DNA from: Rhizobiales bacterium 62-17
GTDB taxonomy: Bacteria > Pseudomonadota > Alphaproteobacteria > Rhizobiales > Beijerinckiaceae
Length of the DNA: 64,000 nucleotides
Direction of reading: 5' to 3'
NCBI GenBank assembly: GCA_001898965.1
Contig: MKVW01000001.1
Location: forward strand, 680,317 to 744,316
Shown: piece by piece, positions 1 through 64,000 of the stretch
How the letters are laid out: each line of letters begins with the position of its first letter
Numbering within the stretch: position 1 is the stretch's first letter
The notes under the pieces: generated by a model
Told to the model about the DNA's origin: nothing
Databases searched by the model: none
The model's input: the letters and a program-made list of their open reading frames with translations, nothing else
Position numbers and translations under genes: made by a program

Positions 1-401
1 AGCCGCGCTATCTGATGGGCGTTGGTACGCCTGATGATCTGATGAAGAGCGTGGCGCGCGGCGTCGATATGTTCGACTGCGTGATGCCGACCCGCGCCGG
101 GCGTCATGGCCAGGCGTTCACGAGCTTCGGCAAGCTCAATCTGCGCAACGCCAAATACGCCACCGACCAGCGGCCGCTCGATGAAAACTCGCCCAGTTCC
201 GCCGGACGCGATTACACCCGCGCCTATCTGCACCATCTGGTGAAGTCCGAGGAAATCCTCGCCATGATGCTGCTGACCTGGAACAACCTCGCCTATTATC
301 AGCAATTGATGGCAGGCATGCGCGAGGCGATAGCCATAGGCAATCTGGCCGATTATTGCGACGGCGTGCGCGAGGGATGGACACGGGGTACGGACACCTA
401 G
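1..401 (+). CDS. tgt: Queuine tRNA-ribosyltransferase, C-terminal part (5' end outside window)
   Basis: Tgt exchanges guanine for preQ1 at the wobble position of GUN anticodon tRNAs. The open frame runs in from the window edge. The visible residues carry the Tgt signatures PRYLMGVGTP, DMFDCVMPTR, a KLNLRNAKY segment and RAYLHHL, so the family call is firm. Bacterial Tgt normally has a structural zinc site of three Cys (CxCxxC) before the RAYLHH histidine. Here the aligned positions (bases 189-206) read Ser, Ser and Gly, while the following His is kept. The gene ends at a TAG, and a palindromic repeat begins three bases later. The missing N-terminus cannot be judged. Confidence 0.93.
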   Translation, partial: PRYLMGVGTPDDLMKSVARGVDMFDCVMPTRAGRHGQAFTSFGKLNLRNAKYATDQRPLDENSPSSAGRDYTRAYLHHLVKSEEILAMMLLTWNNLAYYQQLMAGMREAIAIGNLADYCDGVREGWTRGTDT

Positions 402-470
402 GGCAAATTGCGTTTCGATAGAAACGCAATTTTGCCTGGACGCGCTGTCGTGGCGTTTGATTCAAACGCC
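402..470 (+). repeat. Bipartite palindromic repeat, copy 1
   Basis: There are two perfect inverted repeats. Palindrome A pairs 405-416 with 421-432 (AAATTGCGTTTC, loop GATA). Palindrome B pairs 452-460 with 462-470 (GGCGTTTGA arm). The linker starts with TTTTGCCTGGA. Related copies lie at 26673-26759, 33465-33549 and 47185-47220. This copy directly follows the tgt stop codon and may act as a 3' end structure or terminator. Confidence 0.8.
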
Positions 471-494
471 GCAGAGGTAACGTTACCCAGTTCC

Positions 495-700
495 CTAAAA
501 ACAAAAGCAAGGTTCACAGGGGCCAGCCTGCGAGACCTTGCTGTTCAGTTCCGTTTTGGACCTGCCTAATCCATCGTACGGCCCCGGAGGAGGTCGCAGC
601 GCCTTTTACCAGCGCGGGCTTTGCAGCAGGCTCCCTCCCGAGACTCGGTAATTGCGACTACCGGTTTTTCCGGCAGCGGCCTCCTTTTGGATTGGCGGGG
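495..700 (-). ncRNA. Candidate structured RNA read on the minus strand; family not recognised
   Basis: This non-coding stretch is rich in complementary segments. On the minus strand it would end in a strong hairpin (507-513 paired with 535-541, with an inner CAGG/CCTG pair) followed by a T-rich tract (495-506), as in an intrinsic terminator. Upstream on the same strand an AGGAGGCCGC-type segment near 680-690 can pair, with one mismatch, to GCGACCTCCT near 583-593, and CCGG-A5-CCGG forms a small hairpin near 660-672. I looked for SRP, tmRNA, RNase P and common riboswitch signatures and saw none. The 5' end is a guess. Confidence 0.3.
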
Positions 701-1088
701 CGAAGCTAACCAAACTGCGACCACGTGTCACGTGAATTCAGTAGTTACCTATCGATTTTTTCAAGCCGCCCAATGGTCCCAAGAATAATAATAAGCGACT
801 GATATAAATGAGGTATATATTTTAGCCCGGTTTGACGTGGAACACGGCCCAACATTAAATCGAGAAAATTTTTTGGGAGTGCGCCAACAATTCGCCTGCG
901 TCGCACCGCTCTGCTGCCGTTACCGTGCGCACCACCTGTCGCTGCCCGTCGGATTGCCTGGAAAAGAGCTGCCGTGCTTGTAATTTTTTCCGCAGTGCGA
1001 TTGGTAGCAAAACCTGAACTGACAGCGGATTTCCGCTCGATTCGTTGCTGCGCTTCAGGGCCTCGAAACGCCACAACTGGAATGCCGA
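701..1088. other. Non-coding gap before proS
   Basis: No convincing gene is seen. The stretch around 760-870 is AT-rich compared with its surroundings and may hold the proS promoter. Overlapping minus-strand frames that run into proS lack a recognisable domain and are treated as chance frames. Confidence 0.4.
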
Positions 1089-2423
1089 ATGCGCCTGTCC
1101 CGATATTTTCTGCCGATCCTGCGCGAAACACCCAAGGAAGCGGAAATCGTTTCGCATCGCCTGATGCTGCGTGCCGGCATGATCCGGCAGGAACAGGCGG
1201 GCATTTATGCCTGGTTGCCGATCGGTCTGCGCGTTCTCAATAAGATCCAGGCGATCATTCGCGAGGAACAGAACCGCGCAGGCGCCGTCGAGCTGCTAAT
1301 GCCGACGATCCAGCCGGCGGAGCTGTGGCGAGAGTCCAGCCGCTATGACGACTACGGCAAGGAGATGCTGCGCATCAAGGACCGGCACGAGCGCGAAATG
1401 CTGTTCGGGCCGACCAACGAGGAAATGATCACCGAGATCTTCCGCGCCTATGTCCGCTCCTACAAGGACCTGCCGCTCAACCTCTACCATATCCAGTGGA
1501 AATTCCGCGACGAAGTGCGGCCGCGCTTCGGCGTCATGCGCTCGCGCGAATTCCTGATGAAGGATGCTTATTCCTTCGACATCGACGCCGAGAGCGCCCG
1601 CCATTCCTATAACAAGATGTTCGTCGCTTATCTGCGCACCTTTGCGCGCATGGGCTTGACCGCCATTCCGATGGTCGCCGACACGGGTCCCATCGGCGGC
1701 GATCTCAGCCACGAGTTCATCATTCTGGCCTCCACCGGCGAGAGCGAAGTGTTCTGCCATAAGGACTATCTGTCCTTCGTGCCGCCGCCGGCCGATATCG
1801 ATTTCGATGACAAGGGCGGCATTCAGGCGGTGGTCGACAAGTGGCGCTCGCTCTATGCGGCTACCTCAGAGATGCACGATGCCAAGGCTTTTGACGCACT
1901 GCCCGAGGCGGCGAAGGTTTCGGCCCGTGGCATCGAAGTCGGTCACATCTTCTATTTCGGCACCAAATATTCGCAGCCCATGCGCGCTGTGGTGAACGGT
2001 CCCGATGGCAAGGAAGTGGCCGTGCACGGCGGCTCCTATGGCATCGGTCCGTCGCGCCTCGCTGCCGCCATCATCGAAGCCAGCCACGACGACGCCGGCA
2101 TGATCTGGCCTGATTCCGTGGCGCCATTCCATGTCGGTCTCGCCAATCTGAAGGTGGGCGACAAGGCGGTCGGTGCGGCCTGCGCCGACCTCTACGATCG
2201 TCTCACCAAGGCTGGTGTCGATACGCTGTATGACGATCGCGACGAACGTCCCGGCGCGAAATTCGCCACCTTCGATCTGATCGGTCTGCCGCAGCAGCTC
2301 ATCGTCGGCCCCAAGGGTCTGGCGGAGGGCAAGGTGGAGGTGAAGGATCGGCGCAGCGGCGCGCGCGAGACCCTGTCGCCTGACGAAGCCTTCAACAAGC
2401 TCACCGCACGGTTTTCTGCATGA
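1089..2423 (+). CDS. proS: Prolyl-tRNA synthetase, short alphaproteobacterial type
   Basis: A class II aminoacyl-tRNA synthetase that charges tRNA(Pro) in the cytoplasm. At 444 residues it is the short form lacking the large editing insertion of E. coli ProS, as usual in alphaproteobacteria. The start [17 protein letters not shown] is the family's standard N-terminus. Motif 2 ([17 protein letters not shown]) begins near residue 139 and motif 3 ([16 protein letters not shown]) near residue 315, followed by an anticodon-binding domain ([11 protein letters not shown]). A GGAA sequence sits six bases before the ATG. The stop overlaps the lolC start by four bases (ATGA), which suggests translational coupling in a proS-lolC-lolD operon. 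Confidence 0.97.
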
Positions 2424-3724
2424 ACGCACCCGTTGTAGCTCAGGCCGATAGCAATCAGGTGCCGGCATCGGGAACGCGGGCCTTCGCCGCGTTCGAATGG
2501 ATGCTGGCGCTGCGCTACTTGCGCTCGCGCCGGGCCAACGGTTTCGTTTCGGTCATTGCCGGCTTTTCCTTTCTCGGCATCATGCTCGGTGTCGCCACGC
2601 TCATCGTCGTCATGTCGGTGATGAATGGCTTCCATATCGAGCTGATGAGCAAGATCATCGGCATCAACGGCCACGTTTTCATGCAGGGCGCCGATACACC
2701 GCTCACCGATTATGACGAAGTGATCGAGCGGGTCTCGAAAGTGCCTGGCGTCAAGGTCGCGCTGCCGATGGTGGAAAGCGCGGCTGGCGTTTCCTCGCCC
2801 TATCAGCAATCGGGCGCGCTGGTGCGCGGCATTCGCGAGAAGGATATCAAGCAACTGCCGGGTATCGCCGGCAATGTGAAGCTCGGCACCTTGGACAATT
2901 TCGACACCAGCGAAGGTGTCGCCATCGGCCAGAAGCTCGCCGAAAACCTCAGCGTCCGCGTCGGCGACAAGGTCTCCATTCTCACGGCCCGTGGCGCGCA
3001 GACGCCGTTCGGCGTCGCGCCGCGCATCAAATCCTATCCGGTCGTCGCCATTTTCCAGATCGGCGTCTCGGAGTTCGATGGCATTTTCGTCTATATGCCG
3101 CTCGCCGAAGCGCAGGAGTTTTTCAATCGCGAGGATGAGGCGACGGTGATCGAGGCCTTCGTCGACAATCCCGACGATATGGACAATATGCGCAAGAAGC
3201 TCGATGCCGCGGTCGGCCGTCCGATGATCATGACCGACTGGCGCCAGCGCAACCGCTCCTTCTTCGAGGCGCTGAAGGTCGAGCGCACGGTGATGTTCTT
3301 CATTCTCACGCTCATCGTCATCGTCGCGGCGCTCAACATCATCTCCGGCCTCACCATGCTGGTGAAGGACAAGGGCAGGGCCATCGCCATCCTGCGCACC
3401 ATGGGCGCGACGCGTGGCGCCATTCTCCGGGTCTTCCTCATCACCGGCTCGGCAATCGGGATCGTCGGCACCTTGGCCGGCTTCCTGCTCGGTCTTCTGG
3501 TCGCGCATAATCTCGAGGCGATCCGCTTGGGATTGAACGCCATGTTCAATCTCAACATCTTCGACCCAACCTATTATTTCCTGAGCCGGTTGCCCTCTGT
3601 CGTGGTGCCGTCTGATGTGATCACCATCGTCACGCTGTCGCTGAGCCTGTCTTTGCTGGCGACGATCCTGCCGTCCTGGAGCGCTGCCAAGACGGACCCT
3701 GTCGAAGCCTTGCGCTACGAGTGA
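2420..3724 (+). CDS. lolC: Lipoprotein-releasing ABC transporter permease, LolC/LolE family
   Basis: The inner-membrane permease of the Lol system extracts outer-membrane lipoproteins from the inner membrane and passes them to LolA. The 434-residue protein has the family layout: a first membrane helix near residues 48-66 ([16 protein letters not shown]), a large periplasmic domain, then three C-terminal helices near 291-312, 337-360 and 403-420. The C-terminal end [13 protein letters not shown] is typical of Lol and FtsX-like permeases. Only one permease gene is present before the ATPase gene, so the complex may contain two copies of this subunit. The start overlaps proS by four bases. Confidence 0.93.
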
Positions 3725-3728
3725 CGCC

Positions 3729-4415
3729 GTGACCACCACGCCCGCCATGCAACTGCACAAAGTTGAACGTCGCTACGCCCAGGGGGAGGCGACGCTCGAC
3801 ATTCTGCGCGGTGCCGATCTTGGCCTGTGGCCGGGCCAGTCGGTGGCGCTGATCGCCCCGTCGGGCGCCGGCAAATCGACATTGCTGCATCTCGCGGGCC
3901 TTCTGGAACATCCGGACGCGGGCGAGATCTATGTCGGCAATCTGCCCACGGCCCATATGGACGATGCCGAGCGCACGGCACTGCGTCGCGTCGAAATCGG
4001 CTTCGTCTATCAGTTCCACCATCTGTTGCCGGAATTCTCGGCGGTCGAGAACGTCATGTTGCCGCAGATGATCCGCGGCCTCGATCGCAATGAGGCGCGC
4101 AGCCGCTCCACCGAACTGCTGACATTCCTGGGGCTCGGCAAGCGCCTCGACCATCGGCCCGGGGCCTTGTCGGGCGGTGAACAGCAGCGCGTGGCCATTG
4201 CGCGCGCCGTCGCCAATACGCCGCGCGTGCTGCTGGCTGATGAACCGACCGGCAATCTCGATCCGCGCACCGCCGATCTGGTGTTCGGCGCGCTGTCGGA
4301 GATCGTCCGTGCCTCCGGCCTCGCGGCTCTGGTCGCCACCCACAACATGGAACTGGCAAGCCGCATGGACCGGCGTGTCACTTTGCGGGACGGACTGCTC
4401 GTCGAACTCGAGTGA
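3729..4415 (+). CDS. lolD: Lipoprotein-releasing system ATP-binding protein
   Basis: The ATPase that powers the LolC-type permease directly upstream, four bases away. It shows all ABC ATPase motifs: Walker [10 protein letters not shown] (residues 43-51), Q-loop region [16 protein letters not shown], signature [14 protein letters not shown] (near 147) and Walker [13 protein letters not shown] (near 167), followed by the switch His in [21 protein letters not shown] is characteristic of the LolD/MacB group. It starts with GTG. The length of 228 residues is normal. Confidence 0.95.
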
Positions 4416-4544
4416 GCAGGGCAAACGCCCTTAAGCATTGATTAACCATAAATTTCGCTGAACCGGCCTGCGGGAATTTCGCGGGTTGCATTTACGGAGA
4501 TGAGAACAAATAATGAACTTACAGTGATCGAAACAAGAAAGGAC
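4416..4544. other. Intergenic leader upstream of the small peptide gene and dnaE
   Basis: It contains an AT-rich stretch (GATTAACCATAAATTT, 4439-4454) that could include a promoter for the small peptide gene. No terminator is evident after lolD. Confidence 0.3.
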
Positions 4545-4649
4545 ATGGTCATGCGTACATTTCTGGCCGACACTTTCGAACTCGCCGCCCTTGGCACCTT
4601 TGTCGCCCTTATCCTACTGCTGACACGCGCGGCGGCACCTCTCGTGTAA
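4545..4649 (+). CDS. Putative 34-residue single-pass membrane peptide
   Basis: A short frame between lolD and dnaE. It starts with ATG (a second in-frame ATG lies at 4551) after a good ribosome binding site, AAAGGAC. The product reads MVMRTFLADTFELAALG and continues with a hydrophobic stretch TFVALILLLT, then RAAAPLV and a stop. Residues about 12-27 could span a membrane. I recall similar very short MRTFL-type peptides next to core genes in rhizobia, but that is memory, not a search. Function unknown. Confidence 0.5.
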   Translation: MVMRTFLADTFELAALGTFVALILLLTRAAAPLV

Positions 4650-4749
4650 GGGCAAATGCCGCTGTTGATGGCGGGAGGGATATGCCCTTCCTGCTCGACG
4701 CGGCCGCCGCCTTCCCCGATCATGGGCGAGGCCTCCCGCAGGGAGCCAA

Positions 4750-7700
4750 GTGAGTCGCCAAGCATCTGGATCGTCGTCGAATATGCAGCCCGAGAATATG
4801 CAGAAGATCATCGAGAAGGTGGGTTTCGTGCACCTGCATGTGCACACCTCCTTTTCTCTGCGCGAAGGCGCGCTGACGATCCCTAAACTGATCGATTTCG
4901 CCAAGGCCGATGCCATGCCGGCGCTGGCGATCACCGACACCAACAATCTCTTTGGCGCGCTGGAATTTTCCGAGAAGCTTTACAAGGAGGGCATCCAGCC
5001 GATCATCGGCTGCCACCTCACCGTCGATTTCGGCGATGCCCGCAATCTTGGTGGGCGTGCCGACGATCCGCGTGCCGGGCGCGGCTCCATCGTCGTGCTG
5101 GCGCGCGATGCCGAGGGCTATGCCAATCTGATGCGCATCGTCTCGGCGGCGTGGATCGATCCCTCCGCCGGGGATCTGCCGCATGTGCAGCTGGAAAAGC
5201 TCGCGGCGCAGGCGCAAGGGCTCATCGCTTTGAGCGGTGGCCCGACGGGCGCCATCGACGGTCTCATCGGCGACGGCCGCGCGGAACATGCCGGCCAACG
5301 CATTGCAGAGCTCGAACGGATTTTCGACGGTCGTTTCTACGTCGAATTGCAGCGCCACGGCACGCCGATGGAAAAGCGCGTCGAGCCGGTCCTGCTCGAT
5401 TTCGCTTTTCGCCGCTCGTTGCCGCTCGTTGCCACCAACGAACCTTATTTCGCCGCTCTGTCCGATCACGAGGCGCACGATGCGCTGCTGTGCATCGCCG
5501 ATGGTTCGACGACCAGCCAGGCGGGTCGGCGCCAACTCACCGCTGATCATCGTTTCAAGACGCGCGCTGAAATGCGCGGTTTGTTTTCCGATCTGCCGGA
5601 AGCGCTCAATCATTCCGTCGAGATAGCGCTACGCTGTAATTATCGCCCGACGACGCGCGGGCCGATCTTGCCGCGCTTCACCACCGAGGCGGGCGAGCAG
5701 CGCGACGAAGTCGAGGAATTGCAGCGCCAGGCGCGCGAAGGTCTGGCGGCCCGGCTCGCCGTTCACGGCATGGCCGACGGCTTCGGCGAAAGCGACTATC
5801 AGGAGCGGCTCGAATTCGAGCTCAGCGTCATCATCAAGATGAAGTTCCCCGGCTACTTCCTCATCGTCGCCGACTTCATCAAATGGGCCAAGGCGCATGA
5901 CATTCCGGTCGGCCCGGGCCGTGGTTCGGGCGCCGGCTCCCTGGTCGCCTGGTCGCTCACCATCACCGATCTCGATCCGATGCGGTTCGGCCTGCTGTTC
6001 GAGCGCTTCCTCAATCCCGAACGCGTGTCGATGCCCGACTTCGACATCGACTTCTGCCAGTATCGCCGCGACGAAGTGATCCGCTATGTGCGCGAGCGCT
6101 ATGGCGTCGATCGTGTCGCGCAGATCATCACCTTCGGTTCGTTCCTGGCGCGCGGCGTGATGCGCAACGTCGGCCGCGTTCTCGAAATGCCGCTGGGGCA
6201 GGTGGATAAGCTTGCCAAACTGGTGCCGCAGAATCCCGCCGCGCCCGTCAGCTTGAAACAGGCGATCGAGTCCGAGCCGCGCTTGCTCGAAGCCATGGAG
6301 CAAGACGAGCGCGTCGCCACCATGCTCGACATCGCCCAGAAGCTCGAGGGTCTTTATTCCAACGCCTCCACCCACGCCGCCGGTATCGTCATCGGCGACC
6401 GGCCGTTGGTCGAACTCGTGCCGCTTTATCGCGATCCGAAATCGGATATGCCGGCGACCCAGTTCAACATGAAATGGGTCGAGCCGGCGGGCCTGGTCAA
6501 ATTCGACTTCCTCGGCCTCAAGACGCTGACGACCTTGGCGATCACCGTCGAATTGCTGCGCAAACGCGGCGTCGAGGTCGATATCGCAAAATTGCCGCTC
6601 GACGACAAGAAGACCTACGAAATGCTGGGACGCGGCGAAACGGTCGGCGTGTTCCAGGTGGAAAGCGCTGGCATGCGCAAAGCCTTGACGGAAATGCATG
6701 CCGACCGGCTGGAAGACATCATCGCGCTGGTCGCGCTTTATCGCCCAGGCCCGATGGCCAACATCCCGACCTATTGCGCCGTGAAGCTCGGCGAACAGGA
6801 AGCCGATTATATCCATCCCAAGATCGAGCCGATCTTGAAGGAGACGTTCGGCGTCATCATCTACCAAGAGCAGGTGATGCAGATCGCGCAGATTCTGTCG
6901 GGCTATTCGCTCGGCGAAGCCGATATGCTGCGCCGCGCCATGGGTAAGAAGATCAAGGCGGAAATGGACGCGCAGCGCGATCGTTTCGTGCGCGGCGCCG
7001 TTGAGCGCGAGATTCCCAAGCCGAAGGCGAACGAAATCTTCGACCTTCTAGCCAAGTTCGCCGACTACGGCTTCAACAAGAGCCATGCCGCCGCCTACGC
7101 TTTGATCGCCTATCAAACCGGCTGGTTCAAAGCCAACTATCCGGTTGAATTCCTGGCTGCGTCGATGACCTTGGATAAGGCCAATACCGACAAACTGGCC
7201 GAATTCCGCAACGAAGCGCAACGCCTTGGCATCAAGGTCGAACCGCCCTCGATCAATGAATCGGAATCCGATTTTGCCGTGCGCCGCGATACCAATGGCG
7301 AACTCTACATCCGTTACGCGCTTTCGGCGGTGAAGGGCGTCGGCGAAGGCCAGGCCCAGGCGATTGTCGATGCGCGCGGCGAAACGCCATTCCGCGATTT
7401 CGGTGATTTCGCCAACCGCATCGATCCACGCGCCATCAACCGCAAGGTTCTGGAAAATCTTGGCGCCGCCGGTGCTTTCGACGTGTTCGAGAAAGAACGT
7501 GCCCGCGCCATTGCCGCCATCGACACCGTGCTGGCGCAAGCCAACCGCACCCAGGCAGAGGCTCTTGCCGGCCAGTCAGCGCTCTTTGGCGATAGCGCCG
7601 CGTCCTTCATCATTCCGAAAGCGCAGCCCTGGCCGCCGTCCGAGCGGCTGCGGCGGGAGTTCGACGCCATCGGCTTCTTCCTCTCGGGCCATCCGCTCGA

Positions 7701-8256
7701 TGACTATCAGCAGGTGTTGGGGCGTTTGCAGGTGCAACGGTGGGCCGATTTCGCGCGCGCCGTGAAGCGCGGCGCTTCCGCTGGCCGCCTCGCCGCCACC
7801 GTGCTCGATCGTCAGGAGCGGCGCACCAAGTCCGGCTCGAAAATGGGCATCGTCACGCTGTCCGATCCCTCCGGGCAATATGAGGCGATCCTGTTCCAGG
7901 AAGGTCTCAATCAATATCGCGACTTTCTCGAAAAGGGCTCGGTCGTCATGGTGGCCGTGCAGGCGTCGCTTGAGGGCGAAGATGTGCGCGCCCGCATCGC
8001 CACGGTGGAGCCGCTCGATCGTGCCGCGAGCAAGGTGCAAAAAGGCCTGCGTATTTTCATGCGCGACGGCGAGCCGCTGGCTTCTGTCGCGCAGCGCCTC
8101 GGCACCAAGGGCGAGGGCGAAGTCTCCTTCGTGCTGATGCTGGAGCGCGAGCGCAGCGAGGTGGAAATCCGGCTGCCGGGCCGCTTCCATGTTTCGCCGC
8201 AGATTGCCGGCGCCATCAAGGCGATCCCCGGCATCGTCGCGGTGGAACATATCTAA
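4750..8256 (+). CDS. dnaE: DNA polymerase III alpha subunit
   Basis: The replicative polymerase catalytic subunit, 1168 residues, normal for DnaE1. It opens with a PHP domain (HLHVHTSFS from residue 28). The polymerase active site PDFDIDF near residue 429 supplies two of the three catalytic aspartates. The finger region includes YQEQVMQIAQ, a tandem helix-hairpin-helix region follows (ALSAVKGVGEGQA), and an OB fold lies near residues 1012-1060 (KMGIVTLSDPSGQYEA). I chose GTG at 4750 because GGGAG lies four bases upstream; an in-frame ATG at 4783 is an alternative. It is convergent with the methyltransferase gene, three bases apart. Confidence 0.97.
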   Translation: MSRQASGSSSNMQPENMQKIIEKVGFVHLHVHTSFSLREGALTIPKLIDFAKADAMPALAITDTNNLFGALEFSEKLYKEGIQPIIGCHLTVDFGDARNLGGRADDPRAGRGSIVVLARDAEGYANLMRIVSAAWIDPSAGDLPHVQLEKLAAQAQGLIALSGGPTGAIDGLIGDGRAEHAGQRIAELERIFDGRFYVELQRHGTPMEKRVEPVLLDFAFRRSLPLVATNEPYFAALSDHEAHDALLCIADGSTTSQAGRRQLTADHRFKTRAEMRGLFSDLPEALNHSVEIALRCNYRPTTRGPILPRFTTEAGEQRDEVEELQRQAREGLAARLAVHGMADGFGESDYQERLEFELSVIIKMKFPGYFLIVADFIKWAKAHDIPVGPGRGSGAGSLVAWSLTITDLDPMRFGLLFERFLNPERVSMPDFDIDFCQYRRDEVIRYVRERYGVDRVAQIITFGSFLARGVMRNVGRVLEMPLGQVDKLAKLVPQNPAAPVSLKQAIESEPRLLEAMEQDERVATMLDIAQKLEGLYSNASTHAAGIVIGDRPLVELVPLYRDPKSDMPATQFNMKWVEPAGLVKFDFLGLKTLTTLAITVELLRKRGVEVDIAKLPLDDKKTYEMLGRGETVGVFQVESAGMRKALTEMHADRLEDIIALVALYRPGPMANIPTYCAVKLGEQEADYIHPKIEPILKETFGVIIYQEQVMQIAQILSGYSLGEADMLRRAMGKKIKAEMDAQRDRFVRGAVEREIPKPKANEIFDLLAKFADYGFNKSHAAAYALIAYQTGWFKANYPVEFLAASMTLDKANTDKLAEFRNEAQRLGIKVEPPSINESESDFAVRRDTNGELYIRYALSAVKGVGEGQAQAIVDARGETPFRDFGDFANRIDPRAINRKVLENLGAAGAFDVFEKERARAIAAIDTVLAQANRTQAEALAGQSALFGDSAASFIIPKAQPWPPSERLRREFDAIGFFLSGHPLDDYQQVLGRLQVQRWADFARAVKRGASAGRLAATVLDRQERRTKSGSKMGIVTLSDPSGQYEAILFQEGLNQYRDFLEKGSVVMVAVQASLEGEDVRARIATVEPLDRAASKVQKGLRIFMRDGEPLASVAQRLGTKGEGEVSFVLMLERERSEVEIRLPGRFHVSPQIAGAIKAIPGIVAVEHI

Positions 8257-8259
8257 AGA

Positions 8260-9087
8260 TCAGTTGGCGCGGGTGGACAACCACCAGCCGTCACCAACGC
8301 ACCAGCTCGTATCGTCGGGTGTGCCGTAGCGGTGAAGCGAGCGGATGCGATGCCCGTCGCCGCGCGCGAAGGCATGGCGCAGCTGCTCGGCTTCTTCCTC
8401 CGTGCGCGCACCATCGCAGCCGATGAAAGCGACTGGCCCCACCGCGAAGCGCGCATCGAACGTTTCATCGGCGCGTCGCGTCACGAGCAACATCATGCCC
8501 GTGATCGCCCTGTCGGGCGTGAGCGGAAAGAGAAGCCGTCCGCCGATGTCCAAGGCATCGAGCCACGCGTTCAGTGGCCGCGTCGCGCCGGCATTGACAT
8601 AAATGACGTCGAATTGGGCGCCCAACGGTTCGGTGCCGGATTGAGCATAAATTGTGACATGGGAAGAGCCGGCAAGATTGATGGCGGCGCGGCTTGCGAG
8701 TTTCGGGTCGATCTCGAAGGCCGCGATCGACCCCGTCGGTCCCGTTAGCTCGGCGAGTATGGCGGTATAATAGCCCGTTCCAGCACCGACATGCGCGATA
8801 CGTTCGCCGGTTGCGATCTCCAAAGCCGCCAGGCAGCGGGCATGCAGGCGCGGCTCGCCATTGTTGATGGCGCGATCGGTGCGCAAGGCGACCACCGCAT
8901 TGGTATAAAGAAAGCACAGATCGTCGGACGGCGTCTCGACGTAACCCGTGCCCGTGGAAACGTGCCATGGTCCTGGACCGACGAAACGTTCGCGTGCCAC
9001 CTTCGCAAAGGCTTCGGTGAGGCGCTCACCGAGGCCGCCCGCGACCAGATTGGCATAATATCTTCGCAAGACGACGGTGCTGACCAC
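8260..9087 (-). CDS. Protein-L-isoaspartate O-methyltransferase-like protein
   Basis: An SAM-dependent methyltransferase related to Pcm, which repairs isoaspartyl residues. SAM motif I is visible as HVGAGTGYYTAILAEL and motif II region as AAFEIDPKLASRA, with DVIYVNAGATRPLNAWLDAL further on. The segment that in true Pcm binds the substrate differs (NNGEPRLHARCLAALE), so the substrate is uncertain. The frame is open further upstream, but I chose the GTG at 9087 because AGGGGAG sits a few bases before it and the more N-terminal stretch looks like random coding. It yields 275 residues. Confidence 0.75.
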   Translation of the reverse strand: MVSTVVLRRYYANLVAGGLGERLTEAFAKVARERFVGPGPWHVSTGTGYVETPSDDLCFLYTNAVVALRTDRAINNGEPRLHARCLAALEIATGERIAHVGAGTGYYTAILAELTGPTGSIAAFEIDPKLASRAAINLAGSSHVTIYAQSGTEPLGAQFDVIYVNAGATRPLNAWLDALDIGGRLLFPLTPDRAITGMMLLVTRRADETFDARFAVGPVAFIGCDGARTEEEAEQLRHAFARGDGHRIRSLHRYGTPDDTSWCVGDGWWLSTRAN

Positions 9088-9163
9088 GCGGGAACTCCCC
9101 TGATCGCCGGCACCGTCGAGCAAAGCAAAAAAGCAGGCGGCTGTAAAACGCCCGCCGTGATTG

Positions 9164-10630
9164 TTAACCGCCGCAGCAGGCTGGCGGCGCCAGCCGCCCA
9201 CCGGCGCTCTTGCGGATGCGCAGCGAGGATTCCTTCGCCGCGCGTACGATGCGTGGCACGTCGTAAGCGACGAGCTTGCCGCCGCGCTTGACGATCTTGC
9301 CGTCGATGATGACCGTGTCGACATTGGCGGGTGTTGCCGACATCACCACCGTCGCCTCGATATTGGCCAAGGGCGCCGTGTTCACGTCATTGGCGTTGAT
9401 CAGGATGATGTCGGCGCGCTTGCCCGGTGTTAGCGAACCGGTGACGTCGCCGAGGCCGAGCGCCTTGGCGCCGTTGATCGTGCCCATTTCGATGACCTCC
9501 TTGAAGCCGAGAAAGGGATCCTTCTCCGATTTCGTGCCGCGCCAGGGGATCGCCATATTCCACGTGAACCGCATGATCTCGAGCATGTTCGGCGGCGTGA
9601 TCGAGCTGGCATCGCAGGACAGCGAGATCGACAGGCCAGCCTTGCGCATGCGCATGAAGGCTTCTCGGGCATCGCCGGCAAGCCCCAGACGATGTTCGGA
9701 ATGAGTGGCGAAGCTCAGCGGCGATCCGGCCCGCACCATCGCGGCATAATCTTCATCCGACCCGGGCAGGTAGTGGCAGACGAGGAAGTTCGGCCCGAGA
9801 TAGCCGCGCTTCTCGTAATCGACCGCATCGAAATTATTGGGCGGCGCCTGGCCTGCGTGAACAGCGATTGCCAGCTTGCGGGACAGTGCCTGGCCGACGT
9901 CCTCGTGGAACACGGCTTCCGTCGCCTGGCCGATGCCGCGCAGATTGACGCCGAAATGCACCAACCCGTCGAAGGCGGTTCCGGCGGAGAAATAGTCTTT
10001 TCGGACGCGTTCGATGTCGGTGAAGTCGAGCGGCTTGTCGCGCGCCAGCATGTCGATATGGCCATAGGCATAGCGGGCGCGCAGTAGCGAGTCCTTGTGC
10101 GCGCGCAGTTCCGCATCGGCGTGGGCGGGGGAGCGTACGTTATGCGCCCAATTGTGAACGGTGGTGACGCCGTTGTTGGCGAGTTCGGCCATCGCCAGCA
10201 TGATGCTGTTGTAGAAATCGTCTGGCGTATAGAGCGCCGATGTGGCGTTCTTCGCTGGAAAATATTCGAAGCCGCCGTCGGCGAGGTAATTGCGACCAAG
10301 CGCGCTCCACATGTGATAGTGGGTGTCGATGAAGCCCGGCATGACGATCATGTCTTCGGCGTCGATCGTCTCGACGCCCGTGCCGTTTAGATTCTCGCCA
10401 ACGGCTTCAATGAGGCCGTTGCGGACGAGCACGTCGGCCCGCGGCAGCACGCCGAGTTTCGGATCGACGGTGATTACCGCGCCATTCTTGATGAGGTAGG
10501 CGCCCCGGCTGGCTGGCGCTGCCGGCGTCTGCGCCACGGCCTCGGCGACGAAGCCGCTGGGCAACGTGCAGGCGCAGCCAGCGAGAGAGGTTGCGCCAAG
10601 CAATTTGGCGAATGAACGGCGATTGAGCAT
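9164..10630 (-). CDS. Exported metal-dependent amidohydrolase
   Basis: A member of the amidohydrolase superfamily (cytosine-deaminase / chlorohydrolase-like branch), 488 residues. The metal-site HYH at residues 104-106 follows MPGFIDT. Further ligands are suggested by AVHAGQ, ATHSEH and SCDASS, and the C-terminal GSLTPGKRADIILI is typical of the superfamily. The N-terminus has a twin-arginine-like start (NRRSFAKLLGATSLAG) followed by LAGC, so it is probably exported by Tat and possibly lipidated. The ribosome binding site AAGGAGAC is strong. A TTT binding-protein gene lies directly upstream on the same strand, which hints at uptake and hydrolysis of a shared substrate. The substrate is not known. 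Confidence 0.85.
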   Translation of the reverse strand: MLNRRSFAKLLGATSLAGCACTLPSGFVAEAVAQTPAAPASRGAYLIKNGAVITVDPKLGVLPRADVLVRNGLIEAVGENLNGTGVETIDAEDMIVMPGFIDTHYHMWSALGRNYLADGGFEYFPAKNATSALYTPDDFYNSIMLAMAELANNGVTTVHNWAHNVRSPAHADAELRAHKDSLLRARYAYGHIDMLARDKPLDFTDIERVRKDYFSAGTAFDGLVHFGVNLRGIGQATEAVFHEDVGQALSRKLAIAVHAGQAPPNNFDAVDYEKRGYLGPNFLVCHYLPGSDEDYAAMVRAGSPLSFATHSEHRLGLAGDAREAFMRMRKAGLSISLSCDASSITPPNMLEIMRFTWNMAIPWRGTKSEKDPFLGFKEVIEMGTINGAKALGLGDVTGSLTPGKRADIILINANDVNTAPLANIEATVVMSATPANVDTVIIDGKIVKRGGKLVAYDVPRIVRAAKESSLRIRKSAGGRLAPPACCGG

Positions 10631-10743
10631 CGGGCCTGTCTCCTTCGATTAGGTTGCATAGCTAAAGCAAAACTCTCGCCACATTCGCGGAGCGCGTCGG
10701 AGCCGCGACGCTCCCTCGTGGAAATACGGTGGCGCTGATGAAA

Positions 10744-11712
10744 CTAGAGCTGCGGAATTTTTCCGATCGTCGCCGCGCGTTTCCATTTCTCGATCGTCGC
10801 CAGCATGCGTTCATGCAGAAGCTGGCTCGTGCCGGGGTAGGGCATGCCGCCAGCCTTCAGGAGAAAGGCCCGCGTTTCGTCGCGCTTGAGGATTTCGTTG
10901 AGCAGGCCTTCGACTTTCGCCACGTAGGCTGGCGGCGTACCGGCAGGCATCAGCGCATAGAACTCGGCGATCCAATGCACGTTTTTCGATCCCTGTTCGC
11001 GCGCGGTCGGCACGTCCGGGAAGCTTGGGAAACGCTCGTCGCCAAGCATGGCGATCGCGCGCACACTGCCGCGGTTTAATGCGCCAAGCGCGCCGGTGAG
11101 GTCGAGGATCAGGAAATCGACATTGCCGGTTTCGATATCGCGCAGCGCCTCTTGCGCTGCTTTGTAGGGCACCTGTGTCGCCGTCGCTTGGATCTCGTCG
11201 AGATACATGCCGGTGATGGCAATCGATGAGGTGGTCGGTGCGCCATAAGTGGCCTTGCCGTGTTTCGCACGGATCAGTGCGGTCAGATCGGCCATGGTCT
11301 TCACCGGGCTGTCGCCCTTGACGACGATGGTGAAGGGCACGTTGACCAGGGTAGTGACCGGCGCGAAATCCTCGAACCGGTAGGGCATTTCCTTATAGAG
11401 TACGAAATTGCCGGTGACCGGCGCCGAGGGCGTGACAAACAAGGTGTAGCCATCCGGCGATGACTTGGCGACGGCATTCCCACCGATATTGCCGCCCGCG
11501 CCGGGCCGGTTCTCGACGACCACCGGCTGGCCGATCAGCCTCGCCAATTCCTCGGTAAAATAGCGGGCGAGAATGTCGGCGCCGCTGCCGGCCGTATAGG
11601 AGACGACGGCCTTGATGGGGCGCGTCGGATAGTCCTGGGCCTGGGCGGTGGTTGCGATCGCGGCGAATGCAATAATGGCGGCTGCAGCCGCGCGCCAGCG
11701 CGTGCTTCTCAT
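10744..11712 (-). CDS. Tripartite tricarboxylate transporter (Bug/TctC) family substrate-binding protein
   Basis: A periplasmic solute-binding protein of the Bug family. A signal peptide ends at about TTAQAQ. The family pattern follows: YPTRPIKAVVSYTAGSGADILAR, VVENRPGAGGNIG and SPDGYTLF near the N-terminus. ATG at 11712 is chosen because GGGGGGAA precedes it; an ATG nine codons upstream lacks such a site. No membrane subunits (TctA/TctB) are nearby. The amidohydrolase gene follows on the same strand. Confidence 0.9.
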   Translation of the reverse strand: MRSTRWRAAAAAIIAFAAIATTAQAQDYPTRPIKAVVSYTAGSGADILARYFTEELARLIGQPVVVENRPGAGGNIGGNAVAKSSPDGYTLFVTPSAPVTGNFVLYKEMPYRFEDFAPVTTLVNVPFTIVVKGDSPVKTMADLTALIRAKHGKATYGAPTTSSIAITGMYLDEIQATATQVPYKAAQEALRDIETGNVDFLILDLTGALGALNRGSVRAIAMLGDERFPSFPDVPTAREQGSKNVHWIAEFYALMPAGTPPAYVAKVEGLLNEILKRDETRAFLLKAGGMPYPGTSQLLHERMLATIEKWKRAATIGKIPQL

Positions 11713-12105
11713 GGCGTTCCCCCCTTTGTTGTCGTTCACGCCGACATCTTAAGGGATCATGGACGCCAAGAGAATTTCTTCAGCCTATTTTCGGCTTTTC
11801 CCCAGTAACGCATGGAAAGTTCCCACGAATTCGCATTCATCATTAAAATAGCCATACAGACCCTGTGGGCAGGCCAATCCCCTCCGAAAATGGGCGGAAG
11901 TCGCGATTTTTCGCCAACCGTATCCCGGTAATTACGTCGTACGTGGATAAGAGTAACGGCTGAACCTCAGCTGTTTTCAGGGATATGCGGCCTTTTCATT
12001 CAAACTTGAATGGCGATTTTCAGGTTCGCTTGATGGTTGATCAGCCATGAATCCGACCACCTGAAACGGCGTATCGCGTTCGGGTTTGTGCTGGGGCTCA
12101 CCCGT
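11713..12105. other. Divergent intergenic region between the binding-protein gene and the tadG-like gene
   Basis: No gene is supported here. A 16-base perfect dyad, CATTCAA-AC-TTGAATG (11997-12012), lies about 95 bases before the chosen tadG-like start and could be an operator. Confidence 0.35.
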
Positions 12106-13845
12106 ATGGACTTCCTTTCCTCCGCTTGGCTGAAGCGGTCTATCGTTCGTCGCGCGATCCGCTTCGTGGCGCATCGGCGTGGCTCGGTTTCGCTCACCTT
12201 CGCTTTGAGTGCGTCCGTCGCCGTGCTCACCGTGGCAGTGGCGGTCGACTATGGTCGCGCCATCACGACGAACACGGTGCTGCAAACCGCCGTCGACGCG
12301 GTCGCCCTGAAAGCCATGCAGGATTATTCCAATGGCGTGCGCGATCCCGCGCTCTCCACAAGCGCAGCCACCTACTTGGCGGCGCTCACCCATGATGCTT
12401 CCGTTTCGCTCGACGCCGGATATCCCGCGCTCAATGCGGCCGGCAATGCCATCTGCGTCAAGGCAAGCAAGGCCCTGCCGACCACGCTGATGCGCATCGC
12501 GAATGTCGATACGGTGATGATCCGCGCTTCCGCCTGCAGCACCGTCAATGGGGTCGGCACCGTGGAAGTCGCTCTCGTGCTCGACACGACTGGGTCGATG
12601 ACCAATAAAACCAGCGATGGCGTGACCAAACTTTCCGCCATGCAAACCGCGGCCAATTCCTTCGTCGACTATATGTTCGACACGAGCCCGCTCAAGACGG
12701 GTATGAAGATGTCGGTGGTGCCTTTCGCGCCCACGGTCAATATTGGGACGGACTATTCCGGCGCTGCCTGGTTCGATCTGACTGGTGCCTCGGATGAATC
12801 CTTTCGCAGTCCGGCTTTCGCGCGCGATTCATCTGTCGCTTCCAGCCGGTTCGGCTTGTTCACCAAGTTGAAAGCGATCCGCTCGTCCTGGGATTGGACG
12901 GGCTGCGTCGAAGCGCGGACTTATCCCTATAATGTCACGGACGCCGCACCGGTCCTGGGAACGCCCGACAGCTATTTCGTGCCCTTGTTGGCGCCCGATG
13001 AACCGGATGCTCAATATACCGGCACCATCACGCAGACCTATTACGACTGGTCGAAGGGGCGTTACGTTACGACGACGACGACCGGTTCGATCAACAATTC
13101 GAACAGCTACGACAACAGCTATCTCAACGACAATGGTGGCGCGTGTACGTCGAGCCCGAGCGGTGAGACGCTCTCCGATGAAACGACGAAGCAGTCGCGC
13201 TTGTGCAAATATTCGAACGGCTCTTCGAGTGTTTCCAACTCGTCAAGTAAGGGGCCGAACCGTTATTGCAATTCCGCATCCCTGGTGCGTATGCAGACCG
13301 GCAAGACGAACTTGCAGACCAAGATCTCGGCACTCGCAGCCAACGGCCAGACCAATATCCATCAGGGCTTCATGTGGGGCTGGCACACGATCTCGCCGAA
13401 CACGCCTTTCGCTGACGGCAAAGCCTATGCTACCTCCAATAATATGAAGGTGATCGTGCTGATGACCGACGGCGAGAACACCTGGAATTCGGCGTCCAAC
13501 GTGGTCAACAAGTCGAGCTATTCGGCCTATGGCTATTATAAGAATGCCAACACGCGCCTGTCGGCGGCCAATCAGAACGTCACCTCGGAAACCGCCGCGC
13601 GCGCGGCCATGGACCAGTTGACACGCGAAGCTTGTGCCAATGCCCGGGCGCAAGGGATCACGATCTATACGGTCGGGTTCTCCGGCAAATCCGACCCTAT
13701 CGATGAGGCCGGCAAGCAATTGCTGACCGATTGTGCGGGCGATGCCAAACGCGCCTTCTTCACCAATTCCTCGACCGGACTGGTCAGCGCCTTCCAGCAG
13801 ATTTCAGCGGGAATTGGCAGCGGCAGCCTGCGCCTGATCAACTAA
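12106..13845 (+). CDS. TadG-like pilus-assembly protein with von Willebrand A domain
   Basis: A surface or periplasm-facing protein of the TadE/TadG type, anchored by an N-terminal helix (GSVSLTFALSASVAVL, residues 26-48). It is followed by a pseudopilin-like segment and a vWA domain with the MIDAS motif DTTGS at residue 160 and MTDGEN near 453. Between them, about residues 315-390 are rich in Ser, Asn, Thr and Tyr. The length is 579 residues. I chose ATG 12106 (CTGGGG upstream); a TTG at 12037 in the same frame is possible. No other tad genes are nearby. A terminator follows. Function is likely adhesion or pilus related, but this is inference. Confidence 0.8.
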   Translation: MDFLSSAWLKRSIVRRAIRFVAHRRGSVSLTFALSASVAVLTVAVAVDYGRAITTNTVLQTAVDAVALKAMQDYSNGVRDPALSTSAATYLAALTHDASVSLDAGYPALNAAGNAICVKASKALPTTLMRIANVDTVMIRASACSTVNGVGTVEVALVLDTTGSMTNKTSDGVTKLSAMQTAANSFVDYMFDTSPLKTGMKMSVVPFAPTVNIGTDYSGAAWFDLTGASDESFRSPAFARDSSVASSRFGLFTKLKAIRSSWDWTGCVEARTYPYNVTDAAPVLGTPDSYFVPLLAPDEPDAQYTGTITQTYYDWSKGRYVTTTTTGSINNSNSYDNSYLNDNGGACTSSPSGETLSDETTKQSRLCKYSNGSSSVSNSSSKGPNRYCNSASLVRMQTGKTNLQTKISALAANGQTNIHQGFMWGWHTISPNTPFADGKAYATSNNMKVIVLMTDGENTWNSASNVVNKSSYSAYGYYKNANTRLSAANQNVTSETAARAAMDQLTREACANARAQGITIYTVGFSGKSDPIDEAGKQLLTDCAGDAKRAFFTNSSTGLVSAFQQISAGIGSGSLRLIN

Positions 13846-13863
13846 CAGGTATTAAGTTACCCG

Positions 13864-13897
13864 ATGTTCCTATCCCTTTGAGGACAGGAACATTTTA
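13864..13897 (+). terminator. Intrinsic terminator of the tadG-like gene
   Basis: A 12-base stem with one mismatch (13864-13875 with 13882-13893, ATGTTCCT arm), loop CTTTGA, is followed by TTTTA. Confidence 0.8.
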
Positions 13898-14052
13898 CGG
13901 GGTGGGCGCTTTCGGCTTGCGTTTTTGCCGCTGGTCGGGTAACAGCGCGCCATTCCACAGGCGGATCTATCGCGACCCTGATCCAAGGGCCGCTCCGGTG
14001 GTCGGAAATTCCGGCCCGCTGTCCGCTGAGGTTCAACCGGAGAAGTACAGTT

Positions 14053-15066
14053 ATGTCATTGCCCGATTTTTCCATGCGTCAGCTCCTCGAAGCCGGCGCC
14101 CACTTCGGCCATCAGTCGCACCGCTGGAACCCGAAAATGGGTCCTTACATTTTCGGTGCCCGCAACAACATCCACATCATCGATCTGGCCCAGACCGTGC
14201 CGCTGCTGCACCAGGCTCTGAAGGCCGTGTCCGACACCGTCTCCAAGGGTGGTCGCGTTCTGCTCGTCGGCACCAAGCGCCAGGCGTCCGATGCCATTGC
14301 CGATGCCGCCAAGCGTTCGGCCCAGTATTACGTCAACTCCCGCTGGCTCGGCGGCATGCTGACCAACTGGAAGACCATTTCCGGCTCGATCCAGCGCCTG
14401 CGCAAGGTCGACGAAGAGCTGAACTCCGGCGCCGTTGGCCTGACCAAGAAAGAGCGCCTGATGCTGTCGCGCGAGCGCGACAAGCTTGAGAAGGCCCTGG
14501 GTGGCATCAAGGACATGGGCGGCACGCCCGATTTGATCTTCGTCATCGACACCAACAAGGAACAGCTGGCGATCAAGGAAGCCAACCGCCTGGGCATTCC
14601 GGTGGCCGCGATCCTGGACACCAATTGCGATCCCGATGGCATCGCCTTCCCGGTACCGGCCAATGACGATGCGGGCCGCGCCATCGCGCTCTATTGCGAT
14701 CTGATCGCCCGCGCCGCCATCGACGGCATTTCGCGCAGCCAGGGCTCGTCGGGTGTCGATCTCGGTGCTTCGGAAGCCCCGGTCGATCAGGACATCCCGG
14801 CGCCGGCCGCCGAGGCGGAAGAACTGCCGGCCGAGACGTTCGAACTGCTCGCCGCGCCGCGTGGCGCGCCGGACGATCTTGCCAAGCTGCAGGGCGTTGG
14901 CCCGCAGATGGTCAAGAAGCTCAATGACGGCGGCATTTTCCACTACTGGCAGATCGGTGCGATGACCGACGCCGATGTCACCAAGGTCGATGCCGATCTC
15001 AAGCTGAACGGCCGCATCACCCGCGATAAGTGGGTCGAGCAGGCCCGCACGCTGGCTGCCGGCTGA
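14053..15066 (+). CDS. rpsB: 30S ribosomal protein S2 with C-terminal helix-hairpin-helix extension
   Basis: Ribosomal protein S2 of the small subunit. The first ~230 residues match S2: [36 protein letters not shown] and [15 protein letters not shown]. The protein is 337 residues, about 100 longer than E. coli S2. The extra C-terminus has an acidic/Pro-Ala linker and then a helix-hairpin-helix-like module ([19 protein letters not shown], then [20 protein letters not shown]). A similar module occurs at the end of some rhizobial L21 proteins (recalled, not searched). The RBS is GGAGAAG. It is followed by a hairpin and tsf. Confidence 0.96.
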
Positions 15067-15125
15067 GCGCCAGCTCGCACTGACTTCAAAGAGCGACATT
15101 CAATCGTCGCGATTGTTGCTCAATC

Positions 15126-15154
15126 CTTCGCCTCAGCCGAACGCTGAGGCGAAG
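15126..15154 (+). promoter_or_regulatory. Perfect hairpin between rpsB and tsf
   Basis: A 12-base perfect stem (15126-15137 with 15143-15154, arm CTTCGCCTCAGC) with a five-base loop and no T-tract after it. It probably sits in the rpsB-tsf transcript and could be a processing site or a partial terminator. Confidence 0.6.
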
Positions 15155-15192
15155 ACGTTCCGATCCGAAGGAAATCAGCAAGGAAATTGCTC

Positions 15193-16116
15193 ATGGCGAA
15201 CATTACCGCTGCGATGGTGAAAGACCTGCGCGAAAAGACTGGCGCGGGCATGATGGACTGCAAGACGGCGCTCAACGAAACCAACGGCGACATCGAGGCC
15301 GCCATCGATTGGCTGCGCAAGAAGGGTCTGTCGAAGGCCGCCAAGAAGTCTGGCCGCGTCGCCGCTGAAGGTCTCGTCACGGTTGCCGTCAATGGCCATC
15401 AGGGCGTTGTCGTCGAAGTGAACTCCGAAACCGACTTCGTTGCCCGTAACGAAGAGTTCCAGGCGCTGGCCCGCACGATCGCGCTCGTCTCGCTGGAGAA
15501 GGGCATTGTCGAGGTGGAGAAGCTGCGCGATCAGCATTATCCGGGTGGCGGCACCGTCGCCGACGCGCTGTCGAACGCTATCGCCACCATCGGCGAGAAC
15601 ATGACGCTGCGCCGCGCCGACCAGGTTTCGGTTGCCCAGGGCGTCATCGGCCATTACGTGCACAACGCGATTGGCGAAGGCCAGGGCAAGATCGGCGTCA
15701 TCGTCGGCCTCGAATCGACCGGCAATGCCGCGGCGCTCGCCGACCTCGGCCGCAAGATCGCCATGCACATCGCCGCCGCTTCGCCGCTGGCGCTGGACGC
15801 AAGCGGTCTCGATCCGGCAACCGTCGAGCGTGAGAAGAACCTGCTGCGCGAGAAGAACGCCAGCAAGCCCGCCAATGTGCTCGAGAAGATCGTCGAGTCC
15901 GGCCTCAAGACCTATTACAAGGAAGTGACGCTGGTCGATCAGGCCTTCATCCATGATCCGGCCAAGACCGTCTCGCAGATCGTCAACGAAGCGGCCAAGG
16001 CCGCTGGTGCGCCGGTCGCCCTGAAGGGCTTCGTGCGCTATGCGCTGGGCGAAGGCATCGAGAAGGGCGAAGAGCTCGATTTCGCGGCCGAAGTCGCGAG
16101 CATGAGCAAGGGTTGA
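15193..16116 (+). CDS. tsf: Elongation factor Ts
   Basis: The guanine-nucleotide exchange factor for EF-Tu. The N-terminal UBA-like domain ([19 protein letters not shown]) includes the conserved DCKTAL, followed by the dimer core ([13 protein letters not shown]) and the C-terminal domain. The length is 307 residues. The ATG at 15193 follows AAGGAA; a TTG two codons earlier is less likely. It ends before a strong terminator, so tsf closes the rpsB-tsf unit. Confidence 0.97.
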
Positions 16117-16220
16117 TCCAGGTCCATTGCCCCGGTGCATGCCTCTTGTGCATGACTGGGGCGCGGGCTTCGCGATTGCCGTAAACCGCCGCTTGAATTA
16201 TTTTGCCGGCACCGTTGGAG

Positions 16221-16257
16221 GGTGGCGTACGGGTTGTCCCCGACGCCACCTTTTGCC
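16221..16257 (+). terminator. Intrinsic terminator of rpsB-tsf
   Basis: A perfect 8-base stem (GGTGGCGT 16221-16228 with 16243-16250) is followed by TTTTGCCTTTT. It lies between tsf and the MFS exporter gene and rules out any upstream start for the latter. Confidence 0.85.
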
Positions 16258-16299
16258 TTTTCAGGGTCATTCAGACAGATCAGCAAGGACTATGCCGCC

Positions 16300-17526
16300 A
16301 TGAGCGCCAATGCCGAAGTCAAGGTTGGGGCCGCGCCATCGGGCGCTCTTGATGCGGTGGGGCCTGTGCACGCGGTCCTCTGGATCATGTGCTTCGCGCA
16401 TTTCCTCAACGACCTCCTGCAATCGCTTCTGTCCGCTGTCTTTCCGATGCTGAAGGACACCTACAGCCTCGACTTCTCCCAGATCGGCTATATCGCTCTG
16501 GCGTTTCAGATCACGGCGTCGATCCTGCAGCCGTTTATCGGCATGTACACCGACAAGCGGCCGACGCCCTGGGGGCTGGCGGTGGGCATGGGCGCGACCC
16601 TCGCCGGTCTACTCATGTTGGCCTTCGCCGGCACCTATTGGACCTTGTTGATCGCGGCGGCGACGGTGGGCATCGGTTCCTCGATCTTCCATCCGGAAGG
16701 CTCGCGCGTCGTGCGCATGGCCGCTGGCGGCCGCATGGGCACGGCTCAGGCGACGTTTCAGGTCGGCGGCAATTTCGGCCAGGCGGCCGGCCCGCTGCTG
16801 GCGGCCTTCGTCGTCGTTCCCCTTGGACAGCGTGGCATCGTCTGGTTCGCGGCCGTGGCTCTCGTGGCAATGGCGGTTCTGGCCTGGGTCGGTCGTTGGT
16901 ATGCGGCCGCCATCAAACGCGAGGGTGGGTTGAAGCGCCGTTCCGGCGGTGGTTCGGTCCATGGCTTCACCAGCAGCAAGGTTTTCACCATCATCACGCT
17001 GCTTCTGCTGCTGATGTTCTCGAAGGCCTTCTATAGTTCGAGCCTCAACACGTTCTACACCTTCTACCTGATGGACAAGTTCCAGATCAGCTTGCGGGAT
17101 TCGCAGCTCTATCTGTTCCTGTTCATGGCGGCGACCGCGTCGGGCGTTTATCTCGGTGGCCCGCTGGGGGATCGGTTCGGACGCAAATACATCATCTGGT
17201 TCTCGATCCTTGGCGCGCTGCCGTTCACCCTGATGCTGCCCTACGCCAACCTCTTCTGGTCGGCGGTGCTGACGGTGCTAATCGGTTTCATCACCGCTTC
17301 GTCCATGTCGCAGATCGTCGTCTATGCGTTGGAACTGGTGCCCGGTCGCACGGGCATGCTGTCGGGCCTGTTCCTGGGCTTCTCCTTCGGCATGTCGGGG
17401 ATCGCCGCGGCGGCACTGGGGCATCTGGCTGACGTCACCAGCCTGAACTTCGTGTTCCAGATTTGCGCCTTCCTGCCTCTGATCGGAGTGGTCGCCTGGT
17501 TCCTGCCGAACCTTGAACGCCGATAA
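16300..17526 (+). CDS. fsr: MFS exporter, fosmidomycin-resistance (Fsr) type
   Basis: A 12-helix major facilitator protein of 408 residues. It resembles E. coli Fsr along its whole length: HFLNDLLQSLLSAVFP, PFIGMYTDKRPTPW, GSSIFHPEGSRVVRMA, FQVGGNFGQAAGPLLAA, FYTFYLMDKF, GGPLGDRFGRKYIIW and ALELVPGRTGMLSGLFLGF. Fsr exports fosmidomycin, an inhibitor of Dxr; dxr lies about 4 kb downstream. The natural substrate is unknown. ATG 16300 is chosen with AAGGAC upstream; the upstream open frame crosses the tsf terminator. It sits between tsf and pyrH, genes that are usually neighbours in this order of bacteria. Confidence 0.88.
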   Translation: MSANAEVKVGAAPSGALDAVGPVHAVLWIMCFAHFLNDLLQSLLSAVFPMLKDTYSLDFSQIGYIALAFQITASILQPFIGMYTDKRPTPWGLAVGMGATLAGLLMLAFAGTYWTLLIAAATVGIGSSIFHPEGSRVVRMAAGGRMGTAQATFQVGGNFGQAAGPLLAAFVVVPLGQRGIVWFAAVALVAMAVLAWVGRWYAAAIKREGGLKRRSGGGSVHGFTSSKVFTIITLLLLLMFSKAFYSSSLNTFYTFYLMDKFQISLRDSQLYLFLFMAATASGVYLGGPLGDRFGRKYIIWFSILGALPFTLMLPYANLFWSAVLTVLIGFITASSMSQIVVYALELVPGRTGMLSGLFLGFSFGMSGIAAAALGHLADVTSLNFVFQICAFLPLIGVVAWFLPNLERR

Positions 17527-17556
17527 CGGGCAGGGCGCAATACAAGACGCAAAAGA

Positions 17557-17580
17557 AAACGGCCCCGAAAGGGGCCGTTT
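17557..17580. terminator. Bidirectional terminator between fsr and irr
   Basis: A perfect 10-base stem (AAACGGCCCC 17557-17566 with 17571-17580) with a GAAA loop. It reads into TTTGTCGTT on the plus strand and into TTTTCTTTT on the minus strand, serving both convergent genes. Confidence 0.85.
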
Positions 17581-17604
17581 GTCGTTCAGGAAACTTGGAT
17601 TTGA

Positions 17605-18090
17605 TCAGGAAGCGGCCGTCGGGGCCTTCTTCAGGCGGACGATCACGTCGACGCCAGCGATGATCATGCCTTCCGGCGCGCCGGGAACGGCGAGCTGGGG
17701 CACCATCATGTCGGGGATGTCGAACAGTTCGTCCTGCTCCTCGACATAGTAGTGATAGTGCGGGCCGGTGTTGGTATCGTACCAAACCTTGGAACCGAAC
17801 AGGGCCACTTCGCGCAGCAGGCCGCTTTCGGTGAACTGGCGCAGGGTATTGTAGACGGTCGCCAGCGACATGTTCACGCGCGCGCCCCGGGCTTCCTCGT
17901 ACAGCTGCTCGGCGGTCAGGTGACGGTCACCCTTGCCGAACAACAGCCAGCCGAGGGCCAGGCGTTGCCGAGTCGGACGAAGTCCCGCCTTGCGCAGCTT
18001 TTCGCTGACCATGCGCGGAACACAACCAATCCCTCCAGGGGTCGGACGAGAGCTAACAGACGCCACTTTTCCCAGTTCCTTTTGTAGCAT
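17605..18090 (-). CDS. irr: Iron response regulator Irr, Fur superfamily
   Basis: Irr is the heme-responsive iron regulator of Rhizobiales. The protein matches Irr in the DNA-binding region (LRKAGLRPTRQRLALGWLLFGKGDRHLTAEQLYEE, quoted in parts elsewhere) and in SLATVYNTLRQFTESGLL. The heme-related His cluster reads HYHYY rather than the HHH of Bradyrhizobium Irr. The N-terminal region has GCVPR where Bradyrhizobium has a Cys-Pro heme motif. Starts possible at 18090 (ATG) or 18066 (GTG, after GGAA). An ICE-like operator lies at 18204-18220, upstream of the gene, so autoregulation is likely. Confidence 0.9.
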   Translation of the reverse strand: MLQKELGKVASVSSRPTPGGIGCVPRMVSEKLRKAGLRPTRQRLALGWLLFGKGDRHLTAEQLYEEARGARVNMSLATVYNTLRQFTESGLLREVALFGSKVWYDTNTGPHYHYYVEEQDELFDIPDMMVPQLAVPGAPEGMIIAGVDVIVRLKKAPTAAS

Positions 18091-18203
18091 TTTGGGCGGG
18101 CCCGAAAATTTGCACGTTCACTTATGTATTATGACGAGGTTTCTGTCATCAGAATTTGATCTGAATCAAAAAACAAAGAGACCCGATGCAACTTTCCGGC
18201 CAG

Positions 18204-18220
18204 TTTAGAACCTTTCTGAA
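18204..18220. promoter_or_regulatory. ICE / Irr-box operator
   Basis: The sequence TTTAGAA-CCT-TTCTGAA matches the recalled alphaproteobacterial ICE consensus TTTAGAA-N3-TTCTAAA at all but one base (the second G for A). It lies in the divergent irr-pyrH interval, 114 bases before the irr start and 163 before pyrH, fitting Irr autoregulation. Confidence 0.7.
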
Positions 18221-18382
18221 AATTCGAAGGTTCCGACAATCGCCGACATCCATTTGTCCGGATATCGGCCGGCTGCTTGGCCATTTCCCAGTGAACATAG
18301 GCGCGGGCTACTGGCATACAACCCTCGAATCGCGCTAGCGAACAGTGTTTGGCCGAAATTTGGCTGGCGTTGAGGTGTAAAA

Positions 18383-19093
18383 ATGGGGTCGTTGAAACGT
18401 GTCGTGGTGAAATTGTCGGGCGAGGCCCTGATGGGCTCGAGCAGCCATGGCTTGGATCAGCTCACCCTGGAGCGGATCGCCAGCGACCTCGCCAAATCCG
18501 CCGATGCCGGCATCGAGATCGCCGTCGTCGTGGGCGGCGGCAATTTCTTCCGGGGCATTCAGGGGGCCGACAAGGGGATCGACCGGGCCCGCGCTGATTC
18601 CATTGGCATGCTGGCGACGGTGATGAACGCGCTGGCCCTCGAACATGCCATCGAAAAGGCCGGACATGCGGCCCGTGCCCTGTCGGCCGTACCAATGCCC
18701 TATGTTTGCCAGCCCTATTCGCGCCAGGCGGCGCTGAACCATCTCGGCAAGGGCCGGGTGACGGTTTTGGCTGGCGGCACCGGCAACCCGTTCTTCACCA
18801 CCGATACCGGCGCCGTGCTCCGGGCCGCTGAGCTGTCGGCCGACGCGGTCATGAAGGCGACACAGGTCGACGGGGTCTACTCGGCCGACCCGAAGAAGGA
18901 CAAGACCGCCACCCGCTACGAAAAATTGAGCCAGGATGAGGCCATTTCAAAGAATCTGGCCATCATGGACACGGCGGCCTTTGCGCTTGCCCGCGAGAAC
19001 CTAATTCCGATAATCGTATTCTCGATCGCCGAACCCGAGGCGATCAGCAAAGCCCTGCGCGGTGAGGGCAAGTTTACGCTCGTGGCGCCGTAA
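18383..19093 (+). CDS. pyrH: UMP kinase
   Basis: It phosphorylates UMP to UDP in pyrimidine nucleotide synthesis. It has the amino-acid-kinase fold motifs KLSGEALMG, VVGGGNFFRG, GMLATVMNALAL, TGNPFFTTDTGA and VDGVYSADPKKD. The length of 236 residues is standard for bacterial PyrH. It is the first gene of a plus-strand block continuing with frr, uppS, cdsA and dxr. A purine-rich GAGG precedes the ATG. Confidence 0.97.
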   Translation: MGSLKRVVVKLSGEALMGSSSHGLDQLTLERIASDLAKSADAGIEIAVVVGGGNFFRGIQGADKGIDRARADSIGMLATVMNALALEHAIEKAGHAARALSAVPMPYVCQPYSRQAALNHLGKGRVTVLAGGTGNPFFTTDTGAVLRAAELSADAVMKATQVDGVYSADPKKDKTATRYEKLSQDEAISKNLAIMDTAAFALARENLIPIIVFSIAEPEAISKALRGEGKFTLVAP

Positions 19094-19158
19094 AGACCCG
19101 CTCCGGCGGACAGGCGTAGTGGCGGGCCCCTGGCCCGAAGGGATGACGGAAATAGATC

Positions 19159-19713
19159 ATGGCATATGATATCGCTGATCTTCAGCGGCGGATGCAGAGT
19201 TCAATCCAGTCGCTGAAACACGAATATTCTGGTCTGCGCACCGGCCGCGCTTCGGCGGCCCTGCTCGACCCGGTGCAGGTGGTGGCCTATGGCCAAAGCA
19301 TGCCGCTCAATCAGGTAGCCACCGTGTCGGTGCCGGAGCCGCGTTTGCTGGCCGTGCAGGTCTGGGACAAGGGCATGGTCGGTGCCGTCGACAAAGCGGT
19401 CCGCGATGCCAATCTCGGTCTCAATCCGACGACCGAAGGACAGACGTTGCGCATTCGCATTCCCGAGCTCAACGAGCAGCGCCGCAAGGAGCTCGCCAAG
19501 ATCGCCCATAAATATGCGGAAGAGGCGCGCATCGCCGTGCGCCACATCCGCCGCGATGGTATCGATCAGCTCAAGAAAATGTTGAAGGACAAGGCGATCA
19601 GCGAGGACGACGAAAAGCGCTTCACCAATGAAGTGCAGAAGGCGACCGACAAGGCTGTCGGCGAAGTCGATCAGGTTCTCGCGGCCAAGGAAAAGGAAAT
19701 CATGCAGGTTTAG
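19159..19713 (+). CDS. frr: Ribosome recycling factor
   Basis: RRF splits post-termination ribosomes together with EF-G. The 184-residue protein shows the family features: [51 protein letters not shown] and a C-terminal helix with EIMQV at the end. It lies 65 bases after pyrH and 19 bases before uppS. Confidence 0.98.
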
Positions 19714-19732
19714 CCCTGGCGGTCGGGGCGCC

Positions 19733-20542
19733 ATGAGCGCGGAGCAGGCAATGCGGAACGAAACAGCCGGAGTGGGCGATGGCGGCAAGGCCGCCAACGT
19801 GCTTCGGATTCCGCGCCATATCGGCATCATCATGGACGGCAATGGACGCTGGGCTGCTTCGCGCGGCTTGCCGCGCTTCGAAGGCCATCGTCGTGGTGTC
19901 GAAGCGCTGCGCCGCACGATCCGCGCCGCCGGCGATCTCGGAATTTCCTATGTGACCATCTATTCCTTCTCATCGGAGAATTGGTCGCGGCCGCAGCAAG
20001 AAGTGGCCGATCTGATGGGACTTCTCAAACGCTTCATCCGCAACGATCTGGCCGAACTGCATCGCAGCGGCGTGCGCGTCCGCGTCATCGGTTCGCGCGA
20101 CAAATTGGCCGGCGACATCCGGGCTTTGCTGCTCGAAGCCGAAGAGCTGACCAAGAACAATACCAACATGACGCTGGTGGTGGCCTTCAACTATGGCAGC
20201 CGTCAGGAGATCGCGGCGGCGGCGCAACGTCTCGCCCAGCGCGCTTTGCGTGGCGAGATCGATGTGTCGTCCATCGATGCCAATGCGCTCGATGCCGAAC
20301 TCGACACATCGGGCATTCCCGATCCCGATCTCATCATCCGCACGTCGGGCGAACAGCGTCTGTCGAACTTTTTGCTGTGGCAGGCCGCTTACGCGGAATT
20401 CGTTTTCCTGCCACTGCATTGGCCGGATTTCGACAAGGCGGCGTTGGAAATGGCGCTGCGTGAATATTCCGGCCGCGAGCGGCGCTTCGGTGGCGTGACC
20501 GCCGTCGACGAGCCTGGCCGCATCGCCCTGAGTGGTGCGTAA
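19733..20542 (+). CDS. uppS: Undecaprenyl diphosphate synthase (isoprenyl transferase)
   Basis: A cis-prenyltransferase that makes the C55 lipid carrier for peptidoglycan and O-antigen from farnesyl-PP and IPP. Motifs: [13 protein letters not shown] (catalytic Asp), [43 protein letters not shown] and [13 protein letters not shown] chose ATG 19733 (269 residues); an in-frame ATG at 19751 with GGAG upstream is equally possible. It lies directly before cdsA. Confidence 0.95.
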
Positions 20543-20544
20543 TC

Positions 20545-21420
20545 GTGTCGGATGGTCAATCAGACGTGTCGCCGACGGAACCGCAAAAGACGGGTGCATT
20601 GCGCGATCTTGGACCGCGCCTTTTGTCGGCCATCGTTATGGTCGCTTTGGCGCTTGGCAGCGCTTGGCTCGGCGGACATCTGTTCGCGCTGTTCTGGATG
20701 ATCGCCGGTTTCGCCGTCTTCTGGGAATGGCAGCGCATGGTCGGCGGTGCGCAGGAGCGCTATCGGCTCATCGTTGGCGGGCTGGCGCTGGCGGTCGCCG
20801 CACAGCTCTCGCTCACGTTGCGGGCCGACGTCGCCGTTCTCGTCATCATCGTCGGCGCCGTCGTCGTTGCTCTTCTGGCCGGACGCGAGAAAGCGCTGTG
20901 GGCCGGGCCTGGCCTCATTTATGCCGGCGCCCTCGTCATTTCGGTGTGCGTGTTGCGTTCGTCTTTCTTTGAAGGACTGACATCGATCTTGTGGGCCTTT
21001 GCCGTGGTGTGGGGCACCGATGTGATGGCCTATTTCGGCGGCCGTCTGATCGGTGGCCCGAAACTGTGGCCGCGCATTTCGCCAGGCAAGACATGGTCGG
21101 GCCTGATCTGCGGCGTGATCTGCGGCGCGGGCCTCGGTGTCAGCGTCGTGCAATATTGGCGCACGGCGGGCGAGATCAATCTACTGCCGGTGTTTCTGGT
21201 CGGCATTCTGGCGGGGCTCGCGGCGCAGGGCGGCGACCTGTTTGAATCCGGCATGAAGCGGCATTTCGGCGTCAAGGATTCGAGCCAGCTCATTCCTGGT
21301 CATGGCGGCGCGATGGATCGGCTTGACGGTTTCATCGTGGCTGTCACTCTGGCGGCGATCATCGGTCTTGCCCGCAATGGTTTCTATGCGCCGGCGCGTG
21401 GCTTGCTGGTCTGGTGGTGA
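20545..21420 (+). CDS. cdsA: Phosphatidate cytidylyltransferase
   Basis: An integral membrane enzyme that makes CDP-diacylglycerol from phosphatidate and CTP, the entry to phospholipid synthesis. Several membrane helices span residues ~25-215. The family signature is present near the C-terminus as KDSSQLIPGHGGAMDRLDG. It starts with GTG two bases after the uppS stop, so it is coupled. The length is 291 residues. dxr follows 10 bases later. Confidence 0.95.
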   Translation: MSDGQSDVSPTEPQKTGALRDLGPRLLSAIVMVALALGSAWLGGHLFALFWMIAGFAVFWEWQRMVGGAQERYRLIVGGLALAVAAQLSLTLRADVAVLVIIVGAVVVALLAGREKALWAGPGLIYAGALVISVCVLRSSFFEGLTSILWAFAVVWGTDVMAYFGGRLIGGPKLWPRISPGKTWSGLICGVICGAGLGVSVVQYWRTAGEINLLPVFLVGILAGLAAQGGDLFESGMKRHFGVKDSSQLIPGHGGAMDRLDGFIVAVTLAAIIGLARNGFYAPARGLLVWW

Positions 21421-21430
21421 GCGGTCTGTG

Positions 21431-22642
21431 ATGCGATCTGCGAACGCTTTCTCAACTCCCGCGGCAACGGCGCAAACGGCGCCACGGCGGCTTGTTATTC
21501 TCGGCGCCACCGGTTCGATCGGCCGCACGACGCGCGATGTGATCTTGGAAGCCCCTGATCAGTTCGTCGTCGAAGCTGTTGTCGGCGGTCAGGATGTGGC
21601 GGCACTCGCTGAAATGGCGGTCGCGCTGAAAGCGCAGCGCGCCGTCATCGCGCGTGCCGATCGCTATGAGGCTTTACGTGATGCCCTGTCGGGCACGGGG
21701 ATCAGTGTCTCGGCGGGCGTCGATGCTATGTGCGAGGCGGCGGCCTTGCCGTCCGATCTCGTTGTCGCCGGCATCGCTGGCACCGCCGGCGTGCGTCCCA
21801 CCCATGCGGCGGCTTTGGCCGGTCGCACCATCGCGCTGGCCAACAAGGAATGTCTCGTCTGTGCCGGCGCGCCCTTCATGCGCACGGTGCAGCGCGCCAA
21901 TGGCGACGTGTTGCCGATGGACAGCGAGCACAACGCGATCTTCCAGGCTCTGGGTGGTGCCGATCCCGCGACCATCGAGAAAATGATTCTGACGGCGTCC
22001 GGCGGGCCGTTCCGCAATTGGTCGCGCGAGCAAATCGCGGCGGCAACGCCTGAACAGGCACTCGCCCATCCCAATTGGGCGATGGGCCCGAAAGTGACGA
22101 TCGATTCTGCCGGCTTGATGAATAAGGGTCTCGAACTGATCGAGGCGCATTATCTGTTCGGTGTTGAGGCCGAGCGCCTGGACGTGCTCGTCCACCCGCA
22201 ATCGATCGTCCATGGTCTCGTTGCCTTCGCCGATGGCGCGGTCACGGCGGGTCTCGGCCAGCCGGACATGGCTGTGCCGATCGCGCACTGCCTGGGCTTT
22301 CCGGCCCGCATGACGACGCGGACCCGCAGGCTCGATCTGGCCGAAATCGGCAGCCTGACCTTCGAGCGTCCCGATCTCGAGAAATTTCCGGCCTTGGCCG
22401 TCGCCATCGATGCCTTGCGCCACGGGCAGGGGCTGCCGACGGTGCTCAATGCCGCCAATGAAGTGGCGGTGGATCTGTTCCTGGGGCGGCGCATCGGTTT
22501 CCAGGAAATTGCTCGAATCGTTGCGAAAATCTGCGATCAAGCGGTCGCGGCGGGCGAGGCGCGCGAGCCTTCGACGATCGATGAGGCCCTCGCCGTTGAC
22601 CATATTTCCAGAGAAAGATGCCGGATCCTCTTGGCGCCGTGA
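21431..22642 (+). CDS. dxr: 1-deoxy-D-xylulose 5-phosphate reductoisomerase
   Basis: The first committed MEP-pathway enzyme and the target of fosmidomycin. The NADPH-binding GATGSIG is near residues 25-31. The metal and substrate region includes LANKECLVCAG, PMDSEHNAIFQAL and ASGGPFRNW, and ATIDSAGLMNKGLELIEA-like features are present. The length is 403 residues. The start ATG 21431 gives the usual short leader before the Rossmann motif; GTG at 21428 is adjacent. An open frame further upstream inside cdsA is not used. Confidence 0.96.
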   Translation: MRSANAFSTPAATAQTAPRRLVILGATGSIGRTTRDVILEAPDQFVVEAVVGGQDVAALAEMAVALKAQRAVIARADRYEALRDALSGTGISVSAGVDAMCEAAALPSDLVVAGIAGTAGVRPTHAAALAGRTIALANKECLVCAGAPFMRTVQRANGDVLPMDSEHNAIFQALGGADPATIEKMILTASGGPFRNWSREQIAAATPEQALAHPNWAMGPKVTIDSAGLMNKGLELIEAHYLFGVEAERLDVLVHPQSIVHGLVAFADGAVTAGLGQPDMAVPIAHCLGFPARMTTRTRRLDLAEIGSLTFERPDLEKFPALAVAIDALRHGQGLPTVLNAANEVAVDLFLGRRIGFQEIARIVAKICDQAVAAGEAREPSTIDEALAVDHISRERCRILLAP

Positions 22643-22737
22643 CCGCAGTTCGGCAAAGTGCCGCCATAGTAAGGATTTATTAACCACGCGGCCGACCGCC
22701 CCTGAAGCATGGCGGCTCCGGCTGGAGGCGAACCGGC

Positions 22738-23898
22738 ATGGCGTTAGTGCAGTATCTGTGGGGTATGGCGAGTTATCTCGTTCCGTTCTTGTTCGTCCTC
22801 ACCATCGTCGTCTTTTTCCATGAGCTTGGCCATTTTCTGGTCGGTCGCTGGTGCGGCGTGAAGGCGGATGTCTTCTCCATCGGCTTTGGCCGCGAGATCG
22901 TCGCCTTCACCGACAAGAAGGGCACCCGCTGGCGCTTCTCGTGGATTCCCCTTGGCGGCTATGTGAAATTCCATGGCGATCCCAACGGCGCCAGCATGGG
23001 GTCGAACGAACTCCAGGCGACCATGCCGCCGGAGGAGCGAAAGATCAGCTTTTTCGCCCAGCCGGTGTGGAAGCGTGCGGCCATTGTCTTTGCCGGACCG
23101 GCCGCCAGTTTTCTACTCGGCTTGGTGATTTTCACCGGCAGCTTCTGGCTGCAGGGACGGGGCGATTTTCTAGCCCAGATCAACCGGGTTCAGCCGGGCC
23201 AAGCCGCCGAGGCGGCGGGCATCCAGCCCGGCGATCTGATCGTGTCCGTCAACGGTCAGCCGATTGAGTATTGGGGCGAGATGCAGCGAATCGTCCAAAT
23301 TTCTCCGGACGTTCCACTCGCCTTCGTCGTCCAGCGTGGAAATAAAGACGTCAACTTGACAGTTACGCCGCGCCTACGGGACCTTTCGACGCCGTTCGGC
23401 AAGAATCGGGTTGGATCCATCGGTGTCGAGGCGGTGACCAAGTCCGAAAACTGGCGTGTGCAGCAGTTCAGCTTGCCGCAGGCCACCGTCATGTCGGTCC
23501 ACGAAACGGGCTTCATCATCGAGCGCACGGTTTCGTTCATCGGCGGCGTATTCGTCGGGCGCGAATCGACGGAACAGATTTCCGGCCCCATTCGCATCGC
23601 TGAAATCTCTGGCGTCGTTGCCAAAGTCAGCTTTGGTGCGCTGCTCAATCTGGCCGCGATTCTGTCGATCTCCATCGGTTTGCTGAATTTGATGCCGATT
23701 CCGATGCTCGACGGCGGTCATCTGCTCTATTACGCCATCGAAGCGGTGAAGGGCCGCCCGATGAGCGAGCAGAAACAGGAGTGGGGATTCCGTGTCGGTC
23801 TTGGTCTTGTCATGGCGCTGATGTTGTTTGCGACCATGAACGATCTGCTGCACGTAGGCCCAAAACTAGCCAGTTGGCTGGGCAGTGGCGGCGGTTAA
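22738..23898 (+). CDS. rseP: Membrane-embedded zinc protease RseP (site-2 protease)
   Basis: An intramembrane metalloprotease that cleaves anti-sigma factors and leftover signal peptides. The zinc motif HELGH occupies residues 28-32 in the first helix, and the LDG motif appears as PIPMLDGGHLLYY near residue 321. One PDZ domain spans about 170-250 (GIQPGDLIVSVNGQPI). The family usually has one or two PDZ domains. It sits between dxr and bamA, its conserved place. Confidence 0.95.
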   Translation: MALVQYLWGMASYLVPFLFVLTIVVFFHELGHFLVGRWCGVKADVFSIGFGREIVAFTDKKGTRWRFSWIPLGGYVKFHGDPNGASMGSNELQATMPPEERKISFFAQPVWKRAAIVFAGPAASFLLGLVIFTGSFWLQGRGDFLAQINRVQPGQAAEAAGIQPGDLIVSVNGQPIEYWGEMQRIVQISPDVPLAFVVQRGNKDVNLTVTPRLRDLSTPFGKNRVGSIGVEAVTKSENWRVQQFSLPQATVMSVHETGFIIERTVSFIGGVFVGRESTEQISGPIRIAEISGVVAKVSFGALLNLAAILSISIGLLNLMPIPMLDGGHLLYYAIEAVKGRPMSEQKQEWGFRVGLGLVMALMLFATMNDLLHVGPKLASWLGSGGG

Positions 23899-24123
23899 GT
23901 GATTGCTTACCGTAAATCGTGTCGTGAGTGCCACTATGTCTCTGAAAACCGCAAAAATCAGGAATTTCGCATTTGCACGAAAGTGTAAACCTTGTAGAAC
24001 CTATGGCCGTGATGGGCATACTGTAGCGTAAGCGTATTAACAGGGCGTTTACCATACCGGTGGGGCAAGCCGGATTGCAGAGCGCCTTAAGGCGTATGGG
24101 TTTTGACGGGGAACTATTCAAAG

Positions 24124-26661
24124 ATGCGGTTCATTAGAGCTTATCTCTACCGGTTGGCCTTTGCTCTCGCGGTAGGGGTTCCGGTTGCTGTCTCCGTCAG
24201 CGTTCCGGCCCAAGCCCAGCAGATCGTGGTTCAAGGCAGCCAGCGTGTCGATGCCGAGACCATTCGTTCCTATTTTGGTGGCACCGACCAGGGCCGCATC
24301 AATCAGGGCGTGAAGGACCTTTACGCTACCGGCCTGTTCTCCGACGTGAAGGTCCGCCACGAGGGTGGCCGTCTCGTCGTTTCCGTGGTCGAAAACAACG
24401 TCATCAATCGCGTTGCCTTCGAAGGAAACAGCAAGGTCAAGAGCGAGCAGCTCCTCCCCGAAATTCAGACCAAATCCCGTGGCGCCTATAACCCCGCCAC
24501 CGTCCAGGCTGACATCGAGCGCATCAAGGACCTCTATCGTCGCGCCGGTCGTGGCGCCGCCCAGGTTTCGTCGCGCACTGTCGCCCTGCCGAACGGCCGC
24601 ATCGACGTTGTCTTCACCATCAACGAGGGTGGCAAGACCGGCGTTCGCGACATCGTTTTCGTCGGCAACCAGGCCTATTCCGGCTACCGTCTGCGTAACC
24701 TGATGCAGACGACGGAAATGAACTGGCTGTCGTTCTTCAAGAACACCGACGTCTATGATCCGGATAAGATTTCGTCGGATCTCGAAGTCATTCGCCGCTT
24801 CTATTTGAAGAACGGCTATGCCGATTTCCGCATCGTCGGCAACGACGCCCGCTATGATGAAGCCCGCGAAGGCTGGGTCATCACCGTCACCGTCGACGAA
24901 GGCGCGCAATATCGCGTCAGCTCAGTGAACGTTGACTCGCGCATCGCCGATGTCGATCCGGATGCGCTGCGCCGTCAGGTGCGGCTGTCGCCGGGCGACG
25001 TCTACAATGGCGATCTGGTTGAGAAGTCGGTTGAGAATCTGACGCGCGAAGTTTCGCGCAAGGGCTACGCTTTCTCGTCGGCGCGTCCGCAGGGTGACCG
25101 CAATCCGGCTGCCCAGACCATCGCGCTGAACTTCGTCATCGAGGAAGGCCCGCGCGTCTACATCGAGCGCATCGTCGTGCGCGGCAATACCCGCACGCGC
25201 GACTACGTGATTCGCCGCGAGTTCGATATCGGTGAAGGCGATGCCTATAACCGCGTGCTCGTCGAACGCGCCGAGCGTCGCCTCAACAATCTTGGCTTCT
25301 TCAAGAAGGTGCGCATCACCAACGAGCCGGGCTCTTCGCCTGACCGCGTGATCGTCGTCGTCGATGTTGAAGATCAGCCCACCGGCTCGTTCGGTATCTC
25401 GGGTGGTTACTCGACCACTGACGGTATCATCGGCGAAGTGTCGGTGTCGGAATCCAACTTCCAGGGTCGCGGCCAGTTCGTCCGCGTCGCGCTGACCCTC
25501 GGCCAGCGTACCCGTGGCATCGACTTCTCCTTCACCGAGCCCTATTTCATGGGCTACCGGATGTCGGCGGGCTTCGACCTCTATCATAAGCAGACGCTGA
25601 ACTCGATTTACTCGGTCTACGAGAGCCGCACGACCGGTGGCGCGCTGCGCCTGGGTCTGCCGATCACCGACGAGTTCTCGGTTGGTCTGCGTTACTCGCT
25701 GTACACCACCAGCATCAGCATCCCGAACACGCTGCAGCGTCCTTACAACGACTGTCAGTTCCCGATCCCGGGCTATACGCCGGGCTGGAACGGCGTGTCT
25801 GGTTTCAACGGCACCAACAACATCCCGCCGCCGGGCACCTATCTGACCTGCGTGTCCAACGGTGAAGCGTCGGTGGCGATGAAGGATGCCGCTCTGAAGA
25901 GCCGCCTGATCTCGATGCCGGGTTATTCGCTGATCTATAACTCGCTCGACAACGTCAAGAACCCGACCGCCGGCCTCTATGCTGAATTCAAGCAGGACGT
26001 CGCGGGCCTCGGCGGTAACGCGCGCTTCCTGCGCACCACCGGCGAACTGCGCTACTACTATCCGATCTACGACGACGTCGTCGGCTTCGTGAAGTTGCAG
26101 GCAGGTAACATCGCCGGCATCGGTGGCCAGAAGGTCAATCTGCTCGACAACTTCAACCTCGGCCCGAGCTTGGTCCGTGGCTTCGCCCCGGGTGGTATCG
26201 GTCCGCGTGACTCCTCGCCGGGTATCGACAACCGTTCGGCCGGCCTCGGCGGCACCACCTATTTCGGCGCCACCGCCGAAGTGCAGTTCCCGATCTGGGG
26301 CCTGCCGAAGGAAGTGGGCATGCGCGGCGCCTTGTTCGCCGACGCCGGTACGCTGTTTGGCTACGAGGGCAAGACGGTCTTCAACTCGGCGCTCGGCCTG
26401 CCGGCCAACACGCCGTGCCAGCCGACGTTGTTCACGACCACGGGCGTTGCCTACACCCAGTCGAACTGCATGAACATTCGCGACGATCGTAAGATCCGCG
26501 CATCGGTCGGCGCCAGCTTGATCTGGCAATCGCCGCTCGGTCCGATCCGCTTCGACTACGCCATTCCGTTTGCACGCGTGAAGAGCGAGTACATCGGCGG
26601 CGTCTATCGCGGCGGCGACGTTACCCAGTACTTCCGCTTCTCCGGCGGCGGCACCTTCTAA
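24124..26661 (+). CDS. bamA: Outer membrane protein assembly factor BamA
   Basis: The central BAM component that folds beta-barrels into the outer membrane. The signal peptide ends near AQAQQ. Five POTRA domains cover about residues 33-430 (for example VVQGSQRVDAETIRSYF, VRDIVFVGNQAYSG, IERIVVRGNTRTRDYVI). The C-terminal barrel carries the conserved L6 motif VRGF at residue 684 and ends in Phe (FSGGGTF), as required for assembly. ATG 24124 is chosen over TTG 24103 because it starts a standard signal peptide (MRFIRAYLYRLAFALAV). The length is 845 residues. Confidence 0.96.
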   Translation: MRFIRAYLYRLAFALAVGVPVAVSVSVPAQAQQIVVQGSQRVDAETIRSYFGGTDQGRINQGVKDLYATGLFSDVKVRHEGGRLVVSVVENNVINRVAFEGNSKVKSEQLLPEIQTKSRGAYNPATVQADIERIKDLYRRAGRGAAQVSSRTVALPNGRIDVVFTINEGGKTGVRDIVFVGNQAYSGYRLRNLMQTTEMNWLSFFKNTDVYDPDKISSDLEVIRRFYLKNGYADFRIVGNDARYDEAREGWVITVTVDEGAQYRVSSVNVDSRIADVDPDALRRQVRLSPGDVYNGDLVEKSVENLTREVSRKGYAFSSARPQGDRNPAAQTIALNFVIEEGPRVYIERIVVRGNTRTRDYVIRREFDIGEGDAYNRVLVERAERRLNNLGFFKKVRITNEPGSSPDRVIVVVDVEDQPTGSFGISGGYSTTDGIIGEVSVSESNFQGRGQFVRVALTLGQRTRGIDFSFTEPYFMGYRMSAGFDLYHKQTLNSIYSVYESRTTGGALRLGLPITDEFSVGLRYSLYTTSISIPNTLQRPYNDCQFPIPGYTPGWNGVSGFNGTNNIPPPGTYLTCVSNGEASVAMKDAALKSRLISMPGYSLIYNSLDNVKNPTAGLYAEFKQDVAGLGGNARFLRTTGELRYYYPIYDDVVGFVKLQAGNIAGIGGQKVNLLDNFNLGPSLVRGFAPGGIGPRDSSPGIDNRSAGLGGTTYFGATAEVQFPIWGLPKEVGMRGALFADAGTLFGYEGKTVFNSALGLPANTPCQPTLFTTTGVAYTQSNCMNIRDDRKIRASVGASLIWQSPLGPIRFDYAIPFARVKSEYIGGVYRGGDVTQYFRFSGGGTF

Positions 26662-26672
26662 GGCTCTGAAGT

Positions 26673-26759
26673 AAATCGCGTTTCGCTAGAAACGCGATTT
26701 TCCCCCAGGGGCTTTGTTTTGACGCGTCTTTCTGGCGTTTGATGAGACCATCAAACCGC
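26673..26759 (+). repeat. Bipartite palindromic repeat, copy 2
   Basis: Palindrome A pairs 26673-26684 with 26689-26700 perfectly (AAATCGCGTTTC, loop GCTA). Palindrome B pairs 26737-26743 with 26750-26756 (GTTTGAT arm, loop GAGACC). It starts 11 bases after the bamA stop, in the same orientation to the gene as copy 1 has to tgt. Confidence 0.8.
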
Positions 26760-26902
26760 AAGGCGCTATAGAGCGGCCGAACGGACAAGCTGTTCGGCCC
26801 CCTCCCACTTGCACTTGCAGGACAGGCGGTGGCATGCGATGCCGCTGCCTGTTTTGAATTTGGCGGCTCAGCCTGCCGGATTCGAGGATTTCGGGTTTTT
26901 CG

Positions 26903-27970
26903 ATGAGCGATCCAGTGTTTTTTCCCCGCGCCGCCGCGCCGACGCTTGGCGAGATCGTGGAATGGACCGGGGCGCGGGCGGCTGACGGCAGCGACCTTTC
27001 GGTCGCCATCACCAGTGTCGCTCCGCTGGACCAGGGCCGCCCCGGTGCGCTCGTTTTTCTCGATAACCCCAAATATGCCGACCAGCTTGCCGCCACCCGC
27101 GCCGCGGCCTGTTTGATCGGGGCCAAATATGCGGCGGGCGTCCCGGCGGGCACGGTGGCCCTGGTGACGGCCGATCCCTATCGCGCCTTTGCCGCGGTGG
27201 TCTCCAAGCTTTATCCGAGCGCGAACCGGCCGTTGGCTCTCTTTGGCGGCACGGGCGTATCGCCGGCCGCCCATGTCCATGCTGAGGCCAGGCTTGAGAA
27301 TGGCGTCACCGTCGATCCTGGCGCAGTGGTGGGGCCTCGCTGCCAGATCGGAGCCGGCACCCATATCGCCGCCAATGCGGTGATCGGGCCGGATGTCTGC
27401 ATCGGCCGCGATTGCTCCATTGGCCCTGGCGCCAGCGTCCTTTATGCGTTGATCGGCGATCGGGTGCTGGTGCATGGCGGCGTGCGGATCGGCCAGGACG
27501 GCTTTGGCTTTGCCATGGGCCCCCGGGGGCACCAGAAGGTGCCGCAGATCGGCCGGGTGATCATTCAAAATGACGTGGAGATCGGCGCCAATACGACGAT
27601 CGATCGCGGCGCCAACCGCGATACGATCATCGGCGAGGGCACCAAGATCGATAACCTGGTGCAGATCGCCCACAACGTGGTGGTCGGCCGCCATTGCATC
27701 ATCGTTTCACAGGTGGGCATCTCCGGCTCCACCGAGCTTGGCGACTTCGTTGCGCTCGGAGGGCAAGCCGGCGTCACAGGACATCTGAAAATCGGGATGG
27801 GCGCGCAGATCGCGGCGCAATCCGGCGTTGCCAACGACGTGCCAGCGGGGCAGAAGTGGGGCGGTTCGCCGGCGCGGCCGATCAGGGAGACATGGCGCGC
27901 CCGCTTGGAGCTGGACCGCCTCGTGGCCCAGTCGCGCGAACGGGCGGGCGCTGGCCAGGACAATTCCTAA
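26903..27970 (+). CDS. lpxD: UDP-3-O-acylglucosamine N-acyltransferase
   Basis: The third lipid A enzyme, adding an acyl chain to N2. It has an N-terminal uridine-binding domain (residues 1-~105) and then a left-handed beta-helix of hexapeptide repeats ([43 protein letters not shown]). The catalytic His is expected in [12 protein letters not shown]. The length of 355 residues is normal. It heads the lpxD-fabZ-lpxA-lpxB block. Confidence 0.96.
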
Positions 27971-28050
27971 AGAGACAATTCCGAGATCACGCATAAAGCC
28001 AATTCGAAAGAAGTCCGGACAACGTGAACGAACAGCCAGGACAAGGAAAG

Positions 28051-28530
28051 ATGGATCAGCCGGTCATGACCGAACTAACGACAGTTGATATCCAGAAACT
28101 GCTGGATTTTCTGCCGCACCGTTATCCATTCCTGCTGGTTGACCGCATCATCGACTGCAATGCCGATGAATCCTGCATCGGCATCAAGAACATCACGATC
28201 AACGAGCCGCAGTTCCAGGGCCATTTCCCCGGCAAGCCGATCATGCCTGGCGTGTTGCTGGTCGAAGGCATGGCGCAGACGGCCGGTGCCTTGTGCGTGC
28301 AGGCGTCGAAGTCGAAGCGCCCGCGCATCGTCTATTTCATGACGATCGACAAGGTGAAGTTCCGCAAGCCGGTCGTTCCGGGCGACCGCGTCGAATTCCA
28401 CATGAAGAAGCTCAATCGCCGCCGCAACATGTGGTGGTATCGCGGCGAAGCAAAGGTCGATGGTCAGGTCGTCTGTGAGGCCGAACTCGGCGCCATGATG
28501 GTTGCTGATGGGCAGGACGACGACGAATGA
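28051..28530 (+). CDS. fabZ: 3-hydroxyacyl-[ACP] dehydratase
   Basis: A hot-dog fold dehydratase of type II fatty acid synthesis that competes with LpxA and LpxD for hydroxyacyl-ACP. It shows [13 protein letters not shown] with the catalytic His, and [20 protein letters not shown] with the catalytic Glu. ATG 28051 is chosen (AGGA nine bases upstream); GTG 28024 gives nine more residues. It overlaps lpxA by four bases. Confidence 0.95.
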
Positions 28531-29330
28531 AAATTCATCCGAGCGCCGTCGTTGAAGATGGTGCAAAGCTTGGCGCGGACGTGCGCGTCGGCCCCTTCTG
28601 CCACGTCGGGCCGAATGTCGAACTGGGCGATGGTGTCGAACTCGTCTCCCACGTGGTCGTCCACGGCCGTACCAAGATCGGCGCACGCACGCGCCTGTTC
28701 CCCTTTGCTTCCATCGGCCATCAGCCGCAGGATCTCAAATACGAAGGCGAGCCCTCGACGCTGACCATCGGCAGCGATTGCCTGATCCGCGAAGGCGTAA
28801 CGATGAATCCCGGCACCAAGGGCGGCGGGATGGAAACGGTTATCGGCGACAAATGCGCGTTCCTCGCCAATTCGCATGTGGGCCATGACTGCCGGCTCGG
28901 CAGTTCGATCGTCCTGTCGAACAACGTCATGCTGGCCGGCCACGTACGCATGGGCGATTTCGTGATCTGCGGCGGTGGCGCGGCGATCATTCAGTTCTCG
29001 CGCATCGGCTCGCATGCGTTCGTCGGCGGTCTGTCCGGCGTCGAGAACGATCTCATTCCTTATGGCCTGGCCATGGGCAATCGCGCTTATCTCGCTGGCC
29101 TCAATCTGGTCGGCCTGCGGCGGCGCGGTTTCTCGCGCGAGGAAATTCACGATCTGAGGCGCGCCTATCGCCTGCTGTTCGCGGCCGAAGGCACGTTGAA
29201 GGAGCGGGTCGAGGATGTGGCGGCGGAATTCGCCAGCCATCCGCAGGTGCACGAAATCCTCGATTTCATTCGCGACGGTGGCGACCGCTCGATCTGCATG
29301 CCGCGCCTGTCGACCAACGGCGAGGCTTAG
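28527..29330 (+). CDS. lpxA: UDP-N-acetylglucosamine O-acyltransferase
   Basis: The first lipid A enzyme. It is a trimeric left-handed beta-helix protein with hexapeptide repeats from residue 2 ([14 protein letters not shown]) and the LpxA hallmark [12 protein letters not shown]. The catalytic His is in ANSHVGHDC. The C-terminal helical domain contains [15 protein letters not shown]. The length is 267 residues. The ATGA overlap with fabZ and the three-base gap to lpxB show a tight operon. Confidence 0.97.
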
Positions 29331-29333
29331 AGC

Positions 29334-30503
29334 TTGGCGGCGCGGCCGCTCGATGTGTTCATGATCGCCGGCGAGCAGTCCGGCGATATGCTCGGCGCCG
29401 AGCTCATCCGCGCGCTGGCGCGCCTCAATCCAGGCACGACCTTTCAAGGTGTCGGTGGCTTTGCCATGAGCAAGGCCGGCTTGCCGAGCCTCTTTCCGAT
29501 GGCCGACATCGCCGTGATGGGCTTTTTGCCCGTGATCGCGCATCTGCCGACGCTGCTGCGGCGCATCGATGAAACGGCGAAGGCGGTCATCGCGGCGCGG
29601 CCGGATGTGCTCGTCATCATCGACAGCCCGGACTTTACCCATCGCGTGGCACGGCGCGTGCGCAAGGCACTGCCGCATTTGCCCATTGTCGATTATGTCA
29701 GCCCCACCGTCTGGGCCTGGCGGCCGGGGCGGGCGCCTGCGATGCGCGCCTATGTCGATCATGTGCTGGCTTTGTTGCCGTTCGAACCGCAGGCGCATGA
29801 ACGCCTCGGCGGCCCGGCTTGCACCTACGTCGGCCATCCGCTGATCGAGCGCCTGGATGATCTGTTGCCGACCGCCGATGACGTGCGCCGCAGGGCCGCA
29901 CCGCCGGCTGTGCTGGTCGTTCTGCCGGGGTCGCGGCGATCTGAAATCGGCAATCTGCTTAAACTGTTTGGCGAGACCGTCGATCTCCTCGCGCGCGACA
30001 AGCCCGATCTGCAGATCGTCCTGCCGACGGTGGCGCATGTCGAGGCCATGGTGCGGGCAGGGGTGGCGAACTGGCCGATCGCGCCGCGCGTCGTCATGGA
30101 CGAAGCGGAGAAATTCGCCGCCTTCCGCAGTGCGCGCGCGGCGCTGGCGGCCTCTGGCACCGTCACTTTGGAACTGGCGCTGGCGCAAGTTCCAACGGTT
30201 GTCGCCTACAAAGTGTCGAAGATCGAGGAAGTGATCGCGCGCCAGCTCGTCACCACCGATCATATCGCGCTGCCGAACATCATTCTCGGCGAACGCCTGA
30301 TGCCGGAACTGATCCAGAGTGCCGCCACCGCGACGGCGCTCGCCATGGACGTTGCCGACATCATGCAGGATGGTCCGTCACGTCAGCGGCAATTGGATGG
30401 ATTGGAGCGTTTGGCCGCGGCCATGCAACTGCCGGGGCATCAGCGGCCGAGCGAAGCGGCCGCGCAGACCATTCTCGATGTCGTGAGCAAGCCGAGCGTT
30501 TAA
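29334..30503 (+). CDS. lpxB: Lipid-A-disaccharide synthase
   Basis: A GT19 glycosyltransferase joining lipid X and UDP-diacylglucosamine. Motifs: FMIAGEQSGDMLGAELI, VGGFAMSKAGL, DSPDFTHRVARRVR, YVSPTVWAWRPGRA, TYVGHPLIERL and VVLPGSRRSEIGNLLKLF. TTG at 29334, three bases after lpxA with GAGG upstream, is the only reasonable start. In many Rhizobiales lpxI lies between lpxA and lpxB; here there is no room for it. The stop overlaps the convergent MmgE/PrpD gene by a few bases. Confidence 0.95.
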   Translation: MAARPLDVFMIAGEQSGDMLGAELIRALARLNPGTTFQGVGGFAMSKAGLPSLFPMADIAVMGFLPVIAHLPTLLRRIDETAKAVIAARPDVLVIIDSPDFTHRVARRVRKALPHLPIVDYVSPTVWAWRPGRAPAMRAYVDHVLALLPFEPQAHERLGGPACTYVGHPLIERLDDLLPTADDVRRRAAPPAVLVVLPGSRRSEIGNLLKLFGETVDLLARDKPDLQIVLPTVAHVEAMVRAGVANWPIAPRVVMDEAEKFAAFRSARAALAASGTVTLELALAQVPTVVAYKVSKIEEVIARQLVTTDHIALPNIILGERLMPELIQSAATATALAMDVADIMQDGPSRQRQLDGLERLAAAMQLPGHQRPSEAAAQTILDVVSKPSV

Positions 30504-31777
30504 GATGCGAACAGCTGGTTGATGTCGGCCAGCGTGTCCATCGCCAAGGCTTTGTCGATGAATGCCGCGATGTGCGGTTCCGACCAGACGGCGCCGGCGC
30601 AAACGCGGAATTTCGCGGTGATCTCGTCGCGCGTCGTCAAGCGACGGACAGGGCCAAGCGGCTCTTCCAGCTCTCGTCCGTTCGCCAGCGTGAGGCGGAC
30701 CGATTTCATGCCGGGTACATCGTCAATGCGTCCCATGAGATCGACGATCACCGGATCGATCAGTGCTTCTTCGCTGATCGTGTGGAGCGCGACGCCGTGC
30801 GTGATGGCGAGCGCGATCAGAAAGCGGGCGGAGAAAGGCGCCGCGTCGAGATCATCAGGCCGATCGCGGACGAGCGAGCCGCGCTTCAAGTCGGTCGCCA
30901 GCCGCACGATATCCGCAGCCGCGATGTCGTGTCGGCGCAGGCAGCTCGTGATGGCATCAAGCGCCGGCGCGATCGGCGTGCACACCGGCATCACCTTGAT
31001 CTTCGTCGGCTGGTCGAGAATGAGCGGGCTTTTCAGCAAATCTTGAAGGGCACCATGCGCCGGTGCCGTCGTTAGGGATGCAAGCCAGCCGTCTTCAGCG
31101 TCGAACATGTCGGCATCGGCGGTAAAGCCGTCACGCGCCAGAAGCGCCGCTTCGAGGCCGGAGCGCGCCGCGTGGCCGGAGTGGAGTGCCTTCGTCATCG
31201 TGCCGAGATGGCGGCGATAACCGCTGCTTGAAGCCGTAGCGATGCTGAGCGCCATGCGGGCTCTGCCTGCGTCGAGTGCGAGCAGGCGCGCACCGCAAAG
31301 CGCGGCCGCCAGCGGCCCGACATGGCCAATATGCCAGAGGCCGCGTTGGCCAAGAGCCGGAGCGATCGCTTCGCGCAAGCGCGATGCGATCTCGAAAGCG
31401 ACGATGAAAGCAGCCAGGAAATCCGCGCCGGAGAGCGACATTTTCTCGGCCATGGCAAGGGCTGCCGGCAATGCCACTGTCGCCACATGGCTGCCTTCGT
31501 CGAAATCCACCGCATTGGCGAGAATGCCATTGGCCTGCGCGGCTTCCAGCATGCCGACACGAACGTCGCCGCCAGCGAGACTGGATTCGTTGAGCGCTCG
31601 CGTGCGCAATGCCTGGTCATGTGCGATCCGGCCGATCGGGTGCGGCACGGCTGCGAGCATGGCGCCGCAGGTGTCGAGGACGAGCAGACGGGCGCGATCG
31701 CGAGCGCTATCGCTGGCCTGTTGCAAGGCGAAGTGCAAGGCAAAATCGATGAGCTGCCCGGCATGATCCGTCGGCAT
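30500..31777 (-). CDS. MmgE/PrpD family protein
   Basis: A member of the family that includes 2-methylcitrate dehydratase PrpD, cis-aconitate decarboxylase and iminodisuccinate epimerase. Visible family traits are NAVDFDEGSHVATVALPAALA, AFIVAFEIASRLREA and GHVGPLAAALCGARL, and the second-domain KVMPVCTPIAPALDA. ATG 31777 is chosen because GAGG lies upstream. It is 425 residues. It lies directly before the gltA terminator on the same strand, so it probably has its own promoter or reads through from gltA. The substrate is unknown. Confidence 0.85.
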   Translation of the reverse strand: MPTDHAGQLIDFALHFALQQASDSARDRARLLVLDTCGAMLAAVPHPIGRIAHDQALRTRALNESSLAGGDVRVGMLEAAQANGILANAVDFDEGSHVATVALPAALAMAEKMSLSGADFLAAFIVAFEIASRLREAIAPALGQRGLWHIGHVGPLAAALCGARLLALDAGRARMALSIATASSSGYRRHLGTMTKALHSGHAARSGLEAALLARDGFTADADMFDAEDGWLASLTTAPAHGALQDLLKSPLILDQPTKIKVMPVCTPIAPALDAITSCLRRHDIAAADIVRLATDLKRGSLVRDRPDDLDAAPFSARFLIALAITHGVALHTISEEALIDPVIVDLMGRIDDVPGMKSVRLTLANGRELEEPLGPVRRLTTRDEITAKFRVCAGAVWSEPHIAAFIDKALAMDTLADINQLFAS

Positions 31778-31828
31778 GATGTCCTCGTGCGTTCCTCTCG
31801 TTGCCGGCAGCATCGTCGTATCAGGCGC

Positions 31829-31859
31829 AAAAGAAAAGGGCCGCCTTGGGGGCGGCCCT
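31829..31859 (-). terminator. Intrinsic terminator of gltA
   Basis: A perfect 9-base stem (31837-31845 with 31851-31859, AGGGCCGCC arm), loop TTGGG on the plus strand, is followed on the minus strand by TTTCTTTTG. Confidence 0.85.
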
Positions 31860-31880
31860 GATCCGTTGGGATGGCTGCGA

Positions 31881-33167
31881 TCAGCGCTTGCCGATCGGCG
31901 TGTAGTCGCGCTTGGCGGCGCCGGTGTAGAGCTGGCGCGGACGGCCGATCTTGGAGCTCGGATCCTCGATCATTTCCTTCCACTGGGCGACCCAGCCCAC
32001 CGTACGGGCGACGGCGAAGAGCACGGTGAACATCGACACCGGGAAGCCCATCGCCTTCAGGGTGATGCCCGAATAGAAGTCGACGTTCGGATAGAGCTTG
32101 CGCTCGATGAAATATTCGTCGCTGAGCGCGATGCGCTCGAGTTCCATAGCGACGTCGAGCAGCGGGTCGTCCTTAATGCCGAGTTCGCGCAGCACTTCAT
32201 GGCAGGTCTTCTGCATGATCTTGGCGCGCGGATCGTAGTTCTTGTAGACGCGATGACCGAAGCCCATCAGGCGGGTGTGGTCCTTCTTGTCCTTCACGCG
32301 CTGCACGAATTCGGGGATCTTATCGACCGTGCCGATTTCGGCGAGCATGGCCAGCGCCGCTTCGTTGGCGCCACCGTGCGCCGGGCCCCACAGGCAGGCG
32401 ATGCCGGCGGCGATACAGGCGAACGGATTGGCGCCCGAAGAGCCGGCGAGACGCACCGTCGAGGTCGAAGCGTTCTGCTCGTGGTCCGCATGCAGGATGA
32501 AGATGCGGTCTAGGGCGCGCGCGATGATCGGGTTGACCTTGTAGTCCTCGCATGGAACGGCGTAGCACATGTGCAGGAAGTTCGACGTGTAATCGAGGTC
32601 GTTCTTCGGGAACACAAACGGCTGGCCGATCGAATATTTATAGGCCATAGCCGCGATCGTCGGGATCTTGGCGACCAGACGCATCGAAGCGATCATGCGC
32701 TGATGCGGATCGGTGATGTCAGCGGAGTCCGGATAGAAGGCGGCCATCGCACCGACGGTGCCGACCATGACGGCCATCGGATGCGCATCGCGGCGGAAGC
32801 CGGAGAAGAAACGCGACATCTGTTCATGCACCATCGTGTGGCGCGTCACGCGATAGTCGAAATCGGATTTCTGCGCCGCGGTCGGCAGTTCCCCGTACAG
32901 CAGCAGGTAGCAGGTCTCGAGGAAGTCGCCATGTTCGGCAAGCTGTTCGATCGGATAGCCACGATACCGCAGAATGCCGGCGTCGCCATCGATATAGGTG
33001 ATCTTCGACTCGCAGCTCGCGGTCGACATGAAACCCGGATCGTACGTGAAGACGTTAGCCTGTCCGTAGAGCTTGGCGATGTCGACGACTTCCGGTCCCT
33101 CAGTGCCGCCGCGCATGGGCATATCATAGGTATTATTGCCGATTGTGATCGTCGCGGTCTTGCTCAT
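31881..33167 (-). CDS. gltA: Citrate synthase
   Basis: It condenses acetyl-CoA and oxaloacetate, the entry of the TCA cycle. The type II hexameric form is indicated by [24 protein letters not shown]. The catalytic residues are in [12 protein letters not shown] and [15 protein letters not shown], and an aspartate in [11 protein letters not shown] 33167 (AAGG upstream) is preferred to the ATG five codons earlier, which lacks a ribosome binding site. The length is 428 residues. A strong terminator follows. Confidence 0.97.
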
Positions 33168-33464
33168 ATTTACGGCCTTCATGATGTGTGCCGGAGGCCC
33201 GGAATAGGGCGCCAGCGTGAGGGAAGGTTTTCCACAACCGGGCGTGTGCTAACGCATCGGCGGGCAGCATTCAAGTCTGACCAAAAGATGGCGCCGCACA
33301 GTCAGAAAATTCAATAAAAGCAGCGATATATTACAGTTTAAAACGGCTCGACCTAGGCTGCCGAATGGCTGTTATCGCCAATGTGAATGGCCCGCTTTGC
33401 ACCGGACGGTTTAGCCGGCGCGAAGCACTGCCTTATTTTGAGGCGATCGTGCCATATCGCGTTT
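33168..33464. other. Intergenic region between gltA and the repeat downstream of gltX
   Basis: No gene is supported. It must hold the gltA promoter; an AT-rich block (33303-33345) would be a candidate. A short plus-strand frame running into the repeat is considered chance. Confidence 0.35.
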
Positions 33465-33549
33465 CGCGGTTTGACTTTGGTCAAACGCGACAAAGACCCG
33501 GCAGAACCAAGATCCTGGACAAAATTGCGTTTCGGTCGAAACGCAATTT
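33465..33549 (-). repeat. Bipartite palindromic repeat, copy 3
   Basis: Palindrome A pairs 33522-33533 with 33538-33549 perfectly (AAATTGCGTTTC arm). Palindrome B pairs 33469-33475 with 33480-33486 (GTTTGAC arm). Read on the minus strand, A comes first, three bases after the gltX stop, matching the gene-relative orientation of copies 1 and 2. Confidence 0.8.
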
Positions 33550-33552
33550 GCT

Positions 33553-35001
33553 CTAGTTGAGCGCTGCCAGACGTGCCTGATCATCGAGGCGGCCGAGCGC
33601 TTCCTCGCGTCCCAGCACCACCAGAACCTCGAAAATGCCGGGCGATGTCAGCCGTCCGGTGAGCGCCGCGCGCAGGGGTTGCGCGATCTGGCCGAGCTTC
33701 GCGCCGGTTTCTTCCGCATAGGCGCGCACGATCGCTTCTGTCGCCTGTGCCGTCCATTCGCTGGCTTGTGCAAGGCGCGGCGTCAGTGCGGCAAGATGCG
33801 CGCGTCCGCCATTCTCCAGGGCGACGGTCGCTTTCTCATCAGTCGCCAGCGGGCGCTGCGCGAACAGGAAGCCGCCGCCGTCGATCAGATCGTTGAGCGT
33901 CTTGGCGCGCTCCTTCAGGCCGGGCATGGCGGCCAGCAAGCGGGCGCGCAGCGGCGCATCGAGACGCGCGGCCAGCGCCGGACCGTCCTTGAGGAAAGGC
34001 AGAGTGGTGATCAGCGTGTCGAGCAATTCCGCATCGGGCATGGCACGCAGATAGTGGCCGTTGAGATTTTCCAGCTTAGCATAGTCGAAACGGGCCGGCG
34101 ATCGACCGATCTGCGGCAGGTCGAAAGTCTGGATCATTTCGTCGGTCGAGAAAATTTCCTGGTCGCCATGGCTCCAGCCGAGGCGCACGAGATAATTGCG
34201 CAGCGCCGTCGGCAGATAACCCATGGCACGATAGGCATCGACGCCAAGCGCACCGTGCCGCTTCGACAATTTGGCGCCGTCCGGCCCATGGATCAGCGGG
34301 ATGTGCGCGAAGATCGGCGTCTGCCAGCCCATGGCCTGATAGATATGCGCCTGCCGCGCCGCATTGGTGAGATGATCGTCGCCGCGGATCACGTGGGTTA
34401 CGCCCGCATCGTGATCATCGACAACGACAGCCAGCATATAGGTCGGCGTGCCGTCGGAGCGCAGCAACACCAGATCGTCGAGATCCTTGTTGGGGAAGAC
34501 CACCTTGCCCTGCACTTTGTCGTCGATGACGGTATCGCCCTCGGTCGGCGCCTTCAGGCGGATCACCGGCTTGACGCCGGCCGCTTCCATGGCCGCGACA
34601 TCACCAGCCGCACGATCGCGCCAGCGGCCATCGTAGCGGGTCTGGCGCTTCTCGGCGCGCGCCTTCTCGCGCATCTCCTCGAGTTCTTGCTGGGTGGCGA
34701 AGCATTTGTAGGCTTTGCCCTCGCGCAGGAGCTGGTGCGCCACTTCGGCGTGGCGGTTGGCGCGGGCGAACTGATAGATCACGTCGCCGTCCCAGGAGAG
34801 GCCGAGCCAGGACAGGCCATCGATAATCGCCGTGATGGCGGCCTCGGTCGAACGTTCGCGATCCGTGTCCTCGATCCGCAGCAGCATCTTGCCGCCGAAA
34901 TGGCGCGCATAGAGCCAATTGAACAAAGCCGTACGCGCTCCGCCGATATGGAGGAAGCCGGTCGGGGAGGGGGCGAACCGGGTGACGACGGGATCGGACA
35001 T
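33553..35001 (-). CDS. gltX: Glutamyl-tRNA synthetase
   Basis: A class I aminoacyl-tRNA synthetase for Glu. It has the HIGH-type motif in [17 protein letters not shown] at the N-terminus and the KMSKS-type motif KLSKRHG. The anticodon-binding helical domain forms the C-terminal third. The length is 482 residues. ATG 35001 (MSDPVVTRF) gives the usual short leader; upstream in-frame starts exist. It diverges from comEC. Confidence 0.96.
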
Positions 35002-35159
35002 GGCTGTACTCGTATGCTTCTGATCGGACGCTGCGGACATCTCGTCCGCCGCTAAATGCCGGGCATCTATCACACAACTTGCGGCAGGAGGTAGACGGCG
35101 GGGCGTTTAAACTGTGCAATGGTCCGGGGAAAGGCATTGGGGACAGGGGCTGAGACGAG

Positions 35160-37388
35160 ATGCCGAGGGCTGGCGCCATCGCCATTGCGGAGACGACCGG
35201 CGCGCGCGCCGGTCGCATCGCGTCGCGCCCAGCTTGGCTGTCGACACGGCTCGCTGCCTGGTTCGCCGAGGAAGTGGCTGGGCGGCGGCTGTTTCCGTGG
35301 GCCGCCGTGGCTTTCGGAGCCGGCGTCGTGCTCTATTTCGCCGCCGAGCGGGAACCTTGGCTGCCGGCGCCGCTTTTCGCCACCTTGGTTTGCATGGGCC
35401 TTGCGGCATTGGCGCTGCGGCGGGAGCGTCTGGCGGCTTATCGGGCCGCCGTGGCTCTGGCCTTTCTCTTCGCCGGCTTCTCGGTCGCGGCGCTGCGCAC
35501 GCTCTGGGTGGCGGCTCCGGTGATCGAACGGCCCTGGAACGGCAAAGTCACGGGCTTCGTCGAAACCATGGATCTGCGCGAGGGCTCGGCGCGGCTGGTG
35601 CTGCGCCTGGCGAGCGCCGAAGGCCTGGCCGAGGCGGCACGGCCGCAGCGGGTGCGCGTCATTGTACGCGGCCGGCCGGATTTTACCTCCGGCGCCTCCA
35701 TCGGCCTGACCGCGCGGCTCCTGCCGCCGCCCCGGGCTTCCGAGCCGGGCGGCTACGACTTTGCCCGCGACGCCTGGTTCCAGCGGATCGGCGCGGTCGG
35801 CAACGGGGTATCACGGCCAGTGCCGGTGGCGGCGCTCGACGTGCCGTGGATGGCGAGCTTCAACGCTTGGGTGGATCGCGGCCGCAATGCGCTCACCGAG
35901 CGGATCGCTACGGCCATCGGCGGCGCCAATGGCGCCGTCGCCGCGGCTCTCGTCACCGGCAAACGAGGATTGATCCCGGAGGCCACCAACGAGGCACTGC
36001 GGGCGGCGGGCATCTATCACGTCGTCTCGATCTCCGGCTTGCACATGGTGCTGGCGGCCGGGCTGATGTTGTGGATTTTGCGCGCGCTGCTGGCGTTGTC
36101 GCCGACGATGGCGCTGACCCAGCCGATCAAGCGGTGGGCGGCAGGCTTCGCCATGGTCGGCGCGGTCGCCTACGATGTCTTCTCAGGCTCGGAAGTGGCG
36201 ACAGAGCGGGCACTGGTCATGGTGCTGATCATGCTCGGTGCCGTACTCTTCGGCCGGCCGGCATTCTCCATGCGCAATCTTGCCATCGCGGCATTGGTGG
36301 TCATGCTGCGCGAGCCCGTCACCGTGCTTGGTCCGTCCTTCCAGATGTCGTTTGCGGCGGTGGCGGCAATGATCGCCGCATTCGAGAAGCGCGGCGCCGC
36401 CGGCTTCTTCGGCATGAAACACGACGGGCCGCCGGGATTGTTGAACCGCGCAGGATTCATGGTGTGGGCCGCTGTCGTGACGACCTTGATCGCCTCTCTT
36501 GCTACCGACCCTTATGCAACTTTTCACTTCCACAGGATTTCCAGCTACGGGCTCGTCGGCAACGTTTTGGCGATCCCCTTGGTCGAATTTGTCGTCATGC
36601 CGTTCGGGGCGCTGGGGTTGCTCGCCTCGGCTTTTGGGCTCGACGGTCCCTGCTGGTGGGTCATGGGGCTGGGCGTGAGCGGCATGATGATCGTCGCCGA
36701 ATGGGTCGCGGGCCTGGCGGGCTCGACGCGCATGATCCCGGCTTTTGGCGCGGGCGCTTTGCTGCTGATGACGCTGGGTCTGTTGTGGATCACCCTGTGG
36801 CAGACGCCGCTGCGCTGGTTGGGCGTGCCTTTTGCCGTGGCCGGCGCGGCTTTGGCGCTGACGAGCGCACGGCCTGATCTGATGATCGATCGGCAGGGTG
36901 GCACCCTGGCTTATCGCGCCGCCGATGGCCGTCTCGCGGTGCTCAATGCGCGCGGCAATTTCTTCGGCGTTTCGCAATGGCTGACGGCCGATGCCGATGC
37001 GCGCCCGGCGCGCGATCCCGCTTTGCAGGGCAATGGTCTGTGCGATGTCGGCGGTTGCACGGGCACGTTGCGGGATGGGCGCGTCATTGCCCTCATCCTC
37101 GATCCCCGCAATGTCGCCGAGGATTGCTCGCGTGCCGATATCGTCGTCACGCGCTTGTGGCTCAACGGCACCTGCAAAGGGCCATCGCTCATCGTCGATG
37201 GCGAACATCTGTTGAAATATGGCGCCAGCGAATTCCGTTTTTCCGCCACGGGCACCGCATCCTTGCGCAGTGCCCGCGCACCACAGCTCGACCGGCCATG
37301 GTCGCCTGCGCCGCGCATTCTCGTGCAGAACGATCCGCCTGTCGCGGCTTCCTCATCCCCTCAAGAGGAGACCTATGAGCCGCAATGA
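35160..37388 (+). CDS. comEC: ComEC/Rec2 family DNA-uptake channel protein
   Basis: A polytopic inner-membrane protein of the competence channel family. It has an N-terminal DUF4131-like region (residues ~40-200) and a competence core with the hallmark HVVSISGLHMVLAAG near residue 289. Many helices follow to about residue 575. The C-terminal ~150 residues lack a metallo-beta-lactamase HxHxDH motif and instead hold a Cys-containing segment (CDVGGCTGTLRDG). Whether this strain is transformable cannot be told. The start is uncertain; ATG 35160 is used. It is convergent with lexA. Confidence 0.88.
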   Translation: MPRAGAIAIAETTGARAGRIASRPAWLSTRLAAWFAEEVAGRRLFPWAAVAFGAGVVLYFAAEREPWLPAPLFATLVCMGLAALALRRERLAAYRAAVALAFLFAGFSVAALRTLWVAAPVIERPWNGKVTGFVETMDLREGSARLVLRLASAEGLAEAARPQRVRVIVRGRPDFTSGASIGLTARLLPPPRASEPGGYDFARDAWFQRIGAVGNGVSRPVPVAALDVPWMASFNAWVDRGRNALTERIATAIGGANGAVAAALVTGKRGLIPEATNEALRAAGIYHVVSISGLHMVLAAGLMLWILRALLALSPTMALTQPIKRWAAGFAMVGAVAYDVFSGSEVATERALVMVLIMLGAVLFGRPAFSMRNLAIAALVVMLREPVTVLGPSFQMSFAAVAAMIAAFEKRGAAGFFGMKHDGPPGLLNRAGFMVWAAVVTTLIASLATDPYATFHFHRISSYGLVGNVLAIPLVEFVVMPFGALGLLASAFGLDGPCWWVMGLGVSGMMIVAEWVAGLAGSTRMIPAFGAGALLLMTLGLLWITLWQTPLRWLGVPFAVAGAALALTSARPDLMIDRQGGTLAYRAADGRLAVLNARGNFFGVSQWLTADADARPARDPALQGNGLCDVGGCTGTLRDGRVIALILDPRNVAEDCSRADIVVTRLWLNGTCKGPSLIVDGEHLLKYGASEFRFSATGTASLRSARAPQLDRPWSPAPRILVQNDPPVAASSSPQEETYEPQ

Positions 37389-37397
37389 ACCGGTGGT

Positions 37398-38102
37398 TCA
37401 GTAGCGGCGGAGCAGGCTGACGAGCTTGCCTTGGATGCGGACGCGGTCGGGTCCGAAAATCCGGGTTTCATAGGCCGGATTGGCCGCTTCGAGCGCGATC
37501 GAAGCGCCGCGCCGGCGCAGCCGCTTCAACGTCGCTTCCTCGTCGTCGATCAAAGCCACGACGATGTCGCCGGAATCGGCCGTGTCCTGCTTGCGGATGA
37601 TCACCGTATCGGTGTCGAGAATGCCGGCCTCGATCATCGAGTCGCCGCGCACTTCCAGAGCGAAGTGATCGCCCGAGGCGAGGAAATCCGGCGGTACGGA
37701 AATGGTGTGGCTGCGCGACTGGATCGCAGAGATCGGCGTGCCGGCGGCAATGCGGCCCATGACGGGGATCGAAATCGGCGGCACGAAATCATCGGAAACG
37801 GGTGTAACGGGTGCCCGGACCTTGCCGAGATTGCCTTCGATCACCGCCGGCGAGAAGCGACCGCCACGCGGGCCGGCCGGCACGGAAGCTTCCGGCAGTT
37901 TCAGCACTTCAAGCGCGCGGGCGCGATTGGGCAGGCGGCGGATGAAGCCACGCTCCTCCAGCGCCATGATGAGACGATGGATGCCCGACTTGGAACGCAA
38001 GTCGAGCGCATCCTTCATCTCATCGAAGGACGGGGGTACGCCGGCTTCCTTGAGCCGTTCGTTGATGAAGCGCAGGAGTTCGCTCTGCTTCTTCGTCAGC
38101 AT
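37398..38102 (-). CDS. lexA: SOS repressor LexA
   Basis: The repressor of the SOS regulon, cleaved upon RecA activation. The N-terminal winged helix is [17 protein letters not shown] and [20 protein letters not shown]. The self-cleavage site Ala-Gly is in [10 protein letters not shown], the catalytic Ser in [11 protein letters not shown] and the Lys in [12 protein letters not shown] 38102 is chosen with GAGAGGAAC upstream; the length is 234 residues. Two LexA-box sequences lie 100-140 bases upstream, as expected for autorepression. Confidence 0.96.
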
Positions 38103-38201
38103 AATGTTCCTCTCCGCCCACGCACGCTGGGCCCGCACCGCCAACTACGGCGCTCTGCCGATTCGCCCTTTGTCGGGCGCACCACCCTGTGGCGAATCGA
38201 T

Positions 38202-38216
38202 AAACAAACCATGAAC
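38202..38216. promoter_or_regulatory. LexA box 2 (one mismatch)
   Basis: Read on the minus strand the sequence is GTTC-ATGGTTT-GTTT, one base off the GTTC-N7-GTTC consensus. It is spaced 26 bases from box 1, which suggests cooperative autorepression of lexA. Confidence 0.65.
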
Positions 38217-38227
38217 AAACGATAATC

Positions 38228-38242
38228 GTTCGCGATGTGTTC
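38228..38242. promoter_or_regulatory. LexA box 1 (perfect GTTC-N7-GTTC)
   Basis: GTTC-GCGATGT-GTTC on the plus strand is an exact match to the alphaproteobacterial LexA consensus. It lies 126 bases upstream of the lexA start. Confidence 0.8.
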
Positions 38243-38272
38243 CGCAAGGGGTGGTTGGGAGGGGCTGAACCC

Positions 38273-40057
38273 TCAGCGCAGCGGCCAGAAAATCAGGATC
38301 GCCGGCACGCCGATCACGATGACCAGCAGGGAAAGCGGTGCGCCGAGGCGGGCATAGTCAGTGAACTTGTAGCCGCCGGGGCCCATCACCAACGTGTTGC
38401 ACTGATGGCCGATGGGCGTGAGGAAATCGCAGGCTGCGCCAATCGCCACCGCCATCAGGAAGGCATCCGGCTTATAACCCAATTGCGTGGCAAAGCCCGC
38501 GCCGATCGGCGCCATCACCAGAACCGTGGCCGCGTTATTGAGGAAGGGCGTCACGGCCATGGCGGCAACGAGGATGAGGCCGAGGGAGGCCCAGCCGGGA
38601 AGGCCGCTGCCGACGGAGGCCAGCCATGTGGCGAAAACTTCGGTCGCGCCGGTCGAGCGCAAGGAGTCGCTGACGGGGATGAGGGCGGCGAGCATCAACA
38701 AAATGGGCGCATCGACATTGCTATAGGCCTCGCGCAGCGGCAGCGCCTTGAACGCGACGAGCAGAACCGCCGCGGCAAAAAACACCACCGGCACCGGCGC
38801 CAGGCTGAAAGCCAGCGCCGCGATGGTGACGGCCAGCACACCACCCGTCACCAGAGCACGGCGCGTGCTGCCCAGCGCCACAGGCCGATCGGCCAGGGGC
38901 AGCAGTCCAAGTTCCAGCATGCGCTCGGGCAGCACCTCTTCGCCGCCCTGGACCAGCACCACATCGCCCGAACGCAGCCGCACGTCGCGCAGCCGCTCCG
39001 AGAGGCGTTCGCCGGCGCGGCTGATGGCGAGCAGATTGACGCCATGATGCGTATAGAGATCGAGCTCCGCTGCCGTCTGATCGATAAGCAGCGAGCCCGG
39101 CGCGATCACCGCTTCGCTGACTCGTTCGACCGGCGTTTCGCCATTGCTGGGCACGCGCTCCTTGTGATCCCGCCCGACCAGATCGAGCCCGCCCTCCGCG
39201 ACGACTTTCTCGAGTGCGTCGCCTTCGCCGCGCAGCAGCAGGATATCGTCGACCTTCAGCCGCGCATCGGGTAGGGGCGCGGCGATCTGGCGCTTGGCGC
39301 GCAGGATCGTGACGATTTCCACCTCGCCGCCGCCGATGTGGCGCAGATCGGCGACGGTCTTGTCTTTCAGTTTGGAGCCGTCGGTAACGCGCGCCTCGGT
39401 GACATAGTCCTCGATGTCGAGCGCTGCTTCCAGGGACGGCGCGCCGCGACGATCACGCGGCAGCAGGCGATAGCCCACCGCCAGGAAGGCGCATCCGGCG
39501 ATCGCGATGACGAGACCGACGGGCGTGAAATCGAACATGCTGAATGGCGTGCCCGTCAATTCGCCGCGAACGCGGGAGACGATGACGTTCGGCGACGTGC
39601 CCACTAGGGTCACGATGCCGCCGAGCAACGAACCGAAAGCCATCGGCATCAGGAAAACCGATGGCGACTTTCCGCCCTTGCGCGCGAGCTGATAGGCGAT
39701 CGGCAGCATCATCGCCAAAGCACCGATGTTCTTGATGAAGGCGGAGAGCACGGCGACGCTGATCACCAGCACGAAAACCTGCACCTGCGTCGAACCTTGC
39801 GCGGGCGAAAGCCCCGACATGGCCCGTTCGATCAAACGCGAGCGCGCGACCGCGCCACTCAAGATCAAAGCGCTGCCGACAATAATGACGATATCGTCGG
39901 AAAAGCCGGTGAAGGCCTCCTTAAGGGGAACAATGCCGAGGGCGAGGCCTGCCAACAAAGCCAGCAGAGCCACGACGTCATAACGCAGCCGGCCCCACAG
40001 AAACGCGCCCATCATCACGATGATGAGACCCACCGATAACCATTGAGGTTGCGTCAT
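38273..40057 (-). CDS. SLC13/DASS-type anion transporter with two RCK C-terminal domains
   Basis: A membrane transporter of the divalent anion:sodium symporter / ArsB-like superfamily, 594 residues. Two membrane halves flank a central cytosolic part (residues ~200-375) with two TrkA-C (RCK_C) modules, seen as repeated VDDILLLRGEGDALEKV and RSGDVVLVQGGEEVLPERM. Each half holds the family hairpin: GTSPNVIVSR and LTPIGHQCNTLVMGPGGY. Bacterial relatives are annotated as sulfate or citrate transporters; the substrate is not evident. ATG 40057 is preferred (GGAG upstream). It lies upstream of lexA on the same strand, with the lexA operators in between. Confidence 0.85.
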   Translation of the reverse strand: MTQPQWLSVGLIIVMMGAFLWGRLRYDVVALLALLAGLALGIVPLKEAFTGFSDDIVIIVGSALILSGAVARSRLIERAMSGLSPAQGSTQVQVFVLVISVAVLSAFIKNIGALAMMLPIAYQLARKGGKSPSVFLMPMAFGSLLGGIVTLVGTSPNVIVSRVRGELTGTPFSMFDFTPVGLVIAIAGCAFLAVGYRLLPRDRRGAPSLEAALDIEDYVTEARVTDGSKLKDKTVADLRHIGGGEVEIVTILRAKRQIAAPLPDARLKVDDILLLRGEGDALEKVVAEGGLDLVGRDHKERVPSNGETPVERVSEAVIAPGSLLIDQTAAELDLYTHHGVNLLAISRAGERLSERLRDVRLRSGDVVLVQGGEEVLPERMLELGLLPLADRPVALGSTRRALVTGGVLAVTIAALAFSLAPVPVVFFAAAVLLVAFKALPLREAYSNVDAPILLMLAALIPVSDSLRSTGATEVFATWLASVGSGLPGWASLGLILVAAMAVTPFLNNAATVLVMAPIGAGFATQLGYKPDAFLMAVAIGAACDFLTPIGHQCNTLVMGPGGYKFTDYARLGAPLSLLVIVIGVPAILIFWPLR

Positions 40058-40309
40058 CTGCGAAAACTCCGGGAGCAAAAGTTCCGTCCGCTTTCGCGGT
40101 TCGTGATTTCAACACATCAAATATCGACTGAGGACGGACGGCGATTGGCCCGTCTTTCTGGCAATGGATTCAGCAAAAGGTTTATCATGAAGTGGCGGTG
40201 GGGCAATCGTATCCCGATGTTTTCAAAGAGTGTCACAGTGGCAATAAAATCCCCATGCAGAAGGTTCCGCCCGGGCTTATAGCCGTCGACGGCGAACGGA
40301 GATTCTTTG

Positions 40310-41539
40310 ATGGCTGACGGAGGTGATTCGACGAAGGCGGCATCGGCGGCGCCGGGCTCGGTCGGCGAGGTTTTTCTCACGTTCCTGAAACTCGGGCTGA
40401 CGTCGTTTGGCGGCCCCATCGCTCATCTTGGTTATTTTCGCGACGAGATCGTCGTGCGGCGCCGCTGGATCGACGAGGCTGCCTATGCCGATCTGGTCGC
40501 GCTTTGCCAATTCCTGCCGGGACCCGCTTCGAGCCAGGTCGGTTTTTCCCTCGGTATCCTGCGCGGCAACGGGCTGCTGGGCGGCCTCGCCGCTTGGTTG
40601 GCCTTCACCATGCCGTCGGCGATCATCCTCTTTGCCTTCTCGCTCGGTGCCGCGTCGTTCACGGGTCCGGTGGCGGAAGGCATTCTGCATGGATTGAAAC
40701 TGGTGGCGGTCGCCGTGGTCGCGCAGGCAATCTGGGGCATGGCGAAAAGCCTGACGCCGGACAAGGAGCGCGCGGCGATCGCGCTGATCGCGGTCGCGCT
40801 CGTGACTTTTATCGGCGGCTCCTTCGGTCAAATCATCACCATCGCCTTCGGTGCGCTGATCGGCCTTTGGCTATGTCGCGGCACGGGCACCGATCCCGTC
40901 GCCGCTGGACATTTGCATTTCCCCGTTTCGAAAACGGCGGGGGCGATCGCGCTCGTGCTGTTTGCTGTTTTCCTGGTGCTGCCGCCGCTGATGGTCGCGA
41001 CGACCGGGCAGCAGGCCATCGCATTGTTCGATGCCTTTTACCGCTCCGGCGCGCTCGTGTTCGGCGGCGGCCATGTGGTGCTGCCTTTGCTGCAGGCCGA
41101 GGTGGTGACATCAGGCTGGCTCGGCAACGAAACTTTCCTTGCCGGCTATGGTCTGGCGCAGGCGGTTCCCGGGCCACTTTTCACTTTCGCCGCTTATCTC
41201 GGCGCGGCTGTTGGGCCGGCACCAAATGGGTTACCAGGCGCCATCATCGCACTCGTCGCTGTCTTCCTGCCGGGGCTTCTGCTCGTCTACGGTACGTTGC
41301 CGTTCTGGGACGCACTGCGGCTTCGCCCCACAGCGCAAGCGGCCATGCGAGGCACCAACGCCGCCGTTGTCGGCATTTTAGGGGCGGCGTTTTATAGCCC
41401 GGTCTGGACAAGTGCGGTGCTGACACCGCGCGACTTTGCGGTGGCGCTGGCGGGCTTTCTGCTGCTGACGGTGTGGAAGGCGCCACCGTGGGTTGTCGTC
41501 GTTCTGCTTGGCCTCGCCGGCGCCCTCCTGCAATTTTAG
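40310..41539 (+). CDS. chrA: Chromate transporter, long-chain CHR family
   Basis: A proton-coupled chromate efflux protein of the two-domain CHR family, about 409 residues. The N-terminal half holds [19 protein letters not shown] and [17 protein letters not shown]; the C-terminal half repeats the pattern with [16 protein letters not shown] and [15 protein letters not shown]. These duplicated motifs define the long-chain CHR type. The ATG at 40310 follows GGAG. It overlaps the end of the oleate hydratase gene by four bases in convergent orientation. The role in chromate or sulfate handling is inferred from the family. Confidence 0.92.
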
Positions 41540-43512
41540 TTCTTGCGACTGGTCAGGTTTTGTCGAACCTGTTCGAGCCAAGCCGAGACCGTGCCAAGGG
41601 CCTGGCTGCCCTTGCCAAGAAGTCCCGCCAACTCGCTTTCGATCGCTTCGCGCCTTGAGGAATCGGGTTCCGGCAAAGGTGGCAAGATGTGCGCGAAATA
41701 GGTTTTGTCCAAGAGCCGATGCAGTAGGCGCTCACCGGGAAAGGGTTCGCCGTTATTCAGGGCCCGCGCGGCTTTCAGGATGGAGCGAATGTCATATTGT
41801 GTCGGGCTGATATCCGGCACCTGCTTGTTCAGGTTCAAAAGCGTATAGACACCGACGCGTGCCGTGCGGATCGAACTGTCCATCGTGAAGATGATGTCGT
41901 TCGAGGTTTCGACGAACTGGCCCATCAGGCCGAGATTGCTGCAACCCGCCGGCACCACATGCGGGCGATCACCCGCAGCGCGTGGCATGAACATCGCGGT
42001 GATATAGGGCATGAGCGCAAGGCGGGCCTTGGTGTTGGCGACGACCTCGTCCAGCTTGTCCTCGATGCCCAGATGATAACAAAGCTCCGCGATGATCTCG
42101 CGCCCGGTGCAGGCCGGCATCGGCTTTTTGACGTAGTTGCCTTCCTTGTCCATCAGCAGGGCATAGACCCAGATCACCAGGACGTCCTTCGGCTGGGTCG
42201 GGAAATGCGGCTGACGATTGCATGTAAAGCTCATCACCCAATTGGAGTCGGTGAAGGTGATGATGCCACCCGTCACCGTCTTGCCGGAATAGGGATCGTT
42301 GACCGAAAGCTCTTTCAGTTTGTCGATAAAGGGAGAGGGCTTGCAGGTTAATGTCACCGATTCCCACATCGAGCGATCGACATTGCCATAGAATTTTTCC
42401 GGCTTGCCGAAGATGGGCGACTTCTTGGCAAGATTTTTCCAGAGCGCCCAATCGCTGGCATCGCCGGGATCATTCTTGCCTCGTTCGAGCATGGGCGCAT
42501 GATCCATGTCGCCGTAAGCGGTGCCCTCGGTCATGGAGCCGGTCAGCGCGAAGACGACGTCCTTGGGGCCGACCGTAATCGTCGTGTCGGCGCCGCCCAC
42601 CTTGGCCTTGATCGCGGTTACACGACGTGTCTCACCCTCCATGGCCATGTCGAGATCATAGGCGCGCGTGTCGAATTGCACCTTCACGCCTTGCTTACGC
42701 AGGTGCTCCACCAGGGGCCGAACGAAACTGTCGTATTGATTGTATTTTGGGAAGATCAGCGCCGACATATCTGTCAGCCCGTCAAGCGCGTCGAGGAAGC
42801 GATGCATGTAGAGCTTCATTTCGAGAAGGCTCTGCCAATTCTCGAAAGCGAACATGGAACGCCACAGATACCAGAAGTTTGTTTCGAGGAAGCCCGGAGT
42901 AAAATATTGCTCAATGGTGATGTCGTCGAGATCCTCCTTGCGCTTCAGCAAAAGGCGGATGAGTTCCCATTGCTGCGGCTTGGACAGACCGAGGGTCGAA
43001 AAATCGCGGATCTGACCACGCTTGTGCATGAGCCGCGCTTTGGAGAAGTTTGAATCGTTGTCGTTGACCAGTCGATATTCGTCCAGGACACTGAAACCAT
43101 CCGGCAGTTCGAGCGCCTGCACGTCCTGGAACATGTCCCACAGATTGTCATAGTTCCAATTCATCTCGCGGCCGCCGCGGATGATGTAGCCATCCTCCGG
43201 ATTGCCCGCGCCGTCGAGCGAACCGCCCTCGATATGCACCGTATCGAGGATGGTGATGTCTTTGCCTGCCAGGCCGCCATCGCGGATCAGGTAAAAGGCA
43301 GCGGCAAGGCCAGCAATGCCGCTGCCAATGATCCAGGCCTTGCGCCCTTCGACCGCTCCGGACGGAACGGGCCGGTTGCGCATATATGCGCCCATCATGT
43401 CGGGCGGCGGCAGGGTATTGTCGGCGCTGTTGTGCCAATAGGCGGCAGTGGTATCTGCTTCGACTTTAAAGGGCTGGCCGTTGGCGCGGATGGTCGGAGT
43501 CCCGTTGGTCAT
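41536..43512 (-). CDS. ohyA: Oleate hydratase, FAD-dependent
   Basis: It hydrates the cis-9 double bond of oleic acid and related fatty acids to 10-hydroxy acids, often as detoxification of free unsaturated fatty acids. The FAD-binding motif [18 protein letters not shown] is near residue 63, followed by [17 protein letters not shown] and [16 protein letters not shown], which are family signatures. Later motifs include [11 protein letters not shown] and [17 protein letters not shown]. At 658 residues it is of normal size. A perfect dyad lies 41-59 bases upstream of the start and may be the operator. Convergent with chrA. Confidence 0.95.
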
Positions 43513-43552
43513 GACGATCCTCTCGGTGTCGAATTGAAAAATTCAACTTGAT

Positions 43553-43571
43553 CACGTCATGGAATGACGTG
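43553..43571. promoter_or_regulatory. Candidate operator upstream of ohyA
   Basis: A perfect 8-base dyad with a three-base spacer, CACGTCAT-GGA-ATGACGTG, 41 bases upstream of the ohyA start. The size and symmetry fit a homodimeric regulator, but no regulator gene is adjacent. Confidence 0.55.
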
Positions 43572-43740
43572 CTGCACATCCTTAAGCTTGATAGTTTGAG
43601 GTGGCGCGTCAAGGCCGCCTTTCGGCCTGTCTCGAAATAAGCAGCAGGCCGAAAAGCCGTCACGATGGCATTTATGGTTAGCGCGTGAGGGGCACAACGA
43701 TGCCGCTATCGGGCGACAACACTGAAATGATTTTGTTTTG

Positions 43741-43777
43741 AAAAAGCCGCGCCGTTGTCATGCGCAGACGGCGCGGC
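43741..43777 (-). terminator. Intrinsic terminator of the DUF1508 gene
   Basis: A perfect 10-base stem (GCCGCGCCGT 43746-43755 with 43768-43777) is followed on the minus strand by TTTTTC. Confidence 0.85.
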
Positions 43778-43787
43778 ATGTGCGCTT

Positions 43788-44123
43788 TTACTTTGTTTGA
43801 TCGTCGATCGCCGCATCCGGTGCGTTTTTCTTCACGGACTCGATGCCGTTATCGCGCGCCGAACCCGAGGAATAGGTTTCGCTGGTACCGACGACCTGGC
43901 CGTTCGTGGCTTTCAGGTTGAACATTTCCTGACCGTTCTTGGCGGTCTTGCGCTCATAGCGTTCGTCCTTGGCCGCATTGGCCTTGACGGATTCGATGCC
44001 CTTGATGGCCGAAGCATGGGCTTCGTACATCTCGCTTTTGAGAATGTTTTCGCCGTTGCCGGCTAAAAGACTGAAATAAAATTTATCGTTCGAAGATTTC
44101 TTCAGCACGAACTTGCCGGCCAT
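43788..44123 (-). CDS. DUF1508 (YegP-type) protein
   Basis: A 111-residue protein made of two DUF1508 repeats: KFVLKKSSNDKFYFSLLAGNGENIL, with SEMYEAHASAIKGIESVKANA, and the second copy MFNLKATNGQVVGTSETY with GIESVKKNAPDA. The family is small, widespread and of unknown function; some members are stress-linked. GGAGGA precedes the ATG. It has its own terminator. Confidence 0.92.
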   Translation of the reverse strand: MAGKFVLKKSSNDKFYFSLLAGNGENILKSEMYEAHASAIKGIESVKANAAKDERYERKTAKNGQEMFNLKATNGQVVGTSETYSSGSARDNGIESVKKNAPDAAIDDQTK

Positions 44124-44180
44124 AACGTCCTCCTTATGGGAAACGAGACGGGCGGAGCCTAGCAGGCCGAAACCGAGCCG

Positions 44181-45410
44181 TCAGCCGGTTCCGCGAATGA
44201 TTCCCTGGCTTGCCAAGCTGGCGATGGCGGCGGCGCTATAGCCGAGTTCGCCAAGAATGCGGGCGTTATCCTGCCCGAGCGCTGGGGGCGGGCTGCGCAG
44301 CGGCAGCCGGTCGCCGTCGAAGGTGAGCGGCAGGAGCGGCGTCTGGGTCGCCACCGCCCGTTCGGCGCCGCTGCAATCGGCGGAAATGGTGACAGGGGCG
44401 AGGCCGCCGGTTGCCGTCAGATGGTCGTCGTCGAACAGATCCTGCGGCTTGGTGATCGGCGCATAGGGCAGGCCGTTCGCCTCGAAGGTTTGCGCGATGA
44501 TGCCGGCATCGAGCGGGGCCAAGCGTTCGCGCAACAGCGGCATCATCCAATCGCGGGCGCGCACCCGATCATTGTTGCTGGTCAGCCGCGCGTCGGCGAT
44601 GAGATCGTCATAGCCGAAGGCCTTGCAGAACAGGGCCCATTGCGTGTCGGAGACGACGGCAAGGAAAATCTGCTCGTCGCCGGCGACCGTGAACACGTCA
44701 TAGACGGCCCAGGCGGAAATGCGGCTTGGCATCGGCGCTGGCTTCTGGCCCGTCACCGCATATTGCATCATGTGCTGCGCGACGAGGAAGACGTTGTTTT
44801 CGAATAGCGCGCTCTGCACCTCCGTGCCTTGGCCCGTACCCGTGCCGGCGCGATCGCGTTGCAGGAGGGCGGCCAACGCCCCGATGGCGCCGAACATGCC
44901 GCCCATGATGTCGTTGACGCTGGTGCCGGCACGCAGCGGCCGCCCCTCCGGCCCGGTCATATAAGCGAGGCCACCCATCATCTGCACCACTTCGTCGAGC
45001 GCCGTGCGCTGTTCGTAGGGGCCGGGTAGAAACCCTTTGTGCGAGACGTAGATCAGACGTGGGTTGAGCTTGCGCAAGGTGTCGGCATCGAAGCCGAGCC
45101 GGGCCATGGCGCCGGCCTTGAAATTCTCGCTGAACACGTCAGCCGCCGCGACCAGCTTCAACACGATCTCACGCCCCAAGGGATCTTTCGTGTCGATGGC
45201 GAGGCTTTGCTTGTTGCGATTGAAGGTCGGAAAGAAGCCGGCGCCGGAGCCGATGAGTTTTCGCGTGTTGTCGCCCGTGACGGGCTCGATTTTGATCACC
45301 TCGGCGCCGAGATCGGCGAGGATCAGGCCACAGGTTGGACCCATGACCATATGGGTGAATTCGACGACGCGGACGCCGGCCAGGGGCAGAGGACGCGGAG
45401 CCTCAGCCAT
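44181..45410 (-). CDS. CaiB/BaiF family CoA-transferase
   Basis: A class III CoA-transferase, 409 residues. The N-terminal fold begins with GVRVVEFTHMVMGPTCGLILADLGAEVIKIEP. The CoA and active-site region follows: FNRNKQSLAIDTKDPLG, AGAMARLGFDADTLRKLNPRLIYVS and a segment around DEVVQMMGGLAYMTGPEGRPLR. The catalytic Asp is expected after GTEVQSALFENN-type sequence or earlier and was not assigned. The start overlaps the upstream lyase by eight bases. The pairing with a lyase suggests activation and cleavage of a branched dicarboxylic acid; the substrate is unknown. Confidence 0.88.
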   Translation of the reverse strand: MAEAPRPLPLAGVRVVEFTHMVMGPTCGLILADLGAEVIKIEPVTGDNTRKLIGSGAGFFPTFNRNKQSLAIDTKDPLGREIVLKLVAAADVFSENFKAGAMARLGFDADTLRKLNPRLIYVSHKGFLPGPYEQRTALDEVVQMMGGLAYMTGPEGRPLRAGTSVNDIMGGMFGAIGALAALLQRDRAGTGTGQGTEVQSALFENNVFLVAQHMMQYAVTGQKPAPMPSRISAWAVYDVFTVAGDEQIFLAVVSDTQWALFCKAFGYDDLIADARLTSNNDRVRARDWMMPLLRERLAPLDAGIIAQTFEANGLPYAPITKPQDLFDDDHLTATGGLAPVTISADCSGAERAVATQTPLLPLTFDGDRLPLRSPPPALGQDNARILGELGYSAAAIASLASQGIIRGTG

Positions 45411-46332
45411 GATGCGCCTGCTCGAACCCTTTCGGCAGGCCGGCTTCCGCCGTCATACCATAGACCTCGACACCGGGCAGGCCGGCGATGACCGCCTCGC
45501 GCGCTGCGATCAGTCTGTTGAGATCGATGCCGGTGGAAAACCCCATGGCTTCGAACATGAAGACCAGGTCTTCCGTCACCACATTGCCCGAGGCGCCCGG
45601 CGCATAGGGACAGCCGCCAAGGCCGCAGAGCGAACTGTCGAAGGTGCGCACGCCCGCTTCATAGGCGGCAAGACAATTGGCGATGCCCAGACCCCGGGTG
45701 TTGTGCATATGGGCGGCGCCGGTCTTGCTGCCAATCTCGGCGAAGGCGCGTGTGAACAACCGCGTCACCTGCGCCGGATTGGCATAGCCCACCGTATCGG
45801 ACAGGCCTGTTTCGTCGGCGCCGGCTTCCGCCAATTGTCCGGCGAGGCGGATCACCTCGTCTTCCGGCACGACGCCTTGCAGGGTGCAGCCGAAGGCGGT
45901 CGAAATATTCGCCTCGATAGCGATCTCGGGTGCCTGCGCATCGCGCAGCGCGACGATGCGCTTCACCTCCTCGACCATTTCGGCGCGGCTCTTGCGGACA
46001 TTGGCCAGCGAATGGGCTTCGCTGGCGGAAACCGGGATGGTGAGGACGTGAACGCCGGCAGCAATGGCCGCTTCCGCGCCACGCAGATTGGGCACCAGGC
46101 CCAGCACTTTCAGGCCAGGCAGGGTGCGCGCGTGGCGCACCACCTTCGTCGCATCGGCCATCTGCGGCAGCAGTTTGGCCGGCACGAAAGAGGTGACTTC
46201 GATCTCGCGCAGGCCCGCCGCGTAGAGCGCATCGATCCAGCGCAATTTGTCCGCCGTCGCCATCACCTGCGAGATGCTTTGCAGCCCGTCGCGCGGGCCG
46301 CATTCGCTGATGATGACGTCGGTGCTGGACAT
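45403..46332 (-). CDS. Hydroxymethylglutaryl-CoA lyase family protein
   Basis: A TIM-barrel aldol-type lyase of the HMG-CoA lyase family, 309 residues. The start ISECGPRDGLQS holds the catalytic Arg-Asp and metal region, HMHNTRGLGIAN the metal-binding His pair, and GLGGCPYAPGASGNVVTEDLV the catalytic Cys loop. The substrate could be HMG-CoA or a relative such as citramalyl-CoA. It lies 11 bases after the SDR gene and overlaps the CoA-transferase, so the three form an operon. Confidence 0.9.
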   Translation of the reverse strand: MSSTDVIISECGPRDGLQSISQVMATADKLRWIDALYAAGLREIEVTSFVPAKLLPQMADATKVVRHARTLPGLKVLGLVPNLRGAEAAIAAGVHVLTIPVSASEAHSLANVRKSRAEMVEEVKRIVALRDAQAPEIAIEANISTAFGCTLQGVVPEDEVIRLAGQLAEAGADETGLSDTVGYANPAQVTRLFTRAFAEIGSKTGAAHMHNTRGLGIANCLAAYEAGVRTFDSSLCGLGGCPYAPGASGNVVTEDLVFMFEAMGFSTGIDLNRLIAAREAVIAGLPGVEVYGMTAEAGLPKGFEQAHHG

Positions 46333-46343
46333 CTAGGCCCTCG

Positions 46344-47129
46344 TCAAATGCTCGCGATGGCGCCGCCGTCAACGCGCAGGATTGTGCCTGTGATGTAAGA
46401 GGCCCGCGCACTGGCGAGGAAGGCGACGGCATCGCCATATTCCTTGGCATCGCCGAGGCGACCCATGGGGATGGCATTGGCGCTGTCGCGCGTCACCTCT
46501 TCGATGCTGCGGCCTTGTTTCTGCGCCGTATTGCCGTCGATCTGTGTGATGCGATCGGTCATGATGCGGCCAGGCAAGACCACGTTCACCGTCACGCCGT
46601 CGCGCGCGACTTCTTGCGACAGCGTCTTTGAGAAGGTGACGAGGGACGCACGCAGCGTGTTGGAAATGCCAAGATTGGGGATCGGCGAGACGACGCCCGA
46701 GGTGGCGCTGGTGATAATGCGGCCCCATTTGCGCTGGCGCATGCCCGGCAGCACCCGATCGGTGATGGCGATGACACTCAGCACGAGGTTTTGGAACTGC
46801 TGCGCCCAAAGCTCCGGCTTCTGACCGGCCGCGGTGGTCGGGGGCGGTCCGCCGGTGTTGTTGACTAGGATGTCGATCGGCCCCAAAGCCTGTTCGACGC
46901 GGGCGACATTGGCGTCGATCACCGACAGGTCGCCCAAATCCCAGGGGAGGGCGAAACCTTTGCCGCCGGCTGCGTTGATCAGGGCCACGGTTTCGTCCAG
47001 CTTGTCGGCCCGGCGCCCGGCGACAGCCACATGCGCGCCTTCGCCGGCGAGCGACACGGCAATCGCCCGGCCCAGGCCGCTGCTAGCGCCCAAAACCAAG
47101 GCCGTCTTCCCCTTTATTCCGAAATCCAT
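46344..47129 (-). CDS. SDR-like oxidoreductase lacking the catalytic Tyr and Lys
   Basis: A Rossmann-fold short-chain dehydrogenase-like protein, 261 residues. The cofactor motif GASSGLGRA (residues ~14-22) and NNTGG are present. In the active-site helix where YxxxK is expected, the sequence reads ISNTLRASL, giving Ser156 for Tyr and Arg160 for Lys. This type resembles the BKR-like SDR subgroup known to deviate in the tetrad. It is the first gene of an SDR / lyase / CoA-transferase operon. Whether it is a reductase is uncertain. Confidence 0.85.
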   Translation of the reverse strand: MDFGIKGKTALVLGASSGLGRAIAVSLAGEGAHVAVAGRRADKLDETVALINAAGGKGFALPWDLGDLSVIDANVARVEQALGPIDILVNNTGGPPPTTAAGQKPELWAQQFQNLVLSVIAITDRVLPGMRQRKWGRIITSATSGVVSPIPNLGISNTLRASLVTFSKTLSQEVARDGVTVNVVLPGRIMTDRITQIDGNTAQKQGRSIEEVTRDSANAIPMGRLGDAKEYGDAVAFLASARASYITGTILRVDGGAIASI

Positions 47130-47184
47130 CGTGCACCGTCTCCTGGAACTGGCGTCTCCCTTGGGAGTGACGATGCCCTAGGCG

Positions 47185-47220
47185 AAATCGCGTTTCAACA
47201 GAAAGGCGATTTTGCCTGGA
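47185..47220 (+). repeat. Palindromic repeat, copy 4 (palindrome A only)
   Basis: AAATCGCGTTTC (47185-47196) pairs with 47201-47212 with one mismatch. It is followed by TTTTGCCTGGA, identical to copy 1. Palindrome B is not recognisable. It lies between the SDR gene and otsB. Confidence 0.7.
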
Positions 47221-47255
47221 ATCTTTATTTGTGATGGGAAATGACCGGCGGCGAA

Positions 47256-48008
47256 CTAGCTCGTCTGTAGTTTGAAAAGCGAACCGAACTGGCCCGTCTG
47301 GCCCCAATATTTGAGGGTGTCGAGCACCGCCGCAGGTGAAGCCAGTCGATGTTGGGCGACCGTATCGAGATTGCCGACATGGATCGACACGCCGTCATTG
47401 TCGTTGACGACGCGAAAGCCATCTTCGTCGGTCAGGTCGTCGCCGATGAAGATCGGGCGGCTGTTGCGATAGTGCGGATGTTTGAGGAAGTCGGCGATGG
47501 CATGGCCCTTACTGGCCTCGGTCGGCAGGATTTCGCCGACACATTTGCCAAGCTGCAAGCGATAGTCCGAACCTAACTCCTTCAAGGCATCGCTGAGGGC
47601 ATGGCGGCAGAGCTTTTCCGCCTCCACCGCCTTGCGCCAATGGATGGAGAATGAACAGCCCTTGTCCTCGACGATGACGCCTTGGATGGGCTCCATCGCA
47701 CGTTTCACTTTCTCCAGCGCCAGCGTCAGCTCCGGTCGCCCGGTGATGTCGCAGCGTGTGGTGACGTCACCGGCGCGCGTTTCCAAGCCATGCAGACCGG
47801 CCGCGTCGAACATGAGCGGCCGCAGAAAGCCGTCGAGCACGTGCAAGGAGCGGCCGCTGACAATGGCGAAGCGGCCATCGAGAAGGAGCTGCAGTTCCTG
47901 CAGGGTGGGGATCAATGTGGTGTCGATCACCACATTGTCGGGCCGTGAAGCGATGTCGACCAGCGTGCCGTCGAAATCGAGGAAAAGGGACCAGGTCTGC
48001 GTCGTCAT
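47256..48008 (-). CDS. otsB: Trehalose-6-phosphate phosphatase
   Basis: A HAD-superfamily phosphatase releasing trehalose from trehalose-6-phosphate. Motif I is LFLDFDGTLVDIA, motif II region AIVSGRS, and the acidic motif near the end is IFIGDDLTDEDGF. The OtsB core HGLETRAGD and GCSFSIHWRKA are visible. The length is 250 residues. It overlaps the otsA fusion by four bases. Confidence 0.95.
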   Translation of the reverse strand: MTTQTWSLFLDFDGTLVDIASRPDNVVIDTTLIPTLQELQLLLDGRFAIVSGRSLHVLDGFLRPLMFDAAGLHGLETRAGDVTTRCDITGRPELTLALEKVKRAMEPIQGVIVEDKGCSFSIHWRKAVEAEKLCRHALSDALKELGSDYRLQLGKCVGEILPTEASKGHAIADFLKHPHYRNSRPIFIGDDLTDEDGFRVVNDNDGVSIHVGNLDTVAQHRLASPAAVLDTLKYWGQTGQFGSLFKLQTS

Positions 48009-50236
48009 GCGCTGCTCCCTGGCCGCGCTTCCTGCATCGGCTCGAGAATGCGTTGACGGTTGCGCAGGCGCGAAGCTTCTACCAGCATCTGCGCCGCCCA
48101 GCGATAGACATTGCGTTCGCGCACCAGCGTGCGCATGAGCTGCATGCGCTCGCGCTGCTGATCTTCCGGCATGGTCAGCGCCTGCTGGAAAGCCTCGGCC
48201 GTGCCATAGGCATCATAGGGATTGATCAGCAGGGCCGCCTGCAATTCGCGCGAAGCGCCTGCGAATTGCGAGAGGATTAGCACGCCCTGATCGTCGTCGC
48301 GCGCGGCGACAAATTCCTTGGCCACCAGATTCATGCCGTCGTGCAGACTGGAGACGACGCAGACATCGGCCGCGCGGAACAGTTCGAACACTTCCGCCGG
48401 CTCATGATGGCGGATGACGAGAATGATCGGCTTGTAGGTATCGGTGCCGTGTTTCTCGTTGATGGCTTCGGCCAGAAGCACGGCTTCATCCTGCAGTTTG
48501 CGGTAGGAATCGAGTTTGGTGCGCGTCGGTGCCGCCACCTGCACGAGGACGAAGCGGCCGATCCACTCCGGATGGCGCGTCAGGAAGTCGTCCACCGCAT
48601 GCATGCGGTCGACGACACCTTTGGTATAGTCGAAACGCTCGACGCCGATGGCGAGATAGGCGTCCTGATCGATGCCAAGCCGCTCGCGCACGATGCGCCG
48701 GCATTCGGGCACCGGCTTTTGCGCCTTCATGGCGGCCGGCGGCCAGTCGATCGAGATCGGATAGGGCCGGATCAGGCATTCATGCTCTTCCAGCGTCACC
48801 GAGGCATTCTCGCGGTCGATACGGCTTTCGATGAAACGATCCACGGTCTCGAGGAAGTTGTTGCAGTGAAAGCGCGTATGGAAGCCAAGAATGGAGCTGC
48901 CGAGCAGGCCGCGAATGATCTCCTCGCGCCACGGGCAAATGCCGAAGGTCTCGGAGTTCGGCCAGGGAATATGCCAGAAGGTGATGATGGTGGCGCGCGG
49001 CAGACGCTTGCGGATCATCGCCGGCAGAGTGGCGAAATGATAGTCCTGCACCAAAACGATCGGATCGGGCACGCGGGCTTCCTGCTCGACCGCATCGGCG
49101 AACCGTTCGTTGACTTCCTGATAGGTGACCCAGTTGGATTCGCGGAAGGATGGGCGCACGAAGGAGATGTGGCAGAGCGGCCATAGGCCTTCGTTGGCCA
49201 TGCCATAATAATAGCCGTCCTGCTCGTCGTCAGACAGCCAGATGCGGCGCAAAAGATAAGCGGGATCATCGGGCGGTACCTGCACGCGATCATGCCGATC
49301 GACGGTTTCGCGATCGGCCGTGCCGCTACCATGCGCCACCCACGTGCCGCCGCAAGCGCGCATGACCGGCTCCAGCGCTGTCACTAGGCCGCTGGCCGGT
49401 GTCTGCACCGTGATCGTGTCGCCGTTCTTGTTGTGGATATAGGGTTCGCGATTGGAGACCGCGATCACCTGCACATCCGGCAGTTCCTCTTCGATGAGTT
49501 TGCGCAGGGTTTCGGGCGACCAATCGACTTGAATGGGCGTTTCGCCCGTGGTGGCGTCGGATTTCAGATCGCGCACGAGCTTTTGGATTTCAGCCCCGAG
49601 AATGGTAGGCGTGCCGTTGTTGTCGCGCAGCGTGCCGCCTTTGCGTGCATCGAGAATGGTCTGGCGCGCCGAGGCCAGCCACTGCCGCAGCAGAAAGAAC
49701 ATCAAGGCAGCGGCGAGCAGGCTGATGGCGAGACCAACGCCGACGATGCCGATCACCCAATAGAAGCGCACTTCGGCAGCGCGGGCTTCGATGAAGCTCA
49801 GATCATGCAGAATGGCGACATGGCCTTTGGTGTCGCCAGCCGAAATCGGAAAGGTCGCGATATAGAGCCTGCGGCCGGAGTGATTGATGGTCGAGAAATT
49901 CGGCCTGTCGCTGCGCGCCAAGGCCTTGCAGGCGACATCTTTGCCCAGGCTTTTGGTTTCGATAAGCAGATTGTCGTTGTCGTCGCAATACATGATCCCG
50001 ACCAGCCGCTCATCGTCGGCCAGGCGGTCGAACAGTTTCGATACGGCGCTGTCGTCTTTGCGAAGGATGTCGGATTGAATCTGATCTTGAATCGAGTTGA
50101 AGACGAGGCGGGAGCGCAATTCGACATCGCGCCGCGACCACTGGTCGACGACAACGGAGGTGAGAGGCAGAAAGCCGATCACGAGGACGACGATCACGCC
50201 AATGATGAGCGCTCCGTAGCGATAATACGAATTCAA
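48005..50236 (-). CDS. otsA: Trehalose-6-phosphate synthase fused to a membrane sensor-like module
   Basis: A GT20 enzyme making trehalose-6-phosphate from UDP-glucose and glucose-6-phosphate. The catalytic domain (residues ~255-730) has SNREPYIHN, VQDYHFATLPAMIRKRLP, FWHIPWPNSETFG, GVERFDYTKG and SLHDGMNLVAKEF, so the usual binding residues are present. Ahead of it are helix 1 (residues 7-29), a ~125-residue presumed periplasmic domain and helix 2 (~158-182), like a sensor histidine kinase front end. It totals 743 residues against about 470 for ordinary OtsA. The start is TTG 50236 with GAGGAG eight bases upstream. The GH15 gene lies 43 bases upstream and otsB overlaps downstream. Confidence 0.93.
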   Translation of the reverse strand: MNSYYRYGALIIGVIVVLVIGFLPLTSVVVDQWSRRDVELRSRLVFNSIQDQIQSDILRKDDSAVSKLFDRLADDERLVGIMYCDDNDNLLIETKSLGKDVACKALARSDRPNFSTINHSGRRLYIATFPISAGDTKGHVAILHDLSFIEARAAEVRFYWVIGIVGVGLAISLLAAALMFFLLRQWLASARQTILDARKGGTLRDNNGTPTILGAEIQKLVRDLKSDATTGETPIQVDWSPETLRKLIEEELPDVQVIAVSNREPYIHNKNGDTITVQTPASGLVTALEPVMRACGGTWVAHGSGTADRETVDRHDRVQVPPDDPAYLLRRIWLSDDEQDGYYYGMANEGLWPLCHISFVRPSFRESNWVTYQEVNERFADAVEQEARVPDPIVLVQDYHFATLPAMIRKRLPRATIITFWHIPWPNSETFGICPWREEIIRGLLGSSILGFHTRFHCNNFLETVDRFIESRIDRENASVTLEEHECLIRPYPISIDWPPAAMKAQKPVPECRRIVRERLGIDQDAYLAIGVERFDYTKGVVDRMHAVDDFLTRHPEWIGRFVLVQVAAPTRTKLDSYRKLQDEAVLLAEAINEKHGTDTYKPIILVIRHHEPAEVFELFRAADVCVVSSLHDGMNLVAKEFVAARDDDQGVLILSQFAGASRELQAALLINPYDAYGTAEAFQQALTMPEDQQRERMQLMRTLVRERNVYRWAAQMLVEASRLRNRQRILEPMQEARPGSSA

Positions 50237-50279
50237 ACCTTGTGCTCCTCAACAACGGGACAACTGGCGTTGTCCCTCT

Positions 50280-52067
50280 TTACTCCCAAGGCCGACTGAG
50301 ACGGACGGCTGAATTGATCAGTCCGACCATCGAATAGGTTTGCGGAAAATTACCCCAGAGTTCGCCGGTGATATGATCGGCGTCTTCCGAGAGCAGACCG
50401 AAGGAATTGCGAAGGCCCAGCAGCCGCTCGAATTGCGCCACGGCCTCCTCGCGTCGGCCGATGGCGGCCAGCGCATCGACATACCAGAAGCCGCAGATGA
50501 GAAAGCCGTTGCTCATATGGCCGAAGTCGTCATGAGTGGCGTAGCGCAACAAGAGATCGCCACGGCGCAACGATTTGCCGACGGCCTCGACCGTGGCGAT
50601 GAAACGCGGATCCTTGGCTTTGACAAAACCGAGTTCGGCAAGCAGCAGCAAAGTGGCATCGAGATCCTCGCCATCGAAGGTCGAGACGAATGTTCCAAGC
50701 TTGCTGCTGAAAGCGCGCCGATCGATTTCCGCATGAATGGTTTCGGCGCGTTGACGCCAGAATTTGCTGCGGTCGTCGCGGCCGATCCGTTTGGCGATGC
50801 GCGCCAGCCGATCGCAGGCCGCCCAGCACATGACGCTGGAAAACGTGTGGATCGAAGCGATCGTGCGCAGTTCCCAGGGGCCGGCATCGGGCTGATTGAA
50901 CACTTCCGTGGCGCGATGGCCCAGACCTTCGAGCCGCTCGAACAAAATTTCATTGCCCTCGCGCACCAGCCGGTGGTCGAAGAAGGCGTGCATGGAAGCG
51001 AGTACGATGCTGCCGTAGACGTCGTTTTGCACCTGCGTATAGGCGCCGTTGCCTGTGCGCACGGGCCCCATGCCGCGATAGCCGGCAAGCTTCTCGGCGA
51101 TGCGCTCCTCGCGGTCAGAAAGGCGCGAGACGCTGAACAGCGGGCCGATATCCTTGGCGCCGCGCGAATTCTCGTCGTCGACGATGTCGGTGATATAGCC
51201 GATATAGGTTTCCATCGTGCGCGTCGTGCCGAGCCGGTTCAGCGCCTGGATGACGAAATAAGCATCACGCACCCAGCAATAGCGATAGTCCCAGTTGCGG
51301 CCGGTGGAGGGCGCTTCGGGAATGGAGGTGGTCAGCGCCGCAACGATGGCGCCGGTCTCCTCGAAATTGCACATCTTGAGGGTGATGGCCGAGCGGATCA
51401 CCGCTTCCTGCCAGTCGAAGGGGATCGACAGCGAACGCACCCAGTCCTGCCAATGGGCGATGGTTTTTTCGAGAAACTCGCGGCCCATCACGTCGATGCC
51501 GGCGCGCAACGGTTCGTCGGCGCCGAAGAAGAAGGCGAGGGGCCGGTCGACGACGAAGGGCGTCGTGTCGAGGAGATAAGCCACCGGCGCGTCGGTGGTC
51601 AGGCGTAGGCTCATGGTCGAACCCACGAAACGAATGTGGCTGTTGCCGCGTGTCACTTCCGGTTCGTCGGCGCCCCAGTTGAATTTCGGTGTGGCGCGCA
51701 CGCGGATGCGCGGCCGCCCCTTCAAGGGCCGCACGCGGCGCACCACCATCGGCGGCCGGTAGATGCGGTCGAACTGCATGAAGCGAGGCGCGTAATCGGT
51801 GATCTCAAGGGAGTTGCCGACGGCATCGGACAGCACCGTCACAAGGACCGCGGTGTTCTCGATATAGGATTGAGTGCAGGAGACACCGCCGACGAGTTCA
51901 ATCTCGAACATGCCGCCTTGCTGATCGGCATCATTCCCCATCAGCAGATTGCAGAAGACCGGATCTCCATCGAGCCGGGGAAAGCACGACCAAACCATGC
52001 GGGCGCGCTTATCGATCATTGTTGCGATCGAACAATTCCCGATCACAGCAAGGTCGAGAGAATGCAT
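50280..52067 (-). CDS. Glycoside hydrolase family 15 (glucoamylase/trehalase-like)
   Basis: An (alpha/alpha)6-barrel glycosidase, 595 residues. An N-terminal beta domain covers residues ~1-215 (IGNCSIATMIDKRARMVW, CFPRLDGDPVF). The GH15 core shows RNWDYRYCWVRDAYFVIQAL and, near the end, LLSEDADHITGELWGNFPQTYSMVGL. Bacterial GH15 proteins include glucoamylases and trehalases. The operon with otsA and otsB makes trehalose or a related glucan a plausible substrate, but this is inference. ATG 52067 follows GAGGAGACC. Confidence 0.88.
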   Translation of the reverse strand: MHSLDLAVIGNCSIATMIDKRARMVWSCFPRLDGDPVFCNLLMGNDADQQGGMFEIELVGGVSCTQSYIENTAVLVTVLSDAVGNSLEITDYAPRFMQFDRIYRPPMVVRRVRPLKGRPRIRVRATPKFNWGADEPEVTRGNSHIRFVGSTMSLRLTTDAPVAYLLDTTPFVVDRPLAFFFGADEPLRAGIDVMGREFLEKTIAHWQDWVRSLSIPFDWQEAVIRSAITLKMCNFEETGAIVAALTTSIPEAPSTGRNWDYRYCWVRDAYFVIQALNRLGTTRTMETYIGYITDIVDDENSRGAKDIGPLFSVSRLSDREERIAEKLAGYRGMGPVRTGNGAYTQVQNDVYGSIVLASMHAFFDHRLVREGNEILFERLEGLGHRATEVFNQPDAGPWELRTIASIHTFSSVMCWAACDRLARIAKRIGRDDRSKFWRQRAETIHAEIDRRAFSSKLGTFVSTFDGEDLDATLLLLAELGFVKAKDPRFIATVEAVGKSLRRGDLLLRYATHDDFGHMSNGFLICGFWYVDALAAIGRREEAVAQFERLLGLRNSFGLLSEDADHITGELWGNFPQTYSMVGLINSAVRLSRPWE

Positions 52068-52293
52068 CGGTCAGGTCTCCTCAATGGGGTCGATCGGAAG
52101 GGCGGAGGAAGACGGACGAGACTGTCGCCATCGCCTGCCGGGATCAAGGATAACGCGGAACATAAAGAACGCGGGCCACGGTGGCGGCGCCTGTCCGAGG
52201 TCAAAGGTTTCGTGGCGCCAAAGACTTAATGCAGTGCGGGAACCAAAGTTCCATAGGGCATGGCGGCTCTGCGGGCAGGTCATAAACGCGAAA
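52068..52293. other. Non-coding region upstream of the GH15 gene
   Basis: Between the GH15 start and the csp terminator region I see no gene. The promoter of the GH15-otsA-otsB unit must be here. Confidence 0.35.
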
Positions 52294-52363
52294 GGCCCCG
52301 CGCGGCTGAGCCGCAGCGGGGCCAAAAAATCGCGAGCCTTGCCAGTACATCCGTGGTCAAGGC
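52294..52363 (-). terminator. Terminator region of the cold-shock gene
   Basis: Read on the minus strand, a hairpin (52354-52363 with 52336-52344, GCCTTG arm) leads to a run of six T (52324-52329). It is followed by a larger GC-rich hairpin (52294-52301 with 52316-52323) with an internal GCGGCT/AGCCGC pair. Confidence 0.6.
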
Positions 52364-52387
52364 GTTAGATTTTTAGAAGTCTGTTGA

Positions 52388-52597
52388 TCAGGCAGTCTTC
52401 AGGTTGTCCGCAGAGGACTTGCCCGAACGCTTGTCGACGACGATTTCGTAGGAAATCTTCTGTCCTTCGTTCAGGCCGCGCAACCCAGCGCGTTCGACGG
52501 CGCTGATGTGAACGAACACGTCCTTGCCGCCATCATCGGGCTGGATAAATCCGTAGCCCTTTTGATCGTTGAACCATTTCACGGTTCCCTGTGACAT
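52388..52597 (-). CDS. Cold-shock domain protein, CspA family
   Basis: A 69-residue single cold-shock domain protein binding single-stranded RNA or DNA. RNP1 is GYGFIQP and RNP2 is VFVHISAVE. The N-terminus [14 protein letters not shown] is canonical. ATG 52597 is chosen; the frame remains open upstream, and a leader of more than 100 bases may regulate it, as in other csp genes. Confidence 0.95.
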
Positions 52598-52798
52598 AGG
52601 TATCATTCCGTAGTTTACAAGTGCAGATGGTCGCAAATTAGAGGCCTGCAACCGGTGTATTCGAGATTTAGGTAAGAATGTCGTCAGACAGGTCCGCGGA
52701 AGCGGCAAGGCCAAGTCGTTCGGCCGAAAGCTCGAACCATGAATATGGGGGGTACGACCAATTTAATCAAGGCCTGTATTTATACGGGCCAGGCCGCT

Positions 52799-53869
52799 TC
52801 ATTTGCCGTTCTTTTCTCCGGCGGAACGATTGGTGAAATGGGCATTGCCCAGGCCCGTGCCAATAGTGAAAGCGCCCCAATGCTCCACATCCTGCATGAA
52901 AGGCACTTCGCTGAGGCCCTGCACAACGGCGTCATTATGCATGATCACCATGGTGTCGTGGTCGGCGATCGTCGGAATCGCTTCGATGACCGCCTGCGAC
53001 AGATTGAATCGGCTGCTCTCCCAATTGCCCGGCAGGTTTTGCGCGCCCTTGGCGATCGACCCGTCTTCTTCGATCTTCCCGGGGCAGGCGATGCCGATGA
53101 ATGGCGCCAGCTTGTAGCCTTCCTTGGTCGCGCGCGCCGCAAGATCTTGCAGCATGCCGACTAGTTCGCCGACCGCCTCATCACGCTTGGGGTCGTCGTC
53201 GGCGTGCCGCCAGAGTTTCGACTTCCACACGCGCGCCTTGGAGAGGTCTTTGGCCTTTTTGACGTTGGGCTCGACCACGCCGGCGCGCATGTTCGTTCCG
53301 CCGATGTCGACGGTCAAAATGGCGTCGTGGCCCTCGAAAATCCAGGCCGGTGCCAAATGCGCGCAGCCGATCAAGGCCGCTTCATCGGGGTGGTTGCGGA
53401 TCGGTACGAGATCGACGTTGAACTTCTCAGCCTTTAGGATGAGGCCGGCCCGCGCAATCGCCAGTTCGCCGATGCGGCTTTGGCGAAAACCACCGCCGAT
53501 CACGATGCGCTCCGTGTCGCTCCAGGCTTTCAGCTTGAGAAATCTCTGCGCCACGCCGGCGAATTCCTGGGCGAATTCCTCGATGGCGCTTTGCACGACG
53601 CCGCTGGCTTCAAGGTCTCCGCTCGCAAGAATCTCGTCGAGCTTCTTGCGGCTGATGTCCTCGCTCGCATCCTCGCCGAACGGATCGGCGTCCAGTTTGC
53701 GCAACGGCTTGCGCCATTTGTCCAAAAGCTCGTGAAAGGCGCGACGGCTGGCGCGATCGCCGACAAAGCCGTCCTCGTCCTTGATTTCGGCATTGTAGCT
53801 GTCGACGATCACCGAAGGGAGAGTCTTGGCCCCATGCTTGCCGATCGCTTCAATCGTCTGCGTTGCCAT
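52799..53869 (-). CDS. ROK-family sugar kinase-like protein with circularly permuted motif order
   Basis: A 356-residue ASKHA-fold protein whose ROK motifs appear in rotated order. The N-terminal part carries what is normally the ROK C-terminus: a helical segment, RIVIGGGFRQS (GGG at residues 125-127) and DEAALIGCAHLAP. Only then comes the phosphate-binding TVDIGGTNMRAGVV (Asp188), then GIACPGKIEEDGS, AQNLPGNW, the catalytic-region IMHNDAVVQG, and finally IGTGLGNAHF at the very end. The zinc-site CxCGxxGCxE of many ROK proteins is missing. The activity is probably sugar phosphorylation, but the substrate is unknown. The start has AGGGGG upstream. It stands alone between csp and an MFS gene. 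Confidence 0.85.
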   Translation of the reverse strand: MATQTIEAIGKHGAKTLPSVIVDSYNAEIKDEDGFVGDRASRRAFHELLDKWRKPLRKLDADPFGEDASEDISRKKLDEILASGDLEASGVVQSAIEEFAQEFAGVAQRFLKLKAWSDTERIVIGGGFRQSRIGELAIARAGLILKAEKFNVDLVPIRNHPDEAALIGCAHLAPAWIFEGHDAILTVDIGGTNMRAGVVEPNVKKAKDLSKARVWKSKLWRHADDDPKRDEAVGELVGMLQDLAARATKEGYKLAPFIGIACPGKIEEDGSIAKGAQNLPGNWESSRFNLSQAVIEAIPTIADHDTMVIMHNDAVVQGLSEVPFMQDVEHWGAFTIGTGLGNAHFTNRSAGEKNGK

Positions 53870-53923
53870 CGTTGCCCCCTATGTTGCTGGGGATCAACGA
53901 TCAAAACCATCAAATGGTTGCAT

Positions 53924-55462
53924 TCAATGGGTTGAGGCTGTGGGCGTCATTTGCGGCTTTGGGCGGGGCAGACGTAATGCCACGAGCGCCGCGCAGCCTG
54001 CGCCCACGGCTGAAATCAGGGCCGCGACGACAAAACCACCGGAAAATGCCGTCCGCGCCGTTTCCAGTAACAGAGTACCATCGGCTTTGGTGAGGCCGTT
54101 GGCGATCGTTTGCGCGCCCGCCAGAGTTTCGCGCGCCAAGAGCGGGATCGTCGAGCCGTCGGCGAGGGTGCCAGCGTCCATTGCGCGACGGTAGAGGAAA
54201 TTGATCAGGCTGCCGACGGTGGCAATGCCGAGCGCGCCGCCAAGTTCGGTGCTGGTCTCGGCCATGCCGGAGGCCACACCGGCCCGTTCGGGCGGCACCG
54301 AACCGATGATGATGTCGGTGGTCAAGGTGACCGCAGGTCCATAGCCTAAGGCAAGCAGGAGACCCGAGATCACCATCAGCGCTAAACTGCGCTCGGCGCC
54401 CGCATAGCCGAGCAGCAGAAAGCTCAACCCGCCGACGAACAAGCCGAGCGCCATGACCACGGGAATGCCGGCGATCCTCGTCAATCGGGCCGTGATCAGC
54501 GAGGAGACAACGAAGCCAAGGCCGGATGGCGCGGACCAGATGCCGGCTTCCACCGTCGACAATCCCAGCACGAGCTGGAAATATTGCGCGATGAACAGGA
54601 AGGAAGCGAAGCTTGTCGAGAAGCCGATGATGTTGATTGCCAGCGCCGTGCTAAAAGCGCGGTTGCCAAAGAGCGACAGGTCGACGAGCGGTTCATCGAG
54701 CTTCAACTGCCGCAGGCAGAAGAGCACGCCAAAGGCGATGCCCAACAGAATGGCCGCGAATGGCAGGAGGGCGATGCCGCTGTCGGCCAGCACCTTGACG
54801 CCATAGATGACCGGCAGGATGGCGCACAACGACAGCGCGGCGCTGACAATGTCGAGCCGGCCTGCATGAGGATCGCGAAATTCCGGCAGCAGAAAAGGGC
54901 CGGCGATCAGCAGCAGGGCCATCACGGGCAGCGCGATCAAAAACACCGATCCCCACCAGAAATAGGCCAGCATGAAACCGCCGACCACCGGGCCGATGGC
55001 GCCGCCGGCGGAAAAGCTGGCGATCCAGACGCTGATGGCGAAGGTGCGTTCGCGCGGATCGCGAAACATGTTGTGAATGAGCGAGAGCGTGGAGGGCGCC
55101 AGTGTCGCCGCCGCGAGCCCCAGCACCGCGCGCGAGAAGACCAGCATTTCGGCGCTGTTGGAGAAGGCGGCGAGCAGGGAGGCCAAGCCGAAAGCGGTGG
55201 CGCCGATGAGCAGCAGGCGGCGCCGGCCGATGCGGTCGCCGAGCGTACCCATGGTGATCAGGGCTCCTGCTAACAGGAAGCCGTAGATGTCGACGATCCA
55301 CAATAGCTGCGTTGGCGAGGGACGCAGATCGGCGGTCAAATGCGGCAAAGCCAGGTTGAGAACCGTCAGGTCCATGGAGTAAACTAAGCAGGGCAATGCC
55401 AGGACGGCGAGGCCCAGCCATTCACGCCGGCCGGCTTTGGATGCAGCAATCGATTGGGTCAC
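53924..55462 (-). CDS. MFS drug exporter, DHA2 (14-helix, EmrB/QacA) type
   Basis: A 512-residue proton-driven multidrug exporter. N-terminal signatures are DLTVLNLALPHL (motif D1), TMGTLGDRIGRRRLLLIG (motif A) and APSTLSLIHNMFRDPRER, with motif C in SFSAGGAIGPVVGG. About 14 helices can be counted. It starts with GTG 55462 after AGAGG. It diverges from a TTT binding-protein gene. The substrate is unknown. Confidence 0.9.
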   Translation of the reverse strand: MTQSIAASKAGRREWLGLAVLALPCLVYSMDLTVLNLALPHLTADLRPSPTQLLWIVDIYGFLLAGALITMGTLGDRIGRRRLLLIGATAFGLASLLAAFSNSAEMLVFSRAVLGLAAATLAPSTLSLIHNMFRDPRERTFAISVWIASFSAGGAIGPVVGGFMLAYFWWGSVFLIALPVMALLLIAGPFLLPEFRDPHAGRLDIVSAALSLCAILPVIYGVKVLADSGIALLPFAAILLGIAFGVLFCLRQLKLDEPLVDLSLFGNRAFSTALAINIIGFSTSFASFLFIAQYFQLVLGLSTVEAGIWSAPSGLGFVVSSLITARLTRIAGIPVVMALGLFVGGLSFLLLGYAGAERSLALMVISGLLLALGYGPAVTLTTDIIIGSVPPERAGVASGMAETSTELGGALGIATVGSLINFLYRRAMDAGTLADGSTIPLLARETLAGAQTIANGLTKADGTLLLETARTAFSGGFVVAALISAVGAGCAALVALRLPRPKPQMTPTASTH

Positions 55463-55653
55463 GTCAGCCTCTGATATGAAAATTCGCCGGTGCCTGCTTC
55501 AAGGACGAACGGCGGATGCTGTCGCCGACAGCGAGCCGACGGAGATTATGCGAGGCCTTAGGGGTTCTTGTCTGCCCAATACGGCAGTAATTGGACCTTG
55601 TGTGCGGAGTAACGGTTGCGATAACGCTGGCATTCGAATGAACAGGGGGGAAT

Positions 55654-56658
55654 ATGTTGAGAGTTGATTTCAAATATCGTGGCGTCTCGCTGGCCGCAGC
55701 GATGGGGCTTACGTTTGCGGCCGCCACCGCCGTATCGGCGCAGAGCAATTTTCCGAACCGGCCGGTCAATCTGATTTCCGATTCGGCGCCGGGAAGCTCG
55801 AACGACGTGTCCGTTCGCATCGTCGCCGAGCAGTTGAGCAATCTGTGGCGGCAGCAGGTTGTCGTCATGAACTATCCGGGTGCCGGTGGCGGCATCTCGG
55901 CGCGCACGGCCTCTCAGGCCACGCCAGACGGCTATAATTTCTACATGCCGGCAGCTTCGGTTTTTCTGGCGCTAAAGGGCGCGCCGGGAACGGCCCCTAA
56001 TCTGCCGGTCGAACTGCCGCGCGATTTCATCCCGGTGGCCTTCGTCTCGTTGCAGCCGATCTTCATCGCTGTCTCGCCGAAGCTCAACGTCAGCTCCTTT
56101 TCCGAGTTGATTGCTCTGGCGAAGCAAAAACCGGGCGAGATTTCCTTCGCGGCGACAGGCAAAGGCCGCATCACCCATCTGACGATGGAGCTCTTTCAGG
56201 AGCGGGCGGGGGTCAAACTGACTTTCGTGCCTTACGCGGGCGGCCCGGCCGCCGCGATGAACGACGTGGCGACCGGGCGCGTCGGTATCGTGCTGGACGG
56301 TTATTCCAGCCTCGCCGGCGCCATTGACGGCAACATGATCAAGAGCATCGGCGTTGCCGCGCCCGAGCGGCTGCCGCAATTCCCCAATTTGCCGACTGTC
56401 TCCGAAGTCCTTCCCGGTTTCTTTGCCGGTGGCTGGAACATCATCGTCGCGCCCTTGGGGACACCGGCTGATATCGTGAAAAAGGTTGGCGAGGACGTGA
56501 ACAAGATCCTCGATAATCCCGATGTCATCCAGAAGTTCGAGAAGCTCGGCACCTATCCGCGCAAAATGTCGTCCGAGGAAGTCGGCGCCTTCGTGAAGCG
56601 CGAACAAGAAGTCTGGCGGCCGATCCTCGAAAAGGTCGCCAAGGAAGACGGCAAGTAA
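55654..56658 (+). CDS. TTT (Bug/TctC) family substrate-binding protein
   Basis: A periplasmic binding protein, 334 residues, with a signal peptide ending near AVSAQS. The Bug-family pattern is FPNRPVNLISDSAPGSSNDV, VVVMNYPGAGGGISART and ATPDGYNFYMP. GGGGGG precedes the ATG. It is highly similar to the next gene, so the pair arose by duplication. No TctA or TctB gene is close. Confidence 0.92.
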   Translation: MLRVDFKYRGVSLAAAMGLTFAAATAVSAQSNFPNRPVNLISDSAPGSSNDVSVRIVAEQLSNLWRQQVVVMNYPGAGGGISARTASQATPDGYNFYMPAASVFLALKGAPGTAPNLPVELPRDFIPVAFVSLQPIFIAVSPKLNVSSFSELIALAKQKPGEISFAATGKGRITHLTMELFQERAGVKLTFVPYAGGPAAAMNDVATGRVGIVLDGYSSLAGAIDGNMIKSIGVAAPERLPQFPNLPTVSEVLPGFFAGGWNIIVAPLGTPADIVKKVGEDVNKILDNPDVIQKFEKLGTYPRKMSSEEVGAFVKREQEVWRPILEKVAKEDGK

Positions 56659-56681
56659 GCTCTGCCTTGACATTTACCGTA

Positions 56682-56713
56682 GCATTTCCCGCGTCAATTG
56701 GCGCGGGAAATGC
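56682..56713 (+). terminator. Strong hairpin between the two tandem binding-protein genes
   Basis: A perfect 12-base stem (GCATTTCCCGCG 56682-56693 with 56702-56713) with an eight-base loop. No T-run follows, so it is either a weak terminator or a transcript-stabilising structure. Confidence 0.55.
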
Positions 56714-56799
56714 AGGCATGTCAGGGGCTTGAATCGGTCGATCTAAATCCGATATAGGCTACCGATTTAGTAGGGATATTGTTCCGGAAAGGGCAAATC

Positions 56800-57801
56800 G
56801 TGAGATTGTTTTTGAAAGGGCGTGGCGCCCCGTTGCTTGCCGCCATCGGACTGACGCTGGCCGCCACGGCGGCGCCGGCGCAAAGCACTTATCCGGATCG
56901 GCCGGTCACGTTCATCTCCGATGCGCCACCGGGGCTCTCCAGCGACGTGGCGACCCGTATCGTCGCTGAGCAGTTGAGCACGATCTGGAAGCAGCAGGTG
57001 GTTGTTCTCAACCAGCCGGGCGGTGGCGGCAGCATTTCCGCCCGCGCCGCCTCGCGTGCCGCGCCTGATGGCTACACGTTCTACACGCCGTCGAACTCTA
57101 CGTTTCTGCAGTTGAAGGGCGCCGCCGGTGTGGCGCCCAATCTGCCGATCGAAATGCCGCGCGACTTTCTGCCCGTCGGCTTCATTTCGGTGCAGCCGAT
57201 GCTGATCGGCGTGTCGCCGAAGCTCAATGTCAGCAGCGTCGCCGAACTGGTCGCGCTGGCAAAGCAGAAGCCGGGCGAGATCGCTTTCGCGGCGACCGGT
57301 CGCGGCCGTTTCACCCATCTGACGATGGAACTGTTTCAGATTCGCGCCGGCGTGAAGCTCACCTTCGTGCCCTATACCGGTGGTCCTGCGGCCGCGATGA
57401 ACGACGTCACCTCGGGGCGTGTTGGCATCATCGTCGATGGCTATCCGGGCATCGGCGGTGCCATTGAGGGCGATCTCATCAAGGGGCTCGGTGTCGGTTC
57501 GAGCGAACGCTTGAAGGAGTTCCCCAATCTGCCGGCCATCGCCGAGACACTGCCGGGTTTCTTCGCCAGCGGCTGGACGATCTTGATCGCGCCAGTTGGT
57601 ACGCCCGACGAGATCCTGAAGAAGGTCAGTGCCGATCTGAACAAGGCGCTTGAGTCGCCCGATCTTCTCGCCCGCTTTTCCAAGCTCGGTCTCTATACCA
57701 ACAAGACCGCTCTCGCCGATGCCGGCGAGTTCGTGAAGAAGGAACAGGAGACCTGGCGTCCCGTCCTCGAAAAGGTGGCGAGCGAGGACACCAACAAGTA
57801 G
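56800..57801 (+). CDS. TTT (Bug/TctC) family substrate-binding protein, paralogue of the upstream gene
   Basis: A close paralogue of the protein from 55654-56658 through its whole length (KLNVSSVAELVALAKQKPG, RGRFTHLTMELFQIRAGVKL in pieces, GGPAAAMNDVTSGRVGI). GTG 56800 is chosen because GGAAAGGG lies upstream and a clear signal peptide (LLAAIGLTLAATAAPAQS) follows. Overlapping inverted repeats at 56732-56770 precede it. It ends directly against the convergent FMN dehydrogenase gene. Confidence 0.91.
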   Translation: MRLFLKGRGAPLLAAIGLTLAATAAPAQSTYPDRPVTFISDAPPGLSSDVATRIVAEQLSTIWKQQVVVLNQPGGGGSISARAASRAAPDGYTFYTPSNSTFLQLKGAAGVAPNLPIEMPRDFLPVGFISVQPMLIGVSPKLNVSSVAELVALAKQKPGEIAFAATGRGRFTHLTMELFQIRAGVKLTFVPYTGGPAAAMNDVTSGRVGIIVDGYPGIGGAIEGDLIKGLGVGSSERLKEFPNLPAIAETLPGFFASGWTILIAPVGTPDEILKKVSADLNKALESPDLLARFSKLGLYTNKTALADAGEFVKKEQETWRPVLEKVASEDTNK

Positions 57802-59064
57802 CTAAGCGCCGAAATCCTCGCGTTTCCACGCGCCGGGATGGCGCGTGGTGATGTTGGCGAGATCGTCGACATTGGCGCAGCCGAGCTGCCCCAATGTGGC
57901 GCGCAGGTCATCCGAATACACGTTGATCAGATGGCCCGGTCCCTTGGCGCCCAGCGCGCCAAGGCTCCACAGGAAGGACTTGCCGGCAAAGGCCGCATCG
58001 GCGCCGCAGGCGATGGCGCGGGCCACGTCGATGCCCGAGCGGATGCCGCTATCGAAGATCAGCGTCGCTTTCTTGCCGACGGCCGCGCGAATGGCGGGCA
58101 AGGCATCGATGCTCGTCGGCAGGGCTTCAATCTGGCGGCCGCCGTGATTGGTGACGAAGAGGCCATCGATACCCATCGCCACGGCGCGTTCCGCATCGGC
58201 GGGATGCAACACGCCCTTGAGCACCAGCGGGCCTTTCCAGTGATCGCGATATTTGGCGATCTCTTCCCAGGTGAAGGCGCCGCCTTGTTCGCGGCGAATG
58301 AAAGCGGCTGCATCCGCCAGCGAGATATTGGCGGGCATATACTGTCTAAGGGAGACGAAGCGCGGAATGCCGGCTTGCGACAGCGCGTAAAGCCATGACG
58401 GCGACGTCATCGCGTCGAGCCGCAAGCGCATGGTCAGCTTGAACGGATTGACGATGCCGCTGCGCACTTCGCGCGGACGGATCGTGCGCACGGGCGTATC
58501 GATGGTCAGCACCAAGGCCTGCACGCCCACGACCTGCGCGCGGCGCACCAGATCGAGCCCGATTTTGTGATCGTTGTTGGAGAAGCGGTAGAGCTGATAC
58601 CACAGCACGTCAGGCGCGAGTTCGGCGGCCTTCTCCACTTCAATGCCGGACAAGACACCGAGCGTATAAGGAATGCGCGCCGCTTGCGCCGCGCGGGCAA
58701 GATGAGCTTCGGCGCCGGGGAAGGCCGTGCCGGGGCCGCCGATGGGTGCGATGCCGATCGGCGCCGCGTAGGAGCGGCCGAACAGTTTCGTATCGGCGGG
58801 CGGTGGCGAGATCACGCGGCCATAGCGCGGCGCCAGTTCCACCGCATCCATCGCCGCCCAGTTGCGCTTGATGTTGGTGTCTTCGCCAGCCCCGCCATCC
58901 ATATATTCGAAGGCAAAGTTCGGCATGCGCTTGCGGGCGCGGGCGCGCAGATCGAAGGCGGTGGGATATTGACGCAACAGCGCGAGCCGCTCTTCCGCCT
59001 GTTTGGCGGAAAGCGCCTGTACCGGTGCTGGCGGCTGCCGTGCGTCGTCCATTTCCATCCCCAT
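57802..59064 (-). CDS. FMN-dependent alpha-hydroxy acid dehydrogenase
   Basis: A TIM-barrel flavoenzyme of the lactate / glycolate / mandelate oxidizing family, 420 residues. Signatures are FEYMDGGAGEDTN, APIGIAPIGGPG, WYQLYRF, VLTIDTPVRTIRPRE, the catalytic-His motif VTNHGGRQ and the FMN phosphate region DSGIRSGIDVARAIACGADA. The substrate is unclear. It may act in the same catabolic island as the binding proteins and LysR regulator. Several ATGs occur at the start; 59064 is used. Confidence 0.9.
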   Translation of the reverse strand: MGMEMDDARQPPAPVQALSAKQAEERLALLRQYPTAFDLRARARKRMPNFAFEYMDGGAGEDTNIKRNWAAMDAVELAPRYGRVISPPPADTKLFGRSYAAPIGIAPIGGPGTAFPGAEAHLARAAQAARIPYTLGVLSGIEVEKAAELAPDVLWYQLYRFSNNDHKIGLDLVRRAQVVGVQALVLTIDTPVRTIRPREVRSGIVNPFKLTMRLRLDAMTSPSWLYALSQAGIPRFVSLRQYMPANISLADAAAFIRREQGGAFTWEEIAKYRDHWKGPLVLKGVLHPADAERAVAMGIDGLFVTNHGGRQIEALPTSIDALPAIRAAVGKKATLIFDSGIRSGIDVARAIACGADAAFAGKSFLWSLGALGAKGPGHLINVYSDDLRATLGQLGCANVDDLANITTRHPGAWKREDFGA

Positions 59065-59126
59065 GATTATTCACGAATTGAGCCGCGACCATAACTGTGA
59101 CAAGCCCACAAAGCGAGGGCGCAGGC

Positions 59127-60077
59127 CTATCGTTTACGGCGATTGTCCCTGATGCGCACCTTCGGCTGCGCCCATTCTGGCCGTTGCGCGAACCATTTTG
59201 CCAGAAAAGCAACGAATACCCGCACTTTCGCAGGTGGTGCCACGCCATGTGGATAGGCAACGAGGATTGGATGAACCTGCGGTCGATAGGCCGGCAGCAC
59301 TTCGACGAGCGCCCCCGATACCAGATCGTCGGCGACACAATAGCGTGGCAGGAGCCCAATGCCGAGATGGGCAAGAGTGGCCTTGCGCAGGGCGAGGCTC
59401 GAATTGGAGAGATAGTCGCCGCTGATCTTCACGGTGGTGGCGCCCTGTGGCCCGGTGAAATTCCAACGTCGGTCGTATTCGGCGGAATTGGAGTGAACGA
59501 GGCAGCGGTGCGCGGCGAGATCGTCGAGATCCTTGGGCTGCCCCATCTCCGCGATATAGAGCGGCGTGGCGCAGAGCACGAATTGAAACGTGCCGATCCG
59601 CCGGGCGATGATCGAGGAATCGCGAATGTCGACCGTGCGGATGGCGACGTCATGGCCGCTGCTGACGAAATCCTGAGCGCGGAAGGTGAAGTCGCCCAAG
59701 GTCAGCGACACACGGATGTCAGGCTGCGCCTTGGCGAAATCGATGATGGCGTCGGCAAGATGCAAGGTGCCGAAGGATTTGGGTGCCGTGATGCTTAACG
59801 TGCCCGTCGGTTTTCCACGCCCTTGCGTCAGCGCGCGCTCGGCGCTTTCGACATCGAGCAGAATGCGTTCGCAGGATTGCAGATAGGACGCGCCATCCTC
59901 CGTGAGCAAGACGCTGCGTGTCGAACGGTTGAACAGCGTGACGCCGAGGCTTTGCTCGAGCGCCGCGATATGCCGCGTCACCAGCGAACGCGAAATGCCG
60001 AGTTGTGCGGCCGTCCGGGTAAAGCTGCGGCTGCGCGCGGCCCGCACGAAGGTCTGCATGGCAAGGAAACGGTCCAT
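59127..60077 (-). CDS. LysR-family transcriptional regulator
   Basis: A 316-residue regulator with an N-terminal winged helix (FVRAARSRSFTRTAAQLGISRSLVTRH in pieces, ALEQSLGVTLFNRSTR) and a C-terminal effector-binding domain resembling the AaeR/DmlR group. It is divergent from the Bug protein gene at 60186, with a dyad between, so it likely controls that gene and the downstream MetE-like gene. Confidence 0.93.
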   Translation of the reverse strand: MDRFLAMQTFVRAARSRSFTRTAAQLGISRSLVTRHIAALEQSLGVTLFNRSTRSVLLTEDGASYLQSCERILLDVESAERALTQGRGKPTGTLSITAPKSFGTLHLADAIIDFAKAQPDIRVSLTLGDFTFRAQDFVSSGHDVAIRTVDIRDSSIIARRIGTFQFVLCATPLYIAEMGQPKDLDDLAAHRCLVHSNSAEYDRRWNFTGPQGATTVKISGDYLSNSSLALRKATLAHLGIGLLPRYCVADDLVSGALVEVLPAYRPQVHPILVAYPHGVAPPAKVRVFVAFLAKWFAQRPEWAQPKVRIRDNRRKR

Positions 60078-60104
60078 GGCTCATTTTTGCAAAAAGTGAA
60101 AAAG

Positions 60105-60120
60105 ACAATTGCAATATTGT
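60105..60120. promoter_or_regulatory. Dyad between the divergent lysR and binding-protein genes
   Basis: ACAAT-TGCAAT-ATTGT, a perfect 5-base dyad with a 6-base spacer, 28 bases upstream of the LysR start. AT-rich dyads of this size are typical LysR targets. Confidence 0.45.
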
Positions 60121-60185
60121 GGCTTCCCTTCGCGGTCCGTCAATCGAAAGATCGAGGTGAGGAAACAGGCAACGGGGAGGGACAG

Positions 60186-61175
60186 GTGCCGGTTCTCCAC
60201 ATTTCAAGACGAGGGGCTTTGGGGCTGGGGGCGGCTTTCGCCTGCGCCTCGACCGTTTTCGGCCAGGATGTCGCTTATCCGACACGCGCCGTGAAAATGC
60301 TCGTGCCGGCGGCGCCCGGCGGCAATCCCGACATCATGGCGCGCGCTTTGGCGCAGAAGCTGACGGTCGCGCTCAATGCGCCTTTCGTCGTGGAGAATGC
60401 GCCCGGCGCAGGTGGCGTCGTCGCGGCGCAGTCCACCGTCAAATCGCCGCCGGACGGCTATACGCTTTTTGTTGCCGATTCCGGCAGCCTCGCCATCGCT
60501 CTGTCGACCACTGCCGGCCTTGCCTATGACCCACGCAAGGATTTCACGCCAATCACCGCTCTGGCGAGCGTGCCGACTGTGCTCGTCGTCAATCCGGAAC
60601 TCGGCTTCAAGGATCTGAAATCCTTCATCGCCGCGATGCGCGAATCGCCCAACAAGGTCAACTATGGTTCGCCGGGCATCGGCTCGGTTCACCACATCAC
60701 CATGGCGGTGTTTCTGGCGCAGACCAATATCAAGCTCGAACATATCGCCTATCGCGGCGGCACGCCGATGGTCGATGCGCTGCTGCGCCGCGAGGTGCAA
60801 GCCGCATGGTCAGGCATTCCCAATGTGATGGAGCCGATCCGTCTCGGCAAATTGCAGCCGCTGGCCGTCAGCACGGCCGGACGCCAGCCGGCATTGCCGA
60901 ATGTTCCGACCTTGGCGGAAGAAGGGCTTGGCCAATTCGACATCGCCACCATGATGGGCTTGGTCGGACCGGCAGGCATTCCGCCCGCCATCGTCGGCAA
61001 GCTCGAGAAAGCGATAGCGTCCGCCTTGCGCGAGCCGGACATGGTCGCCCGTCTCGATTCACTCGGCATGTCGTTTGCGCCGGAACAAGGTGCCGCCGCC
61101 TATCGGACTTTCATCATCAACGACATCGATAAATATGAGAAGGCATCGAAACAAGCCGGGCTAACCAAACAATAA
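60186..61175 (+). CDS. TTT (Bug/TctC) family substrate-binding protein with twin-arginine-like signal
   Basis: A 329-residue periplasmic binding protein. The GTG start at 60186 follows GGGGAGGG and gives SRRGALGLGAAFACAS, a twin-arginine-like signal. The mature start is YPTRAVKMLVPAAPGGNPDI, with VVENAPGAGGVVAAQ and PPDGYTLFVAD. It is more distant from the tandem pair. It is followed 50 bases later by the MetE-like gene, probably as one transcript. Confidence 0.9.
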   Translation: MPVLHISRRGALGLGAAFACASTVFGQDVAYPTRAVKMLVPAAPGGNPDIMARALAQKLTVALNAPFVVENAPGAGGVVAAQSTVKSPPDGYTLFVADSGSLAIALSTTAGLAYDPRKDFTPITALASVPTVLVVNPELGFKDLKSFIAAMRESPNKVNYGSPGIGSVHHITMAVFLAQTNIKLEHIAYRGGTPMVDALLRREVQAAWSGIPNVMEPIRLGKLQPLAVSTAGRQPALPNVPTLAEEGLGQFDIATMMGLVGPAGIPPAIVGKLEKAIASALREPDMVARLDSLGMSFAPEQGAAAYRTFIINDIDKYEKASKQAGLTKQ

Positions 61176-61225
61176 ACGAGGCCAGAGGGTGGAAAACCAA
61201 AAGAGAGAGCCAATAGGACAGAGCC

Positions 61226-62431
61226 ATGAATGATACGATTTTAGAAAACCGTGCCGCCACGCTCGACAAGTTGCGGGTCGATCAGGTCGGAAGCCTGGTG
61301 CCGCCGGATGCGTTGAAACAGGCGCATCGCAAATTCGTCATGGGCGAAATCAGCGCCGAGCAACTGCATGCGGTGCAGGACAAAGCGGTGGCCGAGAGCA
61401 TTCGCCGGCAGGAAGATATTGGCCTGCCCATTCTGACCGACGGTGAGTTCCGGCGCAGCAATTTCCAGGACAGTTTTGCCGCCGCTGTGTCAGGCTATGA
61501 CGTGCCTGAGAACGCCGAGGCGCGCACCGATTGGCGCGAAGCGGTCAATCCACATGGCCGCACCGAGCAGAAATTCGAACTGGCTGGCCCAGCCATTCGC
61601 ACGCGCCGGCCGGCCATGTCGCGACTGGCGTTGAAACGCAATGTCGTTCTCGACGAATATCGGCAGGTCGCACCTCTGGCGACGAAAGCGCCGGTGAAAG
61701 TCGCGCTACTTGGTCCCGATCGCATTTCGCAGCGCTTCGCCTGGGAACAATCGCAAGCGGTCTACAAGGGGCTCGATGATTTCATCGCCGATGTCGTCGC
61801 CATCGAACGCCAGATGATCACCGAGCTGGTGGCGGCGGGCTGCCGCTATATCCACATGGATGCGCCTGGTTTCACGGCCTATATGGATCAGGTGTCGCTG
61901 GAGCGCATGCGCGCGCGCGGTGAAGATCCGCAGAAAAATCTGGAACGGGCGATCAAGGCCGAGAATGATGTCATCGCCGGCTTCGACGGCGTCACCTTCG
62001 GGCTGCATCTGTGCCGTGGCAACACGCGCTCCATCGATCCGAAGACCGGGCAAATGGTGGCGCAATGGCATCGCGAAGGCCACTACGATTCGATCGCCGA
62101 ACAGCTCTTCTCCAGCGTCAAGCATCAGCGCCTACTGCTGGAATATGATAGCCCGCGGGCAGGGGATTTCTCGCCGTTGCGCTATGTTCCGGCCGGCACG
62201 ACCGCCGTTCTGGGGCTTGTGACGACGAAATCGACGGATATCGAACAGCCCGATTTTTTGAGAAGGCGGCTGGATGAAGCGGCGAAATATTTGCCCGTGG
62301 ATCAAATGGCCATCAGCCCGCAATGCGGCTTCAGCAGCGATATCGAGCTGATCCAGCTTCCCGAAGACGTGCAGTGGCGCAAGTTCGAGTCGCTCATGGA
62401 AACAGCCAACAAAGTTTGGGGAAACGCCTAA
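61226..62431 (+). CDS. MetE-like (cobalamin-independent methionine synthase C-terminal domain) protein
   Basis: A 401-residue TIM-barrel zinc enzyme of the MetE/UROD-type family. The zinc site is indicated by GLHLCRGN (His and Cys), a Glu in LLLEYDSPR, and the last Cys in ISPQCGFSS. The start VDQVGSLVPPDALKQA is family-like. It lacks the N-terminal half of true MetE. Relatives include methionine synthase and the epoxyalkane:coenzyme M transferase; the methyl or alkyl donor here is not known. It sits in a catabolic island, which speaks against plain methionine synthesis. Confidence 0.88.
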   Translation: MNDTILENRAATLDKLRVDQVGSLVPPDALKQAHRKFVMGEISAEQLHAVQDKAVAESIRRQEDIGLPILTDGEFRRSNFQDSFAAAVSGYDVPENAEARTDWREAVNPHGRTEQKFELAGPAIRTRRPAMSRLALKRNVVLDEYRQVAPLATKAPVKVALLGPDRISQRFAWEQSQAVYKGLDDFIADVVAIERQMITELVAAGCRYIHMDAPGFTAYMDQVSLERMRARGEDPQKNLERAIKAENDVIAGFDGVTFGLHLCRGNTRSIDPKTGQMVAQWHREGHYDSIAEQLFSSVKHQRLLLEYDSPRAGDFSPLRYVPAGTTAVLGLVTTKSTDIEQPDFLRRRLDEAAKYLPVDQMAISPQCGFSSDIELIQLPEDVQWRKFESLMETANKVWGNA

Positions 62432-62437
62432 CAAAAG

Positions 62438-62463
62438 ACGGCCGCGGGTTTTCCCGCGGCCGT
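62438..62463. terminator. Hairpin terminator between the MetE-like and cupin genes
   Basis: A perfect 11-base stem (ACGGCCGCGGG 62438-62448 with 62453-62463) with loop TTTT. The plus-strand gene and the minus-strand cupin gene converge here. T-runs are short. Confidence 0.75.
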
Positions 62464-62482
62464 TCAAATAGGATCGAAAGAT

Positions 62483-63016
62483 TTAAGGTGCAGGGTGAGC
62501 GTCGACGAGAACAGCAGCGATCACGCAGGGCTTGTCGCTGACATTCTTCCAGGCATGGTTGGTGCCGCGCTGGACAATGCAATCGCCGGCTTTCAGTAAA
62601 ACCTCGCCCTTTTCCATCACCATCCACATCTCGCCTGAGATGACCACGAGATAATCGACCGAATTGGTCTTGTGCATCGTCGGATGTTTCGACTGGTCCT
62701 TTTCCGTCGGCTGATTGCCGGACCCGAGTTGGGAGAAGGTCGCGGCCGTGTCGATCTTGGATTTGCCTTCCGGCGGTATTTCGACCACGCGGAAGATCGT
62801 GCCTGACGGTACCGGGTCATGTTGCAGAGGCCGCAGCGATTGATCGCTTGCGCCCATATTGTCGACCGGCATTTCGCCCGTCACCCAGATCTCGGTGACG
62901 CCGGCGCCCGGCCAGCCTTTCAGGGGCACCGCGTTCGGCGCATGATCGTCATAGGTGACGATGGCCGTGCCGTCCTGGTCGTGTCCGGTGACATATCGTT
63001 TGATCTTTTGAATCAT
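62483..63016 (-). CDS. Cupin-domain protein
   Basis: A 177-residue single-domain cupin. The cupin core lies in the C-terminal half: HKTNSVDYLVVISGEMWMVM resembles motif 1, and VLLKAGDCIVQRGTNHAWKN motif 2 with a metal-site His. ATG 63016 follows a strong GGAGGGAGAGGGAA. It lies 13 bases after the FAH-family gene and is probably co-transcribed with it. The catalytic role is unknown. Confidence 0.88.
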   Translation of the reverse strand: MIQKIKRYVTGHDQDGTAIVTYDDHAPNAVPLKGWPGAGVTEIWVTGEMPVDNMGASDQSLRPLQHDPVPSGTIFRVVEIPPEGKSKIDTAATFSQLGSGNQPTEKDQSKHPTMHKTNSVDYLVVISGEMWMVMEKGEVLLKAGDCIVQRGTNHAWKNVSDKPCVIAAVLVDAHPAP

Positions 63017-63029
63017 TTCCCTCTCCCTC

Positions 63030-64000
63030 CTACTTATGCGTAAGCACCCGGTTGCGCAGAATGCCGATGCCTTCGACCTCCAATTCGACGACATCGCCAT
63101 GTTTGAGGAAACGCATCTGCTCCAGGCCGCAGCCATTGCCGACCGTACCCGAGCCGAAGAACTCGCCGGGGTAGAGCGTCTCGGAGCGCGAGACATGGGC
63201 GATCAGGTCTTCGAATTTCCAATGCATGGTGGATGAGCTGCCACGGCCCCATTCTTCGCCATTCACCCGGCAGATCATCGTGAGCTTATAGGGGTCTTTC
63301 AGTTCGTCGGCGGTGACGAGGCAGGGTCCCATGGCATTGCCATTGTCGAAATCCTTGCCCTTCGACGGTCCGAGCTGACCGCCCATTTCGGCTGTCTGTG
63401 CATCGCGCGCCGAGAAATCGTTGAAGATCGTATAGCCGTAGATATAGTCGCGCGCTTTGTCGCGGCTGATGTCGACGCCCTTCTTGCGGATGTAGAAACC
63501 GAATTCGAGTTCGAAATCCATCAGCTTGGAATAGGCGGGCCAAAGCACATCCTGGTCCGTGCCGATCACCGAGAAGCGGTTGGCCTTGTAGTAGATCGGC
63601 ATTTCATAAAAGGTCTTTGGCACTTGCAAGGTGCCATTGCGTTCGAATTCGGCCAGCGCCTTCTTCGGGTCAGGCATGGCGTTGGCGCGCACCTGCCGCG
63701 CGGCGGCGAAGGCCTGTTTCAGATGTTGTTCGAAACACAAGCAGTCGCGGATTTGTGGCGGCGGCTGGAGTGGCGCCAGGAGCTTCACCGACTTGCGATC
63801 GACGGCGCCCTTCTTTTTCACCTTCTTCAAGGTCTCGTAGGCGCGGTCGAGCGCATCGTCGCCGGCTTCGATCATGCTCAGAACTGAAGCGAAAGCCTTG
63901 TATTTATCGTCGAAGGTTTCGTGATGTGCATCGGCGAGATCGATGATTTTCCTGTCGCCGTCGATCAAGGCGCCGGCGCGCTGCTTTCCCTTCCTCTCAT
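63030..64000 (-). CDS. Fumarylacetoacetate hydrolase (FAH) family protein, 5' end outside window
   Basis: The FAH fold hydrolase acts on C-C bonds in beta-keto or acylpyruvate-type substrates. Visible are LMDFELEFGFYIRKKG with the metal acid residues, YIYGYTIFNDFSARDAQ, the SKGKDFDNGNAMGPCLVT segment and the C-terminal PGEFFGSGTVGNGCGLEQ. The frame stays open to the window edge (ERKGKQRAGALIDGDRK), and this family starts a few residues further upstream, so the start codon is missing. It leads a minus-strand unit with the cupin gene. Confidence 0.9.
   Translation of the reverse strand, partial: ERKGKQRAGALIDGDRKIIDLADAHHETFDDKYKAFASVLSMIEAGDDALDRAYETLKKVKKKGAVDRKSVKLLAPLQPPPQIRDCLCFEQHLKQAFAAARQVRANAMPDPKKALAEFERNGTLQVPKTFYEMPIYYKANRFSVIGTDQDVLWPAYSKLMDFELEFGFYIRKKGVDISRDKARDYIYGYTIFNDFSARDAQTAEMGGQLGPSKGKDFDNGNAMGPCLVTADELKDPYKLTMICRVNGEEWGRGSSSTMHWKFEDLIAHVSRSETLYPGEFFGSGTVGNGCGLEQMRFLKHGDVVELEVEGIGILRNRVLTHK

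Follow-up and report, generated by a model that had tools for sequence, protein, structure and literature searches.

A circularly permuted ROK-type sugar kinase with a probable place in the alphaproteobacterial general stress response

Can a sugar kinase carry its conserved motifs in rotated order and still build the fold of its family? Few enzymes are circularly permuted in nature, and the question is raised here by a single gene in the window, by which we mean the whole stretch of DNA that was analyzed (64,000 nucleotides). A first-pass annotation had read its product as a ROK-type kinase in which the family motifs are all present but rotated, with the chain cut just after the GTGxG strand and the old termini joined by a short linker. 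The gene and the parts of its product are as follows.

52799..53869, minus strand: gene of the permuted ROK/ASKHA kinase, 356 aa, ATG start
53348..53869, minus strand: former C-terminal lobe, residues 1–174, from just before the ExGH-region position to the old C-terminus
53828..53836, minus strand: family-specific HGA motif, residues 12–14, beside the canonical ExGH position after rotation
53489..53506, minus strand: IVIGGG, adenosine motif, residues 122–127
53321..53347, minus strand: linker from old C-terminus to old N-terminus, residues 175–183, the gap between two profile matches
52823..53320, minus strand: former N-terminal lobe, residues 184–349
53294..53308, minus strand: DIGGT, phosphate-1 motif, residues 188–192
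53021..53038, minus strand: NLPGNW, sugar-loop-like motif, residues 278–283
52931..52939, minus strand: HND with the putative catalytic Asp313, residues 311–313
52847..52861, minus strand: GTGLG, phosphate-2 motif near the new C-terminus, residues 337–341

Two further motifs, DEAALIGCA and CPG, occupy residues 162–170 and 262–264. By ROK nomenclature we take IVIGGG to be the adenosine motif, and by analogy with ROK kinases we presume the sugar-loop role of NLPGNW and the catalytic role of Asp313. ROK (PF00480) was the sole Pfam family above its cut-off in the 356 residues (30.7 vs. 22.9 bits), and its best stretch placed residues 185–347 on profile positions 2–141 of 294. The NCBIfam model NanK (N-acetylmannosamine kinase) matched residues 101–173 with its positions 216–286 of 291. 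The protein thus starts with what is usually the end of a ROK kinase and finishes with what is usually the start. An ADENOSINE motif of ASKHA proteins is mentioned in the available part of PMC1079889.

The rotated order is a property of a family. We collected 172 permuted open reading frames, a number that includes some genes more than once; setting aside seven partial frames left 165 at full length, and removing near-copies (≥90% identity) left 66 non-redundant members, from which the family profile was built. Regular expressions found the phosphate-1 motif (D[ILV]GG[TS]), NLPG, the catalytic ND (as HND) and the phosphate-2 motif (GTG[ILV]G) in 66/66 members and the adenosine motif in 63, and the GGG of the latter is invariant in two family alignments. 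The first-pass annotation had proposed a search for homologues sharing the order of motifs as a check on its reading, and GGG, DxGG[TS]N, HND and GTGxG indeed follow one another in 65 of the 66; relative to the linear order of PF00480 (phosphate-1, catalytic Asp, phosphate-2, adenosine motif), theirs is rotated in 65/66. Compared with the copy in genome G022, the window gene has a dN/dS (NG86) of 0.086 over 353 codons, which indicates purifying selection at the protein level.

An artefact, whether a chance fusion, a frameshift, an assembly error, two unrelated pieces or a chance reading of motifs, was ruled out by these numbers: the 165 full-length frames come from many assemblies, and among the plasmid records that match, 207 in all (111 from Rhizobium, 79 from Sinorhizobium, 9 from Shinella), 204 cover at least 80% of the protein in one place. 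We give that explanation next to no weight.

For a test at the level of profiles, a canonical profile was made from the 15 linear ROK frames that passed a motif filter among 21 loci of carrier genomes. In native order, hhalign gave two disjoint matches, swapped relative to a canonical ROK: residues 177–334 against canonical columns 3–136 (E = 2e-6) and residues 76–168 against columns 213–298 (E = 4.5e-6), both in the numbering of a trimmed query (add 7 for the full protein). The annotation had named an IGGG region unrelated to the ROK C-terminus as a finding that would speak against it; the second match places that region on the ROK C-terminus. The profile was then rotated in steps of 25, with rotations 168–176 added around the optimum, and a rotation of ~175 alone fused the two matches into one, spanning 291/300 columns at E = 7.9e-11 (7.5e-11 to 1.3e-10 across 168–176). 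A canonical-ROK HMM (E ≤ 1e-3) matched 47 of the 172 permuted frames, and in 47/47 the segment from the C-terminal part of the model came ahead of that from the N-terminal part.

The rotated alignment also locates the break. In it the new N-terminus, HGAxxLPSV, coincides with the ExGH-x-PLP region of canonical ROKs, GFxGDRAS coincides with their GCxExxCS region, and the aligned part of residues 1–174, which covers canonical columns 213–298 in native order, covers about 137–298 after rotation. This puts the opening of the chain in the stretch that separates the GTGxG hairpin from ExGH, in line with the cut that the annotation had proposed. A short linker between the old termini stands as well; its proposed extent, LAPAWIFEGHDAIL, does not, since the profile assigns HLAPA to the old C-terminus and ~9 residues (roughly 175–183) are left to bridge the old ends.

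In the predicted structure model, each half matches the expected lobe of ROK structures. The N-terminal half (the lobe of residues 1–174) matched mainly ROK C-lobes, and the full model, compared with tools bound to chain order, was captured mostly through its C-terminal half; PDB sequence searches recovered at best the N-lobe. By this order-bound comparison the two-lobed ASKHA fold is found half by half, in line with the earlier proposal that the fold is kept with new termini, and from sequence and model a single ASKHA cleft would be re-formed by both lobes together with the nucleotide site and the catalytic Asp. The product of 52799..53869 is almost certainly a naturally circularly permuted chain of a ROK-type (ASKHA-fold) sugar kinase.

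How widely does this arrangement occur? Of 61 genomes in the set of relatives, 12 carry the permuted gene, the source genome included. At class level 17/385 genomes matched: 16 have full-length scores of 431 bits or more, and the remaining one reaches 24.5 bits. At phylum level 49/398 matched, 22 at full length above 370 bits and 27 with 18–25 bits over part of the N-lobe; all eight of these weak matches that were examined proved to be linear ROKs. A contig search returned at least 586 relatives, of which 80 were kept, and in two profile searches of a protein database 8000 and 7649 of the 8000 candidates scored each time passed E 1e-10, which are relatives by sequence with no permuted order implied. 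Acidovorax, Variovorax and Comamonadaceae appear among the protein matches listed, and the hosts are Alphaproteobacteria and Comamonadaceae-type bacteria. Database labels range over ROK family protein, glucokinase, predicted NBD/HSP70 family sugar kinase and hypothetical protein. A phage origin was considered and dropped, since a search of a phage collection, at the sensitivity used, came back empty.

Some individual records deserve mention. Two genomes of the same order, G634 and G618, each hold two full-length permuted copies. A record titled Frankia sp. RB7 (JAUEPE010000043.1) has a copy that shares 67% identity with the window protein, in which it resembles the rows from Bradyrhizobium, and is possibly a mislabelled or mixed assembly. 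Roseiarcaceae bacterium H3SJ34-1 (JARHVB010000010.1) and genome G030 have identical sequence upstream of the permuted gene.

In a tree of N-lobes the 17 sampled permuted rows form one clade (99/99), and together with six linear PPGK-like ROKs they stand opposite 23 canonical ones (95/94), a grouping that carries a long-branch warning. The six (L163, L164, L224–L227) are ~240-aa linear ROKs of some Alphaproteobacteria; the two that were scanned are related to polyphosphate glucokinases. The tree invites the reading that the protein is a permuted glucokinase dependent on polyphosphate, or on polyphosphate and ATP, whose N-lobe derives from the PPGK-like branch and whose donor in stress is polyphosphate. 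The N-lobe aligns with the six over 133 columns at 32% identity (score 88.7, E = 3e-12), compared with a score of 51.5 against the 15 canonical ROKs, and for the two scanned relatives the model of polyphosphate-glucose phosphotransferase, NF045942, gives E = 7e-31 and E = 4e-30. However, those two reach 108 and 105 bits where the cut-off is 250, and so are not themselves assigned to that family; the permuted protein, at 21.2 bits, falls below the same cut-off. It also retains the adenosine GGG motif, and its C-lobe could not be matched with the PPGK-like profile in any of the 12 rotations tried. We consider polyphosphate dependence unlikely.

What, then, has the rotation left of the active site? 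ExGH and CxCGxxGCxE are the sugar and zinc motifs typical of many ROK kinases, and ROK enzymology has assigned roles to the Mg-ATP and catalytic-base elements. By motif count, ExGH occurs in 0/66 members vs. 13/15 canonical ROKs and CxCGxxGCxE in 0/66 vs. 10/15. The counts as a whole indicate that the Mg-ATP and catalytic-base elements are retained while the usual zinc elements and part of those of the sugar site are gone, so that the sugar site must differ from that of an ordinary ROK. A motif of the family's own, HG-x3-L[PT], is present in 63/66 members and 0/15 canonical ROKs. H12, W220, H222 and C262 are among the residues invariant in a 53-row alignment, and HGAxxLP, WRHADD and GDRAS are consensus stretches peculiar to the permuted family.

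The carriers have other means of phosphorylating glucose. An ordinary Glk (PF02685) is encoded in the source genome and, with the source counted, in 35 of the 45 carrier genomes searched, so the permuted kinase is not generally the sole glucokinase; that it is the sole one in the source genome can be rejected. Neither PF02685 nor a linear ROK was matched in two of the 45, G634 and G702, at the sensitivity of that search, at which the PF00480 scan of the source genome missed even the permuted gene, so that its zeros for linear ROKs hold at that level only. These two cases are compatible with, and no proof of, a glucokinase function for the permuted protein.

Many ROK proteins are repressors, and the presence of a second glucokinase in most carriers, with the loss of ExGH and CxCGxxGCxE throughout the family, would suit a non-catalytic derivative that binds sugar or regulates, a pseudokinase acting as sugar sensor in the stress response. 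Against this, 66/66 members keep the phosphate-1, phosphate-2 and HND catalytic-Asp motifs, and with ROK as the sole Pfam family no DNA-binding domain was recognized; a pseudokinase is quite improbable. The protein is probably an active kinase, and most likely, as far as activity and substrate can be deduced, an ATP-dependent hexose kinase of the general stress response.

The choice of sugar is less secure. Even with real ROK kinship the substrate could be something other than glucose, either a polyol or one of the amino sugars ManNAc and GlcNAc: ManNAc kinases head both the NCBIfam and the structure matches, and a different sugar site may be formed by the HGA and WxH residues, which are unusual. 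Yet the scores against ManNAc kinase families lie far below their cut-offs (NF003461, 24.8 vs. 283 bits; NF047821, 21.9 vs. 450 bits), and the informative neighbours of the gene, described below, concern trehalose and osmoprotection, not the use of sialic acid or amino sugars. A substrate of this kind is a possibility that we hold to be on the doubtful side, and glucose as the main substrate is a candidate at somewhat less than even odds.

The region in front of the gene bears on when the kinase might be made. GGAAC-N16-CGTT is the consensus of general stress response promoters in Alphaproteobacteria, the class to which EcfG is confined, according to the available part of PMC3892343. The permuted gene of the window has a feature of this type before its start codon.

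53896..53921, minus strand: promoter-like site of EcfG type, GCAAC-N17-CGTT, which differs from GGAAC-N16/17-CGTT at one position; 26 nt before the ATG

The exact motif is absent from the window gene's own promoter. GGAAC-N16–18-CGTT matched once in the window, away from that promoter, with 1.5 matches expected, and for the loosened pattern shuffles gave 1.3 chance matches per window. The window copy, G022 and G030 have in common GCAAC-N16/17-CGTT at about the same place.

Across the family, allowing one mismatch, a spacer of 16–17 and a distance of up to 150 nt, a site precedes 54/66 members vs. 71/1728 other called genes of the same loci, controls that include operon-internal genes and whose upstream stretches end at the called start codon, whereas those of the permuted genes end where the alignment starts, near the HGA motif; because the 66 members are related, the 54/66 measures conservation of the site and not 54 independent events. 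Exact sites with the same spacer precede 16/66 members vs. 11/1728 other genes within 150 nt, and 16/66 vs. 12/1724 within 200 nt. With a spacer of 15–18 and up to 250 nt the count was again 16/66, and random windows from the same loci gave a mean of 0.84 and a maximum of 5/66 in 50 draws. Most sites lie 72–125 nt before the aligned start, the others at 28 and 142. All 54 site-bearing members are among the 61 taken as alphaproteobacterial from the title of the record or a kinship code (in one case the title goes no further than Pseudomonadota), which leaves 7/61 with no site; by the one-mismatch, 150-nt rule, none of the five members from outside the class has a site.

The general stress response has NepR as its anti-sigma factor (available part of PMC8092242), and the source genome encodes NepR; the same paper places otsA and otsB of B. 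diazoefficiens under EcfG control. On the promoter evidence, we consider it probable that in Alphaproteobacteria the permuted kinase belongs to the EcfG/PhyR/NepR regulon. The available parts of PMC3892343, PMC3188799 and PMC8092242 contain no mention of the permuted gene that we could find, and in the accessible portion of the function literature the one mention of a ROK protein concerns the transcription factor SMa2004.

The surroundings of the gene in the window point to trehalose.

53924..55462, minus strand: MFS transporter (PF07690), upstream of the permuted gene
52388..52714, minus strand: cold-shock-domain protein (PF00313)
50280..52067, minus strand: GH15 with trehalase-like N-terminal domain (PF00723, PF19291)
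48005..50236, minus strand: trehalose-6-phosphate synthase (GT20; PF00982 at residues 257–720) with a 256-aa N-terminal extension
47256..48008, minus strand: trehalose-6-phosphate phosphatase otsB (PF02358)

From the permuted gene toward lower coordinates, the genes for the cold-shock protein, GH15, trehalose-6-phosphate synthase and otsB follow on the same strand. The 256-aa extension of the synthase had no Pfam match and shows by eye a hydrophobic start and a second hydrophobic stretch; the product of 48005–50236 may thus be an OtsA that is anchored in the membrane or linked to a sensor. Farther upstream, two adjacent and similar genes lie on the plus strand (55654–56658 and 56779–57801), the first for a TctC-type solute receptor by Pfam and the second similar to it by eye.

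Elsewhere the context varies. In R. laguerreae, R. etli CFN42, R. acidisoli and Shinella, the permuted gene and otsB are transcribed divergently; in S. meliloti, where the pSymB homologue lies near 477–478 kb of NC_003078.1, the divergent partner is a peptidase of the NAGGN osmoprotectant system. A plasmid from Bradyrhizobium has ferritin-like, PRC-barrel and Hsp20 genes close to the permuted gene, and in Phyllobacterium it comes after a threonate-type catabolic locus. In 77 of 124 loci, mostly from Bradyrhizobium and its kin, ribosomal-protein/Obg-type genes are nearby without trehalose genes (gene calls were heuristic, based on GC3, and recovered the permuted gene in 121/124 loci); the neighbour clusters we presume, from their sequences, to be rplU, rpmA and obgE. 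Trehalose genes as a universal context can therefore be rejected, since Bradyrhizobium-type loci, Phyllobacterium and S. meliloti differ. Among the relatives, otsB is present in 10/12 carriers vs. 19/49 non-carriers, a modest difference that ignores kinship. Trehalose metabolism matters for legume symbiosis (available part of PMC8092242).

The explanation that we prefer overall, at a probability of roughly 0.7, is a permuted ROK hexose kinase that is probably regulated by the general stress response and has glucose as its leading candidate substrate. The chain is opened between the GTGxG β-hairpin and the usual ExGH region, the old C- and N-termini being linked by ~9 residues. ATP-Mg and hexose would bind in the cleft between the lobes, and the γ-phosphate of ATP would pass to the sugar, with Asp313 as the base. 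Under osmotic or desiccation stress the enzyme might recycle glucose, for instance from trehalose turnover, to glucose-6-phosphate; to judge from the neighbours, the adjoining trehalase-like GH15 could be one source of the glucose, and the product could feed trehalose-6-phosphate synthase or central metabolism.

Natural permutations reveal which breaks in the chain a fold tolerates. Here a widespread family of plant-symbiotic and soil bacteria, with an active site made from swapped halves, has been filed as an ordinary ROK protein or glucokinase; given the swapped halves and the missing ExGH and CxCGxxGCxE, automatic annotation of specificity by homology is unsafe. The family is likely tied to the general stress response, and some species probably link it to trehalose metabolism as well. 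The annotation had known of no described permuted ROK kinase, and a literature search that covered mainly papers outside subscription journals found neither one nor any other permuted ASKHA sugar kinase. We offer, as a tentative suggestion with the odds against it, that this is the first recognized natural circular permutation of an ASKHA sugar kinase, possibly a fusion of a PPGK-like N-lobe with the C-lobe of another ROK, that it spread through Alphaproteobacteria and on into Comamonadaceae-type bacteria, and that it is a hexokinase dedicated to general stress, whose sugar site has been rebuilt without zinc and whose donor is possibly polyphosphate.

How does the family compare with known systems? 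With the ROK kinases of PF00480 (GlkA, NanK, NagK, fructokinase) it has in common the ASKHA lobes and the DxGG[TS], GTGxG, IxGGG and catalytic Asp motifs. In contrast to them, its lobes are swapped, its termini lie between GTGxG and the ExGH region, and it has neither ExGH nor CxCGxxGCxE. The PPGK-like ROKs (NF045942) are the closest linear relatives of its N-lobe among those compared, and the NDAxVQGL and GTGxGxAxF stretches are nearly common to both; they are, however, linear and ~240 aa long, with a C-lobe that does not align to the permuted one. Bacterial Glk (PF02685), which phosphorylates glucose with ATP on an ASKHA fold, presumably catalyzes the same reaction, but it is a separate linear family encoded elsewhere in the source genome. 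Circularly permuted GTPases and type 2 ATP-grasp proteins are other naturally permuted enzymes; their folds differ from that of the permuted kinase, and in them too the fold is kept with new termini.
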